Below are positions 1 to 64,000 of a DNA stretch of 64,000 nt, piece after piece. Source of the DNA: Pectobacterium aroidearum (lineage in GTDB: Bacteria > Pseudomonadota > Gammaproteobacteria > Enterobacterales > Enterobacteriaceae); assembly GCF_015689195.1 (NCBI RefSeq), contig NZ_CP065044.1, positions 3,410,001 to 3,474,000 of the forward strand, read 5' to 3'. Made by a program: the position numbers and the translations under genes. The notes beneath the pieces were generated by a model that saw nothing but the letters and a program-made list of their open reading frames with translations, was not told the origin of the DNA and did no database searches. Each line of letters begins with the position of its first letter. The stretch's first letter is position 1.

Positions 1-459
1 AAAGAGTACGCCATCGGCGTGCAGGCAAAAGACCGCGTGTCGGCGCGCTTTAACGTCACGCTGCCTGATGACGAAGCCGTCAACATCGCGTTTCATCTCA
101 TTAATGCCGCTGGCAGCGCCGAAATTGCCGATGCCCATCAGCAGGTTCAGTTAGTGAATCGTCTGGCGGAAATTGTTCGCTACAAACTCAATAAGAATAT
201 CGACGTCAACGCCGTCGATTACCTTCGCTTTATCACCCATCTGCGCTATTTTTCCGAACGGGTGATTGCCCGCAAAATCGCACCGGGACGCACGGACGAT
301 TTCTATCAGGAGCTGCTAAAACACTACCCTGAAGCGATGGCGATTTCTTGGGCCATCAGGGATTACGTTCAGGAAAAATATCAAATGGCCTTACCGAAAG
401 AAGAGCTCACCTGGCTCACCATTCATATCAGCAGGCTGGCCGAAAGCCAGACGTCGTAG
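1..459 (+). CDS. BglG/LicT-family transcriptional antiterminator, C-terminal part (5' truncated)
   Basis: The reading frame is open from base 1, so the start lies outside the window and only about 152 residues are visible. They form the second PTS regulation domain (PRD2) of a BglG/SacY/LicT-type RNA-binding antiterminator. Conserved PRD histidines are visible in the contexts IAFHLINA, FITHLRYF and the terminal LTIHISRL. These are the positions at which PTS phosphorylation controls dimerisation in this family. The N-terminal RNA-binding (CAT) domain is missing here only because of the window edge. A GTG at 19 is internal. Its target operon is not in view; a second full-length antiterminator of the family lies at 24058-24894. 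Confidence 0.9.
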   Translation, partial: KEYAIGVQAKDRVSARFNVTLPDDEAVNIAFHLINAAGSAEIADAHQQVQLVNRLAEIVRYKLNKNIDVNAVDYLRFITHLRYFSERVIARKIAPGRTDDFYQELLKHYPEAMAISWAIRDYVQEKYQMALPKEELTWLTIHISRLAESQTS

Positions 460-588
460 CACCCATCCCATCATGGTCATCCCCCCTAGCTGCTTTTGCC
501 AACATACAGATCAATAAGGCCACAGGCCGCCTCGATAGGTGCTTATGTTGACCCCCATCACGATAACAACGCGCAAGCACTAATGAGA

Positions 589-616
589 TTGCAAACAAGA
601 GTGATTATCATATATA
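589..616 (+). promoter_or_regulatory. Predicted fbpA promoter with overlapping Fur-box-like site
   Basis: A possible promoter TTGCAA (589-594), 16-bp spacer, TATATA (611-616) precedes fbpA. An interrupted palindrome TGATTATCA at 602-610 lies in the spacer and resembles the centre of the enterobacterial Fur box. Iron-repressed transcription would fit the role of the downstream genes. This is a by-eye motif match, not a scored hit. Confidence 0.42.
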
Positions 617-692
617 GTTTTTGTCACCTGCCGAAAATATCTCCTTATTTTATTAATTTACGCATCACATTCACTCTGGAGAAGATAATAAC

Positions 693-1742
693 ATGTCAAA
701 AACGCTGTCCGTTCTGCGCAAAAAAGCGCGCCTGCTGACGCTAGCTTCATCGCTGATGGTTGCCTACGCCCTGCCTGCTGCCGCAGCAGATGACTCTCTG
801 ACCCTCTATACCACACGTGAGCCCGGCCTGATTCAGCCGCTGCTGGATGCGTTCACTAAAGAGACGTCGGTTAAAGTCAATACCGTGTTCATCAAAGACG
901 GTATGCTGGAGCGTGTGAAAGCCGAAGGCCAAAACTCACCGGCTGACCTGCTGATGACCGTTGATGCCGGTAACCTGATCGATCTGGTCGAAGCCGGTGT
1001 CACACAGCCGATTCAGTCCAGCACATTAACCGAGGTCATTCCGGCTGCGCTGCGAGACAAAGACAACCAGTGGTTTGGTCTGTCGATGCGTTCCCGCGTG
1101 CTCTATGCGGAAAAATCACTGCCGCTGACCGGCATTACGTACGAAAATCTGGCCGATCCAAAATGGAAAGGCAAAGTGTGTATCCGTGCGGGTCAACACC
1201 CTTACAATACCGCGCTGGTTGCCGCAATGATTGCGCACCACGGCGAAGCCAAGACTGAAACCTGGCTGCGCGGCGTGAAAGACAACCTGGCGCGTAAAGC
1301 CACTGGCGGTGACCGCGACGTCGCGCGCGATATCCTCGGCGGCATCTGTGATGTGGGTCTGGCGAACTCTTACTATGTTGGCCACATGAAGAATGCCAAA
1401 GAAGGCACCGACGCCCGTAAATGGGGCGATGCCATCAAAGTGGTTCAGCCTAAATTTGAAAATGGCGGCACGCACGTCAATATCACTGGCGCAGCCGTTG
1501 CACGCCATGCACCGCATAAAGATCAGGCAGTGAAATTGATGGAATATCTGGTTTCTGCACCGGCTCAGCAACTCTACGCACAGGCAAACTATGAGTATCC
1601 GGTTCGCAAAGGCGTCACGCTGGATTCCACCATTGGCAGCACGATCGGCGAAGTGGATGTCGATAGCATCCCGCTGACCGACATCGTTAAATTCCGTAAA
1701 CAGGCCAGTCAGTTGGTAGATAAAGTTGGATTCGATCAATAA
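693..1742 (+). CDS. fbpA: Periplasmic ferric iron-binding protein of an ABC importer
   Basis: This 349-residue protein starts with a long signal peptide: a basic n-region (SVLRKKAR), a hydrophobic core and a probable cut after PAAAA near residue 31. The mature part is a cluster-D type binding protein of the FbpA/SfuA/YfuA family that carries Fe3+ across the periplasm. The tandem tyrosines in LANSYYVGH match the two iron-coordinating tyrosines of FbpA. ATG 693 has GGAG 12 bases upstream. The permease gene begins inside its last codons and the ATPase gene follows, giving a full importer. A Fur-like site upstream suggests iron repression. The family is secure; the exact iron ligand (free Fe3+ or a chelate) is inferred. 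Confidence 0.9.
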   Translation: MSKTLSVLRKKARLLTLASSLMVAYALPAAAADDSLTLYTTREPGLIQPLLDAFTKETSVKVNTVFIKDGMLERVKAEGQNSPADLLMTVDAGNLIDLVEAGVTQPIQSSTLTEVIPAALRDKDNQWFGLSMRSRVLYAEKSLPLTGITYENLADPKWKGKVCIRAGQHPYNTALVAAMIAHHGEAKTETWLRGVKDNLARKATGGDRDVARDILGGICDVGLANSYYVGHMKNAKEGTDARKWGDAIKVVQPKFENGGTHVNITGAAVARHAPHKDQAVKLMEYLVSAPAQQLYAQANYEYPVRKGVTLDSTIGSTIGEVDVDSIPLTDIVKFRKQASQLVDKVGFDQ

Positions 1743-3423
1743 GACCGGTTCGTCAACCCTGCGCGGCGCCTTCGGGCGGCCGCGCCTCTTTTTTTCTCCG
1801 CTTCGCATCGCTGCCGTTATCATTGCACTCGGCGTACTGGCTCCGCTGGTTTCCCTGCTTTGGTTAGCCGCAGGCGCGGGAGTCGGCCATTGGGATCACC
1901 TAATGCGCTACGTACTGCCCGATGCCGCGCTCAATACGGTGATCCTCCTTCTCGGCGTCGGCGTGCTGGTCATGGTGATTGGCGCAGGCTGCGCCTGGCT
2001 GGTGACCGCGTTTGATTTTCCCGGCAGACAGCTATTTAGCTGGGCACTGCTGTTACCGCTGGCGATGCCAACTTACATTGTCGCTTTTGCCTGGCTCGAT
2101 CTGTTGCATCCGATTGGGCCGATTCAGGAAGCGATCCGCAGCCTGCTGGGCTACGACAGTCCGCGTCAGTTCCGTTTGCCGGATCTGCGATCCATGACGG
2201 GCGCGATTCTGCTGCTCGGTCTGGTGCTCTATCCGTACGTTTATCTGACCATGCGGGCGATGTTTATCAGCCAGCCCGCACACCTGCTGGAAGCCGCACG
2301 CACGCTGGGGTTGAGTGCAACGGGCACTTTTCTGCACGTTGCCCTACCGATGGCGCGCCCTGCGCTTGCCGTTGGCACCAGTCTGGCCTTGCTGGAAACG
2401 CTGAATGACATTGGCGCTTCCGAGTTTCTGGGCGTAAATACGCTGACCGTCACGGTTTACACCACCTGGGTTACCCGTTCGGATTTACCTGCGGCAGCAC
2501 AAATCGCCTGCACCATGCTGACGGTAGTCATCCTGCTGCTGACGTTGGAATATTACGGCCGGAAAAACCAGCGTTATGGCACCAGCCGACAGATGCGCGG
2601 CATCATGCCCGCGCCGTTGAAAGGAGTTCGCGCCTGGTTGGCAACCTGCGCGACGGCGTTACCGATTCTGCTCGGCTTCATCGCTCCTGCCCTCTTTCTG
2701 GCCTGGGAAAGTGCGAAACGACTGGGCGATAGCGTAACGATCTCCGCTGGTCTGATACGGTCATTACAGAACTCGCTGCTGCTGGCCGTTGGCGTCACGG
2801 TGGTCGTCACCGTCGTGAGCCTGATTATTGCGTGGTACGCCCGCCATTCGGCTATCACCGACCGCTCACCTGAACGCCGCCGCACGATACTGAGAATCGC
2901 CTCGCTGGGCTATGCCGTGCCCGGTACCGTGTTGGCGATTGGCCTGCTGACGCCCGGTATGGCGACGGATAATTTCCTCGCCGACCTGCTAGGCTACAAG
3001 GGATTACCCCTGCTTTCTGCCGGAATTCTGCTGGTGATCTGCTGCGCTATTCGCTTTATGGCGATTGGAATTGGCGCGCTTGATGCCGGACTGACGCGTA
3101 TTCCTCCCGTCATGGAACAGGCATCGCGTTTGCTGGGCGAAAGTGAATTCGTCACGTTTTTCCGCGTACACCTTCCCCTGCTGCGTCCGGCGCTGGTGAC
3201 CAGTGCGCTATTGGTGTTTGCCGATGCGATGAAAGAACTTCCCGCCACGCTGCTGCTGCGCCCGGTCAATTTCGAGACGCTGGCAACCGTCCTCTATGCC
3301 GAAGCAGCCAGAGGCACCTATGAAGAAGGCGCCATTGCCGCATTGCTGATTGTGATGGCAGGCACGCTCCCCGTCGTGCTGTTGGCCCGCAGTCAGCTAA
3401 AAACATCGGTTGAGAAAGAATGA
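1726..3423 (+). CDS. fbpB: Ferric iron ABC transporter permease (two fused halves)
   Basis: The 565-residue membrane protein has the duplicated permease architecture typical of FbpB/SfuB. Each half of about 270 residues carries several hydrophobic segments and one EAA-type loop that contacts the ATPase: EAARTLGLS near residue 187 and EQASRLLGE near residue 465. It forms the inner-membrane channel for iron delivered by FbpA. The chosen start is TTG at 1726, which overlaps the fbpA stop region by 17 bases and suggests translational coupling. No better ATG or GTG is present before the first membrane segment. The length agrees with the family. Confidence 0.9.
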   Translation: MDSINKTGSSTLRGAFGRPRLFFSPLRIAAVIIALGVLAPLVSLLWLAAGAGVGHWDHLMRYVLPDAALNTVILLLGVGVLVMVIGAGCAWLVTAFDFPGRQLFSWALLLPLAMPTYIVAFAWLDLLHPIGPIQEAIRSLLGYDSPRQFRLPDLRSMTGAILLLGLVLYPYVYLTMRAMFISQPAHLLEAARTLGLSATGTFLHVALPMARPALAVGTSLALLETLNDIGASEFLGVNTLTVTVYTTWVTRSDLPAAAQIACTMLTVVILLLTLEYYGRKNQRYGTSRQMRGIMPAPLKGVRAWLATCATALPILLGFIAPALFLAWESAKRLGDSVTISAGLIRSLQNSLLLAVGVTVVVTVVSLIIAWYARHSAITDRSPERRRTILRIASLGYAVPGTVLAIGLLTPGMATDNFLADLLGYKGLPLLSAGILLVICCAIRFMAIGIGALDAGLTRIPPVMEQASRLLGESEFVTFFRVHLPLLRPALVTSALLVFADAMKELPATLLLRPVNFETLATVLYAEAARGTYEEGAIAALLIVMAGTLPVVLLARSQLKTSVEKE

Positions 3424-3444
3424 AAATCATGAGGAAGAGTCAAG

Positions 3445-4134
3445 GTGTCTGAGGCTACACTCGTTCTGAACAATGTCCACGTCGCCTACGGGCACAAGCA
3501 TAATTTTCATCATGTGCTAAACGGTTTTTCCATGCAGGTTGCCGCCGGTGAACTGGCCTGCCTGCTGGGAGCATCAGGATGCGGTAAAACTACCGCTTTA
3601 CGCGCGATCGCAGGTTTTGAGCATCTGACTCAGGGAACGATTCACGTCGGCGGACGCTGTGTGGCCGGCCCAGACGTGCATCTGCCGCCGGAACAGCGCA
3701 ACGTCGGAATGGTGTTTCAGGACTATGCGCTGTTTCCCCATCTGACCGCCGCGCAGAATATTGCCTTTGGCCTGAGAAAACAGCCGAAAGATCTACAACA
3801 CTCACGCGTCCGCGCCATGCTTGAACTGGTCGATCTTGCCTCCCTGGCGCAGCGTTACCCGCATGAGATGTCCGGCGGACAACAGCAGCGAATCGCGCTC
3901 GCACGAGCATTGGCCCCGCAGCCTGCTGTGCTGCTGCTCGACGAGCCGCTATCCAGCCTCGACCCCGACAGCCGCAAACGGCTGGGGCAGGAAGTGCGTG
4001 ACATCCTACGCGATGCCGGACAAACCGCGCTTCTCGTCACACACAGTGAACAGGAAGCCGAGCTGATGGCCAGCCATATTGGCTATTTGAAAGAAGGTAA
4101 ACTCGATAATATTTCGGAGAACCGAGAGGCTTGA
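3445..4134 (+). CDS. fbpC: Ferric iron ABC transporter ATP-binding protein
   Basis: This 229-residue ABC ATPase powers iron import through FbpB. The ordered motifs are all present: Walker A GASGCGKTT near residue 40, Q-loop VFQDYALFP, signature MSGGQQQR, Walker B VLLLDEPLSSLD and the H-loop histidine in LLVTHS. It starts at GTG 3445 with GAGGAAGAG nearby, 21 bases after fbpB, and is the last gene of the operon. It is short: many FbpC proteins have a C-terminal regulatory domain of about 100 residues that is absent here. The ATPase core is intact, so loss of that domain is a variation rather than a sign of decay. Confidence 0.9.
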   Translation: MSEATLVLNNVHVAYGHKHNFHHVLNGFSMQVAAGELACLLGASGCGKTTALRAIAGFEHLTQGTIHVGGRCVAGPDVHLPPEQRNVGMVFQDYALFPHLTAAQNIAFGLRKQPKDLQHSRVRAMLELVDLASLAQRYPHEMSGGQQQRIALARALAPQPAVLLLDEPLSSLDPDSRKRLGQEVRDILRDAGQTALLVTHSEQEAELMASHIGYLKEGKLDNISENREA

Positions 4135-4149
4135 TTCAGTGGTTCGCCC

Positions 4150-4178
4150 CTGACAACATGGGAAATAATGAGTATGAT
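4150..4178 (+). promoter_or_regulatory. Predicted sigma70 promoter for parDE
   Basis: CTGACA (4150-4155), a 17-bp spacer and TATGAT (4173-4178) form a good sigma70 promoter 32 bases before the antitoxin ATG. It lies in the short gap after fbpC, so the toxin-antitoxin pair appears to have its own promoter. Confidence 0.6.
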
Positions 4179-4210
4179 TAAATCCTATCGGTAATTTCAA
4201 GGGGTAGGCA

Positions 4211-4489
4211 ATGAGAACAACACAACAGATGAGTATAACGCTACCGAATGAAATGGCTGCTCAGGTGAAAGCCCGAGTTGCCAGCGGTGAATATGCGTCA
4301 GAAAGTGAGGTTATTCGAGAAGGACTTCGAGCGTTGATTGCACGCGATAATGCAGTAGAGAATTGGCTGCAGGAACAAGTCGTTCCCGCCTGGAACGCAC
4401 TGCAACGCGGTGAAACAGAAAGCCTCAGCAGTAGTGAAATTAGGAACAGATTAAAAGCCGAGTTCAGGAAGATGACCGGAGAAGAGTAA
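4211..4489 (+). CDS. parD: ParD-type ribbon-helix-helix antitoxin
   Basis: The 92-residue protein has an N-terminal ribbon-helix-helix DNA-binding segment (beta strand MSITLPNEM, then helices around YASESEVIREGLRALI) typical of ParD/CopG antitoxins. The charged C-terminal tail would wrap the toxin. The ATG at 4211 follows AGGGGTAGGCA. Its TAA overlaps the toxin ATG by one base (TAATG), the usual translational coupling. ParD proteins normally repress their own promoter together with ParE. The subfamily (ParD1-like) is likely but not certain from sequence alone. Confidence 0.87.
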   Translation: MRTTQQMSITLPNEMAAQVKARVASGEYASESEVIREGLRALIARDNAVENWLQEQVVPAWNALQRGETESLSSSEIRNRLKAEFRKMTGEE

Positions 4490-4809
4490 TGGATTACAGG
4501 GTAGTATTCGCACCGGAAGCGGGAGAACAACTGGCAGCACTGTACCGCTATATAGCGAAAGTCGCCTCCCCTAAAACCGCACTCAGCTATACCGAAAGTA
4601 TTATCAGTTACTGTGAATCGCTTGAGTTATTCCCCGAAAGAGGAAACCAACGCAGCGATATTTTACCTGGGCTGCGTGTTACCAATCATCGTAAAAAAAC
4701 ACTTATTGCTTTTATGGTGGATGAAGAAAAAAGCACAGTAACGGTTCTGGGTATTTGGCATGGCGGTCAGGATTATGAAAGCGACTTGCGGGCAGATGAA
4801 GCGGATTAA
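4489..4809 (+). CDS. parE: ParE/RelE-superfamily toxin
   Basis: This 106-residue protein has the compact alpha/beta pattern of ParE/RelE toxins: an initial strand (YRVVFAPEAGEQL), two helices (LYRYIAKVASPKTALSYTES), the motif LELFPERGNQRSDILPGLR and closing strands ending in VTVLGIWHGGQDYES. ParE members poison DNA gyrase, while RelE members cleave mRNA. The pairing with a ParD antitoxin and the PERG..R..LPGLR pattern favour ParE. It overlaps parD by one base. The pair sits between two unrelated metabolic loci, as expected for a mobile accessory module. Confidence 0.85.
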   Translation: MDYRVVFAPEAGEQLAALYRYIAKVASPKTALSYTESIISYCESLELFPERGNQRSDILPGLRVTNHRKKTLIAFMVDEEKSTVTVLGIWHGGQDYESDLRADEAD

Positions 4810-4925
4810 AAATGTCTAGTTAGCCAACTATTCTCCCAAGCATTCATCTCCCCCAGATGATAGGGCAGCAGCCTACTGGTTATCCATAAGCCACTCCCCA
4901 TTCTTAAGCTCGTTTATCAGTATCG

Positions 4926-5762
4926 CTACGCTTTGCCCTGCCCGTGCTTAGCCGCATACTCGGGGCTGTTGATCCACTGGTGATCCGCTTCCCAGGTAAA
5001 GCGCCACTGACGCGTAGGACCTGCCATCACATTTAGGTAATAGCTATCATAGCCTGCGATGGTGGCGACCGGATGGTAGCCACGTGGCACCTGCACCACG
5101 TCTTTATCGTATACCGCCATGCATTCATCTAATGAACGGTCATCGGTATAGACGCGTTGCAGACAGAATCCCTGCCCTGGGTTCAAACGATGATAGTAAG
5201 TTTCTTCCAGATAGGTTTCCTGCGGCGGATTATCGACATCGTGCTTGTGGCTAGGGTAAGAACTGGTGCAACCTTCATCGGTGTACACTTCGACCACCAA
5301 CAGGCTGTCTGCTGCTTTGTCTTCGGGCAAAATGTTATGTACATAGCGCTGATTATTGCCGGCACCGCGCTGTTCGGCGTCGATATCCTGCGGCGCAATC
5401 AGTCGGGTTGGGTGCGTGCCAAGCCCCGGGGCGGCACAAACCGCCAGCTCCAGCGCCGTGTGCGCCGTTACCGTCACCGTCTCTCCCGCCGTGACATAAA
5501 CTGCATAGGGTTTTCTACGCTCAAACGGGCTCATTCTGTCGCCAATCTGCTCGAAGCACTCACTCGGGGTGACAACCGTCGCTTTGCCGCTCACCAGCAC
5601 CAGACAGCACTCGTTGTCGCTGGCAGGCAGCGATAGCACCTGTTCCGGTACCAGTTGATACACATCGAATCCCACATAGCGCCAGCCTGCCGTTTCCGGC
5701 GTGATGTGCTGCGTACGGCCATGTTCGTCAGGGGCACGATGGCGTGATAAGAGTCGGGACAT
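4926..5762 (-). CDS. iolB: 5-deoxy-glucuronate isomerase
   Basis: The 278-residue cupin-fold enzyme converts 5-deoxy-D-glucuronate to 5-dehydro-2-deoxy-D-gluconate (2-deoxy-5-keto-D-gluconate) in myo-inositol breakdown. Predicted metal-binding cupin residues lie in SSYPSHKHD and the downstream EETYYHR. The length fits the family (about 270). ATG 5762 has GGAGG nine bases upstream. It is the last gene of the minus-strand iol operon, 87 bases after iolE. IolB lies between IolD, which opens the ring, and IolC, which phosphorylates its product. Confidence 0.94.
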   Translation of the reverse strand: MSRLLSRHRAPDEHGRTQHITPETAGWRYVGFDVYQLVPEQVLSLPASDNECCLVLVSGKATVVTPSECFEQIGDRMSPFERRKPYAVYVTAGETVTVTAHTALELAVCAAPGLGTHPTRLIAPQDIDAEQRGAGNNQRYVHNILPEDKAADSLLVVEVYTDEGCTSSYPSHKHDVDNPPQETYLEETYYHRLNPGQGFCLQRVYTDDRSLDECMAVYDKDVVQVPRGYHPVATIAGYDSYYLNVMAGPTRQWRFTWEADHQWINSPEYAAKHGQGKA

Positions 5763-5849
5763 CTTTTTGCCTCCATATCTACCCCAACTTCACGCTGCCT
5801 GCATGTTGGTTGGCCGGCAGCGTGAATACGCGGGGTATATCTCCACAAG

Positions 5850-6740
5850 TCAGATCAATTCCGCCTGTTGGGCGAAACGCTGCAAGTTATTGTAGCCCAG
5901 CGTCGCATACGTCAGCGGATGCGCAACGGCCGGATCTTGTTCCGCTTCGACCACCAGCCACCCGCTGTAATGATTGGCTTTCAGAATGCTGAATACCGTC
6001 GGATAATCCACGCAACCGTCGCCCGGTACGGTAAAGACACCGCTCAGCACTGCGTCTAAGAAGCTGGTCTTGCGGTTTTTCACATCTTTCAACACATCAG
6101 GGCGAATATCTTTGCAGTGGACATGATTGATGCGGCTAATCCAGCGCTTCGCCACCGCCACCGGATCGGCCCCGGCAAACGTCAGATGGCCGGTATCCAG
6201 CAACAGCCCCACCTCTGGCCCGGTATGTTCCATCAGATTATCCACGTCCTGCGCACTTTCAATCACCGTTCCCATATGGTGATGATAGGCAATCTGTACG
6301 CCCTGACTTTGCGTGTAGCGCGCAAATTCGGTCAGCTTTTTGCCGTATTCCGGCCAGCGCTCCTCCGGGAAACGCGGACGCAGATGGACCGGTTTTTGTT
6401 GGTCGCCATGAATCGCGCCCGTGACTTCGGCAAACACCAGCACCGTCGCACCGAGATCGCGCAATAACGCCAGATGTCCCTGCACCGCTTCAATCTCTTC
6501 TTCTACTGAGCGGGTGAGTAGTTCACCGGAATACCAGCCGGAGACTAAACGCAGATCGTGCGCTTGCAAAATTGGCCCCAGCACGCTGGCCTGACGTGGG
6601 AATTTGTTACCTAATTCAAAACCAGCGAAGCCTGCCTGACGCCCTTCACTCAGGCAGGTTTCCAGCGGCGTGTCCGCGCCCAGAGAAGGCAGGTCGTCAT
6701 TTGTCCAGGTGAGTGGATTAATACCAAGTTGAACGGTCAT
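5850..6740 (-). CDS. iolE: Inosose dehydratase
   Basis: This 296-residue TIM-barrel protein of the AP-endonuclease-2/sugar-isomerase fold dehydrates 2-keto-myo-inositol (scyllo-inosose) to 3D-3,5/4-trihydroxycyclohexane-1,2-dione. Typical segments are YHHHMGTVIES near residue 150, LLDTGHLTFAG near 185 and INHVHCKDI near 205, which carry metal-ligand His, Asp and Glu residues. ATG 6740 follows AAGGGACATAAC. It sits 34 bases after iolC and 87 before iolB in the operon. Length and motifs agree with IolE. Confidence 0.94.
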   Translation of the reverse strand: MTVQLGINPLTWTNDDLPSLGADTPLETCLSEGRQAGFAGFELGNKFPRQASVLGPILQAHDLRLVSGWYSGELLTRSVEEEIEAVQGHLALLRDLGATVLVFAEVTGAIHGDQQKPVHLRPRFPEERWPEYGKKLTEFARYTQSQGVQIAYHHHMGTVIESAQDVDNLMEHTGPEVGLLLDTGHLTFAGADPVAVAKRWISRINHVHCKDIRPDVLKDVKNRKTSFLDAVLSGVFTVPGDGCVDYPTVFSILKANHYSGWLVVEAEQDPAVAHPLTYATLGYNNLQRFAQQAELI

Positions 6741-6774
6741 GTTATGTCCCTTTATTCGATCATATAAAAATGGG

Positions 6775-8679
6775 TTAACCGCGCTGCCGCCAGACGGCGA
6801 TCAGTTGCAGGTAGTTATGCTTAACTTGCTCAATCAATTCGGCGTCGTCGATCTCGTTACGCAGCCACTTCTGTGCAGGCTGGGCAAACAGGGTGCGACC
6901 AACGGCAAAACCTTTCACAATCGGGAAACCGACGGCGGCGCTGAAACCCTGTTGCAGCGTTTCCAGCGGCGCATCCAGCCCCAGAATGACCACGCCCCGA
7001 CAGTAGGGATCGCGCTGCGCCAGCAGCGGCGTAAGCTGTTCCCAGCCTTCAGAGGACAGCGGTGGCAGTTTCCACCAGTCGGGACGCACGCCAAGGTTGT
7101 AGAAGCGTTGAATGGCACGCAGATAAAGCGCATCGCTGTGCGGCATCCCCGCAGGCAGAATGACTTCGAGCAGCAGTTCATGGCCGGATTGACGACAGGC
7201 CTGATAGACCTCCATCACCTTCATTTCCTGCTCGCGCCGCAGTGCGTGAGCATCTTCCGGGTGGAAGAACACCAGACATTTCACTACGTGTTCCAGCGGC
7301 CAGCTCACCAGCTGTGAACCGATATTGCCGCGCTCCATCATTAACGGACGCGATCCCGGCAGCTCAATCGGCCTGCCGATCCACCAGCCTTTTCCAGTGA
7401 TGTCATTCAGCGCATCCTGTCCGAACGTACCGTCGCACAGCAGCCCCGCCTTGCCGTCCAGCCCTGCCTGCTGCGCCGCCTCATAGCTGGCACGTAAAAT
7501 CAGCTTCTTCAATGCCGGAATACGGTTAATTTCCGTGCCGCAGTTCAGCGCCATGTCTTCCAACTGGCTGCGGTGATCGAACGCAATCACGCACAGCTCA
7601 TGCCACTGTTTACGACGCGTGGTAACGCGGTGCAGATGGTTAAGCTCTTCGTCCAGATCGGGGCGTGGGACGCTCGCCGCGCGCGCCAGATAGTTATCCA
7701 GTTCGATCTTGCTTGGCATGGCTGGCGCACAGCCGTGACGTGATACCACCAGTGCGCCGCAGGCATTGGCGTACGCACAGGATTTCTCCCAGCCTTCGCC
7801 GTTAAGATAGCCACGCAGCAGGCCAGACATAAACGCATCGCCCGCGCCCAGCACATTCAGTACATCCACGCGCACGCCTTTGATCGTGATGCCTTTATCC
7901 AAATGGTCTGGGATAGCGTCACTAAATACTGAGCAGCCCAATGCCCCACGCTTACACACCAGTTCCGCCTGCGTGTGCTGGCGTACCGTACGCAGCGCCT
8001 GCAAGGTATCCGTACTGCCGCCCGCAATGTGGAACTCCTCCTCGGTGCCGACAATCACGTCGAACAGCGACAGCACCTGCTGCAACTGCTCCGTAACCGC
8101 CTGCGCTTCAACAAAGCGGGTTTCACCGTCGCCCAGCGATGTCAGTCCCCACAGCACCGGACGATAGTCAATGTCCAGCACCGTCTTCACCCCGTTACGC
8201 CGCGCGTATTGCAGCGCCGTCAACACGGCTTCGCGCGTGTTAGGATGAGAGAGATGCGTACCGGTAATCGCCAGACAGCGTGACGATGCGATGTAATCCT
8301 CGGTGAAATCCCCCGGAGAAATCGCCATATCGGCACAGTTATCGCGGTAGAAAATCAGCGGAAAGGTATCGCGATCTTTGATGCCCAACAGCACCAGCGC
8401 CGTCAGACGTTCCTTATCGGTAATTAAATGGCTGGTGTCACAGCCAACCTGATTCAGCTCTTCACGCAGGAAGCGCCCCATATGCTCATCGCCCACCCGC
8501 GCCAGCATAGAAGAACGCAGCCCCTGTCGCGCCGTGCCGTAAGCCACGTTGCCGGACGATCCGCCCAGATACTTGGCAAAGCTGCCCATATCTTCCAGAC
8601 GCGCGCCGATTTGCTGCCCGTACAGATCGACAGCAACGCGCCCCATGCAAATCACATCAAACGTCTTTTCCTTACTCAT
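6775..8679 (-). CDS. iolC: Bifunctional 5-dehydro-2-deoxygluconokinase / DUF2090 aldolase-like fusion
   Basis: The protein has two domains. Residues about 5-320 form a PfkB-family sugar kinase with the catalytic GAGDAF motif near residue 283 and the N-terminal sugar-binding GGSSGNVAYG. Residues about 340-634 form a DUF2090 TIM-barrel domain. In inositol catabolism the kinase phosphorylates 5-dehydro-2-deoxygluconate. The fused domain is annotated in related bacteria as the 5-dehydro-2-deoxyphosphogluconate aldolase and would release DHAP and malonate semialdehyde. No separate iolJ is in the window, which supports that role. The start is ATG 8679 with ACAGGAT upstream, giving 634 residues, in preference to a GTG 33 bases further upstream. 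Confidence 0.93.
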   Translation of the reverse strand: MSKEKTFDVICMGRVAVDLYGQQIGARLEDMGSFAKYLGGSSGNVAYGTARQGLRSSMLARVGDEHMGRFLREELNQVGCDTSHLITDKERLTALVLLGIKDRDTFPLIFYRDNCADMAISPGDFTEDYIASSRCLAITGTHLSHPNTREAVLTALQYARRNGVKTVLDIDYRPVLWGLTSLGDGETRFVEAQAVTEQLQQVLSLFDVIVGTEEEFHIAGGSTDTLQALRTVRQHTQAELVCKRGALGCSVFSDAIPDHLDKGITIKGVRVDVLNVLGAGDAFMSGLLRGYLNGEGWEKSCAYANACGALVVSRHGCAPAMPSKIELDNYLARAASVPRPDLDEELNHLHRVTTRRKQWHELCVIAFDHRSQLEDMALNCGTEINRIPALKKLILRASYEAAQQAGLDGKAGLLCDGTFGQDALNDITGKGWWIGRPIELPGSRPLMMERGNIGSQLVSWPLEHVVKCLVFFHPEDAHALRREQEMKVMEVYQACRQSGHELLLEVILPAGMPHSDALYLRAIQRFYNLGVRPDWWKLPPLSSEGWEQLTPLLAQRDPYCRGVVILGLDAPLETLQQGFSAAVGFPIVKGFAVGRTLFAQPAQKWLRNEIDDAELIEQVKHNYLQLIAVWRQRG

Positions 8680-8725
8680 AGCAGCCAATCCTGTAAAAAA
8701 AGAAGAAATCACATCAGCTGGCGTA

Positions 8726-9859
8726 TTAGCCCACGTCGTCCACGTTCACCCAACGCGCCGTTTCGTGTGACAGCACGATCGCATCCAGAACTCGCGAGAC
8801 TTTCCAGCCCTCTTCGAAATCCGGCCACATCGGGACGTCAGCCGCAATGCCATCGATCAGATCGCGCACCTCCACCGTTTTCTGATCGTTAAATCCAATA
8901 CCGTGTCCGGCGCTGGCGCAGAAGGCCGCATAGTCAGGATGCTGCGGTCCGGTCAGCAGCGTTTTGAATCCCTGCCGGTTCTCTGGTTCGTCATGCCGAT
9001 AGAGCTTCAGCTCCGCCATGCGTTCCTGTGTGAAACTCAGCGTGCCTTTCGTACCGGTCACCACGTAGGTCAGCCCCATTTTGCGGCCGCAGGCGATACG
9101 CGAGGTTTCAATCACGCCGCGCGCGCCGCTGGCGAAACGCACCATCGCATGCGCCTGATCTTCATTTTCGACCTGTACTAATTCGCTGCTACCCGGTGCT
9201 GTCGGACGCTGCGCAATCACCGTTTGCAGATCGCCGCAGACGCTGGCGATATCTCCCACCAGATACTGCGCCATGTTGACGATATGCGCAGCCAGATCCC
9301 CCAGCGCCCCCAGCCCGGCGGTTTCTTTGAAACAGTGCCAATCCGCCGGCTTGTTCGGATCGGCCAGATAATCCTCGTTATGCGTGCCGTAAAAATGCAC
9401 CACCTCGCCAATCTCGCCGCTGGCGATAATCTCTTTGGCCAACTGTGAGGTCGGATTTTTCATGTAATTGAAACCCACCAGCGTTTTCACGCCCGCCCGC
9501 TGCGCGGCATCAACCATTTCTCTGGCATCACGTGCGTTCAGCGCCAGCGGCTTTTCCGAGTAAACGTGCTTGCCGTGCTGGATAGCCGCCATCGCCATCG
9601 TCTTATGCAGAAAGTTCGGCGCGCAGATATCCACCACGTCAATGTCTGGATCCGCCACCAGCGCACGCCAGTCCCCCGTTGAGCGCTGAAAACCGAACTC
9701 CTGCGCCCGTTTGGCCGCCAGCTCCGGCGACACTTCTGCCAACATCGCCTTCACCAGGTTGCCTTTCAGCGGGAAGACCGTCGGTGCCTGCGCGTAAGCG
9801 ATGGCATGTGCACGGCCGATATAGCCGGTGCCGATTAACCCAATGCGTACATCCTTCAT
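8726..9859 (-). CDS. Gfo/Idh/MocA-family NAD-dependent dehydrogenase
   Basis: The 377-residue oxidoreductase has a Rossmann N-terminus (GTGYIGRAHA), the family EKP motif (SEKPLALN near residue 95) and the catalytic-loop histidine in GDLAAHIVNMA. It lies inside the iol operon, between the transporter permease and iolC. A role in oxidising another inositol stereoisomer (scyllo- or D-chiro-inositol, as IolW/IolX do) or a related polyol is therefore likely. The substrate cannot be read from the sequence. ATG 9859 has GAGGTGG upstream and was preferred to an extension that would overlap the permease gene. Confidence 0.82.
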   Translation of the reverse strand: MKDVRIGLIGTGYIGRAHAIAYAQAPTVFPLKGNLVKAMLAEVSPELAAKRAQEFGFQRSTGDWRALVADPDIDVVDICAPNFLHKTMAMAAIQHGKHVYSEKPLALNARDAREMVDAAQRAGVKTLVGFNYMKNPTSQLAKEIIASGEIGEVVHFYGTHNEDYLADPNKPADWHCFKETAGLGALGDLAAHIVNMAQYLVGDIASVCGDLQTVIAQRPTAPGSSELVQVENEDQAHAMVRFASGARGVIETSRIACGRKMGLTYVVTGTKGTLSFTQERMAELKLYRHDEPENRQGFKTLLTGPQHPDYAAFCASAGHGIGFNDQKTVEVRDLIDGIAADVPMWPDFEEGWKVSRVLDAIVLSHETARWVNVDDVG

Positions 9860-9899
9860 ATCCACCTCGGTGCAAAAAAAGAATCGGTACGGGTGCGGC

Positions 9900-10931
9900 T
9901 CAGATAGCGCCGCGACGGCTCTTGGCATAGGTGTCGAACGCCACGGCCAGCACGATAATTAACCCGGTGATGATCTGTTGGTAGTAGGCCGATACGTTCA
10001 TCAATACCAGTCCGTTAATCAGGATCCCCATGATGATCGAGCCGATAATGGTGCCGCTGATCCGGCCGTAACCGCCCATCAGCGAGGTGCCGCCGATGAC
10101 CACCGAGGCGATGACGCGCAGCTCGAAGGTGATCCCCGCGACCGCTTCTGCGCTGCCGAGACGGGCGCTGAGAATAAAGCCCGCCAGACCAGCCAGACAG
10201 CCAATCACGACGTAAACGCTGACCAGCACTCGCTGCACATTCACCCCAGCCAGACGCGCAGCTTCGGTGTTGCCGCCAATGGCGTAGACGAAGCGGCCCC
10301 AGCGGGTTTTGTGCAGCGCCAGATAGCCCAGCAAGGCGACCAGCGCGAAGATCCAGATTGGCACTGAAATACCGAGAATCTCGCCCCGCCCCCACCAGCG
10401 ATAGCCAGGGTCAAAACCAGCAATCGGCGCTCCATCGTTCATCACCAGCGTTAACCCGCGCCAGATCGTCATCCCGCCCAGCGTGACGATAAACGGTGGC
10501 AGACGCAGTTTGGTTACCCCTAAACCATGCAGGAAACCAATGAAGGTACCCATTGCCAGACAGATGCCCAACGCAACCAGCCAGCTCAAGCCGAACCAGG
10601 CATCAGGATCAACGGTGGTGAAGTTGTCGCCTTTAATTACCGAAGCGGCAGTGATGGCACACACTGCCAGAATTGAGCCGACGGACAGGTCGATCCCGGC
10701 GGTCAGAATGACGAACGTCATCCCTACCGCCATGATGCCGTAGATGGAAACTTCGGTCAGGATGTTGGTGATGTTGCGTTCGGACAAAAAGTTACTGTTC
10801 TGCGACTGAAAGAAGATCAGCAGCAAAATCATGAAAATAAACACGCCGAAGCGTTCGAAAAAAGCAATCGGATCAAAACGTCCGCGCGGATTGGACGGCG
10901 TAATGCTCTTAGAAAGCGGCTGCTGGGACAT
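9900..10931 (-). CDS. Sugar (inositol) ABC transporter permease
   Basis: The 343-residue RbsC/AraH-type permease has about ten hydrophobic segments. It includes the conserved GIDLSVGSILA and the cytoplasmic ATPase-contact region (GGNTEAARLAGV). With the adjacent ATPase and binding protein it forms an importer of the carbohydrate uptake type 2 family. The position between iolG and iolC makes myo-inositol the likely substrate (compare IatP of Caulobacter). ATG 10931 has GGAGGTG upstream, only 12 bases after the ATPase gene. Substrate assignment is by context. Confidence 0.88.
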   Translation of the reverse strand: MSQQPLSKSITPSNPRGRFDPIAFFERFGVFIFMILLLIFFQSQNSNFLSERNITNILTEVSIYGIMAVGMTFVILTAGIDLSVGSILAVCAITAASVIKGDNFTTVDPDAWFGLSWLVALGICLAMGTFIGFLHGLGVTKLRLPPFIVTLGGMTIWRGLTLVMNDGAPIAGFDPGYRWWGRGEILGISVPIWIFALVALLGYLALHKTRWGRFVYAIGGNTEAARLAGVNVQRVLVSVYVVIGCLAGLAGFILSARLGSAEAVAGITFELRVIASVVIGGTSLMGGYGRISGTIIGSIIMGILINGLVLMNVSAYYQQIITGLIIVLAVAFDTYAKSRRGAI

Positions 10932-10943
10932 GCGTCACCTCCG

Positions 10944-12491
10944 TTATGCTGCGTGTAATGCGTCGTGGCAAATGGCCATCATCGTCATCAGTTTTTCTTC
11001 TGTGGCGTCATCGCCATGAATTTCCCCGCTAATTCGCCCTTCGCTGAGCGTGATGATGCGGTCGGAAATCGCCATGATTTCCGGCAGGTCGGAGGAAATC
11101 ACAATCACGGCGACGCCCCGTTTCGCCATATCGAACAGCACCTGATGCACTTCGGACTTGGTGCCGACATCGATGCCGCGCGTGGGCTCATCCACAATCA
11201 ATACCTTGGGATTCAGCGCCATACAGCGAGCAAGAATCACCTTTTGCTGGTTACCGCCCGACAGCTTGCGCACCTCCTGCTCGCTGTTCACCATCTTGAT
11301 GTGCAGCGCCTGACGGTAAGCTTCAATCAGATCGTCTTCCTTACGGGTGTTCACAAACCAGCGCCAGCGCATGAGCGATGAGAGGTTGGAGAGTGAAATG
11401 TTTTCCCTGATCGATAACCCCAATACCGCGCCTTCTTTCTTACGGTCTTCCGGCACCAGTGCGATGCCTTGGGACAGCGCATGCAGCGGCGTAGACGGAT
11501 GGTAAGGGGTGCCATCCAGCACAAACTCACCGGTTGAGAACGCGTCGGCACCAAACAGACAGCGTGCAATTTCCGTACGGCCTGCGCCCACCAGTCCGGC
11601 GATCCCGAGCACTTCGCCCGCATGTACCTGGAAATTGATGTCTTTTAGCGCGATGCCGTGCGCATCCAGCGGTGGTTTTTCCCGGCTTAAGCCCTTTACC
11701 GCCAGACGTACCGGCTTATCCTGATGGTGCGTTTCTGAAGGCGGACGGCGATTAAACACCACGTCGCGACCGACCATCAGGCGAATAATCTCCTGCACAT
11801 TCGTGCTGGCGACGTCGCCGGAACCGGTGTAGCGGCCATCCTGAAACACGGTAAACCGATCGCACAGTTGGAAGACTTCGTGCAGCCGGTGCGTGACATA
11901 CACCACGCTCACGCCGCGTCCTTTAAGCTCGCGCACCACGCGGTGCAGGCTGTCGACTTCACTGTCGCTCAACGCCGCCGACGGCTCATCCATCACAATC
12001 AGCTTGGCGTTCAATGTCAGCGCTCTGGCGATTTCCACCATCTGCTGCTGCGCCACGCTCAAACGTGCCACCTGCGTCGTCGGCGCAATGTTCAATTTCA
12101 GATAATCCAGTACCGCTTTCGCCTCACGATTGACTGCCAGAGCATCCACAAATACGCCGCTACGCTGCGGCTCACGCCCCAGGAACATGTTCTCCGCCAC
12201 ACTCATATTGGGCAGCAGGTTAAATTCCTGATAAATGGTGATAATCCCCCGCTTTTGGCGCTCAACCGGCGATTCAAGCGGTAACAGCTTTTCGCCGCCA
12301 AACCAGATGTCGCCGCTGGTTTGCGGTTGTGCCCCAGCCAGCGCCTTCAATAGCGTCGATTTACCCGCGCCGTTTTCGCCCAATAACGCATGAATCTCTC
12401 CCGGCTGAACGGTCAGCTGTGCGTTGCTCAGCGCCCACACGCCGGAGAAGCTCTTTGCCAGATTGGTAATCTTCAGTAGGGGTTCCGTCAT
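10944..12491 (-). CDS. Sugar (inositol) ABC transporter ATP-binding protein, two ABC domains
   Basis: At 515 residues it carries the duplicated ATPase of RbsA/MglA-type importers. Domain 1 has Walker A GENGAGKST near residue 39, the variant signature LSVAQQQMVEI and LIVMDEPSAALS. Domain 2 has the degenerate P-loop GLVGAGRTE, the intact signature LSGGNQQK and VLIVDEPTRGIDVG. The degenerate second P-loop is normal for this family. It energises uptake through the permease encoded 12 bases downstream. ATG 12491 follows AAGGTAAAC. The inositol substrate is inferred from the iol operon. Confidence 0.9.
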   Translation of the reverse strand: MTEPLLKITNLAKSFSGVWALSNAQLTVQPGEIHALLGENGAGKSTLLKALAGAQPQTSGDIWFGGEKLLPLESPVERQKRGIITIYQEFNLLPNMSVAENMFLGREPQRSGVFVDALAVNREAKAVLDYLKLNIAPTTQVARLSVAQQQMVEIARALTLNAKLIVMDEPSAALSDSEVDSLHRVVRELKGRGVSVVYVTHRLHEVFQLCDRFTVFQDGRYTGSGDVASTNVQEIIRLMVGRDVVFNRRPPSETHHQDKPVRLAVKGLSREKPPLDAHGIALKDINFQVHAGEVLGIAGLVGAGRTEIARCLFGADAFSTGEFVLDGTPYHPSTPLHALSQGIALVPEDRKKEGAVLGLSIRENISLSNLSSLMRWRWFVNTRKEDDLIEAYRQALHIKMVNSEQEVRKLSGGNQQKVILARCMALNPKVLIVDEPTRGIDVGTKSEVHQVLFDMAKRGVAVIVISSDLPEIMAISDRIITLSEGRISGEIHGDDATEEKLMTMMAICHDALHAA

Positions 12492-12557
12492 GTTTACCTT
12501 CCTCCCGCAAGGCCGCGCGAACGCGGCCTGCTGAATACCTTTTATGTAGAGAACGAT

Positions 12558-13496
12558 TTATTTACCCGCTTCACCAATGCGTTCGGCATCGTTCAGGTTA
12601 TCTTTGGTAATCATGGTCGGTTGGTAGTCTGCCCCGGTGATAGGCGCTTTGCTGCGGATGTTATTGGTCAATTGCGTCAATGCGGTGGTCACAGCGTAGC
12701 CCGGACGCTGATCGGCGGTAACCGCCAGCCAGCCGTCACGTACACGAGCCAATGCTTCTGGCACAGCATCAAAACCGGTTACCATTACCTCGCCAGGTTT
12801 CAGACCTTGCCCCTGTAACGCTTCAATCGCGCCCAGCGCCATGTCGTCATTCGCAGAGAGGATCACCTGTGGGCGTTTAGGCAGCGACGGCAGAACACTT
12901 TCTACGATGCGCATCCCTTCGGAACGCATCCAGTTCCCCGTCTGATCGGCCACAATGCGGTACTTGCTGCCGCCCGCTTTCAGGCTGTCACGAATCCCCT
13001 GCGTCCGCTCGATATTAGAAGAAGAGCCCGGCTGGCCGGTTAGCAGAATGATCTCTGCACCATTCGGGAATTTGGTTTTGACATAGTCGGCAATCGCCTG
13101 ACCACCTTTGTAGTTATTCGCCCCAAAATGCGGCACGGCTTTTTCCGTTTTCACCGAACGATCCAGCGTCACGACTGGCAACTTGGCATCCTGAATTTCG
13201 GTCACTGCGCTGGAAACCGCGTTAACATCATTCGGTGACACCACGAAGCCGAGTGCGCCACGCGTGATGGCATTTTCCAAATCGGCGGCCTGCTTCGGCG
13301 AGCTACCCTGCCCATCCAGCACCTGCAAATTCACGCCCAGTTCTTTGGCGGCTTTAACTGCGGTGCGCTGCATGTGAACTTCAAACGGCATAGCGAGATT
13401 CGGCGTACTGAAAACGATTTGTTCATTTTGGGCCTGAGCAAGACCAGACAGACCCAGTGCGATGGCGATTGCGGAAACGCTGATGATCTTTTTCAT
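12558..13496 (-). CDS. Periplasmic sugar (inositol)-binding protein
   Basis: This 312-residue RbsB-like (Peripla_BP_4) binding protein has a signal peptide of about 22 residues (MKKIISVSAIAIALGL, cut after AQA). The mature domain shows the family pattern with VVTLDRSV, HFGANNYKGGQ and NDDMALGAIEAL. It would capture inositol in the periplasm and deliver it to the permease-ATPase pair encoded directly downstream. It lies 79 bases after iolG. The substrate comes from context; the family also includes ribose, xylose and galactose binders. Confidence 0.9.
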   Translation of the reverse strand: MKKIISVSAIAIALGLSGLAQAQNEQIVFSTPNLAMPFEVHMQRTAVKAAKELGVNLQVLDGQGSSPKQAADLENAITRGALGFVVSPNDVNAVSSAVTEIQDAKLPVVTLDRSVKTEKAVPHFGANNYKGGQAIADYVKTKFPNGAEIILLTGQPGSSSNIERTQGIRDSLKAGGSKYRIVADQTGNWMRSEGMRIVESVLPSLPKRPQVILSANDDMALGAIEALQGQGLKPGEVMVTGFDAVPEALARVRDGWLAVTADQRPGYAVTTALTQLTNNIRSKAPITGADYQPTMITKDNLNDAERIGEAGK

Positions 13497-13575
13497 ATGT
13501 CTTTTCTCTTCATCTGCTTCTGTTATAGGTAGGGGTGTAGGGTTGAAAGCAGGTAAAACGCGGAGTGCCGTACGG

Positions 13576-14562
13576 TTACACGGCGACCTCCTTGCCTTGA
13601 GCCAGGGATTCGAAGGCTTTATCCGCCAGATTCAACGCACGCTCACCGTCCAGACCGGAGCACTCCGGCTGGGTGCGGCCATTCAGTACATCGACAAAGT
13701 GCTGCCACTCTGCCGCGTACGCCGCGTGATAGCGTTGTAGGAAGAAATATTCGGGTTTCGCTGCCAGACAGCCGTCGTCGGTCCACTGCTCGACCACGTT
13801 TTCGCGGATATTGCCCGCGCTGAGCACACCTTTCGCGCCATGCAGTTCGAGACGTTGATCGTAGCCGTAGCCGGAGCGGCGGCTGTTGACGATGGTCGCC
13901 ATCGCGCCAGAAGCAAATTTCAGCACGATAAATGCGGTATCAATGTCACCCGCCTCACCAATGGCCGGATCGACCAGATTGCTGCCTTGTGCAAAGACTG
14001 ACACCGGCTCCTCGCCCATAATGAAGCGCGCCATATCGAAATCATGGATCGTCATGTCGCGGAACATACCGCCGGAAACGCGAACATATTCAGCAGGCGG
14101 CGGCGACGGATCGCGGGAGATAATCAGCAGGGATTCTGGTTTTCCGATGCGCCCCTCACCAGCCAGCGTTTTGACGCGGCGGAATTGCGGGTCATAGCGG
14201 CGGTTAAACCCGACAAACAGCGGCACGTTCTGCTGCTTGACGACGGTCAGGCAATCGCGAACGCGGGCAATATCCAGATGCACGGGTTTTTCGCAGAAAA
14301 TGGCTTTGCCATGTTTGGCAGCCAGCTCAATCAAGTCGGCGTGCGTGTCGGTCGCAGAGGCAATCAGGACGGCGTGCACCGCCGGATCGTTCATGACTTC
14401 ATCCACGGTTTGCACTTTGGTATGGTAGCGTTCGGCCAGCGTCGCGGCATTGGTTGGGTTAGGATCGACGACCGCGTAAAGATTGGTTTCTTTGTGTGCC
14501 GCGATGTTCACTGCATGGACCTGGCCGATACGGCCTGCGCCCAGTAAAGCGATGTTAAACAT
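13576..14562 (-). CDS. iolG: Inositol 2-dehydrogenase
   Basis: The 328-residue Gfo/Idh/MocA enzyme oxidises myo-inositol to 2-keto-myo-inositol with NAD+, the first catabolic step. Visible motifs are the Rossmann loop GAGRIGQVHA at the N-terminus, EKPVHLD near residue 96 and the catalytic region MTIHDFDMARF near residue 172 with its Asp and His. ATG 14562 begins directly at the dinucleotide-binding strand and follows GGGAG, so it was preferred to a start 72 bases upstream. It is first in the iolG-transporter-iolCEB series, with a long upstream region that holds candidate operators. Confidence 0.93.
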   Translation of the reverse strand: MFNIALLGAGRIGQVHAVNIAAHKETNLYAVVDPNPTNAATLAERYHTKVQTVDEVMNDPAVHAVLIASATDTHADLIELAAKHGKAIFCEKPVHLDIARVRDCLTVVKQQNVPLFVGFNRRYDPQFRRVKTLAGEGRIGKPESLLIISRDPSPPPAEYVRVSGGMFRDMTIHDFDMARFIMGEEPVSVFAQGSNLVDPAIGEAGDIDTAFIVLKFASGAMATIVNSRRSGYGYDQRLELHGAKGVLSAGNIRENVVEQWTDDGCLAAKPEYFFLQRYHAAYAAEWQHFVDVLNGRTQPECSGLDGERALNLADKAFESLAQGKEVAV

Positions 14563-14885
14563 AGATGCTCCCTTGCTGCCTGAGTGGCGTTTAATGCCAG
14601 ACTGAAAAAGTGACGGGATAACGGCTAGTCGCATTCTTCCCCCAGCCCCATCACCCGCTTTTTACCGCAAATCCTGATAGCTAAAATAAAACATTTATTT
14701 CAGTTTTGTATAAATTGAAAATTATATTTTTGCGTGTCAGTTAACATTTTCATGACATCTTCGCTGTTTTCTGCAACCCCAATCACACATCATCTGAGAA
14801 CGTTTGTGGGGGTATACATGCCTATCAGGGGATCGGTTAGGCGCTGGCGTAAAAGGGAGGGAAAAATGAAACCGTGGTTTGAAAA

Positions 14886-14901
14886 TGAAATGAATATTTC
14901 A
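14886..14901. promoter_or_regulatory. Candidate IolR (RpiR-family) operator, site 1
   Basis: The palindrome TGAAATGAATATTTCA has 6-bp arms around GAAT. It differs in one base from the site in the iolA promoter at 19135-19150, and both fit GRAA-N6-TTYC, close to the GGAA-N6-TTCC pattern known for RpiR-type IolR proteins. It lies about 320 bases upstream of iolG. Recognition by the regulator at 19406 is inferred. Confidence 0.5.
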
Positions 14902-14984
14902 ATTCATTATCTCCCATTGCATTTAACCCTCTCGGAGATATAACTACAGGGGTCATCAAGGGTTTTGCCCTTATACGGCATAAA

Positions 14985-15221
14985 AAATTATGCTGAGGAG
15001 ATAGCAGGCTTAGGATGAGCCGCAGGACGCGGCGAAAGCTTGCGCCACGTCGGGAACGTGTCGCAAGCGGTCCGTTAAGCCTGATACCGACGAAGGCACC
15101 GCGTCAGCGGCATAATTTAGCCGTAAAGCCAGGGGTCAAGGGGCGAGCGGCGTTTGAGCCGTCCCTTGTCGGGCGCGTGCTACGGGGTAGCATGGAAATG
15201 ACGGCATTATCGCGCACGAAA
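14985..15221 (+). repeat. Structured intergenic repeat, copy 1 (plus orientation)
   Basis: A 237-nt element matches 17270-17507 on the opposite strand. Shared blocks are AAAAATTATGCTGAGG at the left end, GCGGCATAATTTA in the middle, TCGGGCGCGTGCT, and GCGCACGAAA at the right end. Between them the primary sequence differs but pairing is kept. Helix AAATTATGC/GCATAATTT closes 14985-15118. Inside are 15005-15012/15076-15083, 15019-15023/15029-15033 and 15038-15044/15062-15068 with 15046-15050/15056-15060. Further right are 15137-15142/15163-15168 and 15178-15183/15187-15192. It is probably a member of a dispersed, folded intergenic repeat family. Whether it acts as DNA or RNA is unknown. Confidence 0.8.
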
Positions 15222-15223
15222 CC

Positions 15224-15259
15224 GTCTCTTAGTCTTCATAAAAAATGTGACTAAGAGAC
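15224..15259. terminator. 11-bp hairpin downstream of iolD, possible terminator
   Basis: GTCTCTTAGTC (15224-15234) and GACTAAGAGAC (15249-15259) form a perfect 11-bp stem with a 14-nt loop, 20 bases past the iolD stop. There is no U-run after the stem on either strand, so intrinsic termination is uncertain. It abuts repeat copy 1 but has no counterpart beside copy 2. Confidence 0.4.
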
Positions 15260-15279
15260 AGTGACGCAGGGAAATTTAC

Positions 15280-17211
15280 CTAATATTGCCGTGCGCGGGA
15301 GAGCGCAGCTTTCACGTTACTGGCAGCCGTCTCAATCTCCGGATTATCCGCAACCTGCGCCGTGCCAGTGCGCCACCAGGATTCATAGCCGTGCGTCATG
15401 GTCTTCGGCAGCACTTTGATATCCAGCAGCACCGGTCCTGTATGCTGGCGTGATTCCACCAGCGCCTGTCTGAGCGAGGTTTCATCATGCACTCGCCACG
15501 CTTTACAGCCGTAGCTTTCAGCGTTCTTGGCGAAATCGACCGGAATAAGTGCACCGCGCAGTTGCCCCGATTCCGCATCGCGGTAGCGGTTTTCCGTACA
15601 GAAGCTCCCCATTCCCTGACTCATTTGCAGGTTGTTGATACAGCCAAAGCCCGCGTTGTCGAACAGCAGCACGGTGATTTTGATGCCCTCTTGCACCGCC
15701 GTTTGCAGTTCGGTGTGGAGCATCAGATAAGAACCGTCACCAACCATCGCGTAGACGGGCTGTTGCGGCACCGCAAGCCGCGCGCCAATTGCCGCCGCAA
15801 TCTCGTACCCCATGCAGGAGTAACCATATTCCAGATGATAGCTGTCCGGCGTTTTTACCTGCCACACGCGCTGTAGATCGCCCGGTAACGACCCTGCCGC
15901 GCCAACGACAACCGCGTTATCCTCCAGTTCATCATTCAGGATCCCCAGTACGCGCGTTTGCGTCAGGTGGGTATTCAACGTCTGGCGATATTCATCCAGC
16001 TTGTCTTCCAGACCATCCACCACTTCAGGCACCAGTTCACCTTTATCCTGCACGGTAAACAGCCGCTGTAGCTCGCGTTCCCATTCCGCACGCGCCTGTT
16101 CAATAGCCTGCTGCCAGCCGCTACGATAGGACGCCGTCGCCAGCCGTTCGGCCAGTGCTTGTAGCCCGACGCGCGCGTCGGCGATCAGGGGCAGCGCATC
16201 CAGTTTTAGCGCATCAAATTCGGCAACGTTGAGCAGTAAAAATTCGACGTTCGGGTTCTGAAACAGCGACTTGGAACCGGTGGTAAAATCGGTTAAACGC
16301 GTCCCGACGCCAATCACCAGATCCGCTTCTTGCGCCAGCCGATTCGCCGCCAGCCCGCCTGTCACGCCAATACCACCGCAGTTCAGCGGATGTGAGGAAA
16401 CAATCGCACCTTTGCCCGCCTGCGTTTCGCCAAACGGAATCGCAAACTGCTCGGCAAACTGCGCCAGCGCATCATGTGCGCCGGAATAACGAACGCCACC
16501 GCCGCAAATCAGCATCGGGCGGCGCTTTCTGGCAATCAGCGCTGCCGCTTCCTCCAGCCGTGCCGCATCTGGCGGGCGACGTTCGAGGTGATGGACGCGC
16601 TTGCGGAAGAACGATGCCGGATAATCCCAGACTTCCGCCTGCACATCCTGCGGTAAACACAGCGTTACCGCGCCGGTATCGGCCGGATCGGTCAGCACGC
16701 GCATGGCGTTAATCAGCGCGCTCATCAGTTGCTCAGGGCGATTAATGCGATCCCAGTAGCGAGAAACCGGTTTAAAGCAGTCATTGGTGCTGATCGACAG
16801 ATCGTGATATTGCTCGACCTGCTGCAACACCGGATCCGGCTGGCGGCAGGCGAAGAGATCGCCGGGCAACAGCAGCACCGGAATACGGTTGGCGGTCGCG
16901 GTCGCCGCGGCGGTCACCATATTTGCCGCCCCCGGCCCCACCGACGAGGTCACGGCATAAATTTTCCGCCGCTTGTGCTGTTTGGCGAACCCAACGGCGA
17001 TGTGCGCCATTCCTTGTTCGTTGCACCCCTGATGCACAGTGAGGCGGTTCGCCTCCTGCTCCAGCGCCTGACCGATGCCCAGCACATTACCGTGACCAAA
17101 AATGGTCATGACGCCCTGCACAAAAGGGGATTCTTCACCGTCTACGCTGATGTATTGCTGGTTGAGAAAACGGACCAGCGCTTGCGCCATGGTGATGCGA
17201 CACGTATCCAT
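15280..17211 (-). CDS. iolD: 3D-(3,5/4)-trihydroxycyclohexane-1,2-dione acylhydrolase
   Basis: This 643-residue thiamine diphosphate enzyme hydrolytically opens the cyclohexanedione ring to 5-deoxy-D-glucuronate. It has the usual three domains. An N-terminal domain has [17 protein letters not shown], whose Glu activates TPP. A central domain lies at about 215-360. The C-terminal pyrophosphate-binding domain has [11 protein letters not shown] and the metal-ligand Asn in FDNAGFG. ATG 17211 follows AAGGAGTAGATCA. Its neighbours are iolA upstream and iolG downstream, but intergenic repeats isolate it on both sides, so it may not be co-transcribed smoothly with either. Confidence 0.95.
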
Positions 17212-17566
17212 TGATCTACTCCTTAAATAAGGATCTGATTTCTATAATGAACTATGTATATTCAGCGAGCATTTCGTGCGCAAAAATTTAGCCATTCTTA
17301 TGCTACGTTGCAGCACGCGCCCGACTCAGGGCGCTCAATCGCCGCCGCCCTGAGAACCCAGGCTTATGGCGATAAATTATGCCGCTACGCGGGCCCTTCG
17401 GTATGTGTCACCGTCATCCGAACCGCCAGTGACGCGGTCCTCCGCGGCACTGGCTTTCGCGACATCCCTGTCGCTCTTTCGGCGGTGCACCTACCTCAGC
17501 ATAATTTTTGACGCCAGCAGAGCAAAACCGGTGCACTATTTTCACCACACGTTATAGGTCAAATCC
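17212..17566. other. 355-bp gap between iolA and iolD
   Basis: Almost all of this gap is repeat copy 2 (17270-17507, minus orientation), leaving about 58 bases before iolD that contain its ribosome-binding site and about 59 bases after the iolA stop. The reading frames seen inside (17254-17511, 17366-17557) are by-products of the repeat and are not called as genes. Confidence 0.7.
17270..17507 (-). repeat. Structured intergenic repeat, copy 2 (minus orientation)
   Basis: The copy lies between iolA and iolD and is inverted relative to copy 1. Its closing helix AAATTATGC/GCATAATTT spans 17374-17507, which is 134 nt exactly as in copy 1. The inner helices use different bases: 17409-17413/17483-17487 with 17418-17422/17478-17482, 17459-17464/17469-17474, 17425-17431/17448-17454 with 17433-17437/17442-17446, 17325-17333/17346-17354 and the hairpin 17301-17315. 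Compensatory changes relative to copy 1 in nearly every helix indicate that the fold, not the sequence, is conserved. On this strand it would be transcribed in any iolA-iolD read-through RNA. Confidence 0.8.
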
Positions 17567-19078
17567 TCACTCTAGCGTGGGCATGATGAAGCTGCTGGCG
17601 TGGTGTTCCAGACGGACGCTGGCGGGCCAGCGGCTGGTGACGGTTTTCATTCGGGTGTAGAAGCGTACGCCGTCGTTGCCGTGGACATTCAGCGGCCCAA
17701 AAATGGAGCGTTTCCAGCCGCCGAAGCTGTGGAACGCCATCGGTACCGGAATCGGGACGTTCACGCCAACCATGCCGGCCTGCACTTCTTCGCAGAACTG
17801 ACGCGCCGTTTCACCATCGCGGGTAAAAATAGCCGTACCGTTACCGTATTCATGGTTGTTAATCAGCGTTACCGCCGTCTGGTAATCCGGCACGCGCACC
17901 ACGGACAGTACCGGACCAAAAATTTCTTCCTGATAGATCTTCATCTCTGGCGTGACGTTATCGAACAACGTCGGCCCAATAAAGTAGCCTTGCTGATGCC
18001 CTTGAACAGATAGCGTGCGGCCATCGATACGCAGCGTCGCACCCTGATCGACGCCACTTTGAATATAGTCGGCAATCTTCGCCCGGTGCGGCGCGCTGAT
18101 CACCGGTCCCATCTCATTTTCCTGCCCGTCCACCAGCCCCGGTCCGACACGCATCGCATTGATCTGTGCGTTCAGGCGCTGATTCAGCGCATCCGCCGTG
18201 TCATCACCAACAGCGACCACCACCGACAGCGCCATGCAGCGTTCGCCCGCGGCACCAAACGCCGCGCCCATAATTGCGCTGGCCGCCATGTCCATATCGG
18301 CATCCGGCATCAGGATGCAGTGGTTTTTTGCCCCGCCCAGCGCCTGACAGCGTTTGCCGTGCGCCGATGCCGTCTGATAAATGTATTCCGCCACCGGCGT
18401 CGATCCCACAAAGCTCACCGCCTGCACACGCGGGTCGGTCAGCAGGACGTCCACCGCTTCTTTATCCCCCTGAACGACGTTAAACACGCCGTCCGGCAGG
18501 CCAGCTTCTTTCAGCAGTTGTGCCAGCAGCAGCGAGAGCGACGGATCTTTTTCAGAGGGTTTCAACACAAAGGTATTGCCGGTCGCCAGCGCAATCGGGA
18601 ACATCCACATGGGCACCATCGCCGGGAAGTTGAACGGCGTAATCCCGACGCACACGCCAAGTGGCTGCATGAGTGAATGGCTATCCACACCGGTGCCGAC
18701 ATTCGCCGAGTGTTCGCCTTTTTGCAGATGCGGAATACCACAGGCAAATTCAACGACTTCAAGACCGCGCGTCACCTCTCCCACGGCATCGGAATACACC
18801 TTGCCGTGCTCCTGTGAAATCAGCCGAGCCAGCGTATCCATTCGTTCTTCCAGCAGCGCTTTGAAGCGAAACAGCACGCGCGCGCGACGCAGCGGAGAGT
18901 GTTTTGACCACGCAGGGAATGCCGCCGCCGCACTGGCAATTGCCTGCTCGACTTCCGCCTTATCAGACATCACAACCTGGCGAATCTGCTCGCCCGTCGC
19001 GGGGTTATACACCGCGGCGTAGCGTTGGCTGTTGCTGGAGGCAATCGCCCCCTGAATGAAGTTAGATACGGTTTCCAT
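17567..19078 (-). CDS. iolA: Methylmalonate/malonate-semialdehyde dehydrogenase (CoA-acylating)
   Basis: The 503-residue aldehyde dehydrogenase of the MmsA/IolA subfamily converts malonate semialdehyde to acetyl-CoA (and methylmalonate semialdehyde to propionyl-CoA), the last step of inositol catabolism. It has the NAD-binding FVGSTPVAEYIY near residue 224 and the catalytic cysteine in GAAGERCMALSV near residue 280. As in all MSDH enzymes, the general-base Glu of ordinary ALDHs is not expected. ATG 19078 follows AAAGGTG. It is the first gene of the minus-strand iol series; its promoter holds the candidate IolR operator. Confidence 0.93.
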   Translation of the reverse strand: METVSNFIQGAIASSNSQRYAAVYNPATGEQIRQVVMSDKAEVEQAIASAAAAFPAWSKHSPLRRARVLFRFKALLEERMDTLARLISQEHGKVYSDAVGEVTRGLEVVEFACGIPHLQKGEHSANVGTGVDSHSLMQPLGVCVGITPFNFPAMVPMWMFPIALATGNTFVLKPSEKDPSLSLLLAQLLKEAGLPDGVFNVVQGDKEAVDVLLTDPRVQAVSFVGSTPVAEYIYQTASAHGKRCQALGGAKNHCILMPDADMDMAASAIMGAAFGAAGERCMALSVVVAVGDDTADALNQRLNAQINAMRVGPGLVDGQENEMGPVISAPHRAKIADYIQSGVDQGATLRIDGRTLSVQGHQQGYFIGPTLFDNVTPEMKIYQEEIFGPVLSVVRVPDYQTAVTLINNHEYGNGTAIFTRDGETARQFCEEVQAGMVGVNVPIPVPMAFHSFGGWKRSIFGPLNVHGNDGVRFYTRMKTVTSRWPASVRLEHHASSFIMPTLE

Positions 19079-19405
19079 GTTTACACCTTTGTGGGTTTTG
19101 AGGAGACAAACGGCTGATATCGGATTACAGTATATGAAATGAATATTCCATTTAACGCAAAAATAAAATAAATGTTGATTATTGTGATCCGCTGCGAATT
19201 TTTAGGTAAACTTGAAAGCAGCTGTCCATAAAGACAGGTGAGCAGCTTCTGAAAATAGCCGTACCGATAAAAGGTGTGCCGCCTGAAATGTCGTACAGAT
19301 AAAACAGCCGCATCCAGAAATGAATTTTCTGTTCCGTTTCAGGCGCCAGTCATGAAATCGCGCTAATGGGATAGGTTCTTATACGTCTTTGGGAGATAAC
19401 CCGAT
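19079..19405. other. 327-bp divergent control region between iolA and the RpiR regulator
   Basis: The region separates iolA (minus) from the regulator (plus) and carries no gene. Next to iolA are a probable -10 (TATACT, minus strand, 19134-19129) and the operator-like palindrome at 19135-19150. A weaker resemblance, AGAAATGAATTTTCTG at 19316-19331, lies 75 bases before the regulator and may allow autoregulation. Confidence 0.6.
19135..19150. promoter_or_regulatory. Candidate IolR operator, site 2, inside the iolA promoter
   Basis: TGAAATGAATATTCCA matches site 1 (14886-14901) at 15 of 16 positions. It directly abuts a minus-strand TATACT at 19134-19129 and would fill the spacer between that -10 and a weak GTTAAA -35, an ideal place for repression. 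The assignment to the divergent RpiR protein is inferred from position and family precedent. Confidence 0.55.
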
Positions 19406-20263
19406 ATGCCCATGGCAACCAGCCTGAGAGAATTGCAGGAACAGATCCGTGAGCGTTATGATTCGCTCAGCAAGCGGTTACAGCAGGTGGCGCATTATGT
19501 GCTGGATAATACCAATAGCATCGCTTTCGATACCGTCGCGGTGATCGCCGAACGCGCTGACGTCCCCCCTTCAACCCTGATTCGCTTCGCCAACGCCTTT
19601 GATTTCAGCGGTTTCAACGAAATGAAACAGCTGTTCCGTATGAACCTGGTGGAAGAAACGGCCAGCTATACCGACCGGGCGCGGCTGTTTCGGGCGATGG
19701 AAGCTGATGCCGTGCCAGAAACGCCGCTGGATATTCTGCATGAGTTTGCCCGCTCAAACGCGCAGGCGATGCAGCAGCTCGCGGCACGCACTCCGCAAGA
19801 GGATCTGCAAAAAGCCGTCGATCTGCTGGCACAGGCGGATACCATCTATATCGTCGGGCTGCGGCGCTCGTTCAGCGTCGCCACTTACCTCACCTATGCG
19901 CTTAGCCATCTGGAAAGCAGTCCTATTCTGGTCAACGGTCTGGGCGGCATGTTTCGTGAACAGCTCAGCCGTGTCAGTGCTCGCGATGTGGTGGTTTCCA
20001 TCAGCTTCTCGCCTTATTCACAGGAAACCGTGATGGTCAGTGAGATGGCCGCGAAGGCCGGAGCGCGGCAAATCGTCATTACCGACAGCCAGATCAGCCC
20101 GCTGGCGACGCTCAGCGATGTCTGCTTTGTGGTGAAGGAAGCGCAGGTTGATGCGTTCCGTTCACAGTCCGCCACGCTGTGTCTGGTGCAATCGCTGATG
20201 GTATCGCTGGCATACCGACAGGGAAACGGCGCAGAACAGAGTGAAAAACAGCAGCGCGGCTAG
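19406..20263 (+). CDS. RpiR-family regulator, probable inositol operon repressor IolR
   Basis: The 285-residue protein has an N-terminal RpiR helix-turn-helix (residues about 5-80; DVPPSTLIRFANAFDF is the recognition region) and a C-terminal SIS sugar-phosphate-binding domain (about 125-255; IYIVGLRRSFSVA, VVVSISFSPYS). Enterobacterial and rhizobial IolR proteins have this architecture and release DNA on binding an inositol catabolite. It is divergent from iolA with matching palindromes nearby, so it is probably the local repressor. ATG 19406 follows GGGAG; an ATG two codons later is also possible. Confidence 0.87.
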   Translation: MPMATSLRELQEQIRERYDSLSKRLQQVAHYVLDNTNSIAFDTVAVIAERADVPPSTLIRFANAFDFSGFNEMKQLFRMNLVEETASYTDRARLFRAMEADAVPETPLDILHEFARSNAQAMQQLAARTPQEDLQKAVDLLAQADTIYIVGLRRSFSVATYLTYALSHLESSPILVNGLGGMFREQLSRVSARDVVVSISFSPYSQETVMVSEMAAKAGARQIVITDSQISPLATLSDVCFVVKEAQVDAFRSQSATLCLVQSLMVSLAYRQGNGAEQSEKQQRG

Positions 20264-20317
20264 CCAGTAGCCAGAACCGTTTAATCAACAGGACAACCAT
20301 GTAGGGAGAGCCGTTTT

Positions 20318-20623
20318 ATGCTTAAAGTCATCGCACAGGACTTTATTAAGCCTGAGTGCATCGAAATCGTTATGCCGCTGTACCGCGAATTAGTAGAGAA
20401 AAACCGACAGGAAACGCTGTGCATCTCCTATGAGCTTTTTATCAATCAGAAAGATCCGGGGCACTTCACCTTTATCGAAACCTGGCCGGATAGAGCCGCA
20501 CTGGATATTCACTGCCAGACCGAGCACTTCCAGCGGCTGGTGCCGATGATCAATAGCCACCAGCGCGCCGAGTGCACTTTCCTGCTGATGGATCCCTTTG
20601 ACAGCACGATCTCCTCGCTTTAA
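20318..20623 (+). CDS. Antibiotic biosynthesis monooxygenase (ABM)-fold small protein
   Basis: At 101 residues it is a single ferredoxin-like ABM domain (YgiN-like). It shows the family pattern with the N-terminal strand LKVIAQDFIK, the central ETLCISYELF and FTFIETWPDRAALDIHCQTEHF. Members act as small dimeric monooxygenases or unknown-function proteins. The ATG at 20318 follows AGGGAGAG, 54 bases after the regulator on the same strand, so the two are probably co-transcribed. No link to inositol is established, and its substrate cannot be predicted. Confidence 0.78.
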   Translation: MLKVIAQDFIKPECIEIVMPLYRELVEKNRQETLCISYELFINQKDPGHFTFIETWPDRAALDIHCQTEHFQRLVPMINSHQRAECTFLLMDPFDSTISSL

Positions 20624-20949
20624 CCCATCCGATTTTAGGTCGCCTGGCGGCCTAAATATCGTCGTAATTCCTCGTTATTCTGCTTTCGTTGACGCCAGCT
20701 TTTAATTCATTTTTTTTGAATTAAAATCTCAATTTTTTCTGATTTCACATTATTCACAACCGGATAACATACAAAAACCTTCTGGCAACTGGCGATTTAA
20801 CGGTTCAGTCAGCAGGAAAATGAATATCAAACAAATGAAATAATTTGATATTCATTCTAATGATTCTGCTTATGCCTTCTTATTCTGGCAACAGCCGCAA
20901 AGGATAAAGAGTGCATCGGTAGATATCGGCTCTCATTCAGGAGGAATCG
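20624..20949. other. 326-bp intergenic region with hairpin and long inverted repeat
   Basis: After the ABM gene comes a short GC hairpin (TTAGGTCG/CGGCCTAA, 20635-20655) that may be a weak terminator. Then follow AT-rich sequence and a 13-bp inverted repeat at 20819-20856, before the binding-protein gene. No ORF is supported here. Confidence 0.6.
20819..20856. promoter_or_regulatory. 13-bp perfect inverted repeat upstream of the binding-protein gene
   Basis: AATGAATATCAAA (20819-20831) and TTTGATATTCATT (20844-20856) are perfect inverted arms around 12 bases. The repeat lies about 95 bases before the ATG of the binding protein. It looks like a regulator-binding site for that gene; the regulator is unknown. 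Confidence 0.45.
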
Positions 20950-22053
20950 ATGTTTAAACTAAAACAGGTGGTCGCATTTACGGCGCTGATGGCGACTGCA
21001 GCGACCAGCTATGCGGCAGTAGAAGCCGATAAGCGCCCGATTAACGAGCTTTATCAAAACGCGTTACGGGAAGGCGGTATTGTGACCGTCTACGCGGGCG
21101 GTGACACACCGGGTCAGCAGGATGGCATCAAACAGGCGTTTGAGAAACGCTTTCCGGGCATGAAACTCAACGTCATTGTGGATTACAGTAAATTCCACGA
21201 TGCCCGTATTGATAACCAGCTGGCAACGAATACGCTGGTGCCGGATGTCGTACAGCTTCAGACCTTGCAGGATTACCCACGCTGGAAAAAAGAAGGCGTG
21301 CTGCTGAACTACAAACCTATCGGCTGGGACAAAGTGTACCCCGCGTTTAAAGACAAAGACGGCAGTTGGACCGGCGTATTTGTCGATGCGTTCAGCAACG
21401 TGGTCAATACCAAACTGATTGCCGAAAATGCCTGGCCAACAGAAGCGAATGACTATTTACGTCCCGATCTGAAAGGCAGCATTGTCTTAACCTATCCGAA
21501 CGATGACGACGCCGTGCTGTTCTGGTTTAAGCAGGTCGTGGATAAATACGGCTGGGAGTATGTCGCTAAATTCAAAGAACAGAACCCGGTTTACGTTCGT
21601 GGCACACAGGCTCCCGCAGACGATGTTGAAAGCGGTAAGTCAGCAGCAACATTCTCAACCGACGGTGCGCTGGCTCCCGATCAAAACGCGAATTCGCGCT
21701 TCGTTCTGCCTAAAAGCGATCCGTTTGTTTCCTGGGCCCAACGTGCAGCCATTTTCAAACAGGCTAAACACCCGGAAAGCGCCAAGCTGTATCTGAGCTG
21801 GCTGCTGGATAAAGAAACGCAGAGCAATGTCTGGTATATGTGGTCGGTGCGTACTGACGTGGCACCACCCGCTGGCTATAAACCTATCTGGGAATATAAG
21901 AACACCAACCCGCAGGCTTTTGCTGACTTCATGAGCGATCGTGCGGCGGTAGAATCGTTCCGTGCTCAGATCGGTCTGTATCTTGGTGAAGTGAAAGGTG
22001 AACCGTCTCCGGGTAACCTGGGGCTACACCCAAAAGAAGCATTACCGCACTAA
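20950..22053 (+). CDS. Periplasmic ABC-type solute-binding protein, orphan
   Basis: The 367-residue protein has a clear signal peptide (MFKLKQVVAFTALMATAATS, cut near SYA-AV). The mature domain belongs to the extracellular solute-binding family 1/ferric-type group, with IVTVYAGGDTPGQQDGIKQAFEKRF at the start and a paired-lobe layout. ATG 20950 has AGGAGG seven bases upstream. No permease or ATPase gene is adjacent: a strong terminator follows and the next gene is convergent. It either serves a transporter elsewhere or works as a sensor. The ligand cannot be named; the family covers iron, polyamines, thiamine and phosphonates. Confidence 0.82.
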   Translation: MFKLKQVVAFTALMATAATSYAAVEADKRPINELYQNALREGGIVTVYAGGDTPGQQDGIKQAFEKRFPGMKLNVIVDYSKFHDARIDNQLATNTLVPDVVQLQTLQDYPRWKKEGVLLNYKPIGWDKVYPAFKDKDGSWTGVFVDAFSNVVNTKLIAENAWPTEANDYLRPDLKGSIVLTYPNDDDAVLFWFKQVVDKYGWEYVAKFKEQNPVYVRGTQAPADDVESGKSAATFSTDGALAPDQNANSRFVLPKSDPFVSWAQRAAIFKQAKHPESAKLYLSWLLDKETQSNVWYMWSVRTDVAPPAGYKPIWEYKNTNPQAFADFMSDRAAVESFRAQIGLYLGEVKGEPSPGNLGLHPKEALPH

Positions 22054-22102
22054 AGACCTTCCCCTCTGGATGTGCACCTAACACATCTGGCTAGGTTTTA
22101 GA

Positions 22103-22138
22103 AAAGCCCTTATCGCCAACAAAGCGATAAGGGCTTAT
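22103..22138. terminator. Bidirectional terminator
   Basis: A 13-14-bp stem (AAAGCCCTTATCGC at 22103-22116 and GCGATAAGGGCTT at 22124-22136) with a 7-nt loop separates the plus-strand binding protein from the minus-strand secreted protein. A and T runs flank both sides. Confidence 0.85.
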
Positions 22139-22168
22139 TTGTCACTTTCGGTGTTCAGCATTCAACAC

Positions 22169-22621
22169 TCATTGGCTGGTGGAAGACTGCTGTAAATAAT
22201 CCGTCAAAAAGTGTTCTGGGTTACCCTGTTCGGACAGCGATTTACTGTAACCAATGCGAACAGGCTGCGCCTCACCGGGTAAGTAGAGTTCGCCATATCC
22301 CTGGTTCATGATCAGCACCACGAACTTTTTATGATCAACCTCTAGCCAATAGCGTGTGCCACTGGCTTGCTTTTCAACGTTCATTTTTTGGATTTTGGTA
22401 TTCCAGTCATGGTCGATACCGGTAATTTGTACCAGCGCCGTAGAGTCAGCCGGCTCACCAATGCGTAGCGTCCAGACCTGTGCCCCTTCAGTGCCTTCAT
22501 ACGCTTTGATCAGCGTCGCAATAGGTGGACGTGGCGTTTCTGCCGCAGCCACACGGGCAAATGAGAAGAGGCAAATCAGCAGAATAAACAATCCACTCAA
22601 TGTAGTTCGTAGCATGGTCAT
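22169..22621 (-). CDS. Secreted protein of unknown function
   Basis: The 150-residue product has a classical signal peptide (basic MTMLRTT, hydrophobic GLFILLICLFSFARVA, cut after AAA near residue 27). The mature part of about 120 residues has alternating strands and helices and no cysteine, membrane segment or motif that I recognise. ATG 22621 has CAGGGA upstream; a second ATG two codons later is possible. It stands alone, convergent with the orphan binding protein and 145 bases downstream of the diguanylate cyclase on the same strand. It is probably periplasmic, but function is not assigned. Confidence 0.7.
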   Translation of the reverse strand: MTMLRTTLSGLFILLICLFSFARVAAAETPRPPIATLIKAYEGTEGAQVWTLRIGEPADSTALVQITGIDHDWNTKIQKMNVEKQASGTRYWLEVDHKKFVVLIMNQGYGELYLPGEAQPVRIGYSKSLSEQGNPEHFLTDYLQQSSTSQ

Positions 22622-22766
22622 GATGCAGTCCCTGTTTGTGGCACCCGGTGCCCTGTAAAAATACGCCTTCTATCGATACTGACGATCCTGAATCCCCATT
22701 AGTGAACAGGGAACAGAGCCCCGATAGTATCACAGCCCTCGAGTATCAGGCTGTAGACTGGGGTAT

Positions 22767-23828
22767 TCAGGCAACTTCGGTTCGGCGACGACCTTTATTT
22801 TTTGCCCGATAGAGCGCCATATCCGCTGACTTTAACCAGTCCATATATTGGCCCATTTCCGGCGAAATCTCTGCGATACCGACGCTGACAAACACCGCCA
22901 ACTGCGGCGTTTGGTTCAGGAACTTCAGCGACAAACTCTCCCGAATGCGACTCACGGCATCCAACGCCTCTCCCGCACTGGTTTGCGGCAAAATAACGGC
23001 GAATTCATCTCCGCCAAACCGCCCAATCACATCCGTTTCACGAAAACCAGATGTCAACTCGCGCGCCAGTAGCAATATCGCCTGATCGCCGACGTTGTGC
23101 CCAAAGTTATCGTTAAAGGCTTTAAAATGGTCGATATCAAACAGGACTAACGTCGCCGTGCGCTTATAGCGCTGACAAAGGTCGAACTCGTGTTTCAGCA
23201 AACGTTCCCAGTGGTGGCGGTTATAGAGGTTGGTCATCCCGTCATGGATACTGACTTCCATCAGCATACGTTTGTGCTCCGCCAACTTCAGCGCGGTGTT
23301 ATAAGTGACATAACCCAGAAAAATGGGGTAGATCAGCAACATTGGCACACAGGCATAAATCTGTATCGGTGTCGTATCGAGTGAAACCGGCACCGCAAAC
23401 AGCACAAGAACCGATATGCAGGCAACGCACTGTAATAGGATGCCCTGAACAAATAGCTTGATTCCACCGCCGGCCGTGCCGTTCATCCCGACCATCGCAG
23501 CAATCACCGCGCTGGGCAGGAGATTCACGCCCATAAACCCTATCCAGATGCCACCAAACACCACATCAAACAATAAATTACGTTTCTCGCACCGCATAGG
23601 ATCGCGCGACCGTAGGGATAACAGGTAGGCAATGTGAGGCCAGGCAAAGGCGTTAAGAAGGAGCAGTCCCCACAATAACACCGGTATAGGCTTGGTAATC
23701 AGCACCGAGGCAATAAAGAGAGAACACAGTATCGTCCCGACAATGCGTGGAATATAGACCCGCTGGGAAAAGCGTAGCCCTGAGCGACGTACATCTACCG
23801 TCAAAAATGTCGGCGGTGAGGCTGACAT
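22767..23828 (-). CDS. MASE2-GGDEF diguanylate cyclase (AdrA/DgcC-like)
   Basis: The 353-residue inner-membrane enzyme makes c-di-GMP from two GTP. The N-terminal 180 residues hold several membrane segments resembling MASE2 of AdrA/DgcC (RVYIPRIVG, NAFAWPHIAYL). The C-terminal GGDEF domain has an intact active site RFGGDEFAVILP near residue 270 and an intact inhibitory I-site RETD five residues before it, so it should be active and product-inhibited. ATG 23828 is preceded by GGGGGT; in-frame starts 12 and 21 bases upstream are less well placed. In relatives AdrA controls cellulose and biofilm; the target here is not evident. Confidence 0.88.
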   Translation of the reverse strand: MSASPPTFLTVDVRRSGLRFSQRVYIPRIVGTILCSLFIASVLITKPIPVLLWGLLLLNAFAWPHIAYLLSLRSRDPMRCEKRNLLFDVVFGGIWIGFMGVNLLPSAVIAAMVGMNGTAGGGIKLFVQGILLQCVACISVLVLFAVPVSLDTTPIQIYACVPMLLIYPIFLGYVTYNTALKLAEHKRMLMEVSIHDGMTNLYNRHHWERLLKHEFDLCQRYKRTATLVLFDIDHFKAFNDNFGHNVGDQAILLLARELTSGFRETDVIGRFGGDEFAVILPQTSAGEALDAVSRIRESLSLKFLNQTPQLAVFVSVGIAEISPEMGQYMDWLKSADMALYRAKNKGRRRTEVA

Positions 23829-24057
23829 AACGACCCCCATGCGGTTCACTAACGAATAGCGAGAAAAAACATTATGACTGAAAGCATGTCAGCAATAGTG
23901 CGCTGTTTTTTAATTTATTTTGTTACATAACGAATCGATACCGTAAAGGCCAACAGAGTAACACAAATGTTAACTCGCGGTGGTCTTACCCGTGACTGTC
24001 ATTCCATCGATTATTGCCTCAGGTGCTACCGTTATTAATGATCGGTGTAATTAATGA

Positions 24058-24894
24058 TTAAGAGGGAGAGGGTTGCAAACGGTTGATATGAATGGTCAGA
24101 AACATGATCTCATCGGTGGTGAGTTGGCAGCCGTAGTTTTTTTCCACATAGTCATACACTTTCATCGCGCAGGCGTAGGCTCGCGGCATCATTTCAGTGA
24201 TCCCCTGATAAATGGAATCATCGCTGTGGCTCACGGTTTCCCGATTTAACAGGCGTAGGGCAAAAAACTTCAGATGCGTCACCAAACGCTGATAATTGAG
24301 AGAATGCTCATCAAACGTGATATGGAGATCGTATTTCAGAATGGTCAAAATATCTTTAATGATGCCCGCACTTTGCATCGTGCTCTGCATATCGCTGTTA
24401 TTCGTCGCATTTGCCAGATGCAAGGCAATAAACCCCGCTTCATCCTCCGGTAAATCGATATCCAGCCTGGTGCGAATCAGCGCCAATGCCTCCAGCCCAA
24501 CGGCAAATTCACTGTGATAGAACTGGCGAATATCCCATAGCATCAGATTCTTGATCGTCTGCCCTTTTTTATGGCGTTGAATGGCGAAGTTGATGTGGTC
24601 GCTGAGCGCCAGAAACAGCGTGTCCTGTACGTCAAGCCGCAGCGTTTTTTGCGCCAACGTAATAATTTGCTGCGTTACGGCCAGACAGTCCGGTGGAATG
24701 TCCGCCAGCAATTGTGACAACACATCTGCCATACCGTCGCTTTTCTTCACGAACTGGCTTTCAATACGCTGTTGATCGATAGGGTCGCCCACTTTTTTGC
24801 CAAAGCCGACGCCTTTACCTATCGCCACAATTTCCCGTCGGTCATCTGCCAGCACCAGCACGGCGTTATTGCTCAATATTTTTTTAATTATCAT
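24058..24894 (-). CDS. BglG/LicT-family transcriptional antiterminator
   Basis: The 278-residue protein has the standard three-part structure. An N-terminal RNA-binding CAT domain (MIIKKILSNNAVLVL, IAIGKGVGFGKK) spans residues 1-60, PRD1 about 70-165 and PRD2 about 175-275, with conserved histidines in ALHLANA, LVTHLKFF and LTIHINRL. It would bind the RAT in the bgl leader at 26543-26576 and block the overlapping terminator when beta-glucosides are transported. ATG 24894 starts exactly at the CAT domain; an 81-base longer frame is unlikely. It lies 94 bases after the glucosidase gene in the same operon, with a small hairpin between. Confidence 0.92.
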   Translation of the reverse strand: MIIKKILSNNAVLVLADDRREIVAIGKGVGFGKKVGDPIDQQRIESQFVKKSDGMADVLSQLLADIPPDCLAVTQQIITLAQKTLRLDVQDTLFLALSDHINFAIQRHKKGQTIKNLMLWDIRQFYHSEFAVGLEALALIRTRLDIDLPEDEAGFIALHLANATNNSDMQSTMQSAGIIKDILTILKYDLHITFDEHSLNYQRLVTHLKFFALRLLNRETVSHSDDSIYQGITEMMPRAYACAMKVYDYVEKNYGCQLTTDEIMFLTIHINRLQPSPS

Positions 24895-24988
24895 CGCATC
24901 AGCCGTCCTGTCTGATGGGAAGGCACGCTGGCCTTCCCTACCGTTTAACGCCTCAACGTGATATCGACGAGGCATTTTCTTTTATCAT

Positions 24989-26443
<1,455 letters not shown>

Positions 26444-26497
26444 TCAGTAAGACATCACTGATGTTATGGGTGGCGCGCGATCGGGCTGGATTCAGGC

Positions 26498-26549
26498 AAA
26501 AAAAAACCTGATACGAACATGTCTGGATCACATGCGTCGTATCAGGTTT
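26498..26549 (-). terminator. Regulated intrinsic terminator in the bgl leader
   Basis: On the minus strand, AAACCTGATACG (26549-26538) pairs with CGTATCAGGTTT (26515-26504), a 12-bp stem followed by an uninterrupted T-run (A-run 26498-26506 on the plus strand). The first arm shares AAACCTG with the 3' end of the RAT, so antiterminator and terminator folds exclude each other. Confidence 0.88.
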
Positions 26550-26576
26550 CGCTCGGGCCTTGACCCGATCACGTCC
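26543..26576 (-). promoter_or_regulatory. Ribonucleic antiterminator (RAT) site
   Basis: On the minus strand the site starts GGA at 26576 and ends GCGAAACCTG at 26543, with a short imperfect GGG/CCC stem between. These ends match the GGAttg...GGCAAAACC layout of BglG/LicT targets, and the last seven bases belong to the terminator stem. The binding protein is expected to be the antiterminator at 24058-24894. Confidence 0.68.
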
Positions 26577-26586
26577 TTCTTATCGG

Positions 26587-26648
26587 GTTATATCCGCTAA
26601 CCGCCGTAGACTCAAACCGAGGTCGGGTAATCTGTGATGAATATCACC
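26587..26648 (-). promoter_or_regulatory. bgl promoter with class I CRP site
   Basis: Minus-strand TTGAGT (26615-26610), 17-bp spacer and TATAAC (26592-26587) predict transcription from about 26580. A CRP-like site, TGTGA-N6-TCACC on the plus strand at 26633-26648, is centred about 61 bases upstream of that start, the usual class I spacing. This implies catabolite control of the operon. Confidence 0.62.
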
Positions 26649-26708
26649 GATAATTTCCTCACCTGAGTAGGATTTGCTCCCTGCGCCAGCTATCCCGGAA
26701 ATGCGGAC

Positions 26709-28331
26709 TCACTGTTCATGCCCATCGTCGTGTTCTCGTGCACCGTTGAGCCTCACAAGCCGCTTCAACAGACTCAGCAGTTTCATGCCATCCGGTGACC
26801 CCAGCCCCGTACAGGCATCCCAGCCTTCAGAAGCCACAAATGCCCCATTATTTCCCCGTACGATATCCTTGCAGCTATTACGATTACGGTACAGCAAGGG
26901 AGGGATAAACAACGATGCCGAATGGGTCAACGCCAGCATACGCGCCAGCAGTCCTGCCCACAGCGGTGCGACGGCGCTGGTTCCGCCAACCACGCCTTCT
27001 CGCCCGTTAACTTCAACCAGATAGCCCGTTTCAGGATCGGCATTGCCGCTGACATCAGGTACGCCACGGTGTTGCAAGGGATGATGACCGCCGTATTTAT
27101 CTACCAGAGACAGCCCTAATTGCCAGCCGGGCAGCGCAAAATACTGGCTAACACCACCGCCTGTTGCGCTACCGTCCCGGCTATGCCAGGTGGTTTCTTC
27201 CATCGCTTTTTGCAAGCGAGTGCCGCCACAGGCTAAAACATAGGGACTGGATGCAGGAAAATCGACGTGCAAGCCGTGGGGTTCACCATCTTTTGAACCG
27301 CGATCGCCAGACGCAACACACACCGTAATCCCTAGCGCAGCCGCTGTCTGAAAGGCCTGGTTATATACTTGTAATGATTGCGCCGTCCATTGTGACTCGC
27401 TGGAGCCCCAGCTAATCGAAATCACCGACGGCGCATTTTTCTCATCATAAATCGCAGCGTTGATCGCTTCCAAAAACCCGGCATCGGTATTCGGCGCAAA
27501 ATACACCACAATTTTGGCGGCCGGTGCCAGCGAACCCGCAATTTCGATATCCATCTGCACTTCGATATCAATCGGGCTCACTTCTTTGTCGCCCTCTGAC
27601 GATGCAAGAGCATTCCTGCCGCCCCCCACACAGACATCGACGACCTGAGGAGGATTGACGCCCATGCGTTTAAAATAGTGCTCCAACTGCGGCAGGCGGT
27701 ATCCGCCCCCCAGTTCAATAATACCAATGCACTGCCCCGCGCCGTCATGCTCTGGGAAGTGATAGAGTTCCGCGAGTTCGAGCGGCGTATAACCCGACGG
27801 GCGCTTTGCCGCATTGGAGAACGTATCATTGATACGCAGGCAACAGTTCGTCGCCAGACGTTCATCAAGGCCTAATACGGCAATCACCACGCCCTGTAGA
27901 TATTCCGGCAGGTAAATCCCCCCAGCTCTCCCACGAAATGCCCCGTGTTTGTGGTCATACCGGGCTAAGCTCACGCGAAACGCCTGCTCCATTTGCCCTA
28001 CCGTCCCCGTTAAGAAGACAGTTCGACTGGCAGCATGTTCGCGTTCGATAGAGAGCCGATGATGCCGCGCAAACGCGCGAACATGCTCAATATCTGCCTC
28101 ATCAGCGCTGAATTTTCTGGCATAGTCGGCGCGCGACAGCGGTCTGTTGGCATTGATACCGCCAAATTGCGGATCGATGCTATCGTGCAGTTCGGCGTAA
28201 TACTCTTCATCTGGCGTAGTAAAACGTAACACCAGCATGATTCTGACGCTTTCATTCACATCACAGCGCTCGCGATATGCCGCGTCAGCGATATTGCCGC
28301 GCTCACTCCCTTTCAATAATTGGTAAGTCAT
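26709..28331 (-). CDS. Sedolisin-family (S53) pro-kumamolisin-like serine peptidase
   Basis: The 540-residue protein has an activation (pro-kumamolisin) domain at about 15-155 and a sedolisin catalytic domain at about 175-530. Candidate catalytic residues are the Glu and Asp in IEVQMDIEIAGS, the oxyanion Asp in VASGDRGSKDG and the Ser in GGTSAVAPLWAG. S53 enzymes are acid-active, self-processing endopeptidases. No signal peptide is visible, so export, if any, uses another route. ATG 28331 (GGGAGAGAAGACG upstream) was preferred over GTG 28346. It lies 19 bases after the secreted chorismate mutase gene on the same strand, suggesting one transcript. Confidence 0.9.
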   Translation of the reverse strand: MTYQLLKGSERGNIADAAYRERCDVNESVRIMLVLRFTTPDEEYYAELHDSIDPQFGGINANRPLSRADYARKFSADEADIEHVRAFARHHRLSIEREHAASRTVFLTGTVGQMEQAFRVSLARYDHKHGAFRGRAGGIYLPEYLQGVVIAVLGLDERLATNCCLRINDTFSNAAKRPSGYTPLELAELYHFPEHDGAGQCIGIIELGGGYRLPQLEHYFKRMGVNPPQVVDVCVGGGRNALASSEGDKEVSPIDIEVQMDIEIAGSLAPAAKIVVYFAPNTDAGFLEAINAAIYDEKNAPSVISISWGSSESQWTAQSLQVYNQAFQTAAALGITVCVASGDRGSKDGEPHGLHVDFPASSPYVLACGGTRLQKAMEETTWHSRDGSATGGGVSQYFALPGWQLGLSLVDKYGGHHPLQHRGVPDVSGNADPETGYLVEVNGREGVVGGTSAVAPLWAGLLARMLALTHSASLFIPPLLYRNRNSCKDIVRGNNGAFVASEGWDACTGLGSPDGMKLLSLLKRLVRLNGAREHDDGHEQ

Positions 28332-28350
28332 CGTCTTCTCTCCCACTCAG

Positions 28351-28908
28351 CTATTTGCCGTCTGGTTCAATGTGACTCAATGCCGCGTAAATCTGGCGTT
28401 TATCGTTCTGTGACAGATGCTCAACATTAATAGAAGAAAGAAATGCAGCCTCTTGCTGAGGCGTGAAATGCCCGCCATTCGCGAGGTAACGCTTAATGCT
28501 AACCAGGAGCTGATCATCAATCGTGAGTAACGTAGGCCTGACCGTGTCATTCAGCGAAAGCGGCGTCCAGTCGTTCTCCGGTGTCGCAAGCCAGTCCGCC
28601 ATGTAGCGATACTGAATGGCTTTGCTGGCATTCATTAATGAAGTAAAAAACAGCTGCGTACTTTGGGGGGATAAGCCCACGGCAGCAGATTGCTCCCGCG
28701 CCTTACTCAAAATACGTTCCTCTTGCTTCAGATCCTCAACCGGCAGGTGTTGACGGGCCTTATACCCCGCGACATCCTTCATCAGCACCATCCTCTCCTG
28801 AATCAGTTGATAGATTCCAAGAGAACTATCCTGCACAGCCGCATGCAGAGGGAGACACCAGGCAGAACTCATCACTAACGAGATAACAGCGGAAATAGGC
28901 ACATTCAT
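28351..28908 (-). CDS. Secreted chorismate mutase, AroQ-gamma class
   Basis: At 186 residues it has a signal peptide (VPISAVISLVMSSAWCLPLHAA, cut near residue 25). The all-helical AroQ domain shows the signature helix IQERMVLMKDVAGYKARQ near residue 35, whose Arg and Lys bind chorismate, followed by PVEDLKQEERIL. The gamma class is the periplasmic or exported form and converts chorismate to prephenate outside the cytoplasm. ATG 28908 has AGGAG ten bases upstream, preferred to a frame extended by ten codons. It is paired with the S53 peptidase gene downstream. Secreted chorismate mutases are known in several plant pathogens; an effector role here is inference. Confidence 0.9.
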   Translation of the reverse strand: MNVPISAVISLVMSSAWCLPLHAAVQDSSLGIYQLIQERMVLMKDVAGYKARQHLPVEDLKQEERILSKAREQSAAVGLSPQSTQLFFTSLMNASKAIQYRYMADWLATPENDWTPLSLNDTVRPTLLTIDDQLLVSIKRYLANGGHFTPQQEAAFLSSINVEHLSQNDKRQIYAALSHIEPDGK

Positions 28909-29297
28909 CGGATTACACTCTCCTGTTAGCACTAGCATGAAGATCTATGGCTATGTTTTATTTCGCCATTGCGGCAGGAGATAATAGATTTCGCTATATG
29001 AATCTTCCATGACGAAACTATTTCAATCATTACCCTCGGGACACACTTCTTCTCAAAGATGTCTCACCTCATCGAGAAAACTGCGATTAATTTGTTAAAT
29101 TACAAGCAGATCGGGAATAACAACCCAGCGTCTTCCCTCTGGGTTCAACATGATTAAGATACAAACGATAACCAAATGAAATAGTTCAAACTGGTTACTA
29201 AATGGAATTATTTCGTCAAGCAAAGGCGCACAAAAAAGCCCGTCGTGGCACCTGGCCATGACGGGCTTGATTAATACCCTAAACGTGCGGGGATCGA
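28909..29297. other. 389-bp intergenic region upstream of the chorismate mutase gene
   Basis: The region separates the end of yjbH from the chorismate mutase gene, both on the minus strand. It holds the yjbH terminator (29232-29268), a weak AACCCAG/CTGGGTT hairpin near 29124-29148 and AT-rich sequence suited to a promoter. I see no gene here. Confidence 0.6.
29232..29268 (-). terminator. Terminator of the yjbEFGH operon
   Basis: AAGCCCGTCGTGG (29236-29248) pairs with CCATGACGGGCTT (29256-29268) with one G-T pair and a 7-nt loop; the A-run at 29232-29237 gives the U-run on the minus strand. It lies about 30 bases after the yjbH stop. Confidence 0.85.
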
Positions 29298-31433
29298 TTA
29301 GTGATCGGTGAGGCCATACAGCGAGCTACGGCGCTGTAGCATTTGACCACCGTCACGCGTTAGCGGTACCCAACCGACTGCCCCACGTTTCACGGTAGGT
29401 TCAGTGAACAGCAGATCAAACGGTATAGAGACGTAGAAACCTTTAGTGAAGCTCCCTTCACCATATTCAGCGGCGCTGACGTTGGTTTTGGTCGCAAAGG
29501 CACCCGCAACAATCCCGCTGTCAAAGCGGCGAGACAGATCGAGGGTGACCCCTTTGTCCCCTGCCAGATAACGGCCCACACTCACTTTCGCCACCGCACC
29601 TTCCACAAACGGCAGTTCCCAGTAGGCTGTCAGATGGCCTGTCACCACATCGTAATCGGCCATTCTCATGATGTCGTTCCAGTCACGCTGTTTGACATAG
29701 TTAACATCCAGCCCCAGCGCCCAACTTTTGCCGAACGGCCGATACAGTACTTCAGAACCGACGCCGGCATACATCATTTCCAGATAGCCGCCATAGACCT
29801 GTGTATACCAGTCCTGCGCCGGATTATCCCTACGAGTCAATTGCAGATTGGTCAATAACAGATCGGAAGAAGTAGAATATTCACGTACCCAGGTTCTGAC
29901 TCGCGGTAGCGCCGCACCGTCCGCCGGTGGTGCTTTATAGTTGAACTTGTCATAGTTATTCACCAAGTTCAGCGTCGCCGTTCCCCCCACGCTCCAGTGA
30001 TCGCTGAGTCGGTAGTCAACGTTACCCTTCAGGGCAACCTGATACATGTAGAAGGACTCAGGGCCACCGAAAGACTGCACCAGCACCGGATCTAATGAAT
30101 ACGTCAGACGATCGGGTTCAGCGAGCAACACCTGCTGACCACGCACATCGGATACCGGTTCTTTACGATGTGTTTCCGGTTCAGGTTGACCAAGCGGAAC
30201 GGCAGCCTGCTGAACCTGATGGAAGGCTTTGGCATCCACTTCCGTGCTGGCAATCGGTAAGCGCTGGCTACGCTGAACAATGTGGTATTCATCAATACTA
30301 CCCGGTACATGATTCGCCAATACCGTCGCCGCACGCTGTGTCGCCTGATCGCTATCACGATACTTGGTTTGATCGGCAACAATGGTGACCTGTTTTTGGT
30401 CAGCGTAGATATCGGCATCCTTAAAGCCAGCCTTATCATTCAGCTCTTTCGAAACGAGCTGCCAGTTTGTTCCTTTGCCATCCTGAACCGGCGCATAAAC
30501 AGGGGGCGCATCATCTAAGTAGTTCGGCTTCAGGCTGTTAAAGTTGGTACGCAGGGTAAAGCCCCACATCAGGGTATTGCCGCGCTGCCACGACAGCGTA
30601 GTATCCAACACATCGCCTACGCGGTAGACAGCGCCGATGTTGAAAGGAGAATCATGCTTAAGCTGCTGCGGCACACCAGTGGATGACGTTCTTTCGGCAC
30701 TGTAATCGTTGCCGTCATATTCCAGCTTTAAGCGCAGGGGATCCCAGGGGGTCTGGTACTCAACGCCACCAAATAGAGCAGCCGGACCGTGGAAAAAGTT
30801 CCCCACTTCAAACTGACCCGTATCTGTATTTTCAGTTCGATTACAGAAGCTGGCTTTCAGCGAACAGGCAGGATTTTTAATATTCCCACTCTCAGCCATA
30901 TTGCCCCACCCCATACCCAGGGTGAAATCAAACGGCCCCATGCGCTTACTCGCCACCAGATATTCGCTATCAAACAGCCCGGTGCCTGCAATATCACGCA
31001 ATCCCAAAGAAACACCCGGCATCCAGTAGCTTTCCTGCCACAAACGGGCTTTGATATCGAATGCCTTATCTTTATAGGTTTGGCTACCGCTGAAAGAGGG
31101 ATCATTACTATAAGGGCGAGTACGGATGTCGGTATAACGGACCGTGGTTTCCAGCCAGTCAAAGAGCTGGAGCGACACGGAATAGCGCCGATATTCCTCA
31201 TTATCGCGGTAGTTAAGGCTGAATTCGCCTGTTTCCGCCATACGTGCGGTCGGCATCTGTAACAGACCCGTGCCGCCAAAATCAGACTGTGATACCCCCG
31301 CAGGCTGAAAGCGCATATTCGGGTTTGTCGCAGTACGGCTGCTTTCTGTTTCAGCCGCTATCGCCTGCGCACTCAAGATGCTGCCAATCGCCAACGACAG
31401 ACAGCCTAGTTTAACGTTTCTGTTCTTTGTCAT
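29298..31433 (-). CDS. yjbH: YjbH/GfcD-family outer-membrane polysaccharide protein
   Basis: The 711-residue exported protein has a signal peptide (VKLGCLSLAIGSILSAQAIA-A) and a long beta-rich body. It begins with the family segment FGGTGLLQMPTARMAETGEFSLNY and ends in an amphipathic-strand pattern. YjbH/GfcD proteins are predicted outer-membrane beta-barrels linked to exopolysaccharide and group 4 capsule export. Its ATG overlaps the yjbG stop (ATGA at 31433-31430). It is the last gene of yjbEFGH and is followed by a strong terminator. Length agrees with E. coli homologues of about 700. Confidence 0.9.
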   Translation of the reverse strand: MTKNRNVKLGCLSLAIGSILSAQAIAAETESSRTATNPNMRFQPAGVSQSDFGGTGLLQMPTARMAETGEFSLNYRDNEEYRRYSVSLQLFDWLETTVRYTDIRTRPYSNDPSFSGSQTYKDKAFDIKARLWQESYWMPGVSLGLRDIAGTGLFDSEYLVASKRMGPFDFTLGMGWGNMAESGNIKNPACSLKASFCNRTENTDTGQFEVGNFFHGPAALFGGVEYQTPWDPLRLKLEYDGNDYSAERTSSTGVPQQLKHDSPFNIGAVYRVGDVLDTTLSWQRGNTLMWGFTLRTNFNSLKPNYLDDAPPVYAPVQDGKGTNWQLVSKELNDKAGFKDADIYADQKQVTIVADQTKYRDSDQATQRAATVLANHVPGSIDEYHIVQRSQRLPIASTEVDAKAFHQVQQAAVPLGQPEPETHRKEPVSDVRGQQVLLAEPDRLTYSLDPVLVQSFGGPESFYMYQVALKGNVDYRLSDHWSVGGTATLNLVNNYDKFNYKAPPADGAALPRVRTWVREYSTSSDLLLTNLQLTRRDNPAQDWYTQVYGGYLEMMYAGVGSEVLYRPFGKSWALGLDVNYVKQRDWNDIMRMADYDVVTGHLTAYWELPFVEGAVAKVSVGRYLAGDKGVTLDLSRRFDSGIVAGAFATKTNVSAAEYGEGSFTKGFYVSIPFDLLFTEPTVKRGAVGWVPLTRDGGQMLQRRSSLYGLTDH

Positions 31434-32212
31434 TCGAGTGGGATCCGGTTAGCAAGGTAGTCAGCAATCTGATCGTTAAGTGATGACATATCCTGAGGTA
31501 AAACAGAAGGATTGAAACCGATAAAGATCGTTTCACCCGCAGCAGGCTCGCTATGCTGGCGATTCCACAACGCTAAGGGCGCTTTGCGCCATTTGCCATT
31601 TCCCCCAATCAGGTAGCCATAGCTATTATCCGCTCCCGCGAGAAGCCGTCGTCCAGAGAGATAATCTTCAACTGACCATCCAGCACGCAGTGCCACTTTG
31701 CCCGAAGTTTCCAGTTCACCCACATCGGCGGAGGTATTCACCAGACCTATCAGAGACAATCGGTCATCATGCGGCGCCACATACAGGGCATATTCTCCGA
31801 CCAGAGGGCGATTATTTTCTATATAGACACGCACACGATCGGGATCCAACTCCGTGGAGATACGGCCAGCCACATTAATCGGACTAATGGTCTTTCTCAG
31901 GAGCCAGGCGGAGATAGCCAAATCGCCATCACCTGAGTTACGCCAACGCGTTTCCAGCTCAGCCAACTTCTGCAGTAAGACATCGCCCTGTGCTCGTACC
32001 TTCTGCGTTGTCGCAAAATCAGAAATAAACGCCGTTTGCCAGTTGATATTCTGTGGCCAGGAAACCTGTTCGTAAAATTTTTCAAGACGCGTACCGTCAT
32101 CCAGCTTAACGACAGCGACTGTCTCTTGAGGCGATTTCACCGTCAGTTGCGCAGACGTCGCGACGCCGGAAACCAGCAGCAACAAGGTAGCGATACGATT
32201 GAGTGCCAACAT
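31430..32212 (-). CDS. yjbG: YjbG/GfcC-family periplasmic capsule protein
   Basis: At 260 residues it has a signal peptide (NRIATLLLLVSGVATSAQ) and a mature region with the family features: an early SWPQNINWQTAFI segment and a C-terminal YLIGGNGKWRKAPLALWNRQ followed by IFIGFNPSVLP. GfcC of E. coli is a periplasmic protein with two ubiquitin-like beta-grasp domains needed for group 4 capsule assembly. ATG 32212 follows AAGGGG. It starts nine bases after yjbF and overlaps yjbH by four bases, so the operon is tightly coupled. Confidence 0.9.
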   Translation of the reverse strand: MLALNRIATLLLLVSGVATSAQLTVKSPQETVAVVKLDDGTRLEKFYEQVSWPQNINWQTAFISDFATTQKVRAQGDVLLQKLAELETRWRNSGDGDLAISAWLLRKTISPINVAGRISTELDPDRVRVYIENNRPLVGEYALYVAPHDDRLSLIGLVNTSADVGELETSGKVALRAGWSVEDYLSGRRLLAGADNSYGYLIGGNGKWRKAPLALWNRQHSEPAAGETIFIGFNPSVLPQDMSSLNDQIADYLANRIPLE

Positions 32213-32221
32213 TGCAGCCCC

Positions 32222-32872
32222 TTATTGTGCGTAGGGTTTTAATACGGTGAATGTTACCAATGCCATATCCGGCCCCATATACTGCTGACTTTGGACCACA
32301 CTTCCGTTAGCCGGATCAAGCCAGTAGCTGTTAGTGTAAGATTCGTTCAACGTGGGGACGGTAACCTGTTCATCGAAGCGCAGTAGCTCACGCGAGGTAT
32401 CCAGAATTTTTACGGTTTCTTTGCCGCGGGCCTGAAAAACGGACGTGGTAGCGTAACCACTGCGGAAGACCTGAGCCCATTCAACCCGGCTTTGCCATGT
32501 CATTGGCGTCGATGTCTTCAACAGGCCTAATGTCAGGGGATCTTGTTGCAGGTTGTCCACATAGGTAATGTCTTCGCCGAAGCCCTGCGTTTTCACCAGG
32601 CGGCCATGTTGGGTCGATACCATATTTTTATCGGCCCCAATCCATTTCAACTGATTTTGTTCGGCAAAAGCGAGCACGACAAACGCCTGAGGCGCTTTCC
32701 CCACCTTCAGATAGGCCGACGCATAGGGCGTATTGGCAACCTGTTTAGCTGTTACATGGGTGTCATCCTGCCCAACAAAAGCCAGCTTGAATGTTTTCCC
32801 TACCGCATTCATATTCTGGGAACAACCAGTCAACAGAATTGAGAAAAGAGGGATAGCAATCAGCGCTTTCAT
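32222..32872 (-). CDS. yjbF: YjbF/GfcB-family lipoprotein
   Basis: The product is a lipoprotein with signal peptide MKALIAIPLFSILLTGCSQ; the lipobox LLTGC places the lipidated Cys at about 17. The mature domain matches the YjbF/GfcB family (WQSRVEWAQVFRSGYATTSVF, WLDPANGSVVQSQQYMGPD). It acts with YjbG and YjbH in the envelope during polysaccharide export. ATG 32872 gives the most typical lipoprotein signal length; an in-frame ATG at 32899 (nine more residues with extra basic residues) cannot be excluded. A terminator-like hairpin precedes it at 32930-32959. Confidence 0.87.
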   Translation of the reverse strand: MKALIAIPLFSILLTGCSQNMNAVGKTFKLAFVGQDDTHVTAKQVANTPYASAYLKVGKAPQAFVVLAFAEQNQLKWIGADKNMVSTQHGRLVKTQGFGEDITYVDNLQQDPLTLGLLKTSTPMTWQSRVEWAQVFRSGYATTSVFQARGKETVKILDTSRELLRFDEQVTVPTLNESYTNSYWLDPANGSVVQSQQYMGPDMALVTFTVLKPYAQ

Positions 32873-32929
32873 TTCTGCTATTCGTTTTATTCTTGTCATG
32901 CGATGAAGTTCTCGTTGAACAGCGTAGCC

Positions 32930-32959
32930 CGGAAAAAGAAAGGCCACCGAAGTGGCCTT
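32930..32959 (-). terminator. Intra-operon terminator or attenuator between yjbE and yjbF
   Basis: On the minus strand AAGGCCAC (32959-32952), a TTCG loop and GTGGCCTT (32947-32940) are followed by TCTTTTT. This is a complete intrinsic terminator with a UUCG tetraloop placed right after the yjbE stop. It would reduce yjbFGH relative to yjbE or act as a 3' stabiliser of yjbE mRNA. Confidence 0.8.
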
Positions 32960-32974
32960 GGAACTTAAACGGAA

Positions 32975-33265
32975 TTAACTACGAGTACCAGTGACTGTCG
33001 TTGTTCCCGTCGCGTTGTTGTCGTCATTGCTGGCAACAGCAACAGCCACACCAACAGCGACAGCAGCAGCAACACCAACTGCAATCAGAGCAGTGGTACC
33101 AGCAGCAGCACCAGCACCAGCGGCACCAGCAGCAACACCAACGCTTGCGCTGGAGGTCGTGGTGGTCGTGGTACCCGCAGCCGTTGCGCTGGAGACGCCA
33201 TCAACAGCAAACGCGTTTGACGACATGGCCAGAACAGCGGCCAGCGTGATTAACGTTTTCTTCAT
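32975..33265 (-). CDS. yjbE: YjbE/GfcA-family small Ala/Thr-rich exported protein
   Basis: The 96-residue protein has a signal peptide (MKKTLITLAAVLAMSSNAFA) and a low-complexity mature part of Ala, Gly, Val and Thr runs (SSATAAGTTTTTTSSAS, then AAGAAGAGAAAGTTALIAVG) ending in SNDDNNATGTTTVTGTRS. This composition is typical of YjbE/GfcA, the first gene of the yjbEFGH group. Its molecular role is unknown. ATG 33265 has AAGGAAATCGTA in front and was chosen over a 57-base longer frame because it starts the signal peptide. A terminator follows the stop codon. Confidence 0.85.
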   Translation of the reverse strand: MKKTLITLAAVLAMSSNAFAVDGVSSATAAGTTTTTTSSASVGVAAGAAGAGAAAGTTALIAVGVAAAVAVGVAVAVASNDDNNATGTTTVTGTRS

Positions 33266-33693
33266 TACGATTTCCTTTTTAACATGAAATACTTCAGGGT
33301 GGGGTACCGTCAAAAAGACCATACCCCGTCCTTCATTCCAGCCAGCACAAGGACAAAATTCTTATACCTCGTTTACTGACCGTTACCGGGATCCTCCCAG
33401 TAATGAGTTACAGTTCAATGGCGAGCAAACCACCTCTGATACGTAACACCAGAAAGCAAAACTACAACTCAATTTTTGCAACACTGTTAAAAATAGCAAG
33501 ATCCCGATGTAATAAACAGTAATGATCTCGGTAAAAAAGCAGATTTCTTTAATGAAATTTACAGTATTCCAGAAAAAAAGTCATAGATATCTTAACGATA
33601 TCAATACACTCATTCAGCAATATAAAAAAACGCCAGATATTTCCTAATCTGGCGTTTTATTAACAAGTAACACTATCTAAGCATAAGAAACGA
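33266..33693. other. 428-bp intergenic region upstream of yjbE
   Basis: The region between gnd (minus) and yjbE (minus) contains the gnd terminator at 33624-33658, an IR made of two GATATC units at 33586-33602 and AT-rich sequence, and should hold the yjbE promoter. I could not find a convincing RcsAB box by eye. No gene is supported. Confidence 0.6.
33624..33658 (-). terminator. gnd terminator
   Basis: AAAACGCCAGA (33627-33637) pairs with TCTGGCGTTTT (33648-33658) around a 10-nt loop, with a plus-strand A-run on the left giving the U-run. It lies 36 bases after the gnd stop. Confidence 0.85.
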
Positions 33694-35100
33694 TTATTCC
33701 AACCATTCGGTATGGAATACGCCTTCTTTATCCGTACGCTTGTAGGTATGCGCGCCGAAATAGTCGCGCTGAGCCTGGATCAGGTTAGCAGGCAGTACGG
33801 CGGAGCGGTAGCTGTCGTAATAGGCGATCGCAGCAGAGAACGTTGGCGTCGGGATGCCTTGCTGGACAGCGTAAGACACCACGTCACGCAGCGCTTGCTG
33901 ATATTCGTCCGCGACTTTCTTGAAGTAAGGTGCCAGCAGCAGGTTAGCGATATCCGCTTTCTGCTCATACGCATCGGTGATTTTCTGCAGGAACTGTGCG
34001 CGAATAATGCAGCCAGCGCGGAAAATCTTGGCGATTTCGCCGTAGTTCAGATCCCAGTTATTTTCGTCTGATGCCGCTTTCAGCTGTGAGAAGCCCTGAG
34101 CATAAGAAACGATTTTACCCAGATACAGCGCACGGCGCACTTTCTCAACAAACTCAGCTTTATCACCACCGAATGGCTGAGCCGTCGGGCCTGTCAGCAC
34201 TTTAGACGCAGCAACACGCTGATCTTTCAGTGAAGAAAGGTAGCGGGCAAAAACGGATTCCGTGATCAGAGACAGCGGTTCGCCCAGATCCAGAGAGCTT
34301 TGGCTGGTCCATTTACCCGTGCCTTTGTTAGCGGCTTCATCCAGGATCACGTCAACCAGATATTTGCCTTCTTCATCTTTTTTCTTGAAGATATCGGCAG
34401 TGATTTCAATCAGGTAACTACTTAACTCACCTTTGTTCCACTCAGAGAACGTCGTAGCAAGCTCGTCGTTGTTCAGATTCAGTGCCTGCTTAAGCAGCGC
34501 ATAAGCTTCAGCGATAAGCTGCATATCGCCGTATTCAATGCCGTTGTGCACCATCTTGACGTAGTGACCAGCACCATCAGCGCCAATATAGGTCACACAG
34601 GCTTCACCGTCAGCACGCGCGGCAATCTGTTCCAGAATCGGAGCAACCAGTTCATAGGCTTCTTTCTGGCCACCCGGCATGATGGAAGGCCCTTTCAGCG
34701 CGCCCTCTTCTCCACCGGATACACCTGTACCGATGAAGTTAAACCCTTCAGCGGACAGTTCGCGGTTACGACGAATGGTATCTTTATAGAAGGTGTTACC
34801 GCCATCGATCAGAATATCGCCTTTTTCCAGGTAAGGCTTCAGCGACTCAATCGTTTTATCGGTTGCTTCACCGGCCTTCACCATCAGCAGAATACGGCGG
34901 GGTTTTTCCAGGGATTCGACAAATTCTTCAACGGTGTAAGAAGGCACCAGTTTTTTACCCGGATTTTCCGCGATAACTTCATCGGTTTTATCAGAAGAAC
35001 GGTTAAAGATGGAAACGCTATAGCCACGGCTCTCAATGTTCAGCGCCAGATTGCGCCCCATCACCGCCATACCGACAACGCCAATTTGCTGTTTGGACAT
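33694..35100 (-). CDS. gnd: 6-phosphogluconate dehydrogenase, decarboxylating
   Basis: The 468-residue enzyme oxidises 6-phosphogluconate to ribulose 5-phosphate with NADP+ in the pentose phosphate pathway. It has the N-terminal [15 protein letters not shown] dinucleotide loop, the family signature region [21 protein letters not shown] with catalytic residues, and [18 protein letters not shown] 35100 with AGGAG upstream gives exactly the standard length; an upstream in-frame extension of 66 codons is not coding. gnd commonly borders surface-polysaccharide clusters in enterobacteria; here it lies directly after galF. Confidence 0.97.
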
Positions 35101-35275
35101 TAAAGCAACTCCTGTCTGAAGGATAACCTGCCTGCAACGACGACAACGATTCGCGTTGCGACCCCGCAGGCAATTTAAAAACAGGCCAACATGGTAACTC
35201 AGCTTTGCGTGAGTGGATAGTGATTGGTTTGATAGCGAAAGCTCGCTCGACAAGCGCGTAAGGCGAGAAAAAGAA

Positions 35276-35309
35276 AAAACCGCAGAACGATTCAGCAATC
35301 TGCGGTTTT
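35276..35309 (-). terminator. galF terminator
   Basis: AAAACCGCAGA (35276-35286) and TCTGCGGTTTT (35299-35309) form an 11-bp stem with a 12-nt loop, 22 bases after the galF stop. The plus-strand A-run on its left gives the U-run for minus-strand transcripts. Confidence 0.85.
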
Positions 35310-35330
35310 ACAGCGTGTTATCACTCAATA

Positions 35331-36227
35331 TTACTTTTTCAGCAGCGCCTTAATACTTTCTTTAAATTCGGCACCAAACTCTGGATTGCGCAATCCATAA
35401 GACACAAACGCCTGTGCGTAGCCCAATTTACGGCCGCAGTTAAAGTTTTTTCCCGACATCTGCACAGCATCAACCTGCTGGGTCGCAATCATATCGGCAA
35501 TCACATCCGTTAACTGAATGCGTCCCCATGCACCAGGAACCGCTCTTTCCAGTAATGGCCAGGCATCAGCAGTTAATACATAACGCCCTACCGCAGAAAG
35601 GTCAGACCCGGTTTCAGAGGGCGCCTCGGGTTTTTCGATCATCGACGTAATTGCTGCCGCATCGCCCGGATTCACCAGCGGTTTCTCACAATCGACAACA
35701 GAGTACTCTGGCAGTACCTCATAAGGGCGATGTTTCACCAACACCTGGCTGCGCCCTGTTTCTTCAAAACGGGAGATTAACAGCGCCAGGTTTTCCTTCG
35801 TCTGATCGGCCGTGCTTTCATCCAGCACCACATCGGGCAACACCACCACGAACGGGCTGTCCCCGACGATTGGACGAGCACAGGATACCGCATGCCCTAG
35901 CCCCAGCGTTTCCCCCTGGCGAACGTTCATGATCGTCACGCCTTTCGGACAGATAGACTGAACTTCGGCCAGCAGTTGACGCTTGGCACGTTCTTCCAGC
36001 AAAGACTCAAGCTCAAAAGAGGTATCAAAGTGGTTTTCGATAGCGTTTTTCGACGCATGCGTCACCAGAACAATTTCTTTAATCCCCGCGTTAACGCATT
36101 CGTTAACGATCTTCTCTATCACCGGACGATCAACTAGCGGCAACATTTCCTTAGGAATTGCCTTGGTCACCGGTAACAAATTCATCCCTAAACCTGCAAC
36201 AGGGATAATAGCTTTCAATGATGTCAT
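35331..36227 (-). CDS. galF: GalF, GalU-like regulatory/pyrophosphorylase paralogue
   Basis: The 298-residue protein belongs to the UTP-glucose-1-phosphate uridylyltransferase family. The nucleotide loop reads AGLGMNLLP, not the AGLGTRMLP of active GalU. This Thr-Arg replacement is the hallmark of GalF, which has little activity alone and is thought to modulate GalU. Other family segments ([42 protein letters not shown]) are intact. galF normally marks one edge of O-antigen or capsule loci. It is followed by a terminator and gnd and is divergent from rmlA. Confidence 0.92.
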
Positions 36228-36474
36228 GGATTGACTCTCTTCAATCTGATGGTTTCTATCTGGATAACAGCTTGCTGTGGCTGATCGTTTTCACTTGGTA
36301 GCGCAATGCCACAACACCACGCATAACACTAAGATTACACCCAATCGGCCACAAAGAGATCTCAACCCTCGATTTTTTCTGATACATCAGACAATTCTGG
36401 CGGAACAGAGTGATATAATGGATCGACTATTCAAAAGTATTCTTCATGAAATAAGACAAAGGGTGGACTAGTTG

Positions 36475-37344
36475 ATGAAAGGGATCGTGCTCGCAGGGGG
36501 AAGTGGCACTCGCTTATACCCAATTACTCGCGGAGTTTCTAAGCAGCTACTGCCGATCTATGATAAACCAATGGTTTATTACCCCATTTCGGTGCTTATG
36601 CTCGCTGGTATCCGTGAAATATTAATTATCACTACGCCTGAGGATATGCCAGCTTTTCAACGTCTTTTAGGCAACGGAAGCCGTTTTGGCATTGAGCTTA
36701 GTTACGCGATTCAACCTAGTCCTGACGGGCTTGCCCAAGCTTTTATCATCGGTGAAGAATTCATCGATGGAGAGCGCTGTGCGCTAGTGCTCGGTGATAA
36801 TATTTATTTCGGGCAAAGTTTTGGTAAGAAACTTGAATCCGTGGCAGCCAAAGAAGAAGGTGCAACGATCTTCGGCTATCAGGTCACCGATGCCGAGCGG
36901 TTTGGAGTTGTCGAATTTGATCAGGATTTCAGAGCGTTATCGATAGAAGAAAAGCCTGTAAAACCAAAATCTAACTGGGCCGTCACCGGACTCTACTTCT
37001 ATGACAGAAATGTCGTAGAGATGGCAAAAAAGATAACACCATCACACCGTGGTGAATTAGAAATTACAACATTGAATCAAATGTATCTTGAGCAAGGCAC
37101 ATTGAATGTTGAGTTGCTAGGAAGAGGCTTCGCATGGCTGGATACGGGTACACACGATAGTCTGATTGAAGCGTCACAATTTATTCATACCATCGAGAAA
37201 CGCCAAGGGTTTAAAGTCGCTTGTCTGGAAGAGATCGCATTTCGCAAAGGGTGGCTATCTAAACAGCAAGTTGCTGACGAAGCAAAAGTAATGAGCAAAA
37301 CGTCCTATGGACAGTATTTAACCCAACTCATCGCAGAGAAATAA
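36475..37344 (+). CDS. rmlA: Glucose-1-phosphate thymidylyltransferase
   Basis: This 289-residue enzyme makes dTDP-glucose from dTTP and glucose 1-phosphate, the first step to dTDP-L-rhamnose. The signature [11 protein letters not shown] with the catalytic Arg, [11 protein letters not shown] and VLGDNIYFG are present. ATG 36475 (AGGGTGG upstream) is preferred over TTG 36472. It begins the plus-strand rmlACD set, one base before rmlC. rmlB, which normally precedes rmlA, is absent from the window. Confidence 0.96.
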
Positions 37345-37345
37345 C

Positions 37346-37882
37346 ATGCAAATCATTGATACTACTATTCACGGCGCAAAAATCGTTCAGCCGAAAGTAT
37401 TCGGTGATGCAAGAGGTTTTTTTCTGGAAACGTTTGAAAAGAGACGTTATCAGGATATGTTGGATATCGATGTAGACTTTGTCCAAGATAATCACTCTCG
37501 CTCAAGTAAAGGCGTCTTACGAGGCCTGCATTTCCAGAAAACCAAACCACAAGGGAAACTGGTCCGCGTTGTACGTGGCGAGGTATTTGATGTTGCAGTA
37601 GATATTCGTCAGGACTCCCCAACATATGGTAAATGGTATGGCGTACTCCTCTCTGAAGAGAACAAAACCCAATTCTGGCTACCACCTGGCTTGGCACACG
37701 GTTTTGCTGTCCTCTCCGAGTTCGCTGATTTCGAGTACAAATGTACGGATTATTATGATCCCAGCGACGAAGGCTGCCTGTTATGGAGCGATCCTGAAGT
37801 TGGCATTGAATGGCCAATATCCAATCCATTGCTATCAGAGAAAGATAAACTAGGTCGATTATTCAAGGATCTAGCAAAATGA
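37346..37882 (+). CDS. rmlC: dTDP-4-dehydrorhamnose 3,5-epimerase
   Basis: The 178-residue cupin enzyme epimerises dTDP-4-keto-6-deoxyglucose at C3 and C5. The catalytic His lies in LRGLHFQ near residue 62 and the catalytic Tyr in KCTDYYDPSDEG near residue 138. The hydrophobic PPGLAHGFAVLSE is typical. It overlaps rmlD by four bases (ATGA). It is a useful in-window reference for the divergent RmlC-like protein at 48289, which lacks the tyrosine motif. Confidence 0.96.
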   Translation: MQIIDTTIHGAKIVQPKVFGDARGFFLETFEKRRYQDMLDIDVDFVQDNHSRSSKGVLRGLHFQKTKPQGKLVRVVRGEVFDVAVDIRQDSPTYGKWYGVLLSEENKTQFWLPPGLAHGFAVLSEFADFEYKCTDYYDPSDEGCLLWSDPEVGIEWPISNPLLSEKDKLGRLFKDLAK

Positions 37883-38730
37883 AAATATTATTGACGGGTG
37901 CAAATGGGCAATTAGGTCGCTGTTTCCAGGATCGTCTTCCCGACCATTGGCAAATATGGTCAACGGATGCCAGCGAACTTGATATCACTGATTTAAAGCA
38001 GGTTGAAGCGGCTGTAGCGCGTTATCAACCGGATGCCATTGTTAATGCTGCAGCTTATACTGCCGTTGATAAGGCGGAATCAGAATCCGTCTTAGCAGAA
38101 AAGATCAATGTTACTGGTCCCCATAATTTGGCCGCCGTGGCACATGAGAAGGGAATCCGCTTAGTACACGTGTCAACGGATTATGTCTTTGATGGACATG
38201 CCACGACACCTTATATTGAATCCAATACCACCAATCCTTTAAGTGTGTACGGCAAAACAAAGTTAGCTGGCGAGCAAGCTGTAACCAAAGCAGCGCCAGA
38301 CTCCATCATCGTTCGCACTGCCTGGGTGTTTAGCGAATATGGTAATAATTTTGTTAAAACGATGCTGAGGCTGGCAAAAGAGCGTGATGCATTAAGTATC
38401 GTTGCCGATCAGAAAGGATGCCCAACTTATGCTGGGGATTTAGCGCAGGCGATTATTTCTCTTCTTGAGAAAAATGCGGAAAGCGGAATTTATCACTATT
38501 GCGGTGATAAAGAAGTGAGCTGGTATGAATTTGCAAAAATCATTTTTGAAATGGCAAAACAGCAAGGCGTTATCGATAAACTCCCACAGTTAACAGCTAT
38601 AACAACTGAGAAATACCCTACCCCAGCACATCGGCCTCAATACTCTTCACTGTCGTGTGAAAAAATCGCGAGATTGACAATAAAACCATCAGACTGGGTT
38701 GGCGCGTTGTCACGAACCCTGCCACGCTGA
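37879..38730 (+). CDS. rmlD: dTDP-4-dehydrorhamnose reductase
   Basis: This 283-residue extended short-chain dehydrogenase reduces dTDP-4-keto-L-rhamnose to dTDP-L-rhamnose. It has LLTGANGQLGRCF at the N-terminus, VHVSTDYVFDG with the catalytic Thr region, and the YxxxK pair in SVYGKTKLAGE. Its ATG overlaps rmlC by four bases. A strong bidirectional terminator follows, separating it from the convergent manB. Confidence 0.96.
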   Translation: MKILLTGANGQLGRCFQDRLPDHWQIWSTDASELDITDLKQVEAAVARYQPDAIVNAAAYTAVDKAESESVLAEKINVTGPHNLAAVAHEKGIRLVHVSTDYVFDGHATTPYIESNTTNPLSVYGKTKLAGEQAVTKAAPDSIIVRTAWVFSEYGNNFVKTMLRLAKERDALSIVADQKGCPTYAGDLAQAIISLLEKNAESGIYHYCGDKEVSWYEFAKIIFEMAKQQGVIDKLPQLTAITTEKYPTPAHRPQYSSLSCEKIARLTIKPSDWVGALSRTLPR

Positions 38731-38734
38731 ATGA

Positions 38735-38769
38735 AAGATCTGCTTTATTATAAAAATAAAGCAGATCTT
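38735..38769. terminator. 15-bp bidirectional terminator between rmlD and manB
   Basis: AAGATCTGCTTTATT (38735-38749) and AATAAAGCAGATCTT (38755-38769) are perfect complements around a 5-nt loop. It lies directly between convergent genes and is AT-flanked on both sides. Confidence 0.88.
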
Positions 38770-38804
38770 AATTTACTAATAATTTATACCACTAAAATAA
38801 CCTA

Positions 38805-40175
38805 TCACTGCCGTAGCAGACTTAAAATCGCGTCAGTTTTCTCAACCATTAAAGCGCTATTTGCTTTGGATTCTACATTCAGGCGAACAACCGGTTCCGT
38901 ATTAGAAGAACGAAGATTGAAGCGCCAGTCCTCGAATTCCAAACTAATACCATCCGTCTCATCAATAAACAGAGCTTCAGGCAAGTACGCCGCTTTAACA
39001 CGCTCTATCGCGTTAGCAGGTTCGCTTAATGTGGAGTTGATTTCTCCAGATGCTGGATAAGCCTGCATCCTTTCACTCACCAAATCGTGAAGGCTTTTAT
39101 TTTTTACACAAAGCAATTCAGCGACCAATAGCCAGGGAATCATTCCAGAATCACAGTACGCGAATGAGCGGAAATAATGATGAGCGCTCATTTCTCCGCC
39201 GTAGATTGCATCTTCTTGCCGCATCCGCTCCTTAATAAAGGCATGCCCTGTTTTGGACATAACAGGCTTACCCTGCTGGGAGCTAACAATATCAATCGTA
39301 TTCCAGCTCAGCCGGGGATCATGAATGATTTTGGCTCCAGGCTCTTTTTGGAGAAAAGCCTCTGCCAATAAACCAACAATGTAGTATCCCTCAATAAATT
39401 CGCCGAGATGATTGAACAAGAAACAGCGATCAAAATCACCATCAAAAGCAATCCCCATATCCGCAGAATGGGCGATAACCGCATCAGAGGTATCTTTTCT
39501 GCATTCCGGTAAAAGCGGATTAGGGATGCCATTAGGGAAAGAACCATCGGGCTGATGGTGCACTTTGATAAAGGTTACGGGAATATTTAATTGGTTGAAT
39601 CGTGCTTCCAGCGCATCAATAACATGTCCTGCCGCGCCATTACCACTGTTGATAACTAACTTTAATGGTTTAAAATTTGCAGGCTCTACATAGGTCATTA
39701 AATGCTGAACATAATCGTCAAGCACAGAGATTTGGGTGTACTCGCCCTTTTCTTCAGCGCAAACCGCAGGAAAAACATTTCTCTCAGCTAATGCCTGAAT
39801 ATCGCGCAGCCCCGAATCACCACTAATCGGCCTGGCACCTTTGCAAACCAATTTCATTCCGTTGTAATCAATTGGGTTATGGCTTGCTGTAACCTCAATT
39901 CCCCCGTCAATCCCCAGATGATGTGTCGCGAAATAGATTTCTTCTGTACCCACTAATCCGATATCTAATACATTCGTCCCTGCATCGCGTAAACCTTCGG
40001 ACAACGCTAATTTCAAACTTTCACTGGTCAGCCTGATATCGCCTCCAACAACAACATTTTTGGCTTTGGTAAACTGACCATAGGCTCGGCCAATCCGGTA
40101 AGCAATATCTTCATTAAGCTCGTCACCCAGACGACCCCGAATATCATAGGCTTTAAAACAGGTTAGCGTAGACAT
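38805..40175 (-). CDS. manB: Phosphomannomutase
   Basis: The 456-residue alpha-D-phosphohexomutase interconverts mannose 6-phosphate and mannose 1-phosphate for GDP-mannose synthesis. The phosphoserine loop [13 protein letters not shown] near residue 97, the metal-binding DGDFDRCF near 245 and the substrate loop GEMSAHHYF are present. ATG 40175 follows AAGGTATTATTG and matches the usual length; a TTG one codon upstream is less likely. It lies 12 bases after manC and ends the long minus-strand locus. Confidence 0.95.
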
Positions 40176-40187
40176 CAATAATACCTT

Positions 40188-41597
40188 TTATACTCTGCCA
40201 TATCGATCTTGCAGTCTAACGATATCATCGTCAGCCAAATAGTGCCCTGAACGTACCTCAATCATCACAAGATCAATAACGCCAGGATTTTCTAAAGTAT
40301 GAACAGCACCAGGCGGAATAAACGTAGATTGATTCTCTGAAAGGAAAAACTCTTTTTCATCAATATTTACTTTGGCCGTCCCCACTAGCACAACCCAATG
40401 TTCTGCCCGATGGAAATGCTGTTGCAGAGAAAGACCATGCCCTGGGTGGACAACGATTTTTTTTACCTGATAGTGATCGCCGGAATCAATATTGCTAATT
40501 TTACCCCACGGACGAAATGACTCAGGATGCTCGCGGTAGTGATGGAGATTACTTTCTTTCAGGCAATCAACCACTTTTTTTACATCTTGCGATCTATCTT
40601 TAGCGGCTACCAGAAGTGCATCTCCGGTATTAACAATAACAACGTCATCAATGCCGATAGTTGCAACCAATGCTGAGTCAGAAGAGATATAGTTATTATG
40701 GCTATCAAGTGCGATCACTTCGCCAATATTAACATTACCCGATTCGTCCTTTTCTAAAATATCCCATAGTGATGCCCATGAACCAACATCACTCCACCCC
40801 GCGGCCAATGGAATCACTACAGCATCGTTGGTATTTTCCATAACGGCATAATCTACAGAATCATCTGGGCAATGGGTAAAAGCCACTTCATCAAGGCGAG
40901 TAAAATCCAGATCTTCTCGCGAGTTAGCGCAGGCTTGTTCGCAGGCAGTAAAAATATCAGGGCGATATTCTTTAAGCGCATTCAAGTAAACACTCGCCTT
41001 AAACATGAACATACCGCTATTCCAATAATAATCACCTGATGAGACGTAAGCTTCTGCTGTGCTCACGTTCGGTTTTTCAACAAAGCGATCGACGGAAAAT
41101 GCTGCATCGTTAACACTGGCGCCCCGACGAATATAGCCATACCCCGTATGTGCCTCAGTCGGGACAATACCGAAGGTAATTAATTTCCCCAAGGCGGTAA
41201 GCGGCTGAGCCTGATTTACGGCTTGCGTAAAGGCTGCCTCATTCTCAATGACGTGGTCTGCGGCTAACACCAGCAAGATGGGATCAACATCCGGAGCTGA
41301 GCGCATGGCTTGCAAAGCAGCCACAGCGATAGCCGGTGCCGTATTACGGCCACACGGCTCAAGGATAATTTTTCCTTCACAGTGCAATTCGCGGAGCTGT
41401 TCAGCAACAATAAAACGGTGTGCCTCATTACAAATAACGAGTGGAGCTGCTGACTTAAACCCAGCTAGCCGACTAATTGTAGCTTGCAACATGGTGACAT
41501 CGCTGTGCAATGCCAATAACTGTTTGGGATACAAGGCACGGGATAGAGGCCAGAGGCGAGTACCGGAGCCACCTGCCATAATAACGGGAACAATCAT
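40188..41597 (-). CDS. manC: Mannose-1-phosphate guanylyltransferase / mannose-6-phosphate isomerase
   Basis: At 469 residues it has the bifunctional type II layout. An N-terminal GDP-mannose pyrophosphorylase ([26 protein letters not shown]) spans about 1-290. A C-terminal cupin isomerase follows, with metal-site histidines in [15 protein letters not shown] and [14 protein letters not shown]. With manB it turns fructose 6-phosphate into GDP-mannose. No gmd, fcl or other GDP-mannose-modifying gene is linked, so mannose itself is probably transferred. It is placed after the glycosyltransferases in the transcript. Confidence 0.95.
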
Positions 41598-41615
41598 GTT
41601 ACATCCTTATATATC

Positions 41616-42533
41616 TCAAACAGAAGAATTCCAATAACTCTTGTACATAGACAATTTTTTGCACAGCGAGCGATTCAGGCGATGATAATTCTTACCCAAC
41701 TTATATCCCAAATACTTTGCCCCCGAACTCGCAACAGAAAAAGGGATATACTGATAATGATTATTTTTTAACAGGTAACCAATTTGACCACAGGCAAATT
41801 TTACCCCCTCGCCTTCGACCTTACCAAGGCTTGCCAACATCCACTCTTGCGTTTTATGGAAGACGCCAATGTCAAAATAGCGCTTAAATTCTTCACCGAC
41901 GCTGTAATTGTGGGAATGACGAGCAAGAGCTTGCGGCGTATAAGCCACTCTTATTCCTGCAGATAGCATCCGTGCAGCCACGTAAGCGTCTTCACCCAGG
42001 ATAAGTTTTGCCGGGAACCCGCCGACCTGACGCAGCGCACTGACTCGATACCCGGAAAAAGAGTTGGACATAAATGCCTTGCGGAAGCCCTGAGGAAACT
42101 CATCGTCCATCGATGTCACATATCCAACTTCGCCGTAGCTATGTAACCGAGCGTGTGTGGCAAGTGGGTTCGCATCATGGTGAGGGAGTTGACGTCCATA
42201 GACGGCCCCCACACTTTCATTATTGAATGCGCTGAGAAGATGGAAAAACGCCTCATCATTCTGCAATATCGCATCCTGGGTCATATAAATCACAAACTCG
42301 GTGTTAACTTTTTCTAATGCCATGGAGCGAGTGCCTCCATGATCAAAGGTCGATTTATCTATGTGATGGACTTCAAAGCCAGTCTCAAGGGCATACTTTA
42401 CGGTATTATCTGTAGAGCTTGAATCAATAATAATAACGCTTTCAGGCTGCGTGGTTTGAGATTTAATTGAACTAATGACCTCTGCCCACATCGTCCCTGC
42501 ATTATAAACCGGTATAACAAGAGAAAAACCCAT
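41616..42533 (-). CDS. GT2 glycosyltransferase, rhamnosyltransferase (RfbN/WbaN)-like
   Basis: The 305-residue GT-A enzyme begins FSLVIPVYNAGTMW. It carries STFDHGGTRSMALE near residue 60, the metal-binding region MTQDAIL and LGEDAYVAARML near 190. The FDHGGTR segment is characteristic of rhamnosyltransferases such as Salmonella WbaN/RfbN, which adds rhamnose to galactose. Rhamnose is supplied by rmlACD and the probable first sugar by WbaP, which fits. Acceptor and linkage are not determinable from sequence. It sits 18 bases upstream of manC and has a less AT-rich composition than the genes before it. Confidence 0.83.
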   Translation of the reverse strand: MGFSLVIPVYNAGTMWAEVISSIKSQTTQPESVIIIDSSSTDNTVKYALETGFEVHHIDKSTFDHGGTRSMALEKVNTEFVIYMTQDAILQNDEAFFHLLSAFNNESVGAVYGRQLPHHDANPLATHARLHSYGEVGYVTSMDDEFPQGFRKAFMSNSFSGYRVSALRQVGGFPAKLILGEDAYVAARMLSAGIRVAYTPQALARHSHNYSVGEEFKRYFDIGVFHKTQEWMLASLGKVEGEGVKFACGQIGYLLKNNHYQYIPFSVASSGAKYLGYKLGKNYHRLNRSLCKKLSMYKSYWNSSV

Positions 42534-42635
42534 AATAACCCCAAGCCCACTGTAAACTTTAATATCATCTACATTCTTTCACAGAAAAGCATTCCACATA
42601 AAATTTAAAGCACAACATTCTCAATAAATCAGCAC

Positions 42636-43481
42636 CTACGACCTAAATAAACGCAATAAAAAAAACAAATTATCCTCAATAAAGAAGACATAAGATAATT
42701 TAAAAATAGAATATGGAAGAGAAGTAACATCATATCTGAAATTGATAATAACTTCATTTTTAGCCGATTGTAACCTTGACATCCTGGACATTTTTTTTCG
42801 ACTACTCCATCCTCGACAGTGGAAAGCCAGCGTATTATGGTCTACAGCTATGCGTCCAATTTCACGCAGCCTAATAGATAATTCAATATCTTCTTTATAC
42901 ATAAAAAATCTTGGGTTAAAAAAATAACCATCTTTTATTATAAGGTTATTTACGATTGATTTCCTAACCAGAATTAAAGCACCACACAATGCATCAGGGT
43001 ATGATAACCCATCAAAAATCCGAATATCATTAGGATTCACAATATCTTTCCATGAAAACCCTGACTTATATATCCCTAATGAATCATAGTGTACTAATTC
43101 TTTTTTATTTTCAAAATCAAATGACTTTAACACCGCAGATATAGCAACCAAGTCTGGATTACCATCTAACCGTTCAGTGAGTAGTCCTAGATTAAATTCA
43201 TCTATTATGGCGTCTGGATTAAGAAATAAAATATATTCACTAAGAGAAGATGACAACTCAACACCTAGGTTATTCGCCTGACTAAAACCAACATTTTCAC
43301 CGCAATTAACCTTTACTTTTTTATATCTATTAGAAAGATTTTTTATTTTTTCAATATCAATTGAAGACCCATTATCAACAATAATAATTTCATTTATAAA
43401 ACTCATTCCATCCAATACAGGAACATTCCACTCTAGATAGTTAAAACTATTATAGCTAACTATAATCACTGAAATTAACAC
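42636..43481 (-). CDS. GT2 glycosyltransferase
   Basis: This 281-residue GT-A family 2 enzyme starts MLISVIIVSYNSFNYLEWN. It has IIIVDNGSS near residue 32, the ENVGFSQANNLGVE segment and the acceptor-side motif MYKEDIELSIRLREIG near 200. It resembles rhamnosyltransferase or WcaA-type enzymes that act in O-unit assembly. The gene is very AT-rich and overlaps the wzy gene by seven bases, so the two form a transcriptional unit. Donor and acceptor sugars are unknown. Confidence 0.82.
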   Translation of the reverse strand: MLISVIIVSYNSFNYLEWNVPVLDGMSFINEIIIVDNGSSIDIEKIKNLSNRYKKVKVNCGENVGFSQANNLGVELSSSLSEYILFLNPDAIIDEFNLGLLTERLDGNPDLVAISAVLKSFDFENKKELVHYDSLGIYKSGFSWKDIVNPNDIRIFDGLSYPDALCGALILVRKSIVNNLIIKDGYFFNPRFFMYKEDIELSIRLREIGRIAVDHNTLAFHCRGWSSRKKMSRMSRLQSAKNEVIINFRYDVTSLPYSIFKLSYVFFIEDNLFFLLRLFRS

Positions 43482-44719
43482 GTCTCTCTCCTCACTAGAA
43501 AAAATCTAAAAAAAACAAAAAAAACCAGTTGAAAAATAACAGGAAGATAAAGCCAAAAATTGACAAAGAAAGAGAATATAGAACAAAAATAAAGAACTGA
43601 AAAACATGAAACAGTTAAGAATGATGGTTTTTTTAGCATGCTACTCTGTATTAAAACAGCAACAGCAAAAACAAAAAAAGTAAACAAAATGCTAAAACCG
43701 ACACCCCAATCTTGCACAATAGGCATGAGGTATGATGATACATTTAAATTATCTAAATCTAAAACCAATTCAACCTCATTCCCTCCCACCCCTCTAAAAA
43801 CACTAGGTATAAGAGTAGAGAATGCATAACCATTGTTTAATCCGACATATCCAGATGTAATTAAATTATCAAGATTTAACACATTAAAATAGCTATATGA
43901 ATAAACCCAATAAAACATTGATGGCAGAAAATTATACTCAGGCCTTACATGAATCAGTTCTTTAATATCACCACTGCGCAACTCACCTAGAAATGCAAAT
44001 ATGACAAGGGCAAAAAATAGTACTACAGATATCTTAGTTAGATTTTTAGATTGTGTACCTAGAGATTTAATCACTAATAATTCAAGGAATATAGTAATTA
44101 TGTTCTGCCGAGTGAACGTAGCAATGAAAACAAAAACAATGATGTATATGTGGATTTTAAATCTTTCGTTTTGCTTTCGAAAATAGAAAAGAATGACACA
44201 CAATGACAGTGCAAAAGAATTTATAAAGCCATTTAAACTAGAAACGCCAAAATCCTTGTAATTACTATACCCTGAAACAAACTGAGAAACTAAAGGAATG
44301 AAACCACTCCATATAAAATTCAAAGAGAACAAAGCATATAGTAAAAAAAGAAAGAAATTAAGTCGACTTGTTTTCACTTTTTCAGGCAAGGGTTCATATA
44401 GCGCTCCCTTTCTCCTGCTAAAAGAAGAAAGAATAATTCCAGATAATATCGGAACGGATATTAAATAAGCAGTTTCAGGCGATATATTTCTATAATAATA
44501 AGTCAAATTCAGTTCTGAAAAAAGCAATAGAACACACCACGGCGCAATAAATGAAAACTCAATACGCCTATAATCAACTCGGTTATACAATATAAAAAAA
44601 AACCCTAAAAGAGACACCAAAAAAAGAGGGAGCGATGAAAACTGAAAATAAATCATGAATATAACTGCAACAAATGAAATAACAAAGCCGCCTAATCTAT
44701 CTATAGATATCTTGCCCAC
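43475..44719 (-). CDS. wzy: O-antigen/EPS polymerase Wzy (predicted)
   Basis: The 414-residue protein is almost wholly hydrophobic, with about 11 membrane segments and a larger periplasmic loop around residues 265-335. There is no similarity to flippases. Wzy polymerases are defined by this topology and by position in a glycan locus rather than conserved motifs, so the call rests on both. It would polymerise lipid-linked repeat units in the periplasm after Wzx flipping. The gene is extremely AT-rich and abuts the neighbouring glycosyltransferase genes. Function is probable. Confidence 0.78.
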   Translation of the reverse strand: MGKISIDRLGGFVISFVAVIFMIYFQFSSLPLFLVSLLGFFFILYNRVDYRRIEFSFIAPWCVLLLFSELNLTYYYRNISPETAYLISVPILSGIILSSFSRRKGALYEPLPEKVKTSRLNFFLFLLYALFSLNFIWSGFIPLVSQFVSGYSNYKDFGVSSLNGFINSFALSLCVILFYFRKQNERFKIHIYIIVFVFIATFTRQNIITIFLELLVIKSLGTQSKNLTKISVVLFFALVIFAFLGELRSGDIKELIHVRPEYNFLPSMFYWVYSYSYFNVLNLDNLITSGYVGLNNGYAFSTLIPSVFRGVGGNEVELVLDLDNLNVSSYLMPIVQDWGVGFSILFTFFVFAVAVLIQSSMLKKPSFLTVSCFSVLYFCSIFSFFVNFWLYLPVIFQLVFFVFFRFFLVRRETC

Positions 44720-45907
44720 TTACGAATCCTTTATTATATCAGTTATTAAATTTCTTTTGTTTTCAGCATAAAAATCAACAATAGAAGAACTCATTTTTTT
44801 TAGTTCAGTACTATTATTTATCAGTGCTTCGAGCTCATCAGCTATCTCAGCTATAGGCCTGTTTCTATCGAATGGCTTACATCCATCTCGGATTTCTATT
44901 CCTTTCATTGACTCAATAGTACAAAAACACGGCAAGCCATATGAAAGTGCTTCAACAACCTTAATCTTAATGCCAGAGCCAAATATTACAGGTGATATCA
45001 TAAGCCGGGCATTCCTAACCGTTTCAGTCAATAACTCTTCACTAAGAAACCCCAAGAAATGCACATTACTAACATGTTTGTATTTATTACTTAAATTATT
45101 ATTTCCACCTATAATTTGATAGCTAATATCATGTGTAAGTGGAGCTAATTCATTACAAACCCATTCAATCGCTTCTTTATTAGGGAAATACCCCTCACCA
45201 CCGATAAAAACAATATTTTTCTTATTTTGAGAAATATCAATACCTATATCGTGAAAAGGAATAACAAAAGAACCAAGCTTAGTATTATTTAAACCAAATA
45301 TATCTTCAGCTTTCATTTTATCGAAATCGGAAAGGAAATATATATCTTTAAATTGACCATATATTTTCCTTTCTAATCGTTTGGTTTTAAATAACTCCAT
45401 AAGAGAGAAGTATCGCTCAATTCCTTTTGCATACTTAAACCTATCTACAAATATATCACTTTCTATATTATGGCTAATGTGAGTGACAGAGTCAGCATAA
45501 TTTTTAACTAAAGCATATGACGCAAGATGATCAGATATAATTACATCATAGTTATTTTTTTCAATTAATTCCTTTATCTCGTCTTTAGCCTTAGGATTGT
45601 TTCTGACATGAACAAACCTAGGGTTAGAGTTAAAAACATATCGAACAAAAGAAAATAACTTCTCCACTAGTGTGAGTTGTTCAGCCTTTTTTCCATGCCT
45701 TTCAAATAAAAAAAAACGTCCATTACATTTTATATGGAGAGGAAAGTCATCAATAGTAGACTTAAGGTCAACATCAATAAAAACACAATCCAAGTGACTA
45801 ATATAATCAGAATTAACTAACGATGCTAAATTTTTAAAAAAGACCTTTTTCCCGCCGCTATCTGGGTTAACCGGAAACTCAGGACATACATATAAAACTC
45901 TTTTCAT
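44720..45907 (-). CDS. GT4-like glycosyltransferase
   Basis: The 395-residue protein has a GT-B layout. The N-terminal half opens with RVLYVCPEFPVNPDSGGKKVFFKNL. The C-terminal donor-binding half has NIVFIGGEGYFPNKEAIEW near 240, ISPVIFGSGIKIKVVEALSYG and the glutamate-containing region typical of family 4. ATG 45907 was chosen; TTG four codons upstream is an alternative. It is AT-rich, sits between wzy and another transferase, and probably adds one sugar of the repeat unit. Donor unknown. Confidence 0.82.
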   Translation of the reverse strand: MKRVLYVCPEFPVNPDSGGKKVFFKNLASLVNSDYISHLDCVFIDVDLKSTIDDFPLHIKCNGRFFLFERHGKKAEQLTLVEKLFSFVRYVFNSNPRFVHVRNNPKAKDEIKELIEKNNYDVIISDHLASYALVKNYADSVTHISHNIESDIFVDRFKYAKGIERYFSLMELFKTKRLERKIYGQFKDIYFLSDFDKMKAEDIFGLNNTKLGSFVIPFHDIGIDISQNKKNIVFIGGEGYFPNKEAIEWVCNELAPLTHDISYQIIGGNNNLSNKYKHVSNVHFLGFLSEELLTETVRNARLMISPVIFGSGIKIKVVEALSYGLPCFCTIESMKGIEIRDGCKPFDRNRPIAEIADELEALINNSTELKKMSSSIVDFYAENKRNLITDIIKDS

Positions 45908-45971
45908 ACTAGATACCAAAATTAATCAATGGAGGAAAATTAATACGATAAATGAAAATTCAATAAAAATA

Positions 45972-46928
45972 CTAGCGATTATTAAAAAATTTCAATTGAG
46001 CAAAAAAGCTTATCAACTTGATAAAAGACCGACTAAAGATGCCAACAGATTTTGTTGATTCTTCCAGCCCCCAAATACAATTAACAGAGTGTTTTTGCAT
46101 TTGCATTAATGTATATATCGTATGCCTCATGATTTTTGGTACTTTTTTCGAATCTATTAAATAATTCCTTAGTAAATTAGATTTGTAAATGAACGCATCC
46201 TGCACTTCTTTTTTCATACTTTCATTTTCATTAATTCTATATACGGCAACCTTATCATTTAACTTGAGAATACCGCTTATAGAGGTCGTCCATCGACACC
46301 AAAACTCATAGTCAGCTACAGGGGCCCAATCAGCAATAAACCCGCCAAGAGCAATACTTTTTTTCCGATCCATGACAACAGAAAGGGTACCATTAAAGCG
46401 ATTTGATATAAAAAAATCAATTTTCGAATAATACTTTTTTTGGCGTATATTATTCGATACATTATTTATTTTTTCGCTTTTTTTCAATCTCTCATCTGAT
46501 ATGTAACTATCGAAACCAAAAATAGGAATACTCCCTTCTGTCATATCAGGAAACATTCTATTTATAGCGACCGAAAAATTATCGTTAAACACATCATCGT
46601 CATGTAATATAGTAATATACTTTCCTTTTGCTAAAGAAAGGCATTGATTCCAATTGCCAAACATCCCTAAGTTTTCATGGTTTATTACATACTTAAACCT
46701 ACCTAATTTTTTATTTTTAGCGATGAACTCATGACGTTCTTTTAACTCAATAGAATTATTATCAACAATAATAACTTCAACTGGAAAAATAAAGTTTTGA
46801 ATAAAACAACTTTTTAATGTTTCATTCAATAGAGCAAATCGATTATATGTCGGTATTGCTATTGTCAGAAGAAACTCATCCTCATCATTATAAGAATTAA
46901 AAAAAACCGAATAATTATCATTCATCAT
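45972..46928 (-). CDS. GT2 glycosyltransferase (abequosyltransferase-like layout)
   Basis: This 318-residue GT-A enzyme has LTIAIPTYNRFALLNETLKS near residue 20, VIIVDNNS near 54 and the metal-binding ILHDDDVFNDNFS near 112. The YEFWCRWTT segment and the family-2 fold resemble transferases that add dideoxyhexose side branches, such as WbaV-type enzymes. That specific role is only a suggestion from locus content. ATG 46928 or the adjacent ATG 46925 may be used. AT-rich like its neighbours. Confidence 0.76.
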   Translation of the reverse strand: MMNDNYSVFFNSYNDEDEFLLTIAIPTYNRFALLNETLKSCFIQNFIFPVEVIIVDNNSIELKERHEFIAKNKKLGRFKYVINHENLGMFGNWNQCLSLAKGKYITILHDDDVFNDNFSVAINRMFPDMTEGSIPIFGFDSYISDERLKKSEKINNVSNNIRQKKYYSKIDFFISNRFNGTLSVVMDRKKSIALGGFIADWAPVADYEFWCRWTTSISGILKLNDKVAVYRINENESMKKEVQDAFIYKSNLLRNYLIDSKKVPKIMRHTIYTLMQMQKHSVNCIWGLEESTKSVGIFSRSFIKLISFFAQLKFFNNR

Positions 46929-46946
46929 AACGCTCTTTCTTTAAAT

Positions 46947-48278
46947 TCATTTAACATGAAAATCTTTATATATCATATATGGCCATTTCCAGTTGTTATA
47001 TAAAAGTTGAATAACACCTGGTATAACAATCAAGAAATACATTGACGGTGAAAAAAAACGCATCGAGACATATATCAATAATACAATAACAATACCTGAT
47101 ATCAATGCTGGATATAAAAAAGGCACTGTGTTTTTAGTTGTTATATAAGTGGCTGCTATAGTATGGTTTAGTTCCAGTGCCCCAAAACAGAAAATTAACA
47201 GAAGAGCACTTTTGGATGGCAGGTGACTTCCTTCTTTCAGAAAAGAAAGAAAATAACTACCTAGTGTCACCGAAAAAAAAGCCACAATAAAAAAAATCAG
47301 TAATGAACGTAACAGTACTTTTTTGTACAAGAACCAATTTTCACTAGAATCATTCACGTGTGTCATAGCAAACTTGGGTATATTTAAATTAAAATACACT
47401 TGTGATATCGCCATATTGACACTTAAAACTTGCATAGCAATAGCGAATGATGTTAAATCTTGACTATTTAAATAAACTCCCCCGATGAAAATAGATGCTT
47501 TATTTATAAGATATGCGCCAAATGTAACAGCACCTAATCTAAAGGAATTTGGTATCATCGCTGATAAAACTGATTTAGTTTTATCATTTCCATCATGTAA
47601 TAAAAACGGTTCATTCCTTAGAGCATATATACAATAAACCCGACCAAGGAGAACCCCCAAAAGATATGAGATAGCTAATGACAAAACACTTTTTGTTATT
47701 ATCAATCCCAAAATACTAAATATTATCCACGCAGTCTTTATAATTATATTTGATACATTGCTCTCATAAATTTTATTTACACCCATCAGTATGGGGTTTA
47801 AATATAAATAATATATATTTAAAACAAAACCAATAACAAAGATTGCCCATAAACACCATACATTTGGAATATCTGATTTAATAGTAAAACCATGAATATA
47901 ATATGTACCAAGTAAAAGCAAAAGGCTAAAAGCCACTGCAGATATTGTCCTATATATCTTTTTCGATGATATATATATATCACCCAGCAACATATCATTC
48001 CTTTTGTTTAACTTACTATTATCACCTAATGAAAACCCTTCTGAAACTATTTTATCCGCACCATTATAAGCGTAAGAAACCGCTCTTAATATTGTTGGCG
48101 AAAAACCAAAATCGAGAACTCCAGTAAAACTAATTACAGCTAAAATAATCATCCAAAAAGCAACTTGCTCCTGAGGCAAATAAGCCAACATAAAAGGTAG
48201 CAAAAGAACCCCATAACCTATACTAAGTATTTGAGACAAATACCCAGTAATGATCTGCTTTTTTCCTACACTATGCAT
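46947..48278 (-). CDS. wzx: O-unit flippase Wzx (polysaccharide biosynthesis protein)
   Basis: The 443-residue protein has about 12 evenly spaced membrane segments and starts with GKKQIITGYLSQILSIGYGV, the layout of MATE/MOP-type Wzx translocases. The segment VLDFGFSPTILRAVSYAYNG near residue 54 is typical of the PST family. It flips lipid-linked repeat units to the periplasmic face for Wzy. The gene is highly AT-rich and lies ten bases after the epimerase gene. Substrate specificity cannot be read from sequence. Confidence 0.85.
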   Translation of the reverse strand: MHSVGKKQIITGYLSQILSIGYGVLLLPFMLAYLPQEQVAFWMIILAVISFTGVLDFGFSPTILRAVSYAYNGADKIVSEGFSLGDNSKLNKRNDMLLGDIYISSKKIYRTISAVAFSLLLLLGTYYIHGFTIKSDIPNVWCLWAIFVIGFVLNIYYLYLNPILMGVNKIYESNVSNIIIKTAWIIFSILGLIITKSVLSLAISYLLGVLLGRVYCIYALRNEPFLLHDGNDKTKSVLSAMIPNSFRLGAVTFGAYLINKASIFIGGVYLNSQDLTSFAIAMQVLSVNMAISQVYFNLNIPKFAMTHVNDSSENWFLYKKVLLRSLLIFFIVAFFSVTLGSYFLSFLKEGSHLPSKSALLLIFCFGALELNHTIAATYITTKNTVPFLYPALISGIVIVLLIYVSMRFFSPSMYFLIVIPGVIQLLYNNWKWPYMIYKDFHVK

Positions 48279-48288
48279 AATAAAAATA

Positions 48289-48819
48289 TTACCATGATTT
48301 TAATAATGGAAAATTTAAATCTCTTTGTGAGATTATGTATTTCACATCCTTACCATTCCAATCAAAACCAAAGCTATCCCAGCGAATACCTGAGTCATGA
48401 TCAGGAGCATGAACCGTGGACGTCATATAAACCATTGTTGCACTTTCCGATAAAGCCAGAAATCCATGAGCATAACCTCGGCCAATGTACAGTGCATTTG
48501 CTTTTTCCGACGACAGTGTCGTTGAAAAATACTCTCCAAATGTCTTTGAACCGATACGAATATCTACAACGACATCCAAAATTTCGCCACTAACACAATA
48601 AACCAATTTTGTATGATCATAAGGTGGAAGTTGAAAGTGCATTCCTCGCAGTACCCCCTTATGTGAAGTTGAATAAAAACTCTCTGTAAAATCCCCCTCT
48701 AATCCATTTTCAATAAAAGTCGGAGCATGAAAAGTTTTAACAAAAAAACCACGTTCATCTTTAAATAATTTATTATCTATCTCGTAGATGCCATCTAGAT
48801 TTGTAGCATTTATTTTCAC
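48289..48819 (-). CDS. RmlC-like sugar epimerase, probable CDP-ascarylose pathway C5 epimerase (AscE-like)
   Basis: At 176 residues it has the RmlC cupin fold with the catalytic His in LRGMHFQLPPYDH, YIGRGYAHGFLALSE and DVVVDIRIGS. Where rmlC of this window (37346) has the catalytic CTDYY, this protein reads TSTVH, so the catalytic tyrosine position is changed. A non-rhamnose role is suggested because rmlC is already present and the neighbours are ddhDABC and a reductase. The likely role is epimerisation at C5 of CDP-4-keto-3,6-dideoxyglucose. GTG 48819 has GGAGGG eight bases upstream, preferred to a longer overlapping frame. Confidence 0.8.
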   Translation of the reverse strand: MKINATNLDGIYEIDNKLFKDERGFFVKTFHAPTFIENGLEGDFTESFYSTSHKGVLRGMHFQLPPYDHTKLVYCVSGEILDVVVDIRIGSKTFGEYFSTTLSSEKANALYIGRGYAHGFLALSESATMVYMTSTVHAPDHDSGIRWDSFGFDWNGKDVKYIISQRDLNFPLLKSW

Positions 48820-48820
48820 T

Positions 48821-49732
48821 TCATCCCTCCAAATCTTTGTAGTAATCAATTGTCCTACTAATGCCCTGATGTATTGTATACTTAGGAGACCAATTCAACT
48901 CAGATTGCAGCGTAGAAATATCAGCATACGCTATAGGAATATCATTTTTCGATGGTTCGCCCCACTCCTTATCAACCGTTTTGCAGAGATGTTGTTCTAT
49001 TATAGAAATAAGTTCCCTGATGCTGATAGCGCGGCCAGAACCTAGATTGTATACTCGATACCCCCTCTCCCCCTCAAAACTTTTAACACCAGAAATATAA
49101 GCACTAACAACGTCACTTATATAAATAGGGTCAATTTTTTGCAATCCATCAGAAAGAGAAACCTTATCTCCTCTCAATGATTTCTGAATAACCGTAGGTA
49201 TCAATTTGGCATTATCTTTTTCACCATAAGGTGAAAAAATTCTAAAGGTTATCGATGGAACACTATCCTGATAAGTTTTTAGGATATGCTGAAAAGCAAG
49301 CTTAGTTTTCGCATAAAAATTAAATGCTTTTTCGCTGGCATTTACTGAAACTGGTTGCTGGCTACAATCAAGCTCAAAAAACGTTCCAGTATTAATAAAC
49401 CCTTTAACTCTATATTTTTCACACAATCCCAATAAAGCTGTGGGAAACGTAACATTAGAATTCATTTGGTCGATAAAATCATTCTCGTTATCAAATTTTC
49501 GATATAAGGTCGCTAGATGTATCATATAATCAATCTTATGTTGCGAAAATGCAGAGTCGAGAGGAACTCTATCGATATCGTAAAATATTATTTCTGATTT
49601 TATTTCTTGCAAACGCCATAAATCAGACGTAGAACGCTTATAGCCAATTACACAGAAGCCCTCTTTTATAAGGGCCTCTGCTACATGACTACCGATGAAA
49701 CCTGTAATTCCGGTAATCAATACTTTCTTCAT
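48821..49732 (-). CDS. NAD(P)-dependent sugar 4-reductase/epimerase, probable CDP-dideoxyhexose synthase
   Basis: This 303-residue extended short-chain dehydrogenase has TGITGFIGSHVAEAL at the N-terminus and the active-site YxxxK in FNFYAKTKLAFQ near residue 140. The C-terminal YNLGSGRAISIRELI is typical of NDP-sugar enzymes. It is located directly after ddhC and one base before the RmlC-like gene. It is the expected final ketoreductase that makes a CDP-3,6-dideoxyhexose: ascarylose if the epimerase acts first, otherwise abequose or paratose. The specific product is inferred. Confidence 0.82.
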   Translation of the reverse strand: MKKVLITGITGFIGSHVAEALIKEGFCVIGYKRSTSDLWRLQEIKSEIIFYDIDRVPLDSAFSQHKIDYMIHLATLYRKFDNENDFIDQMNSNVTFPTALLGLCEKYRVKGFINTGTFFELDCSQQPVSVNASEKAFNFYAKTKLAFQHILKTYQDSVPSITFRIFSPYGEKDNAKLIPTVIQKSLRGDKVSLSDGLQKIDPIYISDVVSAYISGVKSFEGERGYRVYNLGSGRAISIRELISIIEQHLCKTVDKEWGEPSKNDIPIAYADISTLQSELNWSPKYTIHQGISRTIDYYKDLEG

Positions 49733-49733
49733 G

Positions 49734-51047
49734 TTAAAAATTCAACCCAAAGAATTCTTCAAATTTTCCGATCACAAAATCCAAATGTTCAGTATCTAAT
49801 CCCGGATAAATGCCGATCCAGAAAGTCTGGTTCATGATACGGTCAGTATTGGTTAATTCACCGACAACACGGTATTTCACTCCTTCAAAGTAAGGCTGGC
49901 GAGTCAGGTTACCTGCAAATAATAAACGAGTACCAATTTTGGCATCGTCCAGGAATTTGATCAGATCAACACGACTAATCCCGCTTTCTTCTTTAAGGGT
50001 AATCGGGAAACCGAACCATGATGGCTCAGCATTCGGTGTAGCTTCAGGCAGCTCGATGAACTCTTCACATGATGCGAGCCCCGCTTTCAGATAGTCGAAG
50101 TTAGCATTACGTTTCGCTACAAAATCAGGCAGACGATCCATTTGCGCCAGGCCACATGCCGCTTGCATGTCCGAAATTTTGAGATTGTACCCAACATGTG
50201 AATAGGTATATTTATGGTCATAGCCAAAAGGCAGGGAACCTAATTTCTGGCCGAATCGATTATTACAGGTGTTATCACAGCCCGGCTCACAGTAGCAATC
50301 ACGTCCCCAATCGCGGAAAGATTCAGTGATCGTTTTCAATTCGGATGAATTAGTAAAGACGGCACCGCCTTCGCCCATAGTAATATGGTGCGCAGGGTAG
50401 AAACTTACGGTAGCAATGTCACCAAATGTGCCAACGATCTGACCGTTGTATTTGGCACCCAACGCATCACAGCAGTCTTCAATCAGCCAGAGATTGTATT
50501 TATCGGCAATTCTCTTAACTTCAGATAAATCAAACACATTCCCCAGAGTATGGGCGATCATAATCGCACGTGTTTTATCACTGATTGCCGCTTCAATTTT
50601 GCTGGGGTCGATATTGTAAGTAGGAATATGAACATCAACAAAAACAGGAATCAGGCCATACTGAATCGATGGGTTAACCGTGGTTGGAAACCCTGCAGCA
50701 ACAGTAATCACTTCGTCACCCGCCTTTAACGCACGATCACCCAGTTTCGGGGACGTCAGCGTAGCCAGAGCCAGAAGGTTAGCGGCAGAACCTGATACTG
50801 TCGTCAGAACATGTTTTACACCAAGGAATTCACCCAAACGGCGTTCAAATTCACGGTTAAAACGCCCTGTTGTCAGCCAGCCATCCAGACAAGCATCAAC
50901 CATCATTTTGATTTCTGGAGCACCGATCACTTTGCCCGCAGGAGGGATGATACTTTCACCAGCCAAAAATACTTTGGAGGCAAAAGCCTGGTTAGCATAT
51001 TGTTCGACCAGTTTAGCGATGTCTTCTCTTAGGTTTTGGGTGCTCAT
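49734..51047 (-). CDS. ddhC: CDP-4-dehydro-6-deoxy-D-glucose 3-dehydratase (E1)
   Basis: The 437-residue DegT-fold enzyme uses PMP, and a [2Fe-2S] cluster, to remove the C3 hydroxyl. The cofactor lysine of aminotransferases is replaced by His in [14 protein letters not shown] near residue 220, the hallmark of E1. The cluster cysteines lie in [11 protein letters not shown] near 251. The ATG overlaps the ddhB stop as TGATG, with AAGGTC upstream. It works with the reductase DdhD. Length equals Salmonella RfbH. Confidence 0.95.
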
Positions 51048-52138
51048 CAATAGTGACCTTTATCGTTTTGAGTTTTCATATAATCATGTATTTCATTTAA
51101 CGTAATCTGGCGCATATCTGCACCAGCTAACCAAGCTTTGTGCCACGTGACAATGCGGTTCAGCGTCTCTTCAAGCCGCCATACTGGTGCCCAATTCAAA
51201 CGCATTTTAGCCTTGGAACAATCTAGCTTCAGATAGTGTGCTTCGTGGGGGTGTTCACCATCATCCAGAATCCATGATGCATCCTTGCCCCACGCACCAA
51301 CCATCTTTTCAACAATCCATTGAACCGGTTGGGCATCTTCATCTAGCGGTCCAAAGTTCCAGCCCTCTGCATACGCCGTACCGTTTAGATAAAGCGCCTG
51401 CGCAATGCAGAGATAACCAGACAGCGGCTCAAGCACATGCTGCCAAGGGCGGATAGCGTGCGGACTGCGAATCAAGACGGGACGTTGCTCTTCAAATGCC
51501 TTAAGAATATCGGGAATAAGACGATCGAGTGCCCAATCACCACCGCCGATCACATTACCCGCTCTGACCGAAGCCAGCGCACAGCCATGTTCCTGATATT
51601 TATCAGCGTTAAAGTATGACTGTCGATATGCTGCAGCGACCAATTCAGCACAGCCTTTGCTGTTACTGTAAGGGTCATAGCCACCCATGGGTTCGTTCTC
51701 ACGATATCCCCAAACCCATTCTTTGTTTTCGTAGCACTTATCGCTGGTAATATTGACTACGGCTTTAACGCCACCGATTTTACGCACCGCTTCCAGCAAA
51801 TGCACGGTACCCATGACATTCGTCGCGTAAGTATCAACAGGAATATCGTACGAAAGCCTGACAAGCGGCTGCGCCGCCATGTGGAAAACAATTTCAGGGC
51901 CAAATGCTCTGATACTGTCTTCCATTTTCTGGTAATCACGGATATCCTCAATTTCGCTGGACATCCCTTCTTCAACACAGGCAGATTGATAAATAGACGG
52001 GGTCGTCGGTGCCTCCAACGCGTACCCTTTTACCTCTGCCCCCATACTCTGCAGCCACAGGCATAACCAACTACCTTTGAAGCCAGTGTGCCCCGTCACG
52101 AAGACTTTTTTGCCTTGCCAAAATGCTGAATTCACCAC
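51047..52138 (-). CDS. ddhB: CDP-glucose 4,6-dehydratase
   Basis: This extended short-chain dehydrogenase of about 363 residues converts CDP-glucose to CDP-4-keto-6-deoxyglucose. It has [17 protein letters not shown] at the N-terminus, [12 protein letters not shown] with catalytic Thr, Asp and Lys region, and the YxxxK pair in [12 protein letters not shown]. The start is uncertain. GTG 52138 or GTG 52135, both behind GGGAG, best fit family alignment, while ATG 52153 inside the end of ddhA gives five more residues. It is translationally coupled to ddhA and ddhC. Confidence 0.93.
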
Positions 52139-52143
52139 GCTGT

Positions 52144-52917
52144 CTACTCCCATTTTTTCCAAGGAGCCTCACCATTTTGCCAAAGTTCATCAAGAAGCAT
52201 TTTGTCTCTCAACGTATCCATTGGCTGCCAGAAACCCGTGTACTCATAAGCCATCAACTCACCCTGTGCGGCCAGAGTCATCAGAGGTGATTGTTCCCAA
52301 ACGCTGCTGTCACCGTCAATGAGGTCCAGCACCTTAGGAGATAAAACAAAGAAACCACCATTAATCAAGGCGCCATCGCCTTTTGGTTTCTCTTTAAAAC
52401 TTTGCACCTGTCCATTGGATAATTCGAGTGCTCCGAAACGACCCGGCGGTAATGTCGCCGTCAATGTAGCAAGCTTACCATGGCGCTTATGGAAGGCGAT
52501 CGTATCTTGAATATCAACGCCGCATACCCCGTCACCGTAGGTAAAACAAAAGCACTCATCATCTTTAATATATTCAGAAACGCGGCGCAGGCGGCCTCCA
52601 GTCATGGAGTGATCGCCAGTATCGACGAGCGTAACCTTCCAGGGCTCTGCACGTTTTTGAAGCACCGTCATTTCATTATCCTTCATATTGAAGGTGATAT
52701 CAGACATGTGCAGGAAATAATTCGCAAAATACTCCTTAATAACATATCCCTTATATCCACAGCATATGATGAATTCATTTATGCCATGATAAGAGTACAT
52801 CTTCATGATATGCCATAAGATAGGTTTCCCACCAATTTCAACCATGGGCTTAGGCTTAGTCACCGTTTCTTCGCTCAGCCTGGTACCTAACCCACCTGCA
52901 AGTATCACCGCTTTCAT
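52144..52917 (-). CDS. ddhA: Glucose-1-phosphate cytidylyltransferase
   Basis: The 257-residue enzyme makes CDP-glucose from CTP and glucose 1-phosphate. The nucleotide-binding [22 protein letters not shown] at the start, [11 protein letters not shown] near 130 and [18 protein letters not shown] are signature segments of RfbF/DdhA. Its last codons run up to the ddhB start. It begins the CDP-dideoxyhexose branch. The length equals Salmonella RfbF. A 22-bp palindrome lies upstream between it and ddhD. Confidence 0.95.
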
Positions 52918-52951
52918 GGAACGCTCCTAGTTGGTTCCTACTCTTTAATTT

Positions 52952-52973
52952 TTTGTCATCAGCTGATGACAAA
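52952..52973. repeat. 22-bp perfect palindrome between ddhD and ddhA
   Basis: The 22 bases centred on CAGCTG (arms TTTGTCATCAG and CTGATGACAAA) are a perfect palindrome, 35 bases before the ddhA ATG. On the minus strand no T-run follows, so it is not a standard terminator. It could be a regulator site or a hairpin that processes the mRNA. Confidence 0.6.
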
Positions 52974-53011
52974 TAATACATTCAATATATATTTCTTAAT
53001 CGCTTTATCAT

Positions 53012-53971
53012 TCAACCCGATACAACAAAGGCATCTGAGTAAAAATTAGCTGCAGGAAGTCCATTCTCAATTAATAACGCTTTTGCTGACTCAATCATTG
53101 ATTGGCTTCCACAAGCATAGACGCTGGCTGTGTTCAAGTCGCTAATATCGGCAACGACAAACTCTTGAACATAACCATATCTTCCATTCCAATCATCTTC
53201 AGGCCGAGACAGAACCAGACTGCACTTAACATTAGCATGCTGGCTTTCCCACAACGCAACGGAAGGGTCATAGAACAATTTACTTTTTCTATTTCCCCAA
53301 TAAATATAAATATCCCGTTGAATACCTTTATTAAGTAAATCAGTAACAATCGATTTTATTGGCGCAAATCCTGTTCCCGTTGCCAGGAATATGATTGGTC
53401 CTGAGTGTTCATTGTTACGATAGAAAAAAGTGCCCTTTGGTCCTTCAAGCTGCATTAATTGGTTAGCAGATAGATGGCCAAATATTTTACTACTCATGGC
53501 ACCATTTTCCACTCGCTTTAAATGAAGCTCAATTTTGCTATTGTTTTGTGGAATAGAAGCTATCGAGTAGCTTCTGGCTATACCTTGATACTTCAGATCA
53601 AGATATTGCCCAGGCAAGAATGTAAGATTTGCTGTAGGTGGTAAACGAAGCGTAATAATCGCAATATCCTCATGAGGATATTCTATAGAGTTAACCTTGC
53701 ACGGTGCTGTTTTACTTTTAATATTCGCTAGTTCTGGATAATACTCAGCTTCCAGCGTCATATCGCAGTCAGGTTTCACCTGACAAGTCAAAATGGTAGT
53801 AAGGACTTCACCCTGCGGACCAAGAATGTGGGCTTCACATGCATTACACGAACCATTTTTACAGCTATGTTCCAGAACAATCCCTTGTTCTATTGCTGAA
53901 TCTAAAATTGTTTTTTCTGAGCCACATTCGAAAACAACACCAGAAGGCATTAATGTGATTTTATTCGTCAT
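53012..53971 (-). CDS. ddhD: CDP-6-deoxy-4-hexulose-3-dehydratase reductase (E3)
   Basis: At 319 residues it has an N-terminal plant-type ferredoxin domain. Its 2Fe-2S cysteines lie in CKNGSCNACEAHI near residue 36 and LTCQVKP. A ferredoxin-NADP reductase part follows, with the FAD motif RSYSIAS near 132 and NAD-binding LATGTGFAPIKS near 203. It passes electrons from NADH to DdhC for C3 deoxygenation. ATG 53971 is preferred over TTG 53983. It leads ddhDABC in the same order as in Yersinia pseudotuberculosis. Confidence 0.94.
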   Translation of the reverse strand: MTNKITLMPSGVVFECGSEKTILDSAIEQGIVLEHSCKNGSCNACEAHILGPQGEVLTTILTCQVKPDCDMTLEAEYYPELANIKSKTAPCKVNSIEYPHEDIAIITLRLPPTANLTFLPGQYLDLKYQGIARSYSIASIPQNNSKIELHLKRVENGAMSSKIFGHLSANQLMQLEGPKGTFFYRNNEHSGPIIFLATGTGFAPIKSIVTDLLNKGIQRDIYIYWGNRKSKLFYDPSVALWESQHANVKCSLVLSRPEDDWNGRYGYVQEFVVADISDLNTASVYACGSQSMIESAKALLIENGLPAANFYSDAFVVSG

Positions 53972-54095
53972 AATGGAAGCCAACTATTATTTACACTTTC
54001 GACTAATTTCAATTAGCTGATTTAGTACTGATTACAAAACATGAAACATGCACATTGATATGTTCTGTTCAATGTCGATTTCATTTGATAAATCA

Positions 54096-55529
54096 CTAAT
54101 ACGCGCCATCTCTTTTTAAAACAACATTAATTGTCTTAAATAAAATAGCGATATCATTCCATAGTGACCAATTTTTTACATACCACGCATCAAAGTACAC
54201 ACGGGTATCATAATCAACATCATTTCTACCGCTGACCTGCCATAATCCGGTCATTCCTGGCTTTGCCATGAGATAATAGTCGACATCACCGGCATAGCGC
54301 TCCAACTCTTGCTCAACAATAGGGCGAGGGCCAACCAGGCTCATCTCCCCTTTCAGCACATTGAACAATTGCGGTAACTCATCCAGACTGGTCTTCCGGA
54401 TGAAATTACCTATTTTGGTGATTCTGGGATCGTTTTTTAACTTAAAATCTTTTTCCCACTCAGCCCTTGCCTCAGGATCGTTGTCGAGTAACTCCTGCAG
54501 TACCTCCTGAGAGTTGACAATCATTGAACGAAACTTCAGGCATTTAAATTTCTTTGCATTACGCCCTACGCGTTCATGCCCATATATAGCTGGGCCACCA
54601 TCTTTGGAAATCAAGAAAGCCAAAAATAGCAGCAAAGGGGAAGCGACAAAAATAATAGAGATGGACCCTACAATATCAAACGTTCTTTTTACTATTCGTG
54701 ATGTTCTTTTAGCCAGATTATTGCTGACGCGCAGAATCATGACTTCATGGCTAAAAATGAAAGACATTTCAGTTCCATATAAAGGAACGCCGCGCAGCGT
54801 TGGAATGACGGAGACGGAGCGGCACTTCTTCTTGGCTAGTGATTTTAACCAATAATCCCTCAGCTCATAATCTTCTGCGTCAACCGCAACAATGAACTGT
54901 GTTTCTTCAGAACAGCACTGTTCCCAAAGTTCCTCTTCCGAAGAGAGAACAGGAATATTAAAGATCTGGCTATCATCGCTTTTCTTAGTTGAAAAAAACG
55001 CCACTATGCTAAAGCCCAAAATTTCTTCGCTTTGTAAAGCAGCATAGGCATCTCTGGCATTTTTACCGTTTCCAATGATGACCGTTTGTTTTTTCCAAAG
55101 GTTCAACTTGTCTAAAATTCGTTTGGTTAACGAACGTCCCAAAGGAACTAAAATAAGCGCAAAAAACCACGTTAGAACCCAAACATACCGGGAGAAATCC
55201 CACTTTGAAAACGCAACAAACGCCAAATCCAATACGGAGAAAATAACCAGGGTTCTTAGAACTTCCTTTAACTCGAACCAGAATGGTTTACGATAGGAGT
55301 AATGTCTTAATCTGACCCAGAACCAACTTACACAAATAACAGAGAAAACAACATGCGAAGCAAATCTGGCAAAGAACTCATTGTTTGGGATAAAAGAATA
55401 TATATTAAAACCGAATAGCTCAATAAAAATAAAAGTGAGCATTAGGGAAATATTAAAAAAGAAAAAATCTGAAAATGCCAATGAGAATTTTATTATATTT
55501 ATTTTTCTAATATTTAAAAATGAATGCAT
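54096..55529 (-). CDS. wbaP: Undecaprenyl-phosphate sugar (galactose) phosphotransferase
   Basis: The 477-residue initiating enzyme has an N-terminal region of four or five membrane segments, a central nucleotide-binding-like domain (VIIGNGKNARDAY) and the C-terminal bacterial sugar transferase domain. That domain has KRTFDIVGS, FKCLKFRSM, SLDELPQLFNVLKGEMSLVGPRP and KPGMTGLWQVSGR. It transfers hexose 1-phosphate, usually galactose, to undecaprenyl phosphate. ATG 55529 has AAGGTGTG upstream. It is separated from wzc by 215 bases containing a strong hairpin. Galactose specificity is by family resemblance. Confidence 0.9.
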   Translation of the reverse strand: MHSFLNIRKINIIKFSLAFSDFFFFNISLMLTFIFIELFGFNIYSFIPNNEFFARFASHVVFSVICVSWFWVRLRHYSYRKPFWFELKEVLRTLVIFSVLDLAFVAFSKWDFSRYVWVLTWFFALILVPLGRSLTKRILDKLNLWKKQTVIIGNGKNARDAYAALQSEEILGFSIVAFFSTKKSDDSQIFNIPVLSSEEELWEQCCSEETQFIVAVDAEDYELRDYWLKSLAKKKCRSVSVIPTLRGVPLYGTEMSFIFSHEVMILRVSNNLAKRTSRIVKRTFDIVGSISIIFVASPLLLFLAFLISKDGGPAIYGHERVGRNAKKFKCLKFRSMIVNSQEVLQELLDNDPEARAEWEKDFKLKNDPRITKIGNFIRKTSLDELPQLFNVLKGEMSLVGPRPIVEQELERYAGDVDYYLMAKPGMTGLWQVSGRNDVDYDTRVYFDAWYVKNWSLWNDIAILFKTINVVLKRDGAY

Positions 55530-55680
55530 AATTGTTACACACCTTAGCAATTGCTAATGATTCATTAATTAACACGTTTAAAAATCAATAAACACTTTGG
55601 CATTTAGACTGCTAATGCTTTAGTCACATTATTTTAGTAGATTTATTATATTTTAAATGAAGAGTGAGGAATGTAATTCA

Positions 55681-55711
55681 GGCAAGTAATTCTATAAGAG
55701 AATTACTTGCC
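55681..55711. terminator. 13-bp perfect hairpin between wzc and wbaP
   Basis: GGCAAGTAATTCT (55681-55693) and AGAATTACTTGCC (55699-55711) pair perfectly around a 5-nt loop, 34 bases after the wzc stop. There is no U-run, so it may slow or partly end transcription, or protect the upstream export-gene mRNA. Confidence 0.6.
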
Positions 55712-55744
55712 ATAGGATAAGAATAGAACGTTTACCTAGCGAAA

Positions 55745-57913
55745 CTACTTATCTGATTTATATTCGTATGAATAATAATCATAATTTCCGTAGCTATAGT
55801 AGCTAGCCGCACGTTTTACAATCGCATTCAGAATAACACCTTTGATTTCCGTACCATTCTGTTCAAAACGACGGATACTCACTTCAATTTCTTTCAGTGT
55901 ATTCACCTCAAAGCGAGCAACCAGAAGTGAAGTTCCAGCATGTCTGCTAATAACAGCAGCATCAGTTACAGCAAGAATTGGAGGTGTATCCAGCAACACA
56001 ATGTCGTAGTTCTTCGTAGCCCAATCGATGAATTGTGAGAAACGGCTATGCATTAACAATTCAGAAGGATTAGGTGGGATTTGTCCACGAGGGATAAAAT
56101 CCATATTTTCTACAGCCGTTTTACGAATACTTTTCTCTGTCGTAATTTGTCCTGACAGTATATCGGAAAGCCCGTCTGTACCCTGACATCCCATCAGCTC
56201 ATGGGCGTAGCCTTTGCGCATATCACAGTCGACGATGAGTACTCGTTGCCCTGACTGAGCGATAACGGCTCCGAGGTTCGCACTGACAAATGTTTTACCA
56301 ATCGCAGGGCTTGCACCAGAGATCATCAGCACATTGTTTGTGGCTTCCATCATAGCGAAATGCAGACTGGTGCGTAAACTTCTGATGGCTTCAATCGCGA
56401 GATCTGCGGGATTCCCAACGGCAAGCAATTCTGTTGACCGGACATTACCCTTTTTCCCTTTGCCTAATAGGGCCCTATCCTTCTTCTGCTGCCACTCAGA
56501 TAAAGGTACGCTGGCATAAACATTAATACCCAATTCTTCAAGTTGCTCAGGGCTTTCAAGTCCTTTATGTAGCAAAGTCTTAAGTATCACAAAGACCGCT
56601 GATATAACAATCCCAGCAATCATCGCCAGTAGAACTATCACTGTTTTTCTAGGTTTTACAGGCTTAATTTTAAGAGCAGCAGCGTCGATAACACGGACAT
56701 TACCGACCGTACTCGCTTTATTAATACTTAGCTCCTGCTGTTTATTTAGCAGTTGCATATAAACCTCTTGCCCTACATTTACATCACGCGTTAAGCGTAG
56801 GATTTCTTGCTGAGTTTTTGGCATAGATCCTACGCGTTTATTAATTTTTCCGCGTTCTTCTTCTAATGTCTTCCGCTTTTCCATCAAAGCACGATAAGCT
56901 GGATGTTCTTTAGTATAAAGCTTCGATATTTCAGCTTCTTTAAACGTCAACTCATTGAGCTGAGACTCAACTGCGACCATTGTTTCTAATACTGCTTTCG
57001 CTTCTAAAGTAAGATCGACAGATTCATTCTTCTGCCGATAACTATTTAATTTATTATCAGCCTCATCAAGTGTTAGTCGAACATTAGGGAGTTGTTCTTT
57101 AAGAAACTCCAAGCTTTTCCCTGCTTCTTCAGATTTACGCTCAACATTTTGTTGAAGATAGTTTTGGCTAATACTATTTAATATTTTATTGGTTAAATCA
57201 GGATCTTCACCTTGGTAACTTAATGCCAGCACACCAGTATCTTTTCCTTTATCAGCCACGGCTAAATCTTCTAAAATATTATTAACTGCGGTAATTTTAT
57301 TTAATTTCTTAACACGAAAAACAGTACCATTCTCGGCCTGAATATCGCTAACTAATATAGATAAATTATTTTGGTTCGTTAGCTGCCCTACCTTTCCTTC
57401 AACTTTTATAGCCCCACTAACATCGACCTCATAAGTGTTAGCATCAATAATACGCAACTCAAACCATTCATCTTTCCATGATGCAGGCACATCAAGCCGA
57501 GACACTGCAATTTTCTCAGGTTTATGTTCCATTAAACGAGCAAATCCTTTGCCAAAAACCGGAAAATATTTTTGTTGGACAACAACATCTAAAGATAAAT
57601 CACTGACCGTCTTACCAACGACCATACGAGATTTAATTAATTCTATTTCAGCCGCAGACTCAGGTTTTGTATCAGGTAGAACACTGGATATATCTTTTAA
57701 CAATGCATTACCTGTATTTTGTTCAACCTGAATTAAAGCATCAGACCTATAAATTGGAGTCGCAAACGTAGCATAAAGGATACCAATAATAGTAAAAATT
57801 GCAGTAACACCAATAATCAACCAACGATGATCCAGCAATGTTCCTAATAAACGACCTAAATCAATCTCATCCGAATTCGTTTCAGATGTTTTTACTGAAA
57901 TTTTCTCTGCCAT
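55745..57913 (-). CDS. wzc: Polysaccharide co-polymerase and tyrosine autokinase
   Basis: The 722-residue inner-membrane protein has a Wzz-type N-terminal domain, two membrane segments at about 32-52 and 430-450, and coiled coils between them. The C-terminal BY-kinase has Walker A GASPAIGKTFVSANLG near 535, Walker A' VLIVDCDMRKG and Walker B VLLDTPPI. The tail is tyrosine-rich (YYSYGNYDYYSYEYKSDK), the autophosphorylation cluster. Wzc controls chain length and works with Wza; Wzb dephosphorylates the tail. ATG 57913 follows AGGGAAACCC, 16 bases after wzb. Confidence 0.95.
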   Translation of the reverse strand: MAEKISVKTSETNSDEIDLGRLLGTLLDHRWLIIGVTAIFTIIGILYATFATPIYRSDALIQVEQNTGNALLKDISSVLPDTKPESAAEIELIKSRMVVGKTVSDLSLDVVVQQKYFPVFGKGFARLMEHKPEKIAVSRLDVPASWKDEWFELRIIDANTYEVDVSGAIKVEGKVGQLTNQNNLSILVSDIQAENGTVFRVKKLNKITAVNNILEDLAVADKGKDTGVLALSYQGEDPDLTNKILNSISQNYLQQNVERKSEEAGKSLEFLKEQLPNVRLTLDEADNKLNSYRQKNESVDLTLEAKAVLETMVAVESQLNELTFKEAEISKLYTKEHPAYRALMEKRKTLEEERGKINKRVGSMPKTQQEILRLTRDVNVGQEVYMQLLNKQQELSINKASTVGNVRVIDAAALKIKPVKPRKTVIVLLAMIAGIVISAVFVILKTLLHKGLESPEQLEELGINVYASVPLSEWQQKKDRALLGKGKKGNVRSTELLAVGNPADLAIEAIRSLRTSLHFAMMEATNNVLMISGASPAIGKTFVSANLGAVIAQSGQRVLIVDCDMRKGYAHELMGCQGTDGLSDILSGQITTEKSIRKTAVENMDFIPRGQIPPNPSELLMHSRFSQFIDWATKNYDIVLLDTPPILAVTDAAVISRHAGTSLLVARFEVNTLKEIEVSIRRFEQNGTEIKGVILNAIVKRAASYYSYGNYDYYSYEYKSDK

Positions 57914-57929
57914 GGGTTTCCCTGACTTG

Positions 57930-58364
57930 TTAACGGCTTAATACCTGCACCCATTTCTGGGCGGACTGCTCGAGTTGCAAGTAGACGAATTCAAATGCTT
58001 CACGACTTTTGCGGTATGGATCAGCAATCTCTTGCTGATTAAGCCAACGGCCAAACAGCATTGTTTTGCCTCGGACTTCTGGCGCAATGCGGCATACTCC
58101 ATCAATGTGTCCTTTCTCCATAACCAAAATAAGATCATATTGCCGACATAGCGCTGAAGTCAGTTGCTGCGCTTCATGACCATCAAGAGAAAGATTATGC
58201 TGGTTCGCCACATCTGCTGCGGTCGAGTCTGCGGGTTTTCCGACCAACGCGCCTAATCCGGCGGATGAAATTTTTTTAGTAGGAAATGCCTGCTTTAATA
58301 GTCGTTCTCCCGTAGGAGAACGGCAGATATTACCTACACAAACAACCAATATTGAATCAAACAT
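57930..58364 (-). CDS. wzb: Low-molecular-weight protein tyrosine phosphatase
   Basis: This 144-residue phosphatase has the catalytic loop CVGNICRSPTGE at residues 9-20 (CX5R) and the general-acid Asp in the distal IADPYRKS near 115. It removes phosphate from the Wzc tyrosine tail, and cycling between the two states is needed for polymer export. It lies eight bases after wza and 16 before wzc. Length is standard for Wzb/AmsI/EpsP. Confidence 0.95.
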   Translation of the reverse strand: MFDSILVVCVGNICRSPTGERLLKQAFPTKKISSAGLGALVGKPADSTAADVANQHNLSLDGHEAQQLTSALCRQYDLILVMEKGHIDGVCRIAPEVRGKTMLFGRWLNQQEIADPYRKSREAFEFVYLQLEQSAQKWVQVLSR

Positions 58365-58372
58365 AGTTATCT

Positions 58373-59509
58373 CTATGGCCAGGTGCGAACTCGCAGGCTC
58401 CCCTCACTTAAATCGTTAAACGCAGAGATCGTTGGTGCAAGTTGTGAGATCAAACGGTTCCAACGAACGATTGGTGCAGAAGTTACATAAACCACGTCAT
58501 AAGGTTGCAGTTGGAATTCAGCTCCCATCACAAGAGATGTCGCATCGGCGGCATTAAGCTGATAAATATCAGCCAATTTCGGCCCCTGAGTTCCTCTAAG
58601 CGGACGGATGACAAAGACGCCTGTCGCATCAGCCAATGTTTGATCCATACCTTCTGCGTTGCCTAACGCCTCTGTCAACGTCATGCCGCTGCGGTCCATC
58701 TTAAGCGTACTTTGCTTTTTGACTTCCCCCATTACAAACACTTTCAGATCGTCATTACGCGGTATATAGAGAATGTCGCCAGGATAAAGAAGATGGTTTT
58801 GAGACAGGTCGCCATTTTGCATTAACGCCTGAAGAGAAATTCGTTTCTCTTGACCGTTATGAGTAAGAACTATGTTGCGCCAGTCAGCATTTTCCGTCAG
58901 CCCGCCAGCACTATTGATGGCATCCAAAACAGTGAGAGGCACATTCGTGATCGGTTGCTGCCCTGATTTATCAACTTCGCCGGTTACATATGCTTTCTGA
59001 GAGCGGAACGCGGCAATGCTAACATCAACCTGTGGAGATTCAATATACGTTGCTAAACGGCCCATGACCTCATCACGAACTTCCGTCACCGTTTTGCCAG
59101 CGACTTTCACTTTACCAATATACGGGTAGAAAATTGTACCGTCGGAGTGCACCCAGTTCCCCGTATCAGCTGCGGTGCGGTATGTACCAGCGGGCGTCGT
59201 CAGTTCTGGATGATCCCATACCGTGACCATGATGACATCGCCAATGCCGATACGGTATTCATATTGCTGTAGTTCGCGTTCCAACGCAGGGTTAGTTTGT
59301 GCGATTAATGGCTTAACGCGCATTTTATCGATTAAATAAGGCGTAAGAGGATAAACATTCACTAACTTATCAATATTGAAATCAGCGTCTTGCTGCTCGA
59401 TAACCTCTTTACCACTAGTCGAAAGATGACTTCCGGGAATTATGGTACAGCCACTAAGAAAGGCTATAGACACGACTAATGGTGCCAATTTTAACTTGTG
59501 CTTTATCAT
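58373..59509 (-). CDS. wza: Outer-membrane polysaccharide export lipoprotein
   Basis: The 378-residue lipoprotein has a signal peptide ending in the lipobox FLSGC (Cys about 21), the PES domain ([20 protein letters not shown] near 85) and SLBB repeats ([28 protein letters not shown]). The C-terminal amphipathic helix ([19 protein letters not shown]) crosses the outer membrane. Wza octamers form the export channel and contact Wzc. The first ATG is used. It lies 123 bases after the wecA-like gene within the JUMPstart transcript. Confidence 0.95.
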
Positions 59510-59632
59510 CCTGTTATTCCATCACTCTTAATTCAAAATTGCACAAATCCCTACAAAATATCAAATGATTATAGAGAATATTTATTCAACTGAACCCGCA
59601 GTCTAGCGTATAAAAAGTCGGTAATTTGTCGC

Positions 59633-60718
59633 TTAGCGACGCTGAACAGTACGGTTTGACAACTTAGCTACCAGCCCGTCGGAATTGGCTCGGCGTCCCC
59701 ACTGCACCGCCTTTCCTATACGCGGTATAAAATAGAAATAACCGGTAAACATTACAAAAAACAGGCCTAACATCATAGTCTGACTCACATGATGACGATC
59801 GCTGATGATCCCGATAACGGCAAACAGTAATGCCGCCAGCGTAATAATCATCAACGACTGCCGCGAAGTCAGCCCATAAGACATCAAGATATGGTGAAGA
59901 TGTCCCCTGTCGGCCTTAAACGGACTATCGCCTCTCAAAAACCGCCGTAGCGTGATAGCAACCATGTCCATCAAAGGGATCGCGATTAACCAAAGCGCCG
60001 TCACTGGATTCATTACCGCGCTTTCTCCCTGAGAAGCAAGAATCAGCAACCAAAGTACGGTAAATCCTATAACGGTGCTACCTGCATCCCCCATAAAAAC
60101 CTTAAATCTTTTTCCCAGAGGGATGCCGAGATTCAGGAAAAGATAAGGTAGCGTAGCCGCCATCATGCATAGGCTCCAGAGCCCAAGTTGGCGTTCTCCC
60201 CCTGAATAGAATAAAAAAAACAGTGAGCAAAATGCGATACAGGCCAGTGAGCCCAGTAAACCATCAATACCATCGATCATATTAAAGGCATTGATAGCCC
60301 CGCATACGGCAAACAATGTAATGACGTACCCGAATCCCCCTAAAAGCAGTTCATGACCAAACACCACGTCCCCTAATGATGAAAGGTATAACCCCGAGTA
60401 CATCATTAAACCACCCATTAACAGTTGAACAACGAACCGGGGAAAAACGGGGAGGTCAAAACGGTCATCAATCACACCGACAACCAATAGCAAGGTAGTG
60501 CAAATCATGTATAGGGAGAAATCAGGAAGCCAGTCAGAATGCAGCATAAATAAAACGCAGAGCGCGAGATAAATCGACACGCCCCCGACAAGAGGAACAT
60601 TTCCACGGTGCTTTTTACGTGCACATGGTTTATCCACCAATCCGACGTTGATTGCGACCTTTCTAACCAAGAACAGCGCGACGAATGCGCTTAAAAATAC
60701 AACGATGAAATCTTGCAT
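59633..60718 (-). CDS. WecA-like undecaprenyl-phosphate GlcNAc-1-phosphate transferase
   Basis: The 361-residue polytopic enzyme belongs to the WecA/MraY family. The motifs are HRGNVPLVGG near residue 40, VVGVIDDRFDLP near 91, INAFNMIDGIDGLLG near 155 and the HIH-type loop RGHLHHILM near 278. These are Mg2+- and UDP-sugar-binding elements of a functional transferase. It attaches GlcNAc-1-P (or a related sugar) to undecaprenyl phosphate and so could prime a polymer, as WecA does for enterobacterial common antigen. It is first in the locus behind JUMPstart. ATG 60718 was chosen because the longer GTG frame runs into the ops element. Confidence 0.9.
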   Translation of the reverse strand: MQDFIVVFLSAFVALFLVRKVAINVGLVDKPCARKKHRGNVPLVGGVSIYLALCVLFMLHSDWLPDFSLYMICTTLLLVVGVIDDRFDLPVFPRFVVQLLMGGLMMYSGLYLSSLGDVVFGHELLLGGFGYVITLFAVCGAINAFNMIDGIDGLLGSLACIAFCSLFFLFYSGGERQLGLWSLCMMAATLPYLFLNLGIPLGKRFKVFMGDAGSTVIGFTVLWLLILASQGESAVMNPVTALWLIAIPLMDMVAITLRRFLRGDSPFKADRGHLHHILMSYGLTSRQSLMIITLAALLFAVIGIISDRHHVSQTMMLGLFFVMFTGYFYFIPRIGKAVQWGRRANSDGLVAKLSNRTVQRR

Positions 60719-60758
60719 TTTTGCACCATCATCAACCGTTAAATATTCTGCATCAGAC

Positions 60759-60795
60759 ACGCTACCGCCCTTGGCTTATAGCAACCAATGCGCTG
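60759..60795 (-). promoter_or_regulatory. JUMPstart sequence with ops element
   Basis: The minus strand over these 37 bases matches the JUMPstart consensus found upstream of enterobacterial polysaccharide operons. Its end is the ops core GGCGGTAGCGT at 60769-60759. ops recruits the antiterminator RfaH to the paused polymerase and allows transcription of very long operons. It lies 41 bases before the wecA-like ATG and would serve the 22-kb minus-strand locus. Confidence 0.92.
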
Positions 60796-61458
60796 TCAAC
60801 AACGTACGGAACACCATCCTGTGGCAACATATCTGGCTCCGTAAGCCATCTGCTTTTATGTAAATACTTCATAAATTTGCTAGCTAACTGACATGGCTAA
60901 CAAAATATTTCTCATCAATAGATTTATTTATAAAAATATAGCTAAGTCTACAACGCCAATTTTCACCCCAATAGTATTGATGACGAAGTAAAGAGTACAA
61001 GGGTAAGATGTTCCAGGACGAGCTTTTCAGAATAAGACTACGCACTCGCCTCCCCTCATGCACCGCCAACCTAAGAGGCGTTTTTGCAGGAAGCTGTAAG
61101 ATGCGAATAAAAAATCATAGCAAAAACCCGCGCCTTCCTGTCGTAAAAATCCTGTTAAATAGGCTGGCATATTCTATGCGTTGTCTACCAACACTATCAA
61201 ACACTAACGCGACCTATCCCGCTCATAATTCTGAAAATCTTGCTTATTGCTGCTTTTTCACGCTGTTTTAAATAACTTGTCACACAACATTCATATAGGT
61301 TAACTGCCGTATAAAAGTGGGAGAAAGCGCGGGTAGACAGGCCGCCGACGCTCGTATCGGACTCGCCCAAAAAAGAATATCCCTGCAAATTCTGGTTCAT
61401 CTGTGTCTGCCCTGATACGCTATCGAGGTTATCTTCATTTAAAGGTGAAAAAATAGAT
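60796..61458. other. 663-bp gene-free region between JUMPstart and yegH
   Basis: The stretch should hold the promoter of the polysaccharide operon (minus) and that of yegH (plus), together with a long untranslated leader as usual for JUMPstart operons. I see no strong promoter or RcsAB box by eye. ORFs here (61008-61271, 60884-61069) lack ribosome-binding sites or family features and are not called. Confidence 0.6.
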
Positions 61459-63045
61459 ATGGAGTGGATCGCTGATCCAACAATATGGGCCGGGTTGGCC
61501 ACGCTGGTTGTCCTGGAGCTGGTTCTGGGCATTGATAACCTTATCTTCATCGCCATTCTGGCTGAGAAACTACCAAAAGAACAACGCGATAAAGCCAGAG
61601 TCGTCGGTCTATTGCTTGCCCTGATTATGCGCCTGTGTTTGCTGGCGTCTATTTCCTGGCTGGTATCGTTGACTACCCCCCTCTTCACGCTCCTTGGGCA
61701 CACATTCAGCGCTCGTGATGTCATCATGCTGGTTGGCGGGCTATTCCTGCTCTTTAAAGCCACCATGGAGCTCAACGAACGCCTCGAAGGGAAAGATGAG
61801 GAGCAGCAAGCCCAGCGTAAAGGAGCACGTTTCTGGCCGGTAGTGGCGCAGATCGTGGTACTGGATGCGATATTCTCACTGGATTCCGTGATTACAGCCG
61901 TCGGCATGACCGATCATCTGCTGGTAATGATGTCCGCTGTGACCATTGCCATCTTCCTGATGCTGCTGGCCAGCAAACCGCTGACCCGCTTTGTCGCTGA
62001 ACACCCAACCATCGTCATCCTGTGTCTCAGCTTCCTGTTGATGATTGGTTTCAGTCTGGTCGCGGATGCCTTTGGCTATCACATTCCTAAAGGTTATCTC
62101 TATGCTGCAATAGGCTTCTCAGTGCTGATTGAGATGTTTAATCAGGTTTCCATGTTTAACCGCCGACGCTTTCTTTCCTCTTCGGTTCCGCTACGTCAGC
62201 GTACCGCGGAAGTGGTTTTGCGTATTTTGCGCGGCAACCACGAAGAGGCTGAGCTGGACAATCAAACCTCGTCGATGATTGCAGACAACACCCGGGCGGG
62301 TCAGGAGGTGTTCAACCTTCAGGAACGCCGGATGATAAAACGGGTATTGGGACTGGCGCAGCGAACCATCAGCAGCATTATGACGTCTCGACATGATATC
62401 GAGCCGGTTGAGCTGGATATAACACAGGAAGCACTCGCTAAACTGCTAACGACCAATCAGCACTCGCGGCTCGTGGTAACCGACAGCAAAACCTCTGACG
62501 AGCCGTTGGGGATCGTATATGTTGCTGATTTACTACAACAGCAGTTGAACCGTGAGCCGTTTAATCTGCGAATTCTTATTCATCAGCCGCTGGTTTTCCC
62601 TGAGCAACTTTCGCTTTTGCAGGCTTTAGAACAGTTTAGAGAAGGAAGAACGCATTTTGCGTTCGTCGTTGATGAATTTGGTTCGATGGAAGGGATCGTC
62701 ACATTAAGTGACGTGATGGAAACCATTGCGGGTAACCTACCGCGCGAAGGAGAAGATCGCGATGCGCGCCACGGTATTCAGCAAAATGACGACGGCAGTT
62801 GGACCGCAAATGGCTATATTCCGCTGGAAGACCTGACGATGTATGTTCCGCTGATGCTGGATGAAAAGCGCGAATACTATACGTTGGCGGGGCTGTTGAT
62901 GGAGCACGCTCAGCGGGTTCCACAGGTGGGCGATACATTATCAATCGATCGCTATCAGTTCACTATCCTGGCGGTGGAAAGCCATCGAATCATGGAGGTT
63001 CGTATCACCCCAAACGACGAACCACAGACTGATTTTGAAGTGTAA
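61459..63045 (+). CDS. yegH: TerC-CBS-CorC integral membrane protein
   Basis: At 528 residues it has a TerC-type membrane domain with seven hydrophobic segments at about 1-235 ([37 protein letters not shown]). A pair of CBS domains lies at about 300-420 ([32 protein letters not shown]), and a CorC/HlyC transporter-associated domain ends it. The sequence is strikingly like E. coli YegH, which also borders the colanic acid wza locus. TerC-family proteins are implicated in metal handling; no specific function is known for YegH. A terminator follows. Confidence 0.93.
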
Positions 63046-63076
63046 TAGCGGCGAAAAATAAAATACCGCGTTTATC

Positions 63077-63110
63077 AACAGCCCCTTTCTATTCGATTAG
63101 GGGCTGTTTT
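63077..63110. terminator. Bidirectional terminator between yegH and dcuC
   Basis: AACAGCCCCT (63077-63086) pairs with AGGGGCTGTT (63099-63108) around 12 bases, followed by TT on the plus strand, between convergent genes. Confidence 0.85.
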
Positions 63111-63121
63111 CTATTTATCTA

Positions 63122-64000
63122 TCAGGCAGGAACCATAATTTCTGTGGCAACAACCACCACAATCAGTCCAACCAGAACAGGAACCGATGTGCGCTTCACC
63201 ACCTCAAACGGTGATATTTTTGCCATCCCGGCAACAGCCACCACCACGCCGGATACCGGAGAAATGGTACGGCCCAAATTGGAAGCCTGAAGCATCGGAA
63301 TAGCCAGATAGGCAGGATTGATACCCATTTGCGACGCTAGCTTTGGAATCAGCTCAACAAACGCATAGAACGGGGCATTGCCCGAACCAGTCGTCATCGC
63401 TGCCAGCATCGTGATCGCAACCAGCACCAGCATAATCACCAACCCACCGCTGCCAAACGACTGCGCAAGGCCAATCAGGCCGCTGATAAAGCCAATAGTG
63501 CCCAGACCTTGAGCAAAAACACCGGCCGCGACCAGCAGAATGACCACGCTAGAGAAGGCATCGGCCATCCCGCGATAAGCGACGTCCAGTCCATCAAATA
63601 CTTTTTGCGCATTGAACGAGCGCACAAATTCCAGCACCGCGGCCAGCGCCATACAAATCACCAGCACGGTGATGATGTGGAGTTCCGGTCCCCATTTACC
63701 ATCAAAGACCAGTACTCCAATGATCGGCGTAAACGGCAGAATGGCGTAAAAACGCGGAGCATCTGTCTTGATTTCGCTGACGTCCAGAATCTCATGGCTG
63801 ACATTCGCTTTATTGTCCAGATGGCGCTGCCAGAAGAAATGTGCGACGGCCATGCACACGATCGCAATGATCGAAATAGGTAGCGTGGCCTTAAAGGCGA
63901 AATCCACTAATTTCATCTGCGATGCCTGGGCTGCCAACACCACATCACCTGAGGTCGGCGACAGGATCAGCGCCACAGGGGACGCACAGATTGCGGCAGC
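63122..64000 (-). CDS. dcuC: Anaerobic C4-dicarboxylate transporter DcuC, C-terminal part
   Basis: The frame is open to the right edge, so the start is outside the window; about 292 residues are visible. They match the second half of DcuC with successive membrane segments and ILSPTSGDVVLAAQAS, FYAILPFTPIIGVLVFDGKWGPE, TTGSGNAPFYAFVELIPKLA and ASNLGRTISPVSGVVVAVAGM. DcuC exports succinate in exchange for fumarate or malate during anaerobic growth. The C-terminus stops at MVPA, some residues earlier than the E. coli protein. The GTG at 63976 is internal. Confidence 0.94.
   Translation of the reverse strand, partial: AAAICASPVALILSPTSGDVVLAAQASQMKLVDFAFKATLPISIIAIVCMAVAHFFWQRHLDNKANVSHEILDVSEIKTDAPRFYAILPFTPIIGVLVFDGKWGPELHIITVLVICMALAAVLEFVRSFNAQKVFDGLDVAYRGMADAFSSVVILLVAAGVFAQGLGTIGFISGLIGLAQSFGSGGLVIMLVLVAITMLAAMTTGSGNAPFYAFVELIPKLASQMGINPAYLAIPMLQASNLGRTISPVSGVVVAVAGMAKISPFEVVKRTSVPVLVGLIVVVVATEIMVPA

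Follow-up and report, generated by a model that had tools for sequence, protein, structure and literature searches.

The repeat copies around iolD and their consensus fold

In the 64,000-nucleotide stretch of the Pectobacterium aroidearum chromosome analysed here (the window), two inverted copies of a structured repeat bracket a coding sequence at 15280..17211 on the minus strand, which from the first reading of the sequence we take to be iolD. The core of copy 1 (14976..15222, plus strand) lies downstream of iolD and runs opposite to the direction of the iol genes, and that of copy 2 (17271..17516, minus strand) lies between iolA and iolD on the strand of the genes. Both limits were set by alignment with other copies, and the covariance model R1 introduced below scores the two cores at 238.8 and 241.3 bits, respectively. 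A blastn alignment of the two copies, at 71%, spans query positions 2-262 of 301, and in each the single-sequence fold is better than those of dinucleotide shuffles (z of -2.42 and -3.44). The earlier note had located both copies correctly and the helix pairs that it quoted are found in the sequence; the observation is real, and larger than first stated.

The consensus fold comes from an alignment (A2) of 21 rows from this genome, namely 20 of 42 blastn matches, copy 1 among them, together with copy 2; it does not use the other 21 blastn rows, which are fragments, IS-interrupted copies or matches for which no locus was fetched. RNAalifold yields 61 pairs in 8 helices, and 37 of the pairs are changed on both sides, with at least one such double change in every helix, which bears out the compensatory changes reported earlier. 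On the plus strand of copy 1, domain 1 (14986..15117) is bounded by a closing helix with arms at 14986-14992 and 15111-15117 (A2 columns 11-17 and 140-146). This helix, previously proposed as AAATTATGC/GCATAATTT, is real in the consensus of the 21 copies: all of its cells are paired, and four of its seven pairs show changes on both sides. The domain contains hairpin 1 (15019..15033, plus strand), which has an AYGGAY-type loop, and hairpin 2 (15038..15068, plus strand). It is followed on the same strand by hairpin 3 (15137..15168) and a 3′ terminal helix (15169..15219) with arms at 15169-15176 (TCGGGCGC) and 15212-15219 (GCGCACGA). Copy 1 has an outer hairpin and the terminal repeat TGTGACTAAGAGACAG on its right edge (15222..15261, plus strand); the inverted form of this repeat, CTGTCTCTTAGTCACA, is found at the start of some other copies.

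Pairing holds in 96.9% of the 1274 cells of A2 as compared to 85.4% in shuffles, double changes affect 37 pairs as compared to 21.7, and the covariation score is 0.403 as compared to 0.178, with none of 500 shuffles as high in any of these measures; additional pair types stand out less clearly (65 against 60.0, with 23 of 500 shuffles as high). When partners are slid by 1-3 columns, pairing falls to 26-47%, and slid partners give a covariation score of 0.03-0.11. The covariance model R1 has 247 positions and 61 pairs. A second alignment (A3), fitted to this model, comprises 37 R1 matches on 20 stretches from 16 genomes of other genera; 59 of the 61 pairs of this model-fitted alignment have a double change in one sequence or more, a count reached by none of 500 shuffles. 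The selection on a folded form suspected from two copies is thus backed by many copies and strong covariation, and neither of the results by which the note would have fallen, an absence of further copies or of covariation, came about. In A2, G-U occupies 56 cells and A-C 6; with the U-G pair of columns 42/97 (19 cells) set aside the counts are 37 and 6 (binomial P 1.6e-6, for cells that are not independent), and A3 has 54 G-U against 22 A-C cells, plus 157 other mismatches. This excess points to selection on the fold of one strand. As G-U makes up just 4.4% of the A2 cells (56/1274), the pattern fits an RNA or a single-stranded DNA fold alike.

The loops vary within the fold. In this genome the loop of hairpin 1 is an exact AYGGAY in 11 of 21 copies, A-GGAC, one base shorter, in 8, and AGGGAT or AGGGAA in 2; that of hairpin 2 is CGGGAR in 11, AGGGAA in 5 and of other kinds in 5, and is never AYGGAY. 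Among the 37 distant copies ANGGAY occurs in both hairpins in 9 and in at least one of them in 35.

Distribution, kinship and turnover of the repeat

In the chromosome that carries the window (4,995,896 bp), copy 1 has 42 blastn matches at E≤1, and R1 has 41 at the same threshold, of which 39 pass E≤1e-5 and 25 score above 200 bits; these rows include halves of interrupted copies. There are about 40 copies or fragments in all, of which the two originally noticed are part. With a single core (L020) as blastn query, the repeat is found in all 24 same-genus genomes, the present one included, and as a weak match in one of 35 other genomes; the same query draws a blank against E. coli (20,395 records) and PLSDB (72,556 plasmids). 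The iol locus of G166 carries the repeat as well. Across the family at least 42 of 119 genomes, each of another genus and the present one included, match R1 at E≤0.01, a lower bound given the strict filters and the few candidates scored per genome. Elsewhere in the class R1 has matches at E≤0.001 in 12 of 273 genomes, with several of these matches being partial. Copies stand head to head at five loci of other genera (L063, L064, L065, L066 and L071), and alternating-strand arrays of six and five matches occur in two more (L137 and L140, respectively); such arrays are not seen in the R1 match list of the present genome. Hand-counted copies show no significant bias in replication strand (21 against 12, P 0.16, on the assumption that the origin lies near coordinate 1).

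At gathering score, the sole Rfam match in the window is JUMPstart, and around iolD nothing related appears at E≤5; in particular, the window copies do not match the TwoAYGGAY model RF01731 (gathering threshold 43 bits). In six loci from other genera, however, RF01731 matches five on the repeat at E≤0.5, and two of these exceed the gathering score (L067 with 47.2 and L069 with 46.7). Over the 119 family genomes it matches 17, nine of them above the cut-off, with no match in the present genome or in 14 control genomes. In G074 and G026 at least 13 of 21 RF01731 rows fall inside a listed R1 match on the same strand; G063, G075 and G119 have an RF01731 match and no R1 match, and hence the two models do not describe the same set. 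Since relatives pass RF01731 and the window copies fail it, the repeat is kin to that family and not filed as a member of it; the window copies seem to form a divergent branch of the TwoAYGGAY kind lying beyond the Rfam threshold. As regards novelty, the window copies have no Rfam match, but their relatives match a named motif. ERIC/RU-1, with its 127-bp consensus, presumably differs from the present repeat in length and sequence.

TwoAYGGAY is given as a probable RNA that is not cis-regulatory, from gut samples, gammaproteobacteria and Clostridiales, in Weinberg 2010 (PMC2864571). In R1-family copies of other genera its Rfam model matches domain 1 on the same strand, taking in the closing helix and two hairpins that bear AYGGAY-type loops, and like the present repeat the motif is multicopy in the genomes where RF01731 coincides with R1 (G074 and G026). 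In contrast, the present repeat adds hairpin 3 and the terminal helix, and its hairpin 2 is without the exact AYGGAY loop in all 21 own-genome copies.

Across the 25 same-genus genomes whose iolD locus was examined, iolA and iolD always keep their order and orientation. At site 1, downstream of iolD, a repeat is present in 23, in plus orientation in 10 and minus in 13, and other sequence takes its place in L091 and L099. The orientation that varies at site 1 is that of the repeat and not that of iolD. In G166, of the same species, the site-1 repeat is in minus orientation and of another subfamily, and in a tree of 52 cores the site-1 copies are spread over several subfamilies. At site 2, between iolA and iolD, 12 genomes have a copy of the copy-2 type and 4 a copy of another subfamily; L088 retains a remnant, and the remaining 8 have a spacer that lacks the repeat. 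The loop of hairpin 2 likewise has an extra domain of about 75 nt in some copies and not in others, and even two genomes of the same species can differ in this. Inspection by eye gives no clean target-site duplication at site 1, and comparison with empty sites gives no clean element ends, the empty spacers at site 2 being different and too unlike to align. The iol sites show turnover, for which transposition and exchange between copies would serve alike.

IS110-family elements in two hairpin loops

Some copies are split at two fixed places, which led to two insertion sequences, here called IS_A and IS_B, both encoding proteins with PF01548, PF02371 and NF033542 (IS110 family RNA-guided transposase). 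IS_A has a long 5′ noncoding end, the layout of the IS110 group, and is represented by 10 elements in 5 of the 25 genomes (L123 and L125 counted as one). Nine of the ten lie in hairpin 3 of the repeat, at positions equal to 15157/15158 of copy 1, and the tenth (L119, 72% identity) lies elsewhere. The left pieces of the repeat have their aligned end at A2 column 189 in eight cases and 183 in L124; the right pieces resume at column 188 in six, 191 in L124 and 199 in L115 and L121. In the eight loci examined, seven of them in the repeat (L123/L125 and L124 set aside), the junction strings have CT at either end. IS_B has a long 3′ noncoding end, the IS1111 layout, and is represented by nine elements in four genomes, six of which interrupt the hairpin 1 loop at columns 53/54 (one edge of L114 falls at 57), near 15024-15028 in copy 1. 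The other three (L108, L109 and L112) lie in a repeat that has the same loop and by eye resembles printed YPAL/RU-2, and the left flank ends in CADGGAY in all nine. One repeat copy (L010) carries both IS_A and IS_B. IS110 elements in REP repeats and IS1111 elements with seekRNAs are already known (PMC1525189 and PMC11187229, respectively).

The 5′ noncoding end of IS_A contains putative guide stretches. Its left match to the target measures 11 nt in L118 (G018) and in L117, and 9 nt in L121 (G011). The right match occupies the same place in L118, where it measures 7 nt, and in L121, where it measures 9 nt; that of L117 is only 5 nt long and stands elsewhere. As good a joint match arises in none of 2000 shuffles for L118 and L121 and in one of 2000 for L117, where only the left half exceeds chance. 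As L117 and L121 represent one element with one noncoding end, two independent sequences carry the guide result. In the present genome the IS_A guides are weak (joint chance 0.06, 0.06 and 0.67 in L115, L120 and L122), as they are in G002 (0.09) and in the G006 variant. In L119, which sits in a different target, a 7-nt match to that target lies close to the homologous place (P 0.18; joint 0.16). In IS_B, a putative guide stretch of the 3′ noncoding end near position 115 is the complement of the right half of the target over 7-9 nt in L106, L110, L113 and L114, and it changes with the target in L108 (9 nt). L107, L109 and L112 have no such match, and L111 was left out. Candidate bridge-RNA guides of IS_A thus fit the hairpin 3 site significantly in two variants (G011 and G018) and weakly in the others.

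A probable mobile structured repeat and its alternatives

We consider it fairly probable that the family is an interspersed, non-autonomous mobile structured repeat, BIME-like and related to TwoAYGGAY, the loops of which are used as landing pads by IS110-family elements. The unit of about 250 nt sits behind genes, and one of its strands folds, as the covariation shows, into a multibranched domain (the closing helix with hairpin 1, bearing the AYGGAY-type loop, and hairpin 2) followed by hairpin 3 and the terminal helix. Selection keeps this fold on one strand, as the excess of G-U over A-C supports, and on this reading the fold would most likely serve the repeat's own spread or exchange, either as RNA or as folded single-stranded DNA. 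Mobility, one of the possibilities that the earlier note had listed, is backed by the copy number, by presence, absence and turnover at orthologous sites, and by the alternating arrays at two loci of other genera. Like REP sequences and BIMEs, these are extragenic structured repeats targeted by IS110 elements (PMC1525189 and PMC11208160; IS621, ISPa11, ISPpu9 and ISPpu10 are REP-targeting elements), and the arrays in L137 and L140 recall the alternating BIME arrays described in PMC2817692; the present unit differs in being about 250 nt long and multibranched, as compared to a palindrome of 20-40 bp. Against mobility it can be said that homologous exchange, rather than transposition, could account for the turnover at the sites.

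A different reading, which we hold to be unlikely but worth weighing, is that of a transcribed functional element, a 3′-UTR or intercistronic RNA acting in processing, stability or attenuation, which spread long ago and has since been selected operon by operon. The gene context speaks to this. Among the 30 best loci of this genome, 14 lie between convergent genes (4 of these with an IS110-family gene as neighbour), 11 are co-directional in sense, 5 co-directional in antisense and none divergent, the context having been taken from ORFs picked by length. The position of the copies behind genes, that of copy 2 in sense between iolA and iolD, the excess of G-U over A-C, and the description of TwoAYGGAY as a probable RNA (PMC2864571) would all suit such an element. 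Yet divergent gaps are few in the window itself, 3 of 28 among those of at least 60 nt (P 0.03 to 0.05) and 3 of 53 among all (P 0.17 to 0.22), and therefore the absence of divergent loci is weak evidence; avoidance of divergent spacers is suggestive only. Moreover, both orientations occur behind genes, orientation and subfamily change at one orthologous site, and site 2 is without a copy in 8 of 25 genomes, all of which fits poorly with an element retained for the sake of its operon.

Less likely still is a classical MITE, with terminal inverted repeats of the form CTGTCTCTTA(GT)CACA, a cut-and-paste transposase acting in trans and the structured core as cargo. Several copies do carry the motif on their outer edge, some of them ending in CTGTCTCTTAGTCACA or its inverse, and the right-hand motif of site 1 keeps the same flank whichever way the repeat is turned; by eye, some minus-orientation copies there have it on both sides. 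The chromosome holds six matches to the motif at one mismatch or fewer, five of which adjoin repeat copies by coordinates, and the motif itself we take to resemble Tn5 ends. When up to 3 substitutions are allowed within 150-nt flanks, however, it adjoins 7 of 30 own copies, none of them on both sides, and 1 of 34 distant copies, and the lack of a target-site duplication clean to the eye at site 1 tells against the MITE as well.

Two mobilising systems were tried and rejected: a Tn5-like one, its DNA-binding domain (PF14706) occurring in 0 of 25 same-genus genomes, which also weighs against the MITE, and a RAYT-based one, the Y1 transposase domain (PF01797) being present in 8 of the 25 genomes and absent from 17 as against repeats in all 25. 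A reading by eye of the ORFs at 9 of 11 distant loci shows no obvious shared autonomous partner gene. That no mobilising enzyme emerged from these searches, and that terminal repeats adjoin so few copies, stands as a point against the mobile-repeat reading too. The suggestion that recombination between the two inverted copies flips or removes iolD, which their bracketing of the gene had invited, is highly improbable and is contradicted in these 25 genomes by the constant arrangement of iolA and iolD, site 2 moreover being often without a copy.

Returning to the mobile structured repeat, we propose that it serves IS110-family elements as a landing pad because it is abundant and dispensable; these elements lie in its apical loops and, by analogy with published IS110 biology, would choose the site by a bridge RNA. 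If this is true, an explanation is at hand for tens of intergenic spacers that in each genome are folded and conserved, the TwoAYGGAY motif of 2010 gains a biological setting as part of interspersed mobile repeats, and natural IS110 and IS1111 elements with sites in the hairpin loops of one repeat become available, which would be useful in tests of bridge-RNA reprogramming. As far as literature searches show, the repeat family, its link to TwoAYGGAY and the double IS110-family landing pad are new: among titles and abstract openings of the open-licence literature we recognised no paper on this repeat family or on a connection of TwoAYGGAY with mobile repeats.

More tentatively, and with somewhat less than even confidence, we posit that the TwoAYGGAY motif might be the core of an enterobacterial superfamily of mobile multibranched repeats, comprising the present family, the TwoAYGGAY repeats and perhaps YPAL/RU-2, which would be copied by an enzyme reading the folded strand and for the loops of which IS110-family recombinases would repeatedly have evolved guides. 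YPAL of Yersinia, or RU-2 of Erwinia carotovora, is an enterobacterial interspersed repeat, about 168 nt long, which PMC2229807 predicts to have been recently mobile. It is like the present family in that IS1111-type relatives sit in a similar repeat (L108, L109 and L112), and unlike it in length and sequence, and is at most a putative homologue. In Rfam, L109 and L112 give Ysr224 and AaHKsRNA22, all below the cut-offs, and do not match TwoAYGGAY at E≤1. The RU-2 sequence printed in PMC2759123 folds into a long stem enclosing two hairpins, which are tipped by AAGGAT and ATGGAT.

Variation at the two iolD sites

Within the loop of hairpin 2 of the repeat (15038..15068 in copy 1), some copies carry an extra domain of about 75 nt, itself made up of several small hairpins, and others lack it, both downstream of iolD (site 1; carriers at the same-genus loci L090, L093, L103 and L104) and between iolA and iolD (site 2; carriers L082, L085, L095 and L097). 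Its presence differs even within one species, as seen at site 2 of two genomes (L081 versus L082). Where site 2 lacks the repeat (L089, L092, L093, L096, L098, L099, L101 and L102), the genomes have in common an iolA-iolD spacer of different sequence, in which the segment around GTTCCC(G/A)CAGGGA resembles a hairpin; this may be a structured element of another kind.

Arrays and pairs in other genera

Repeat copies form alternating-strand arrays in other genera (L137, 4445-6071; L140, 4221-5770), akin to BIMEs, but giant. In two genera, head-to-head pairs with copies 97-100 nt apart (L063, L064 and L071) resemble each other across both halves and the spacer, as if the pair itself were the unit of inheritance.

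Related insertions and a JUMPstart RNA

Relatives of the IS1111-type element are inserted in a repeat resembling the Yersinia YPAL/RU-2 at three loci (L108, L109 and L112), directly after the same CADGGAY loop sequence. Separately, an Rfam search placed a JUMPstart RNA at 60758-60795 (minus strand) of the window, close to genes that, judged by reading, resemble polysaccharide genes.
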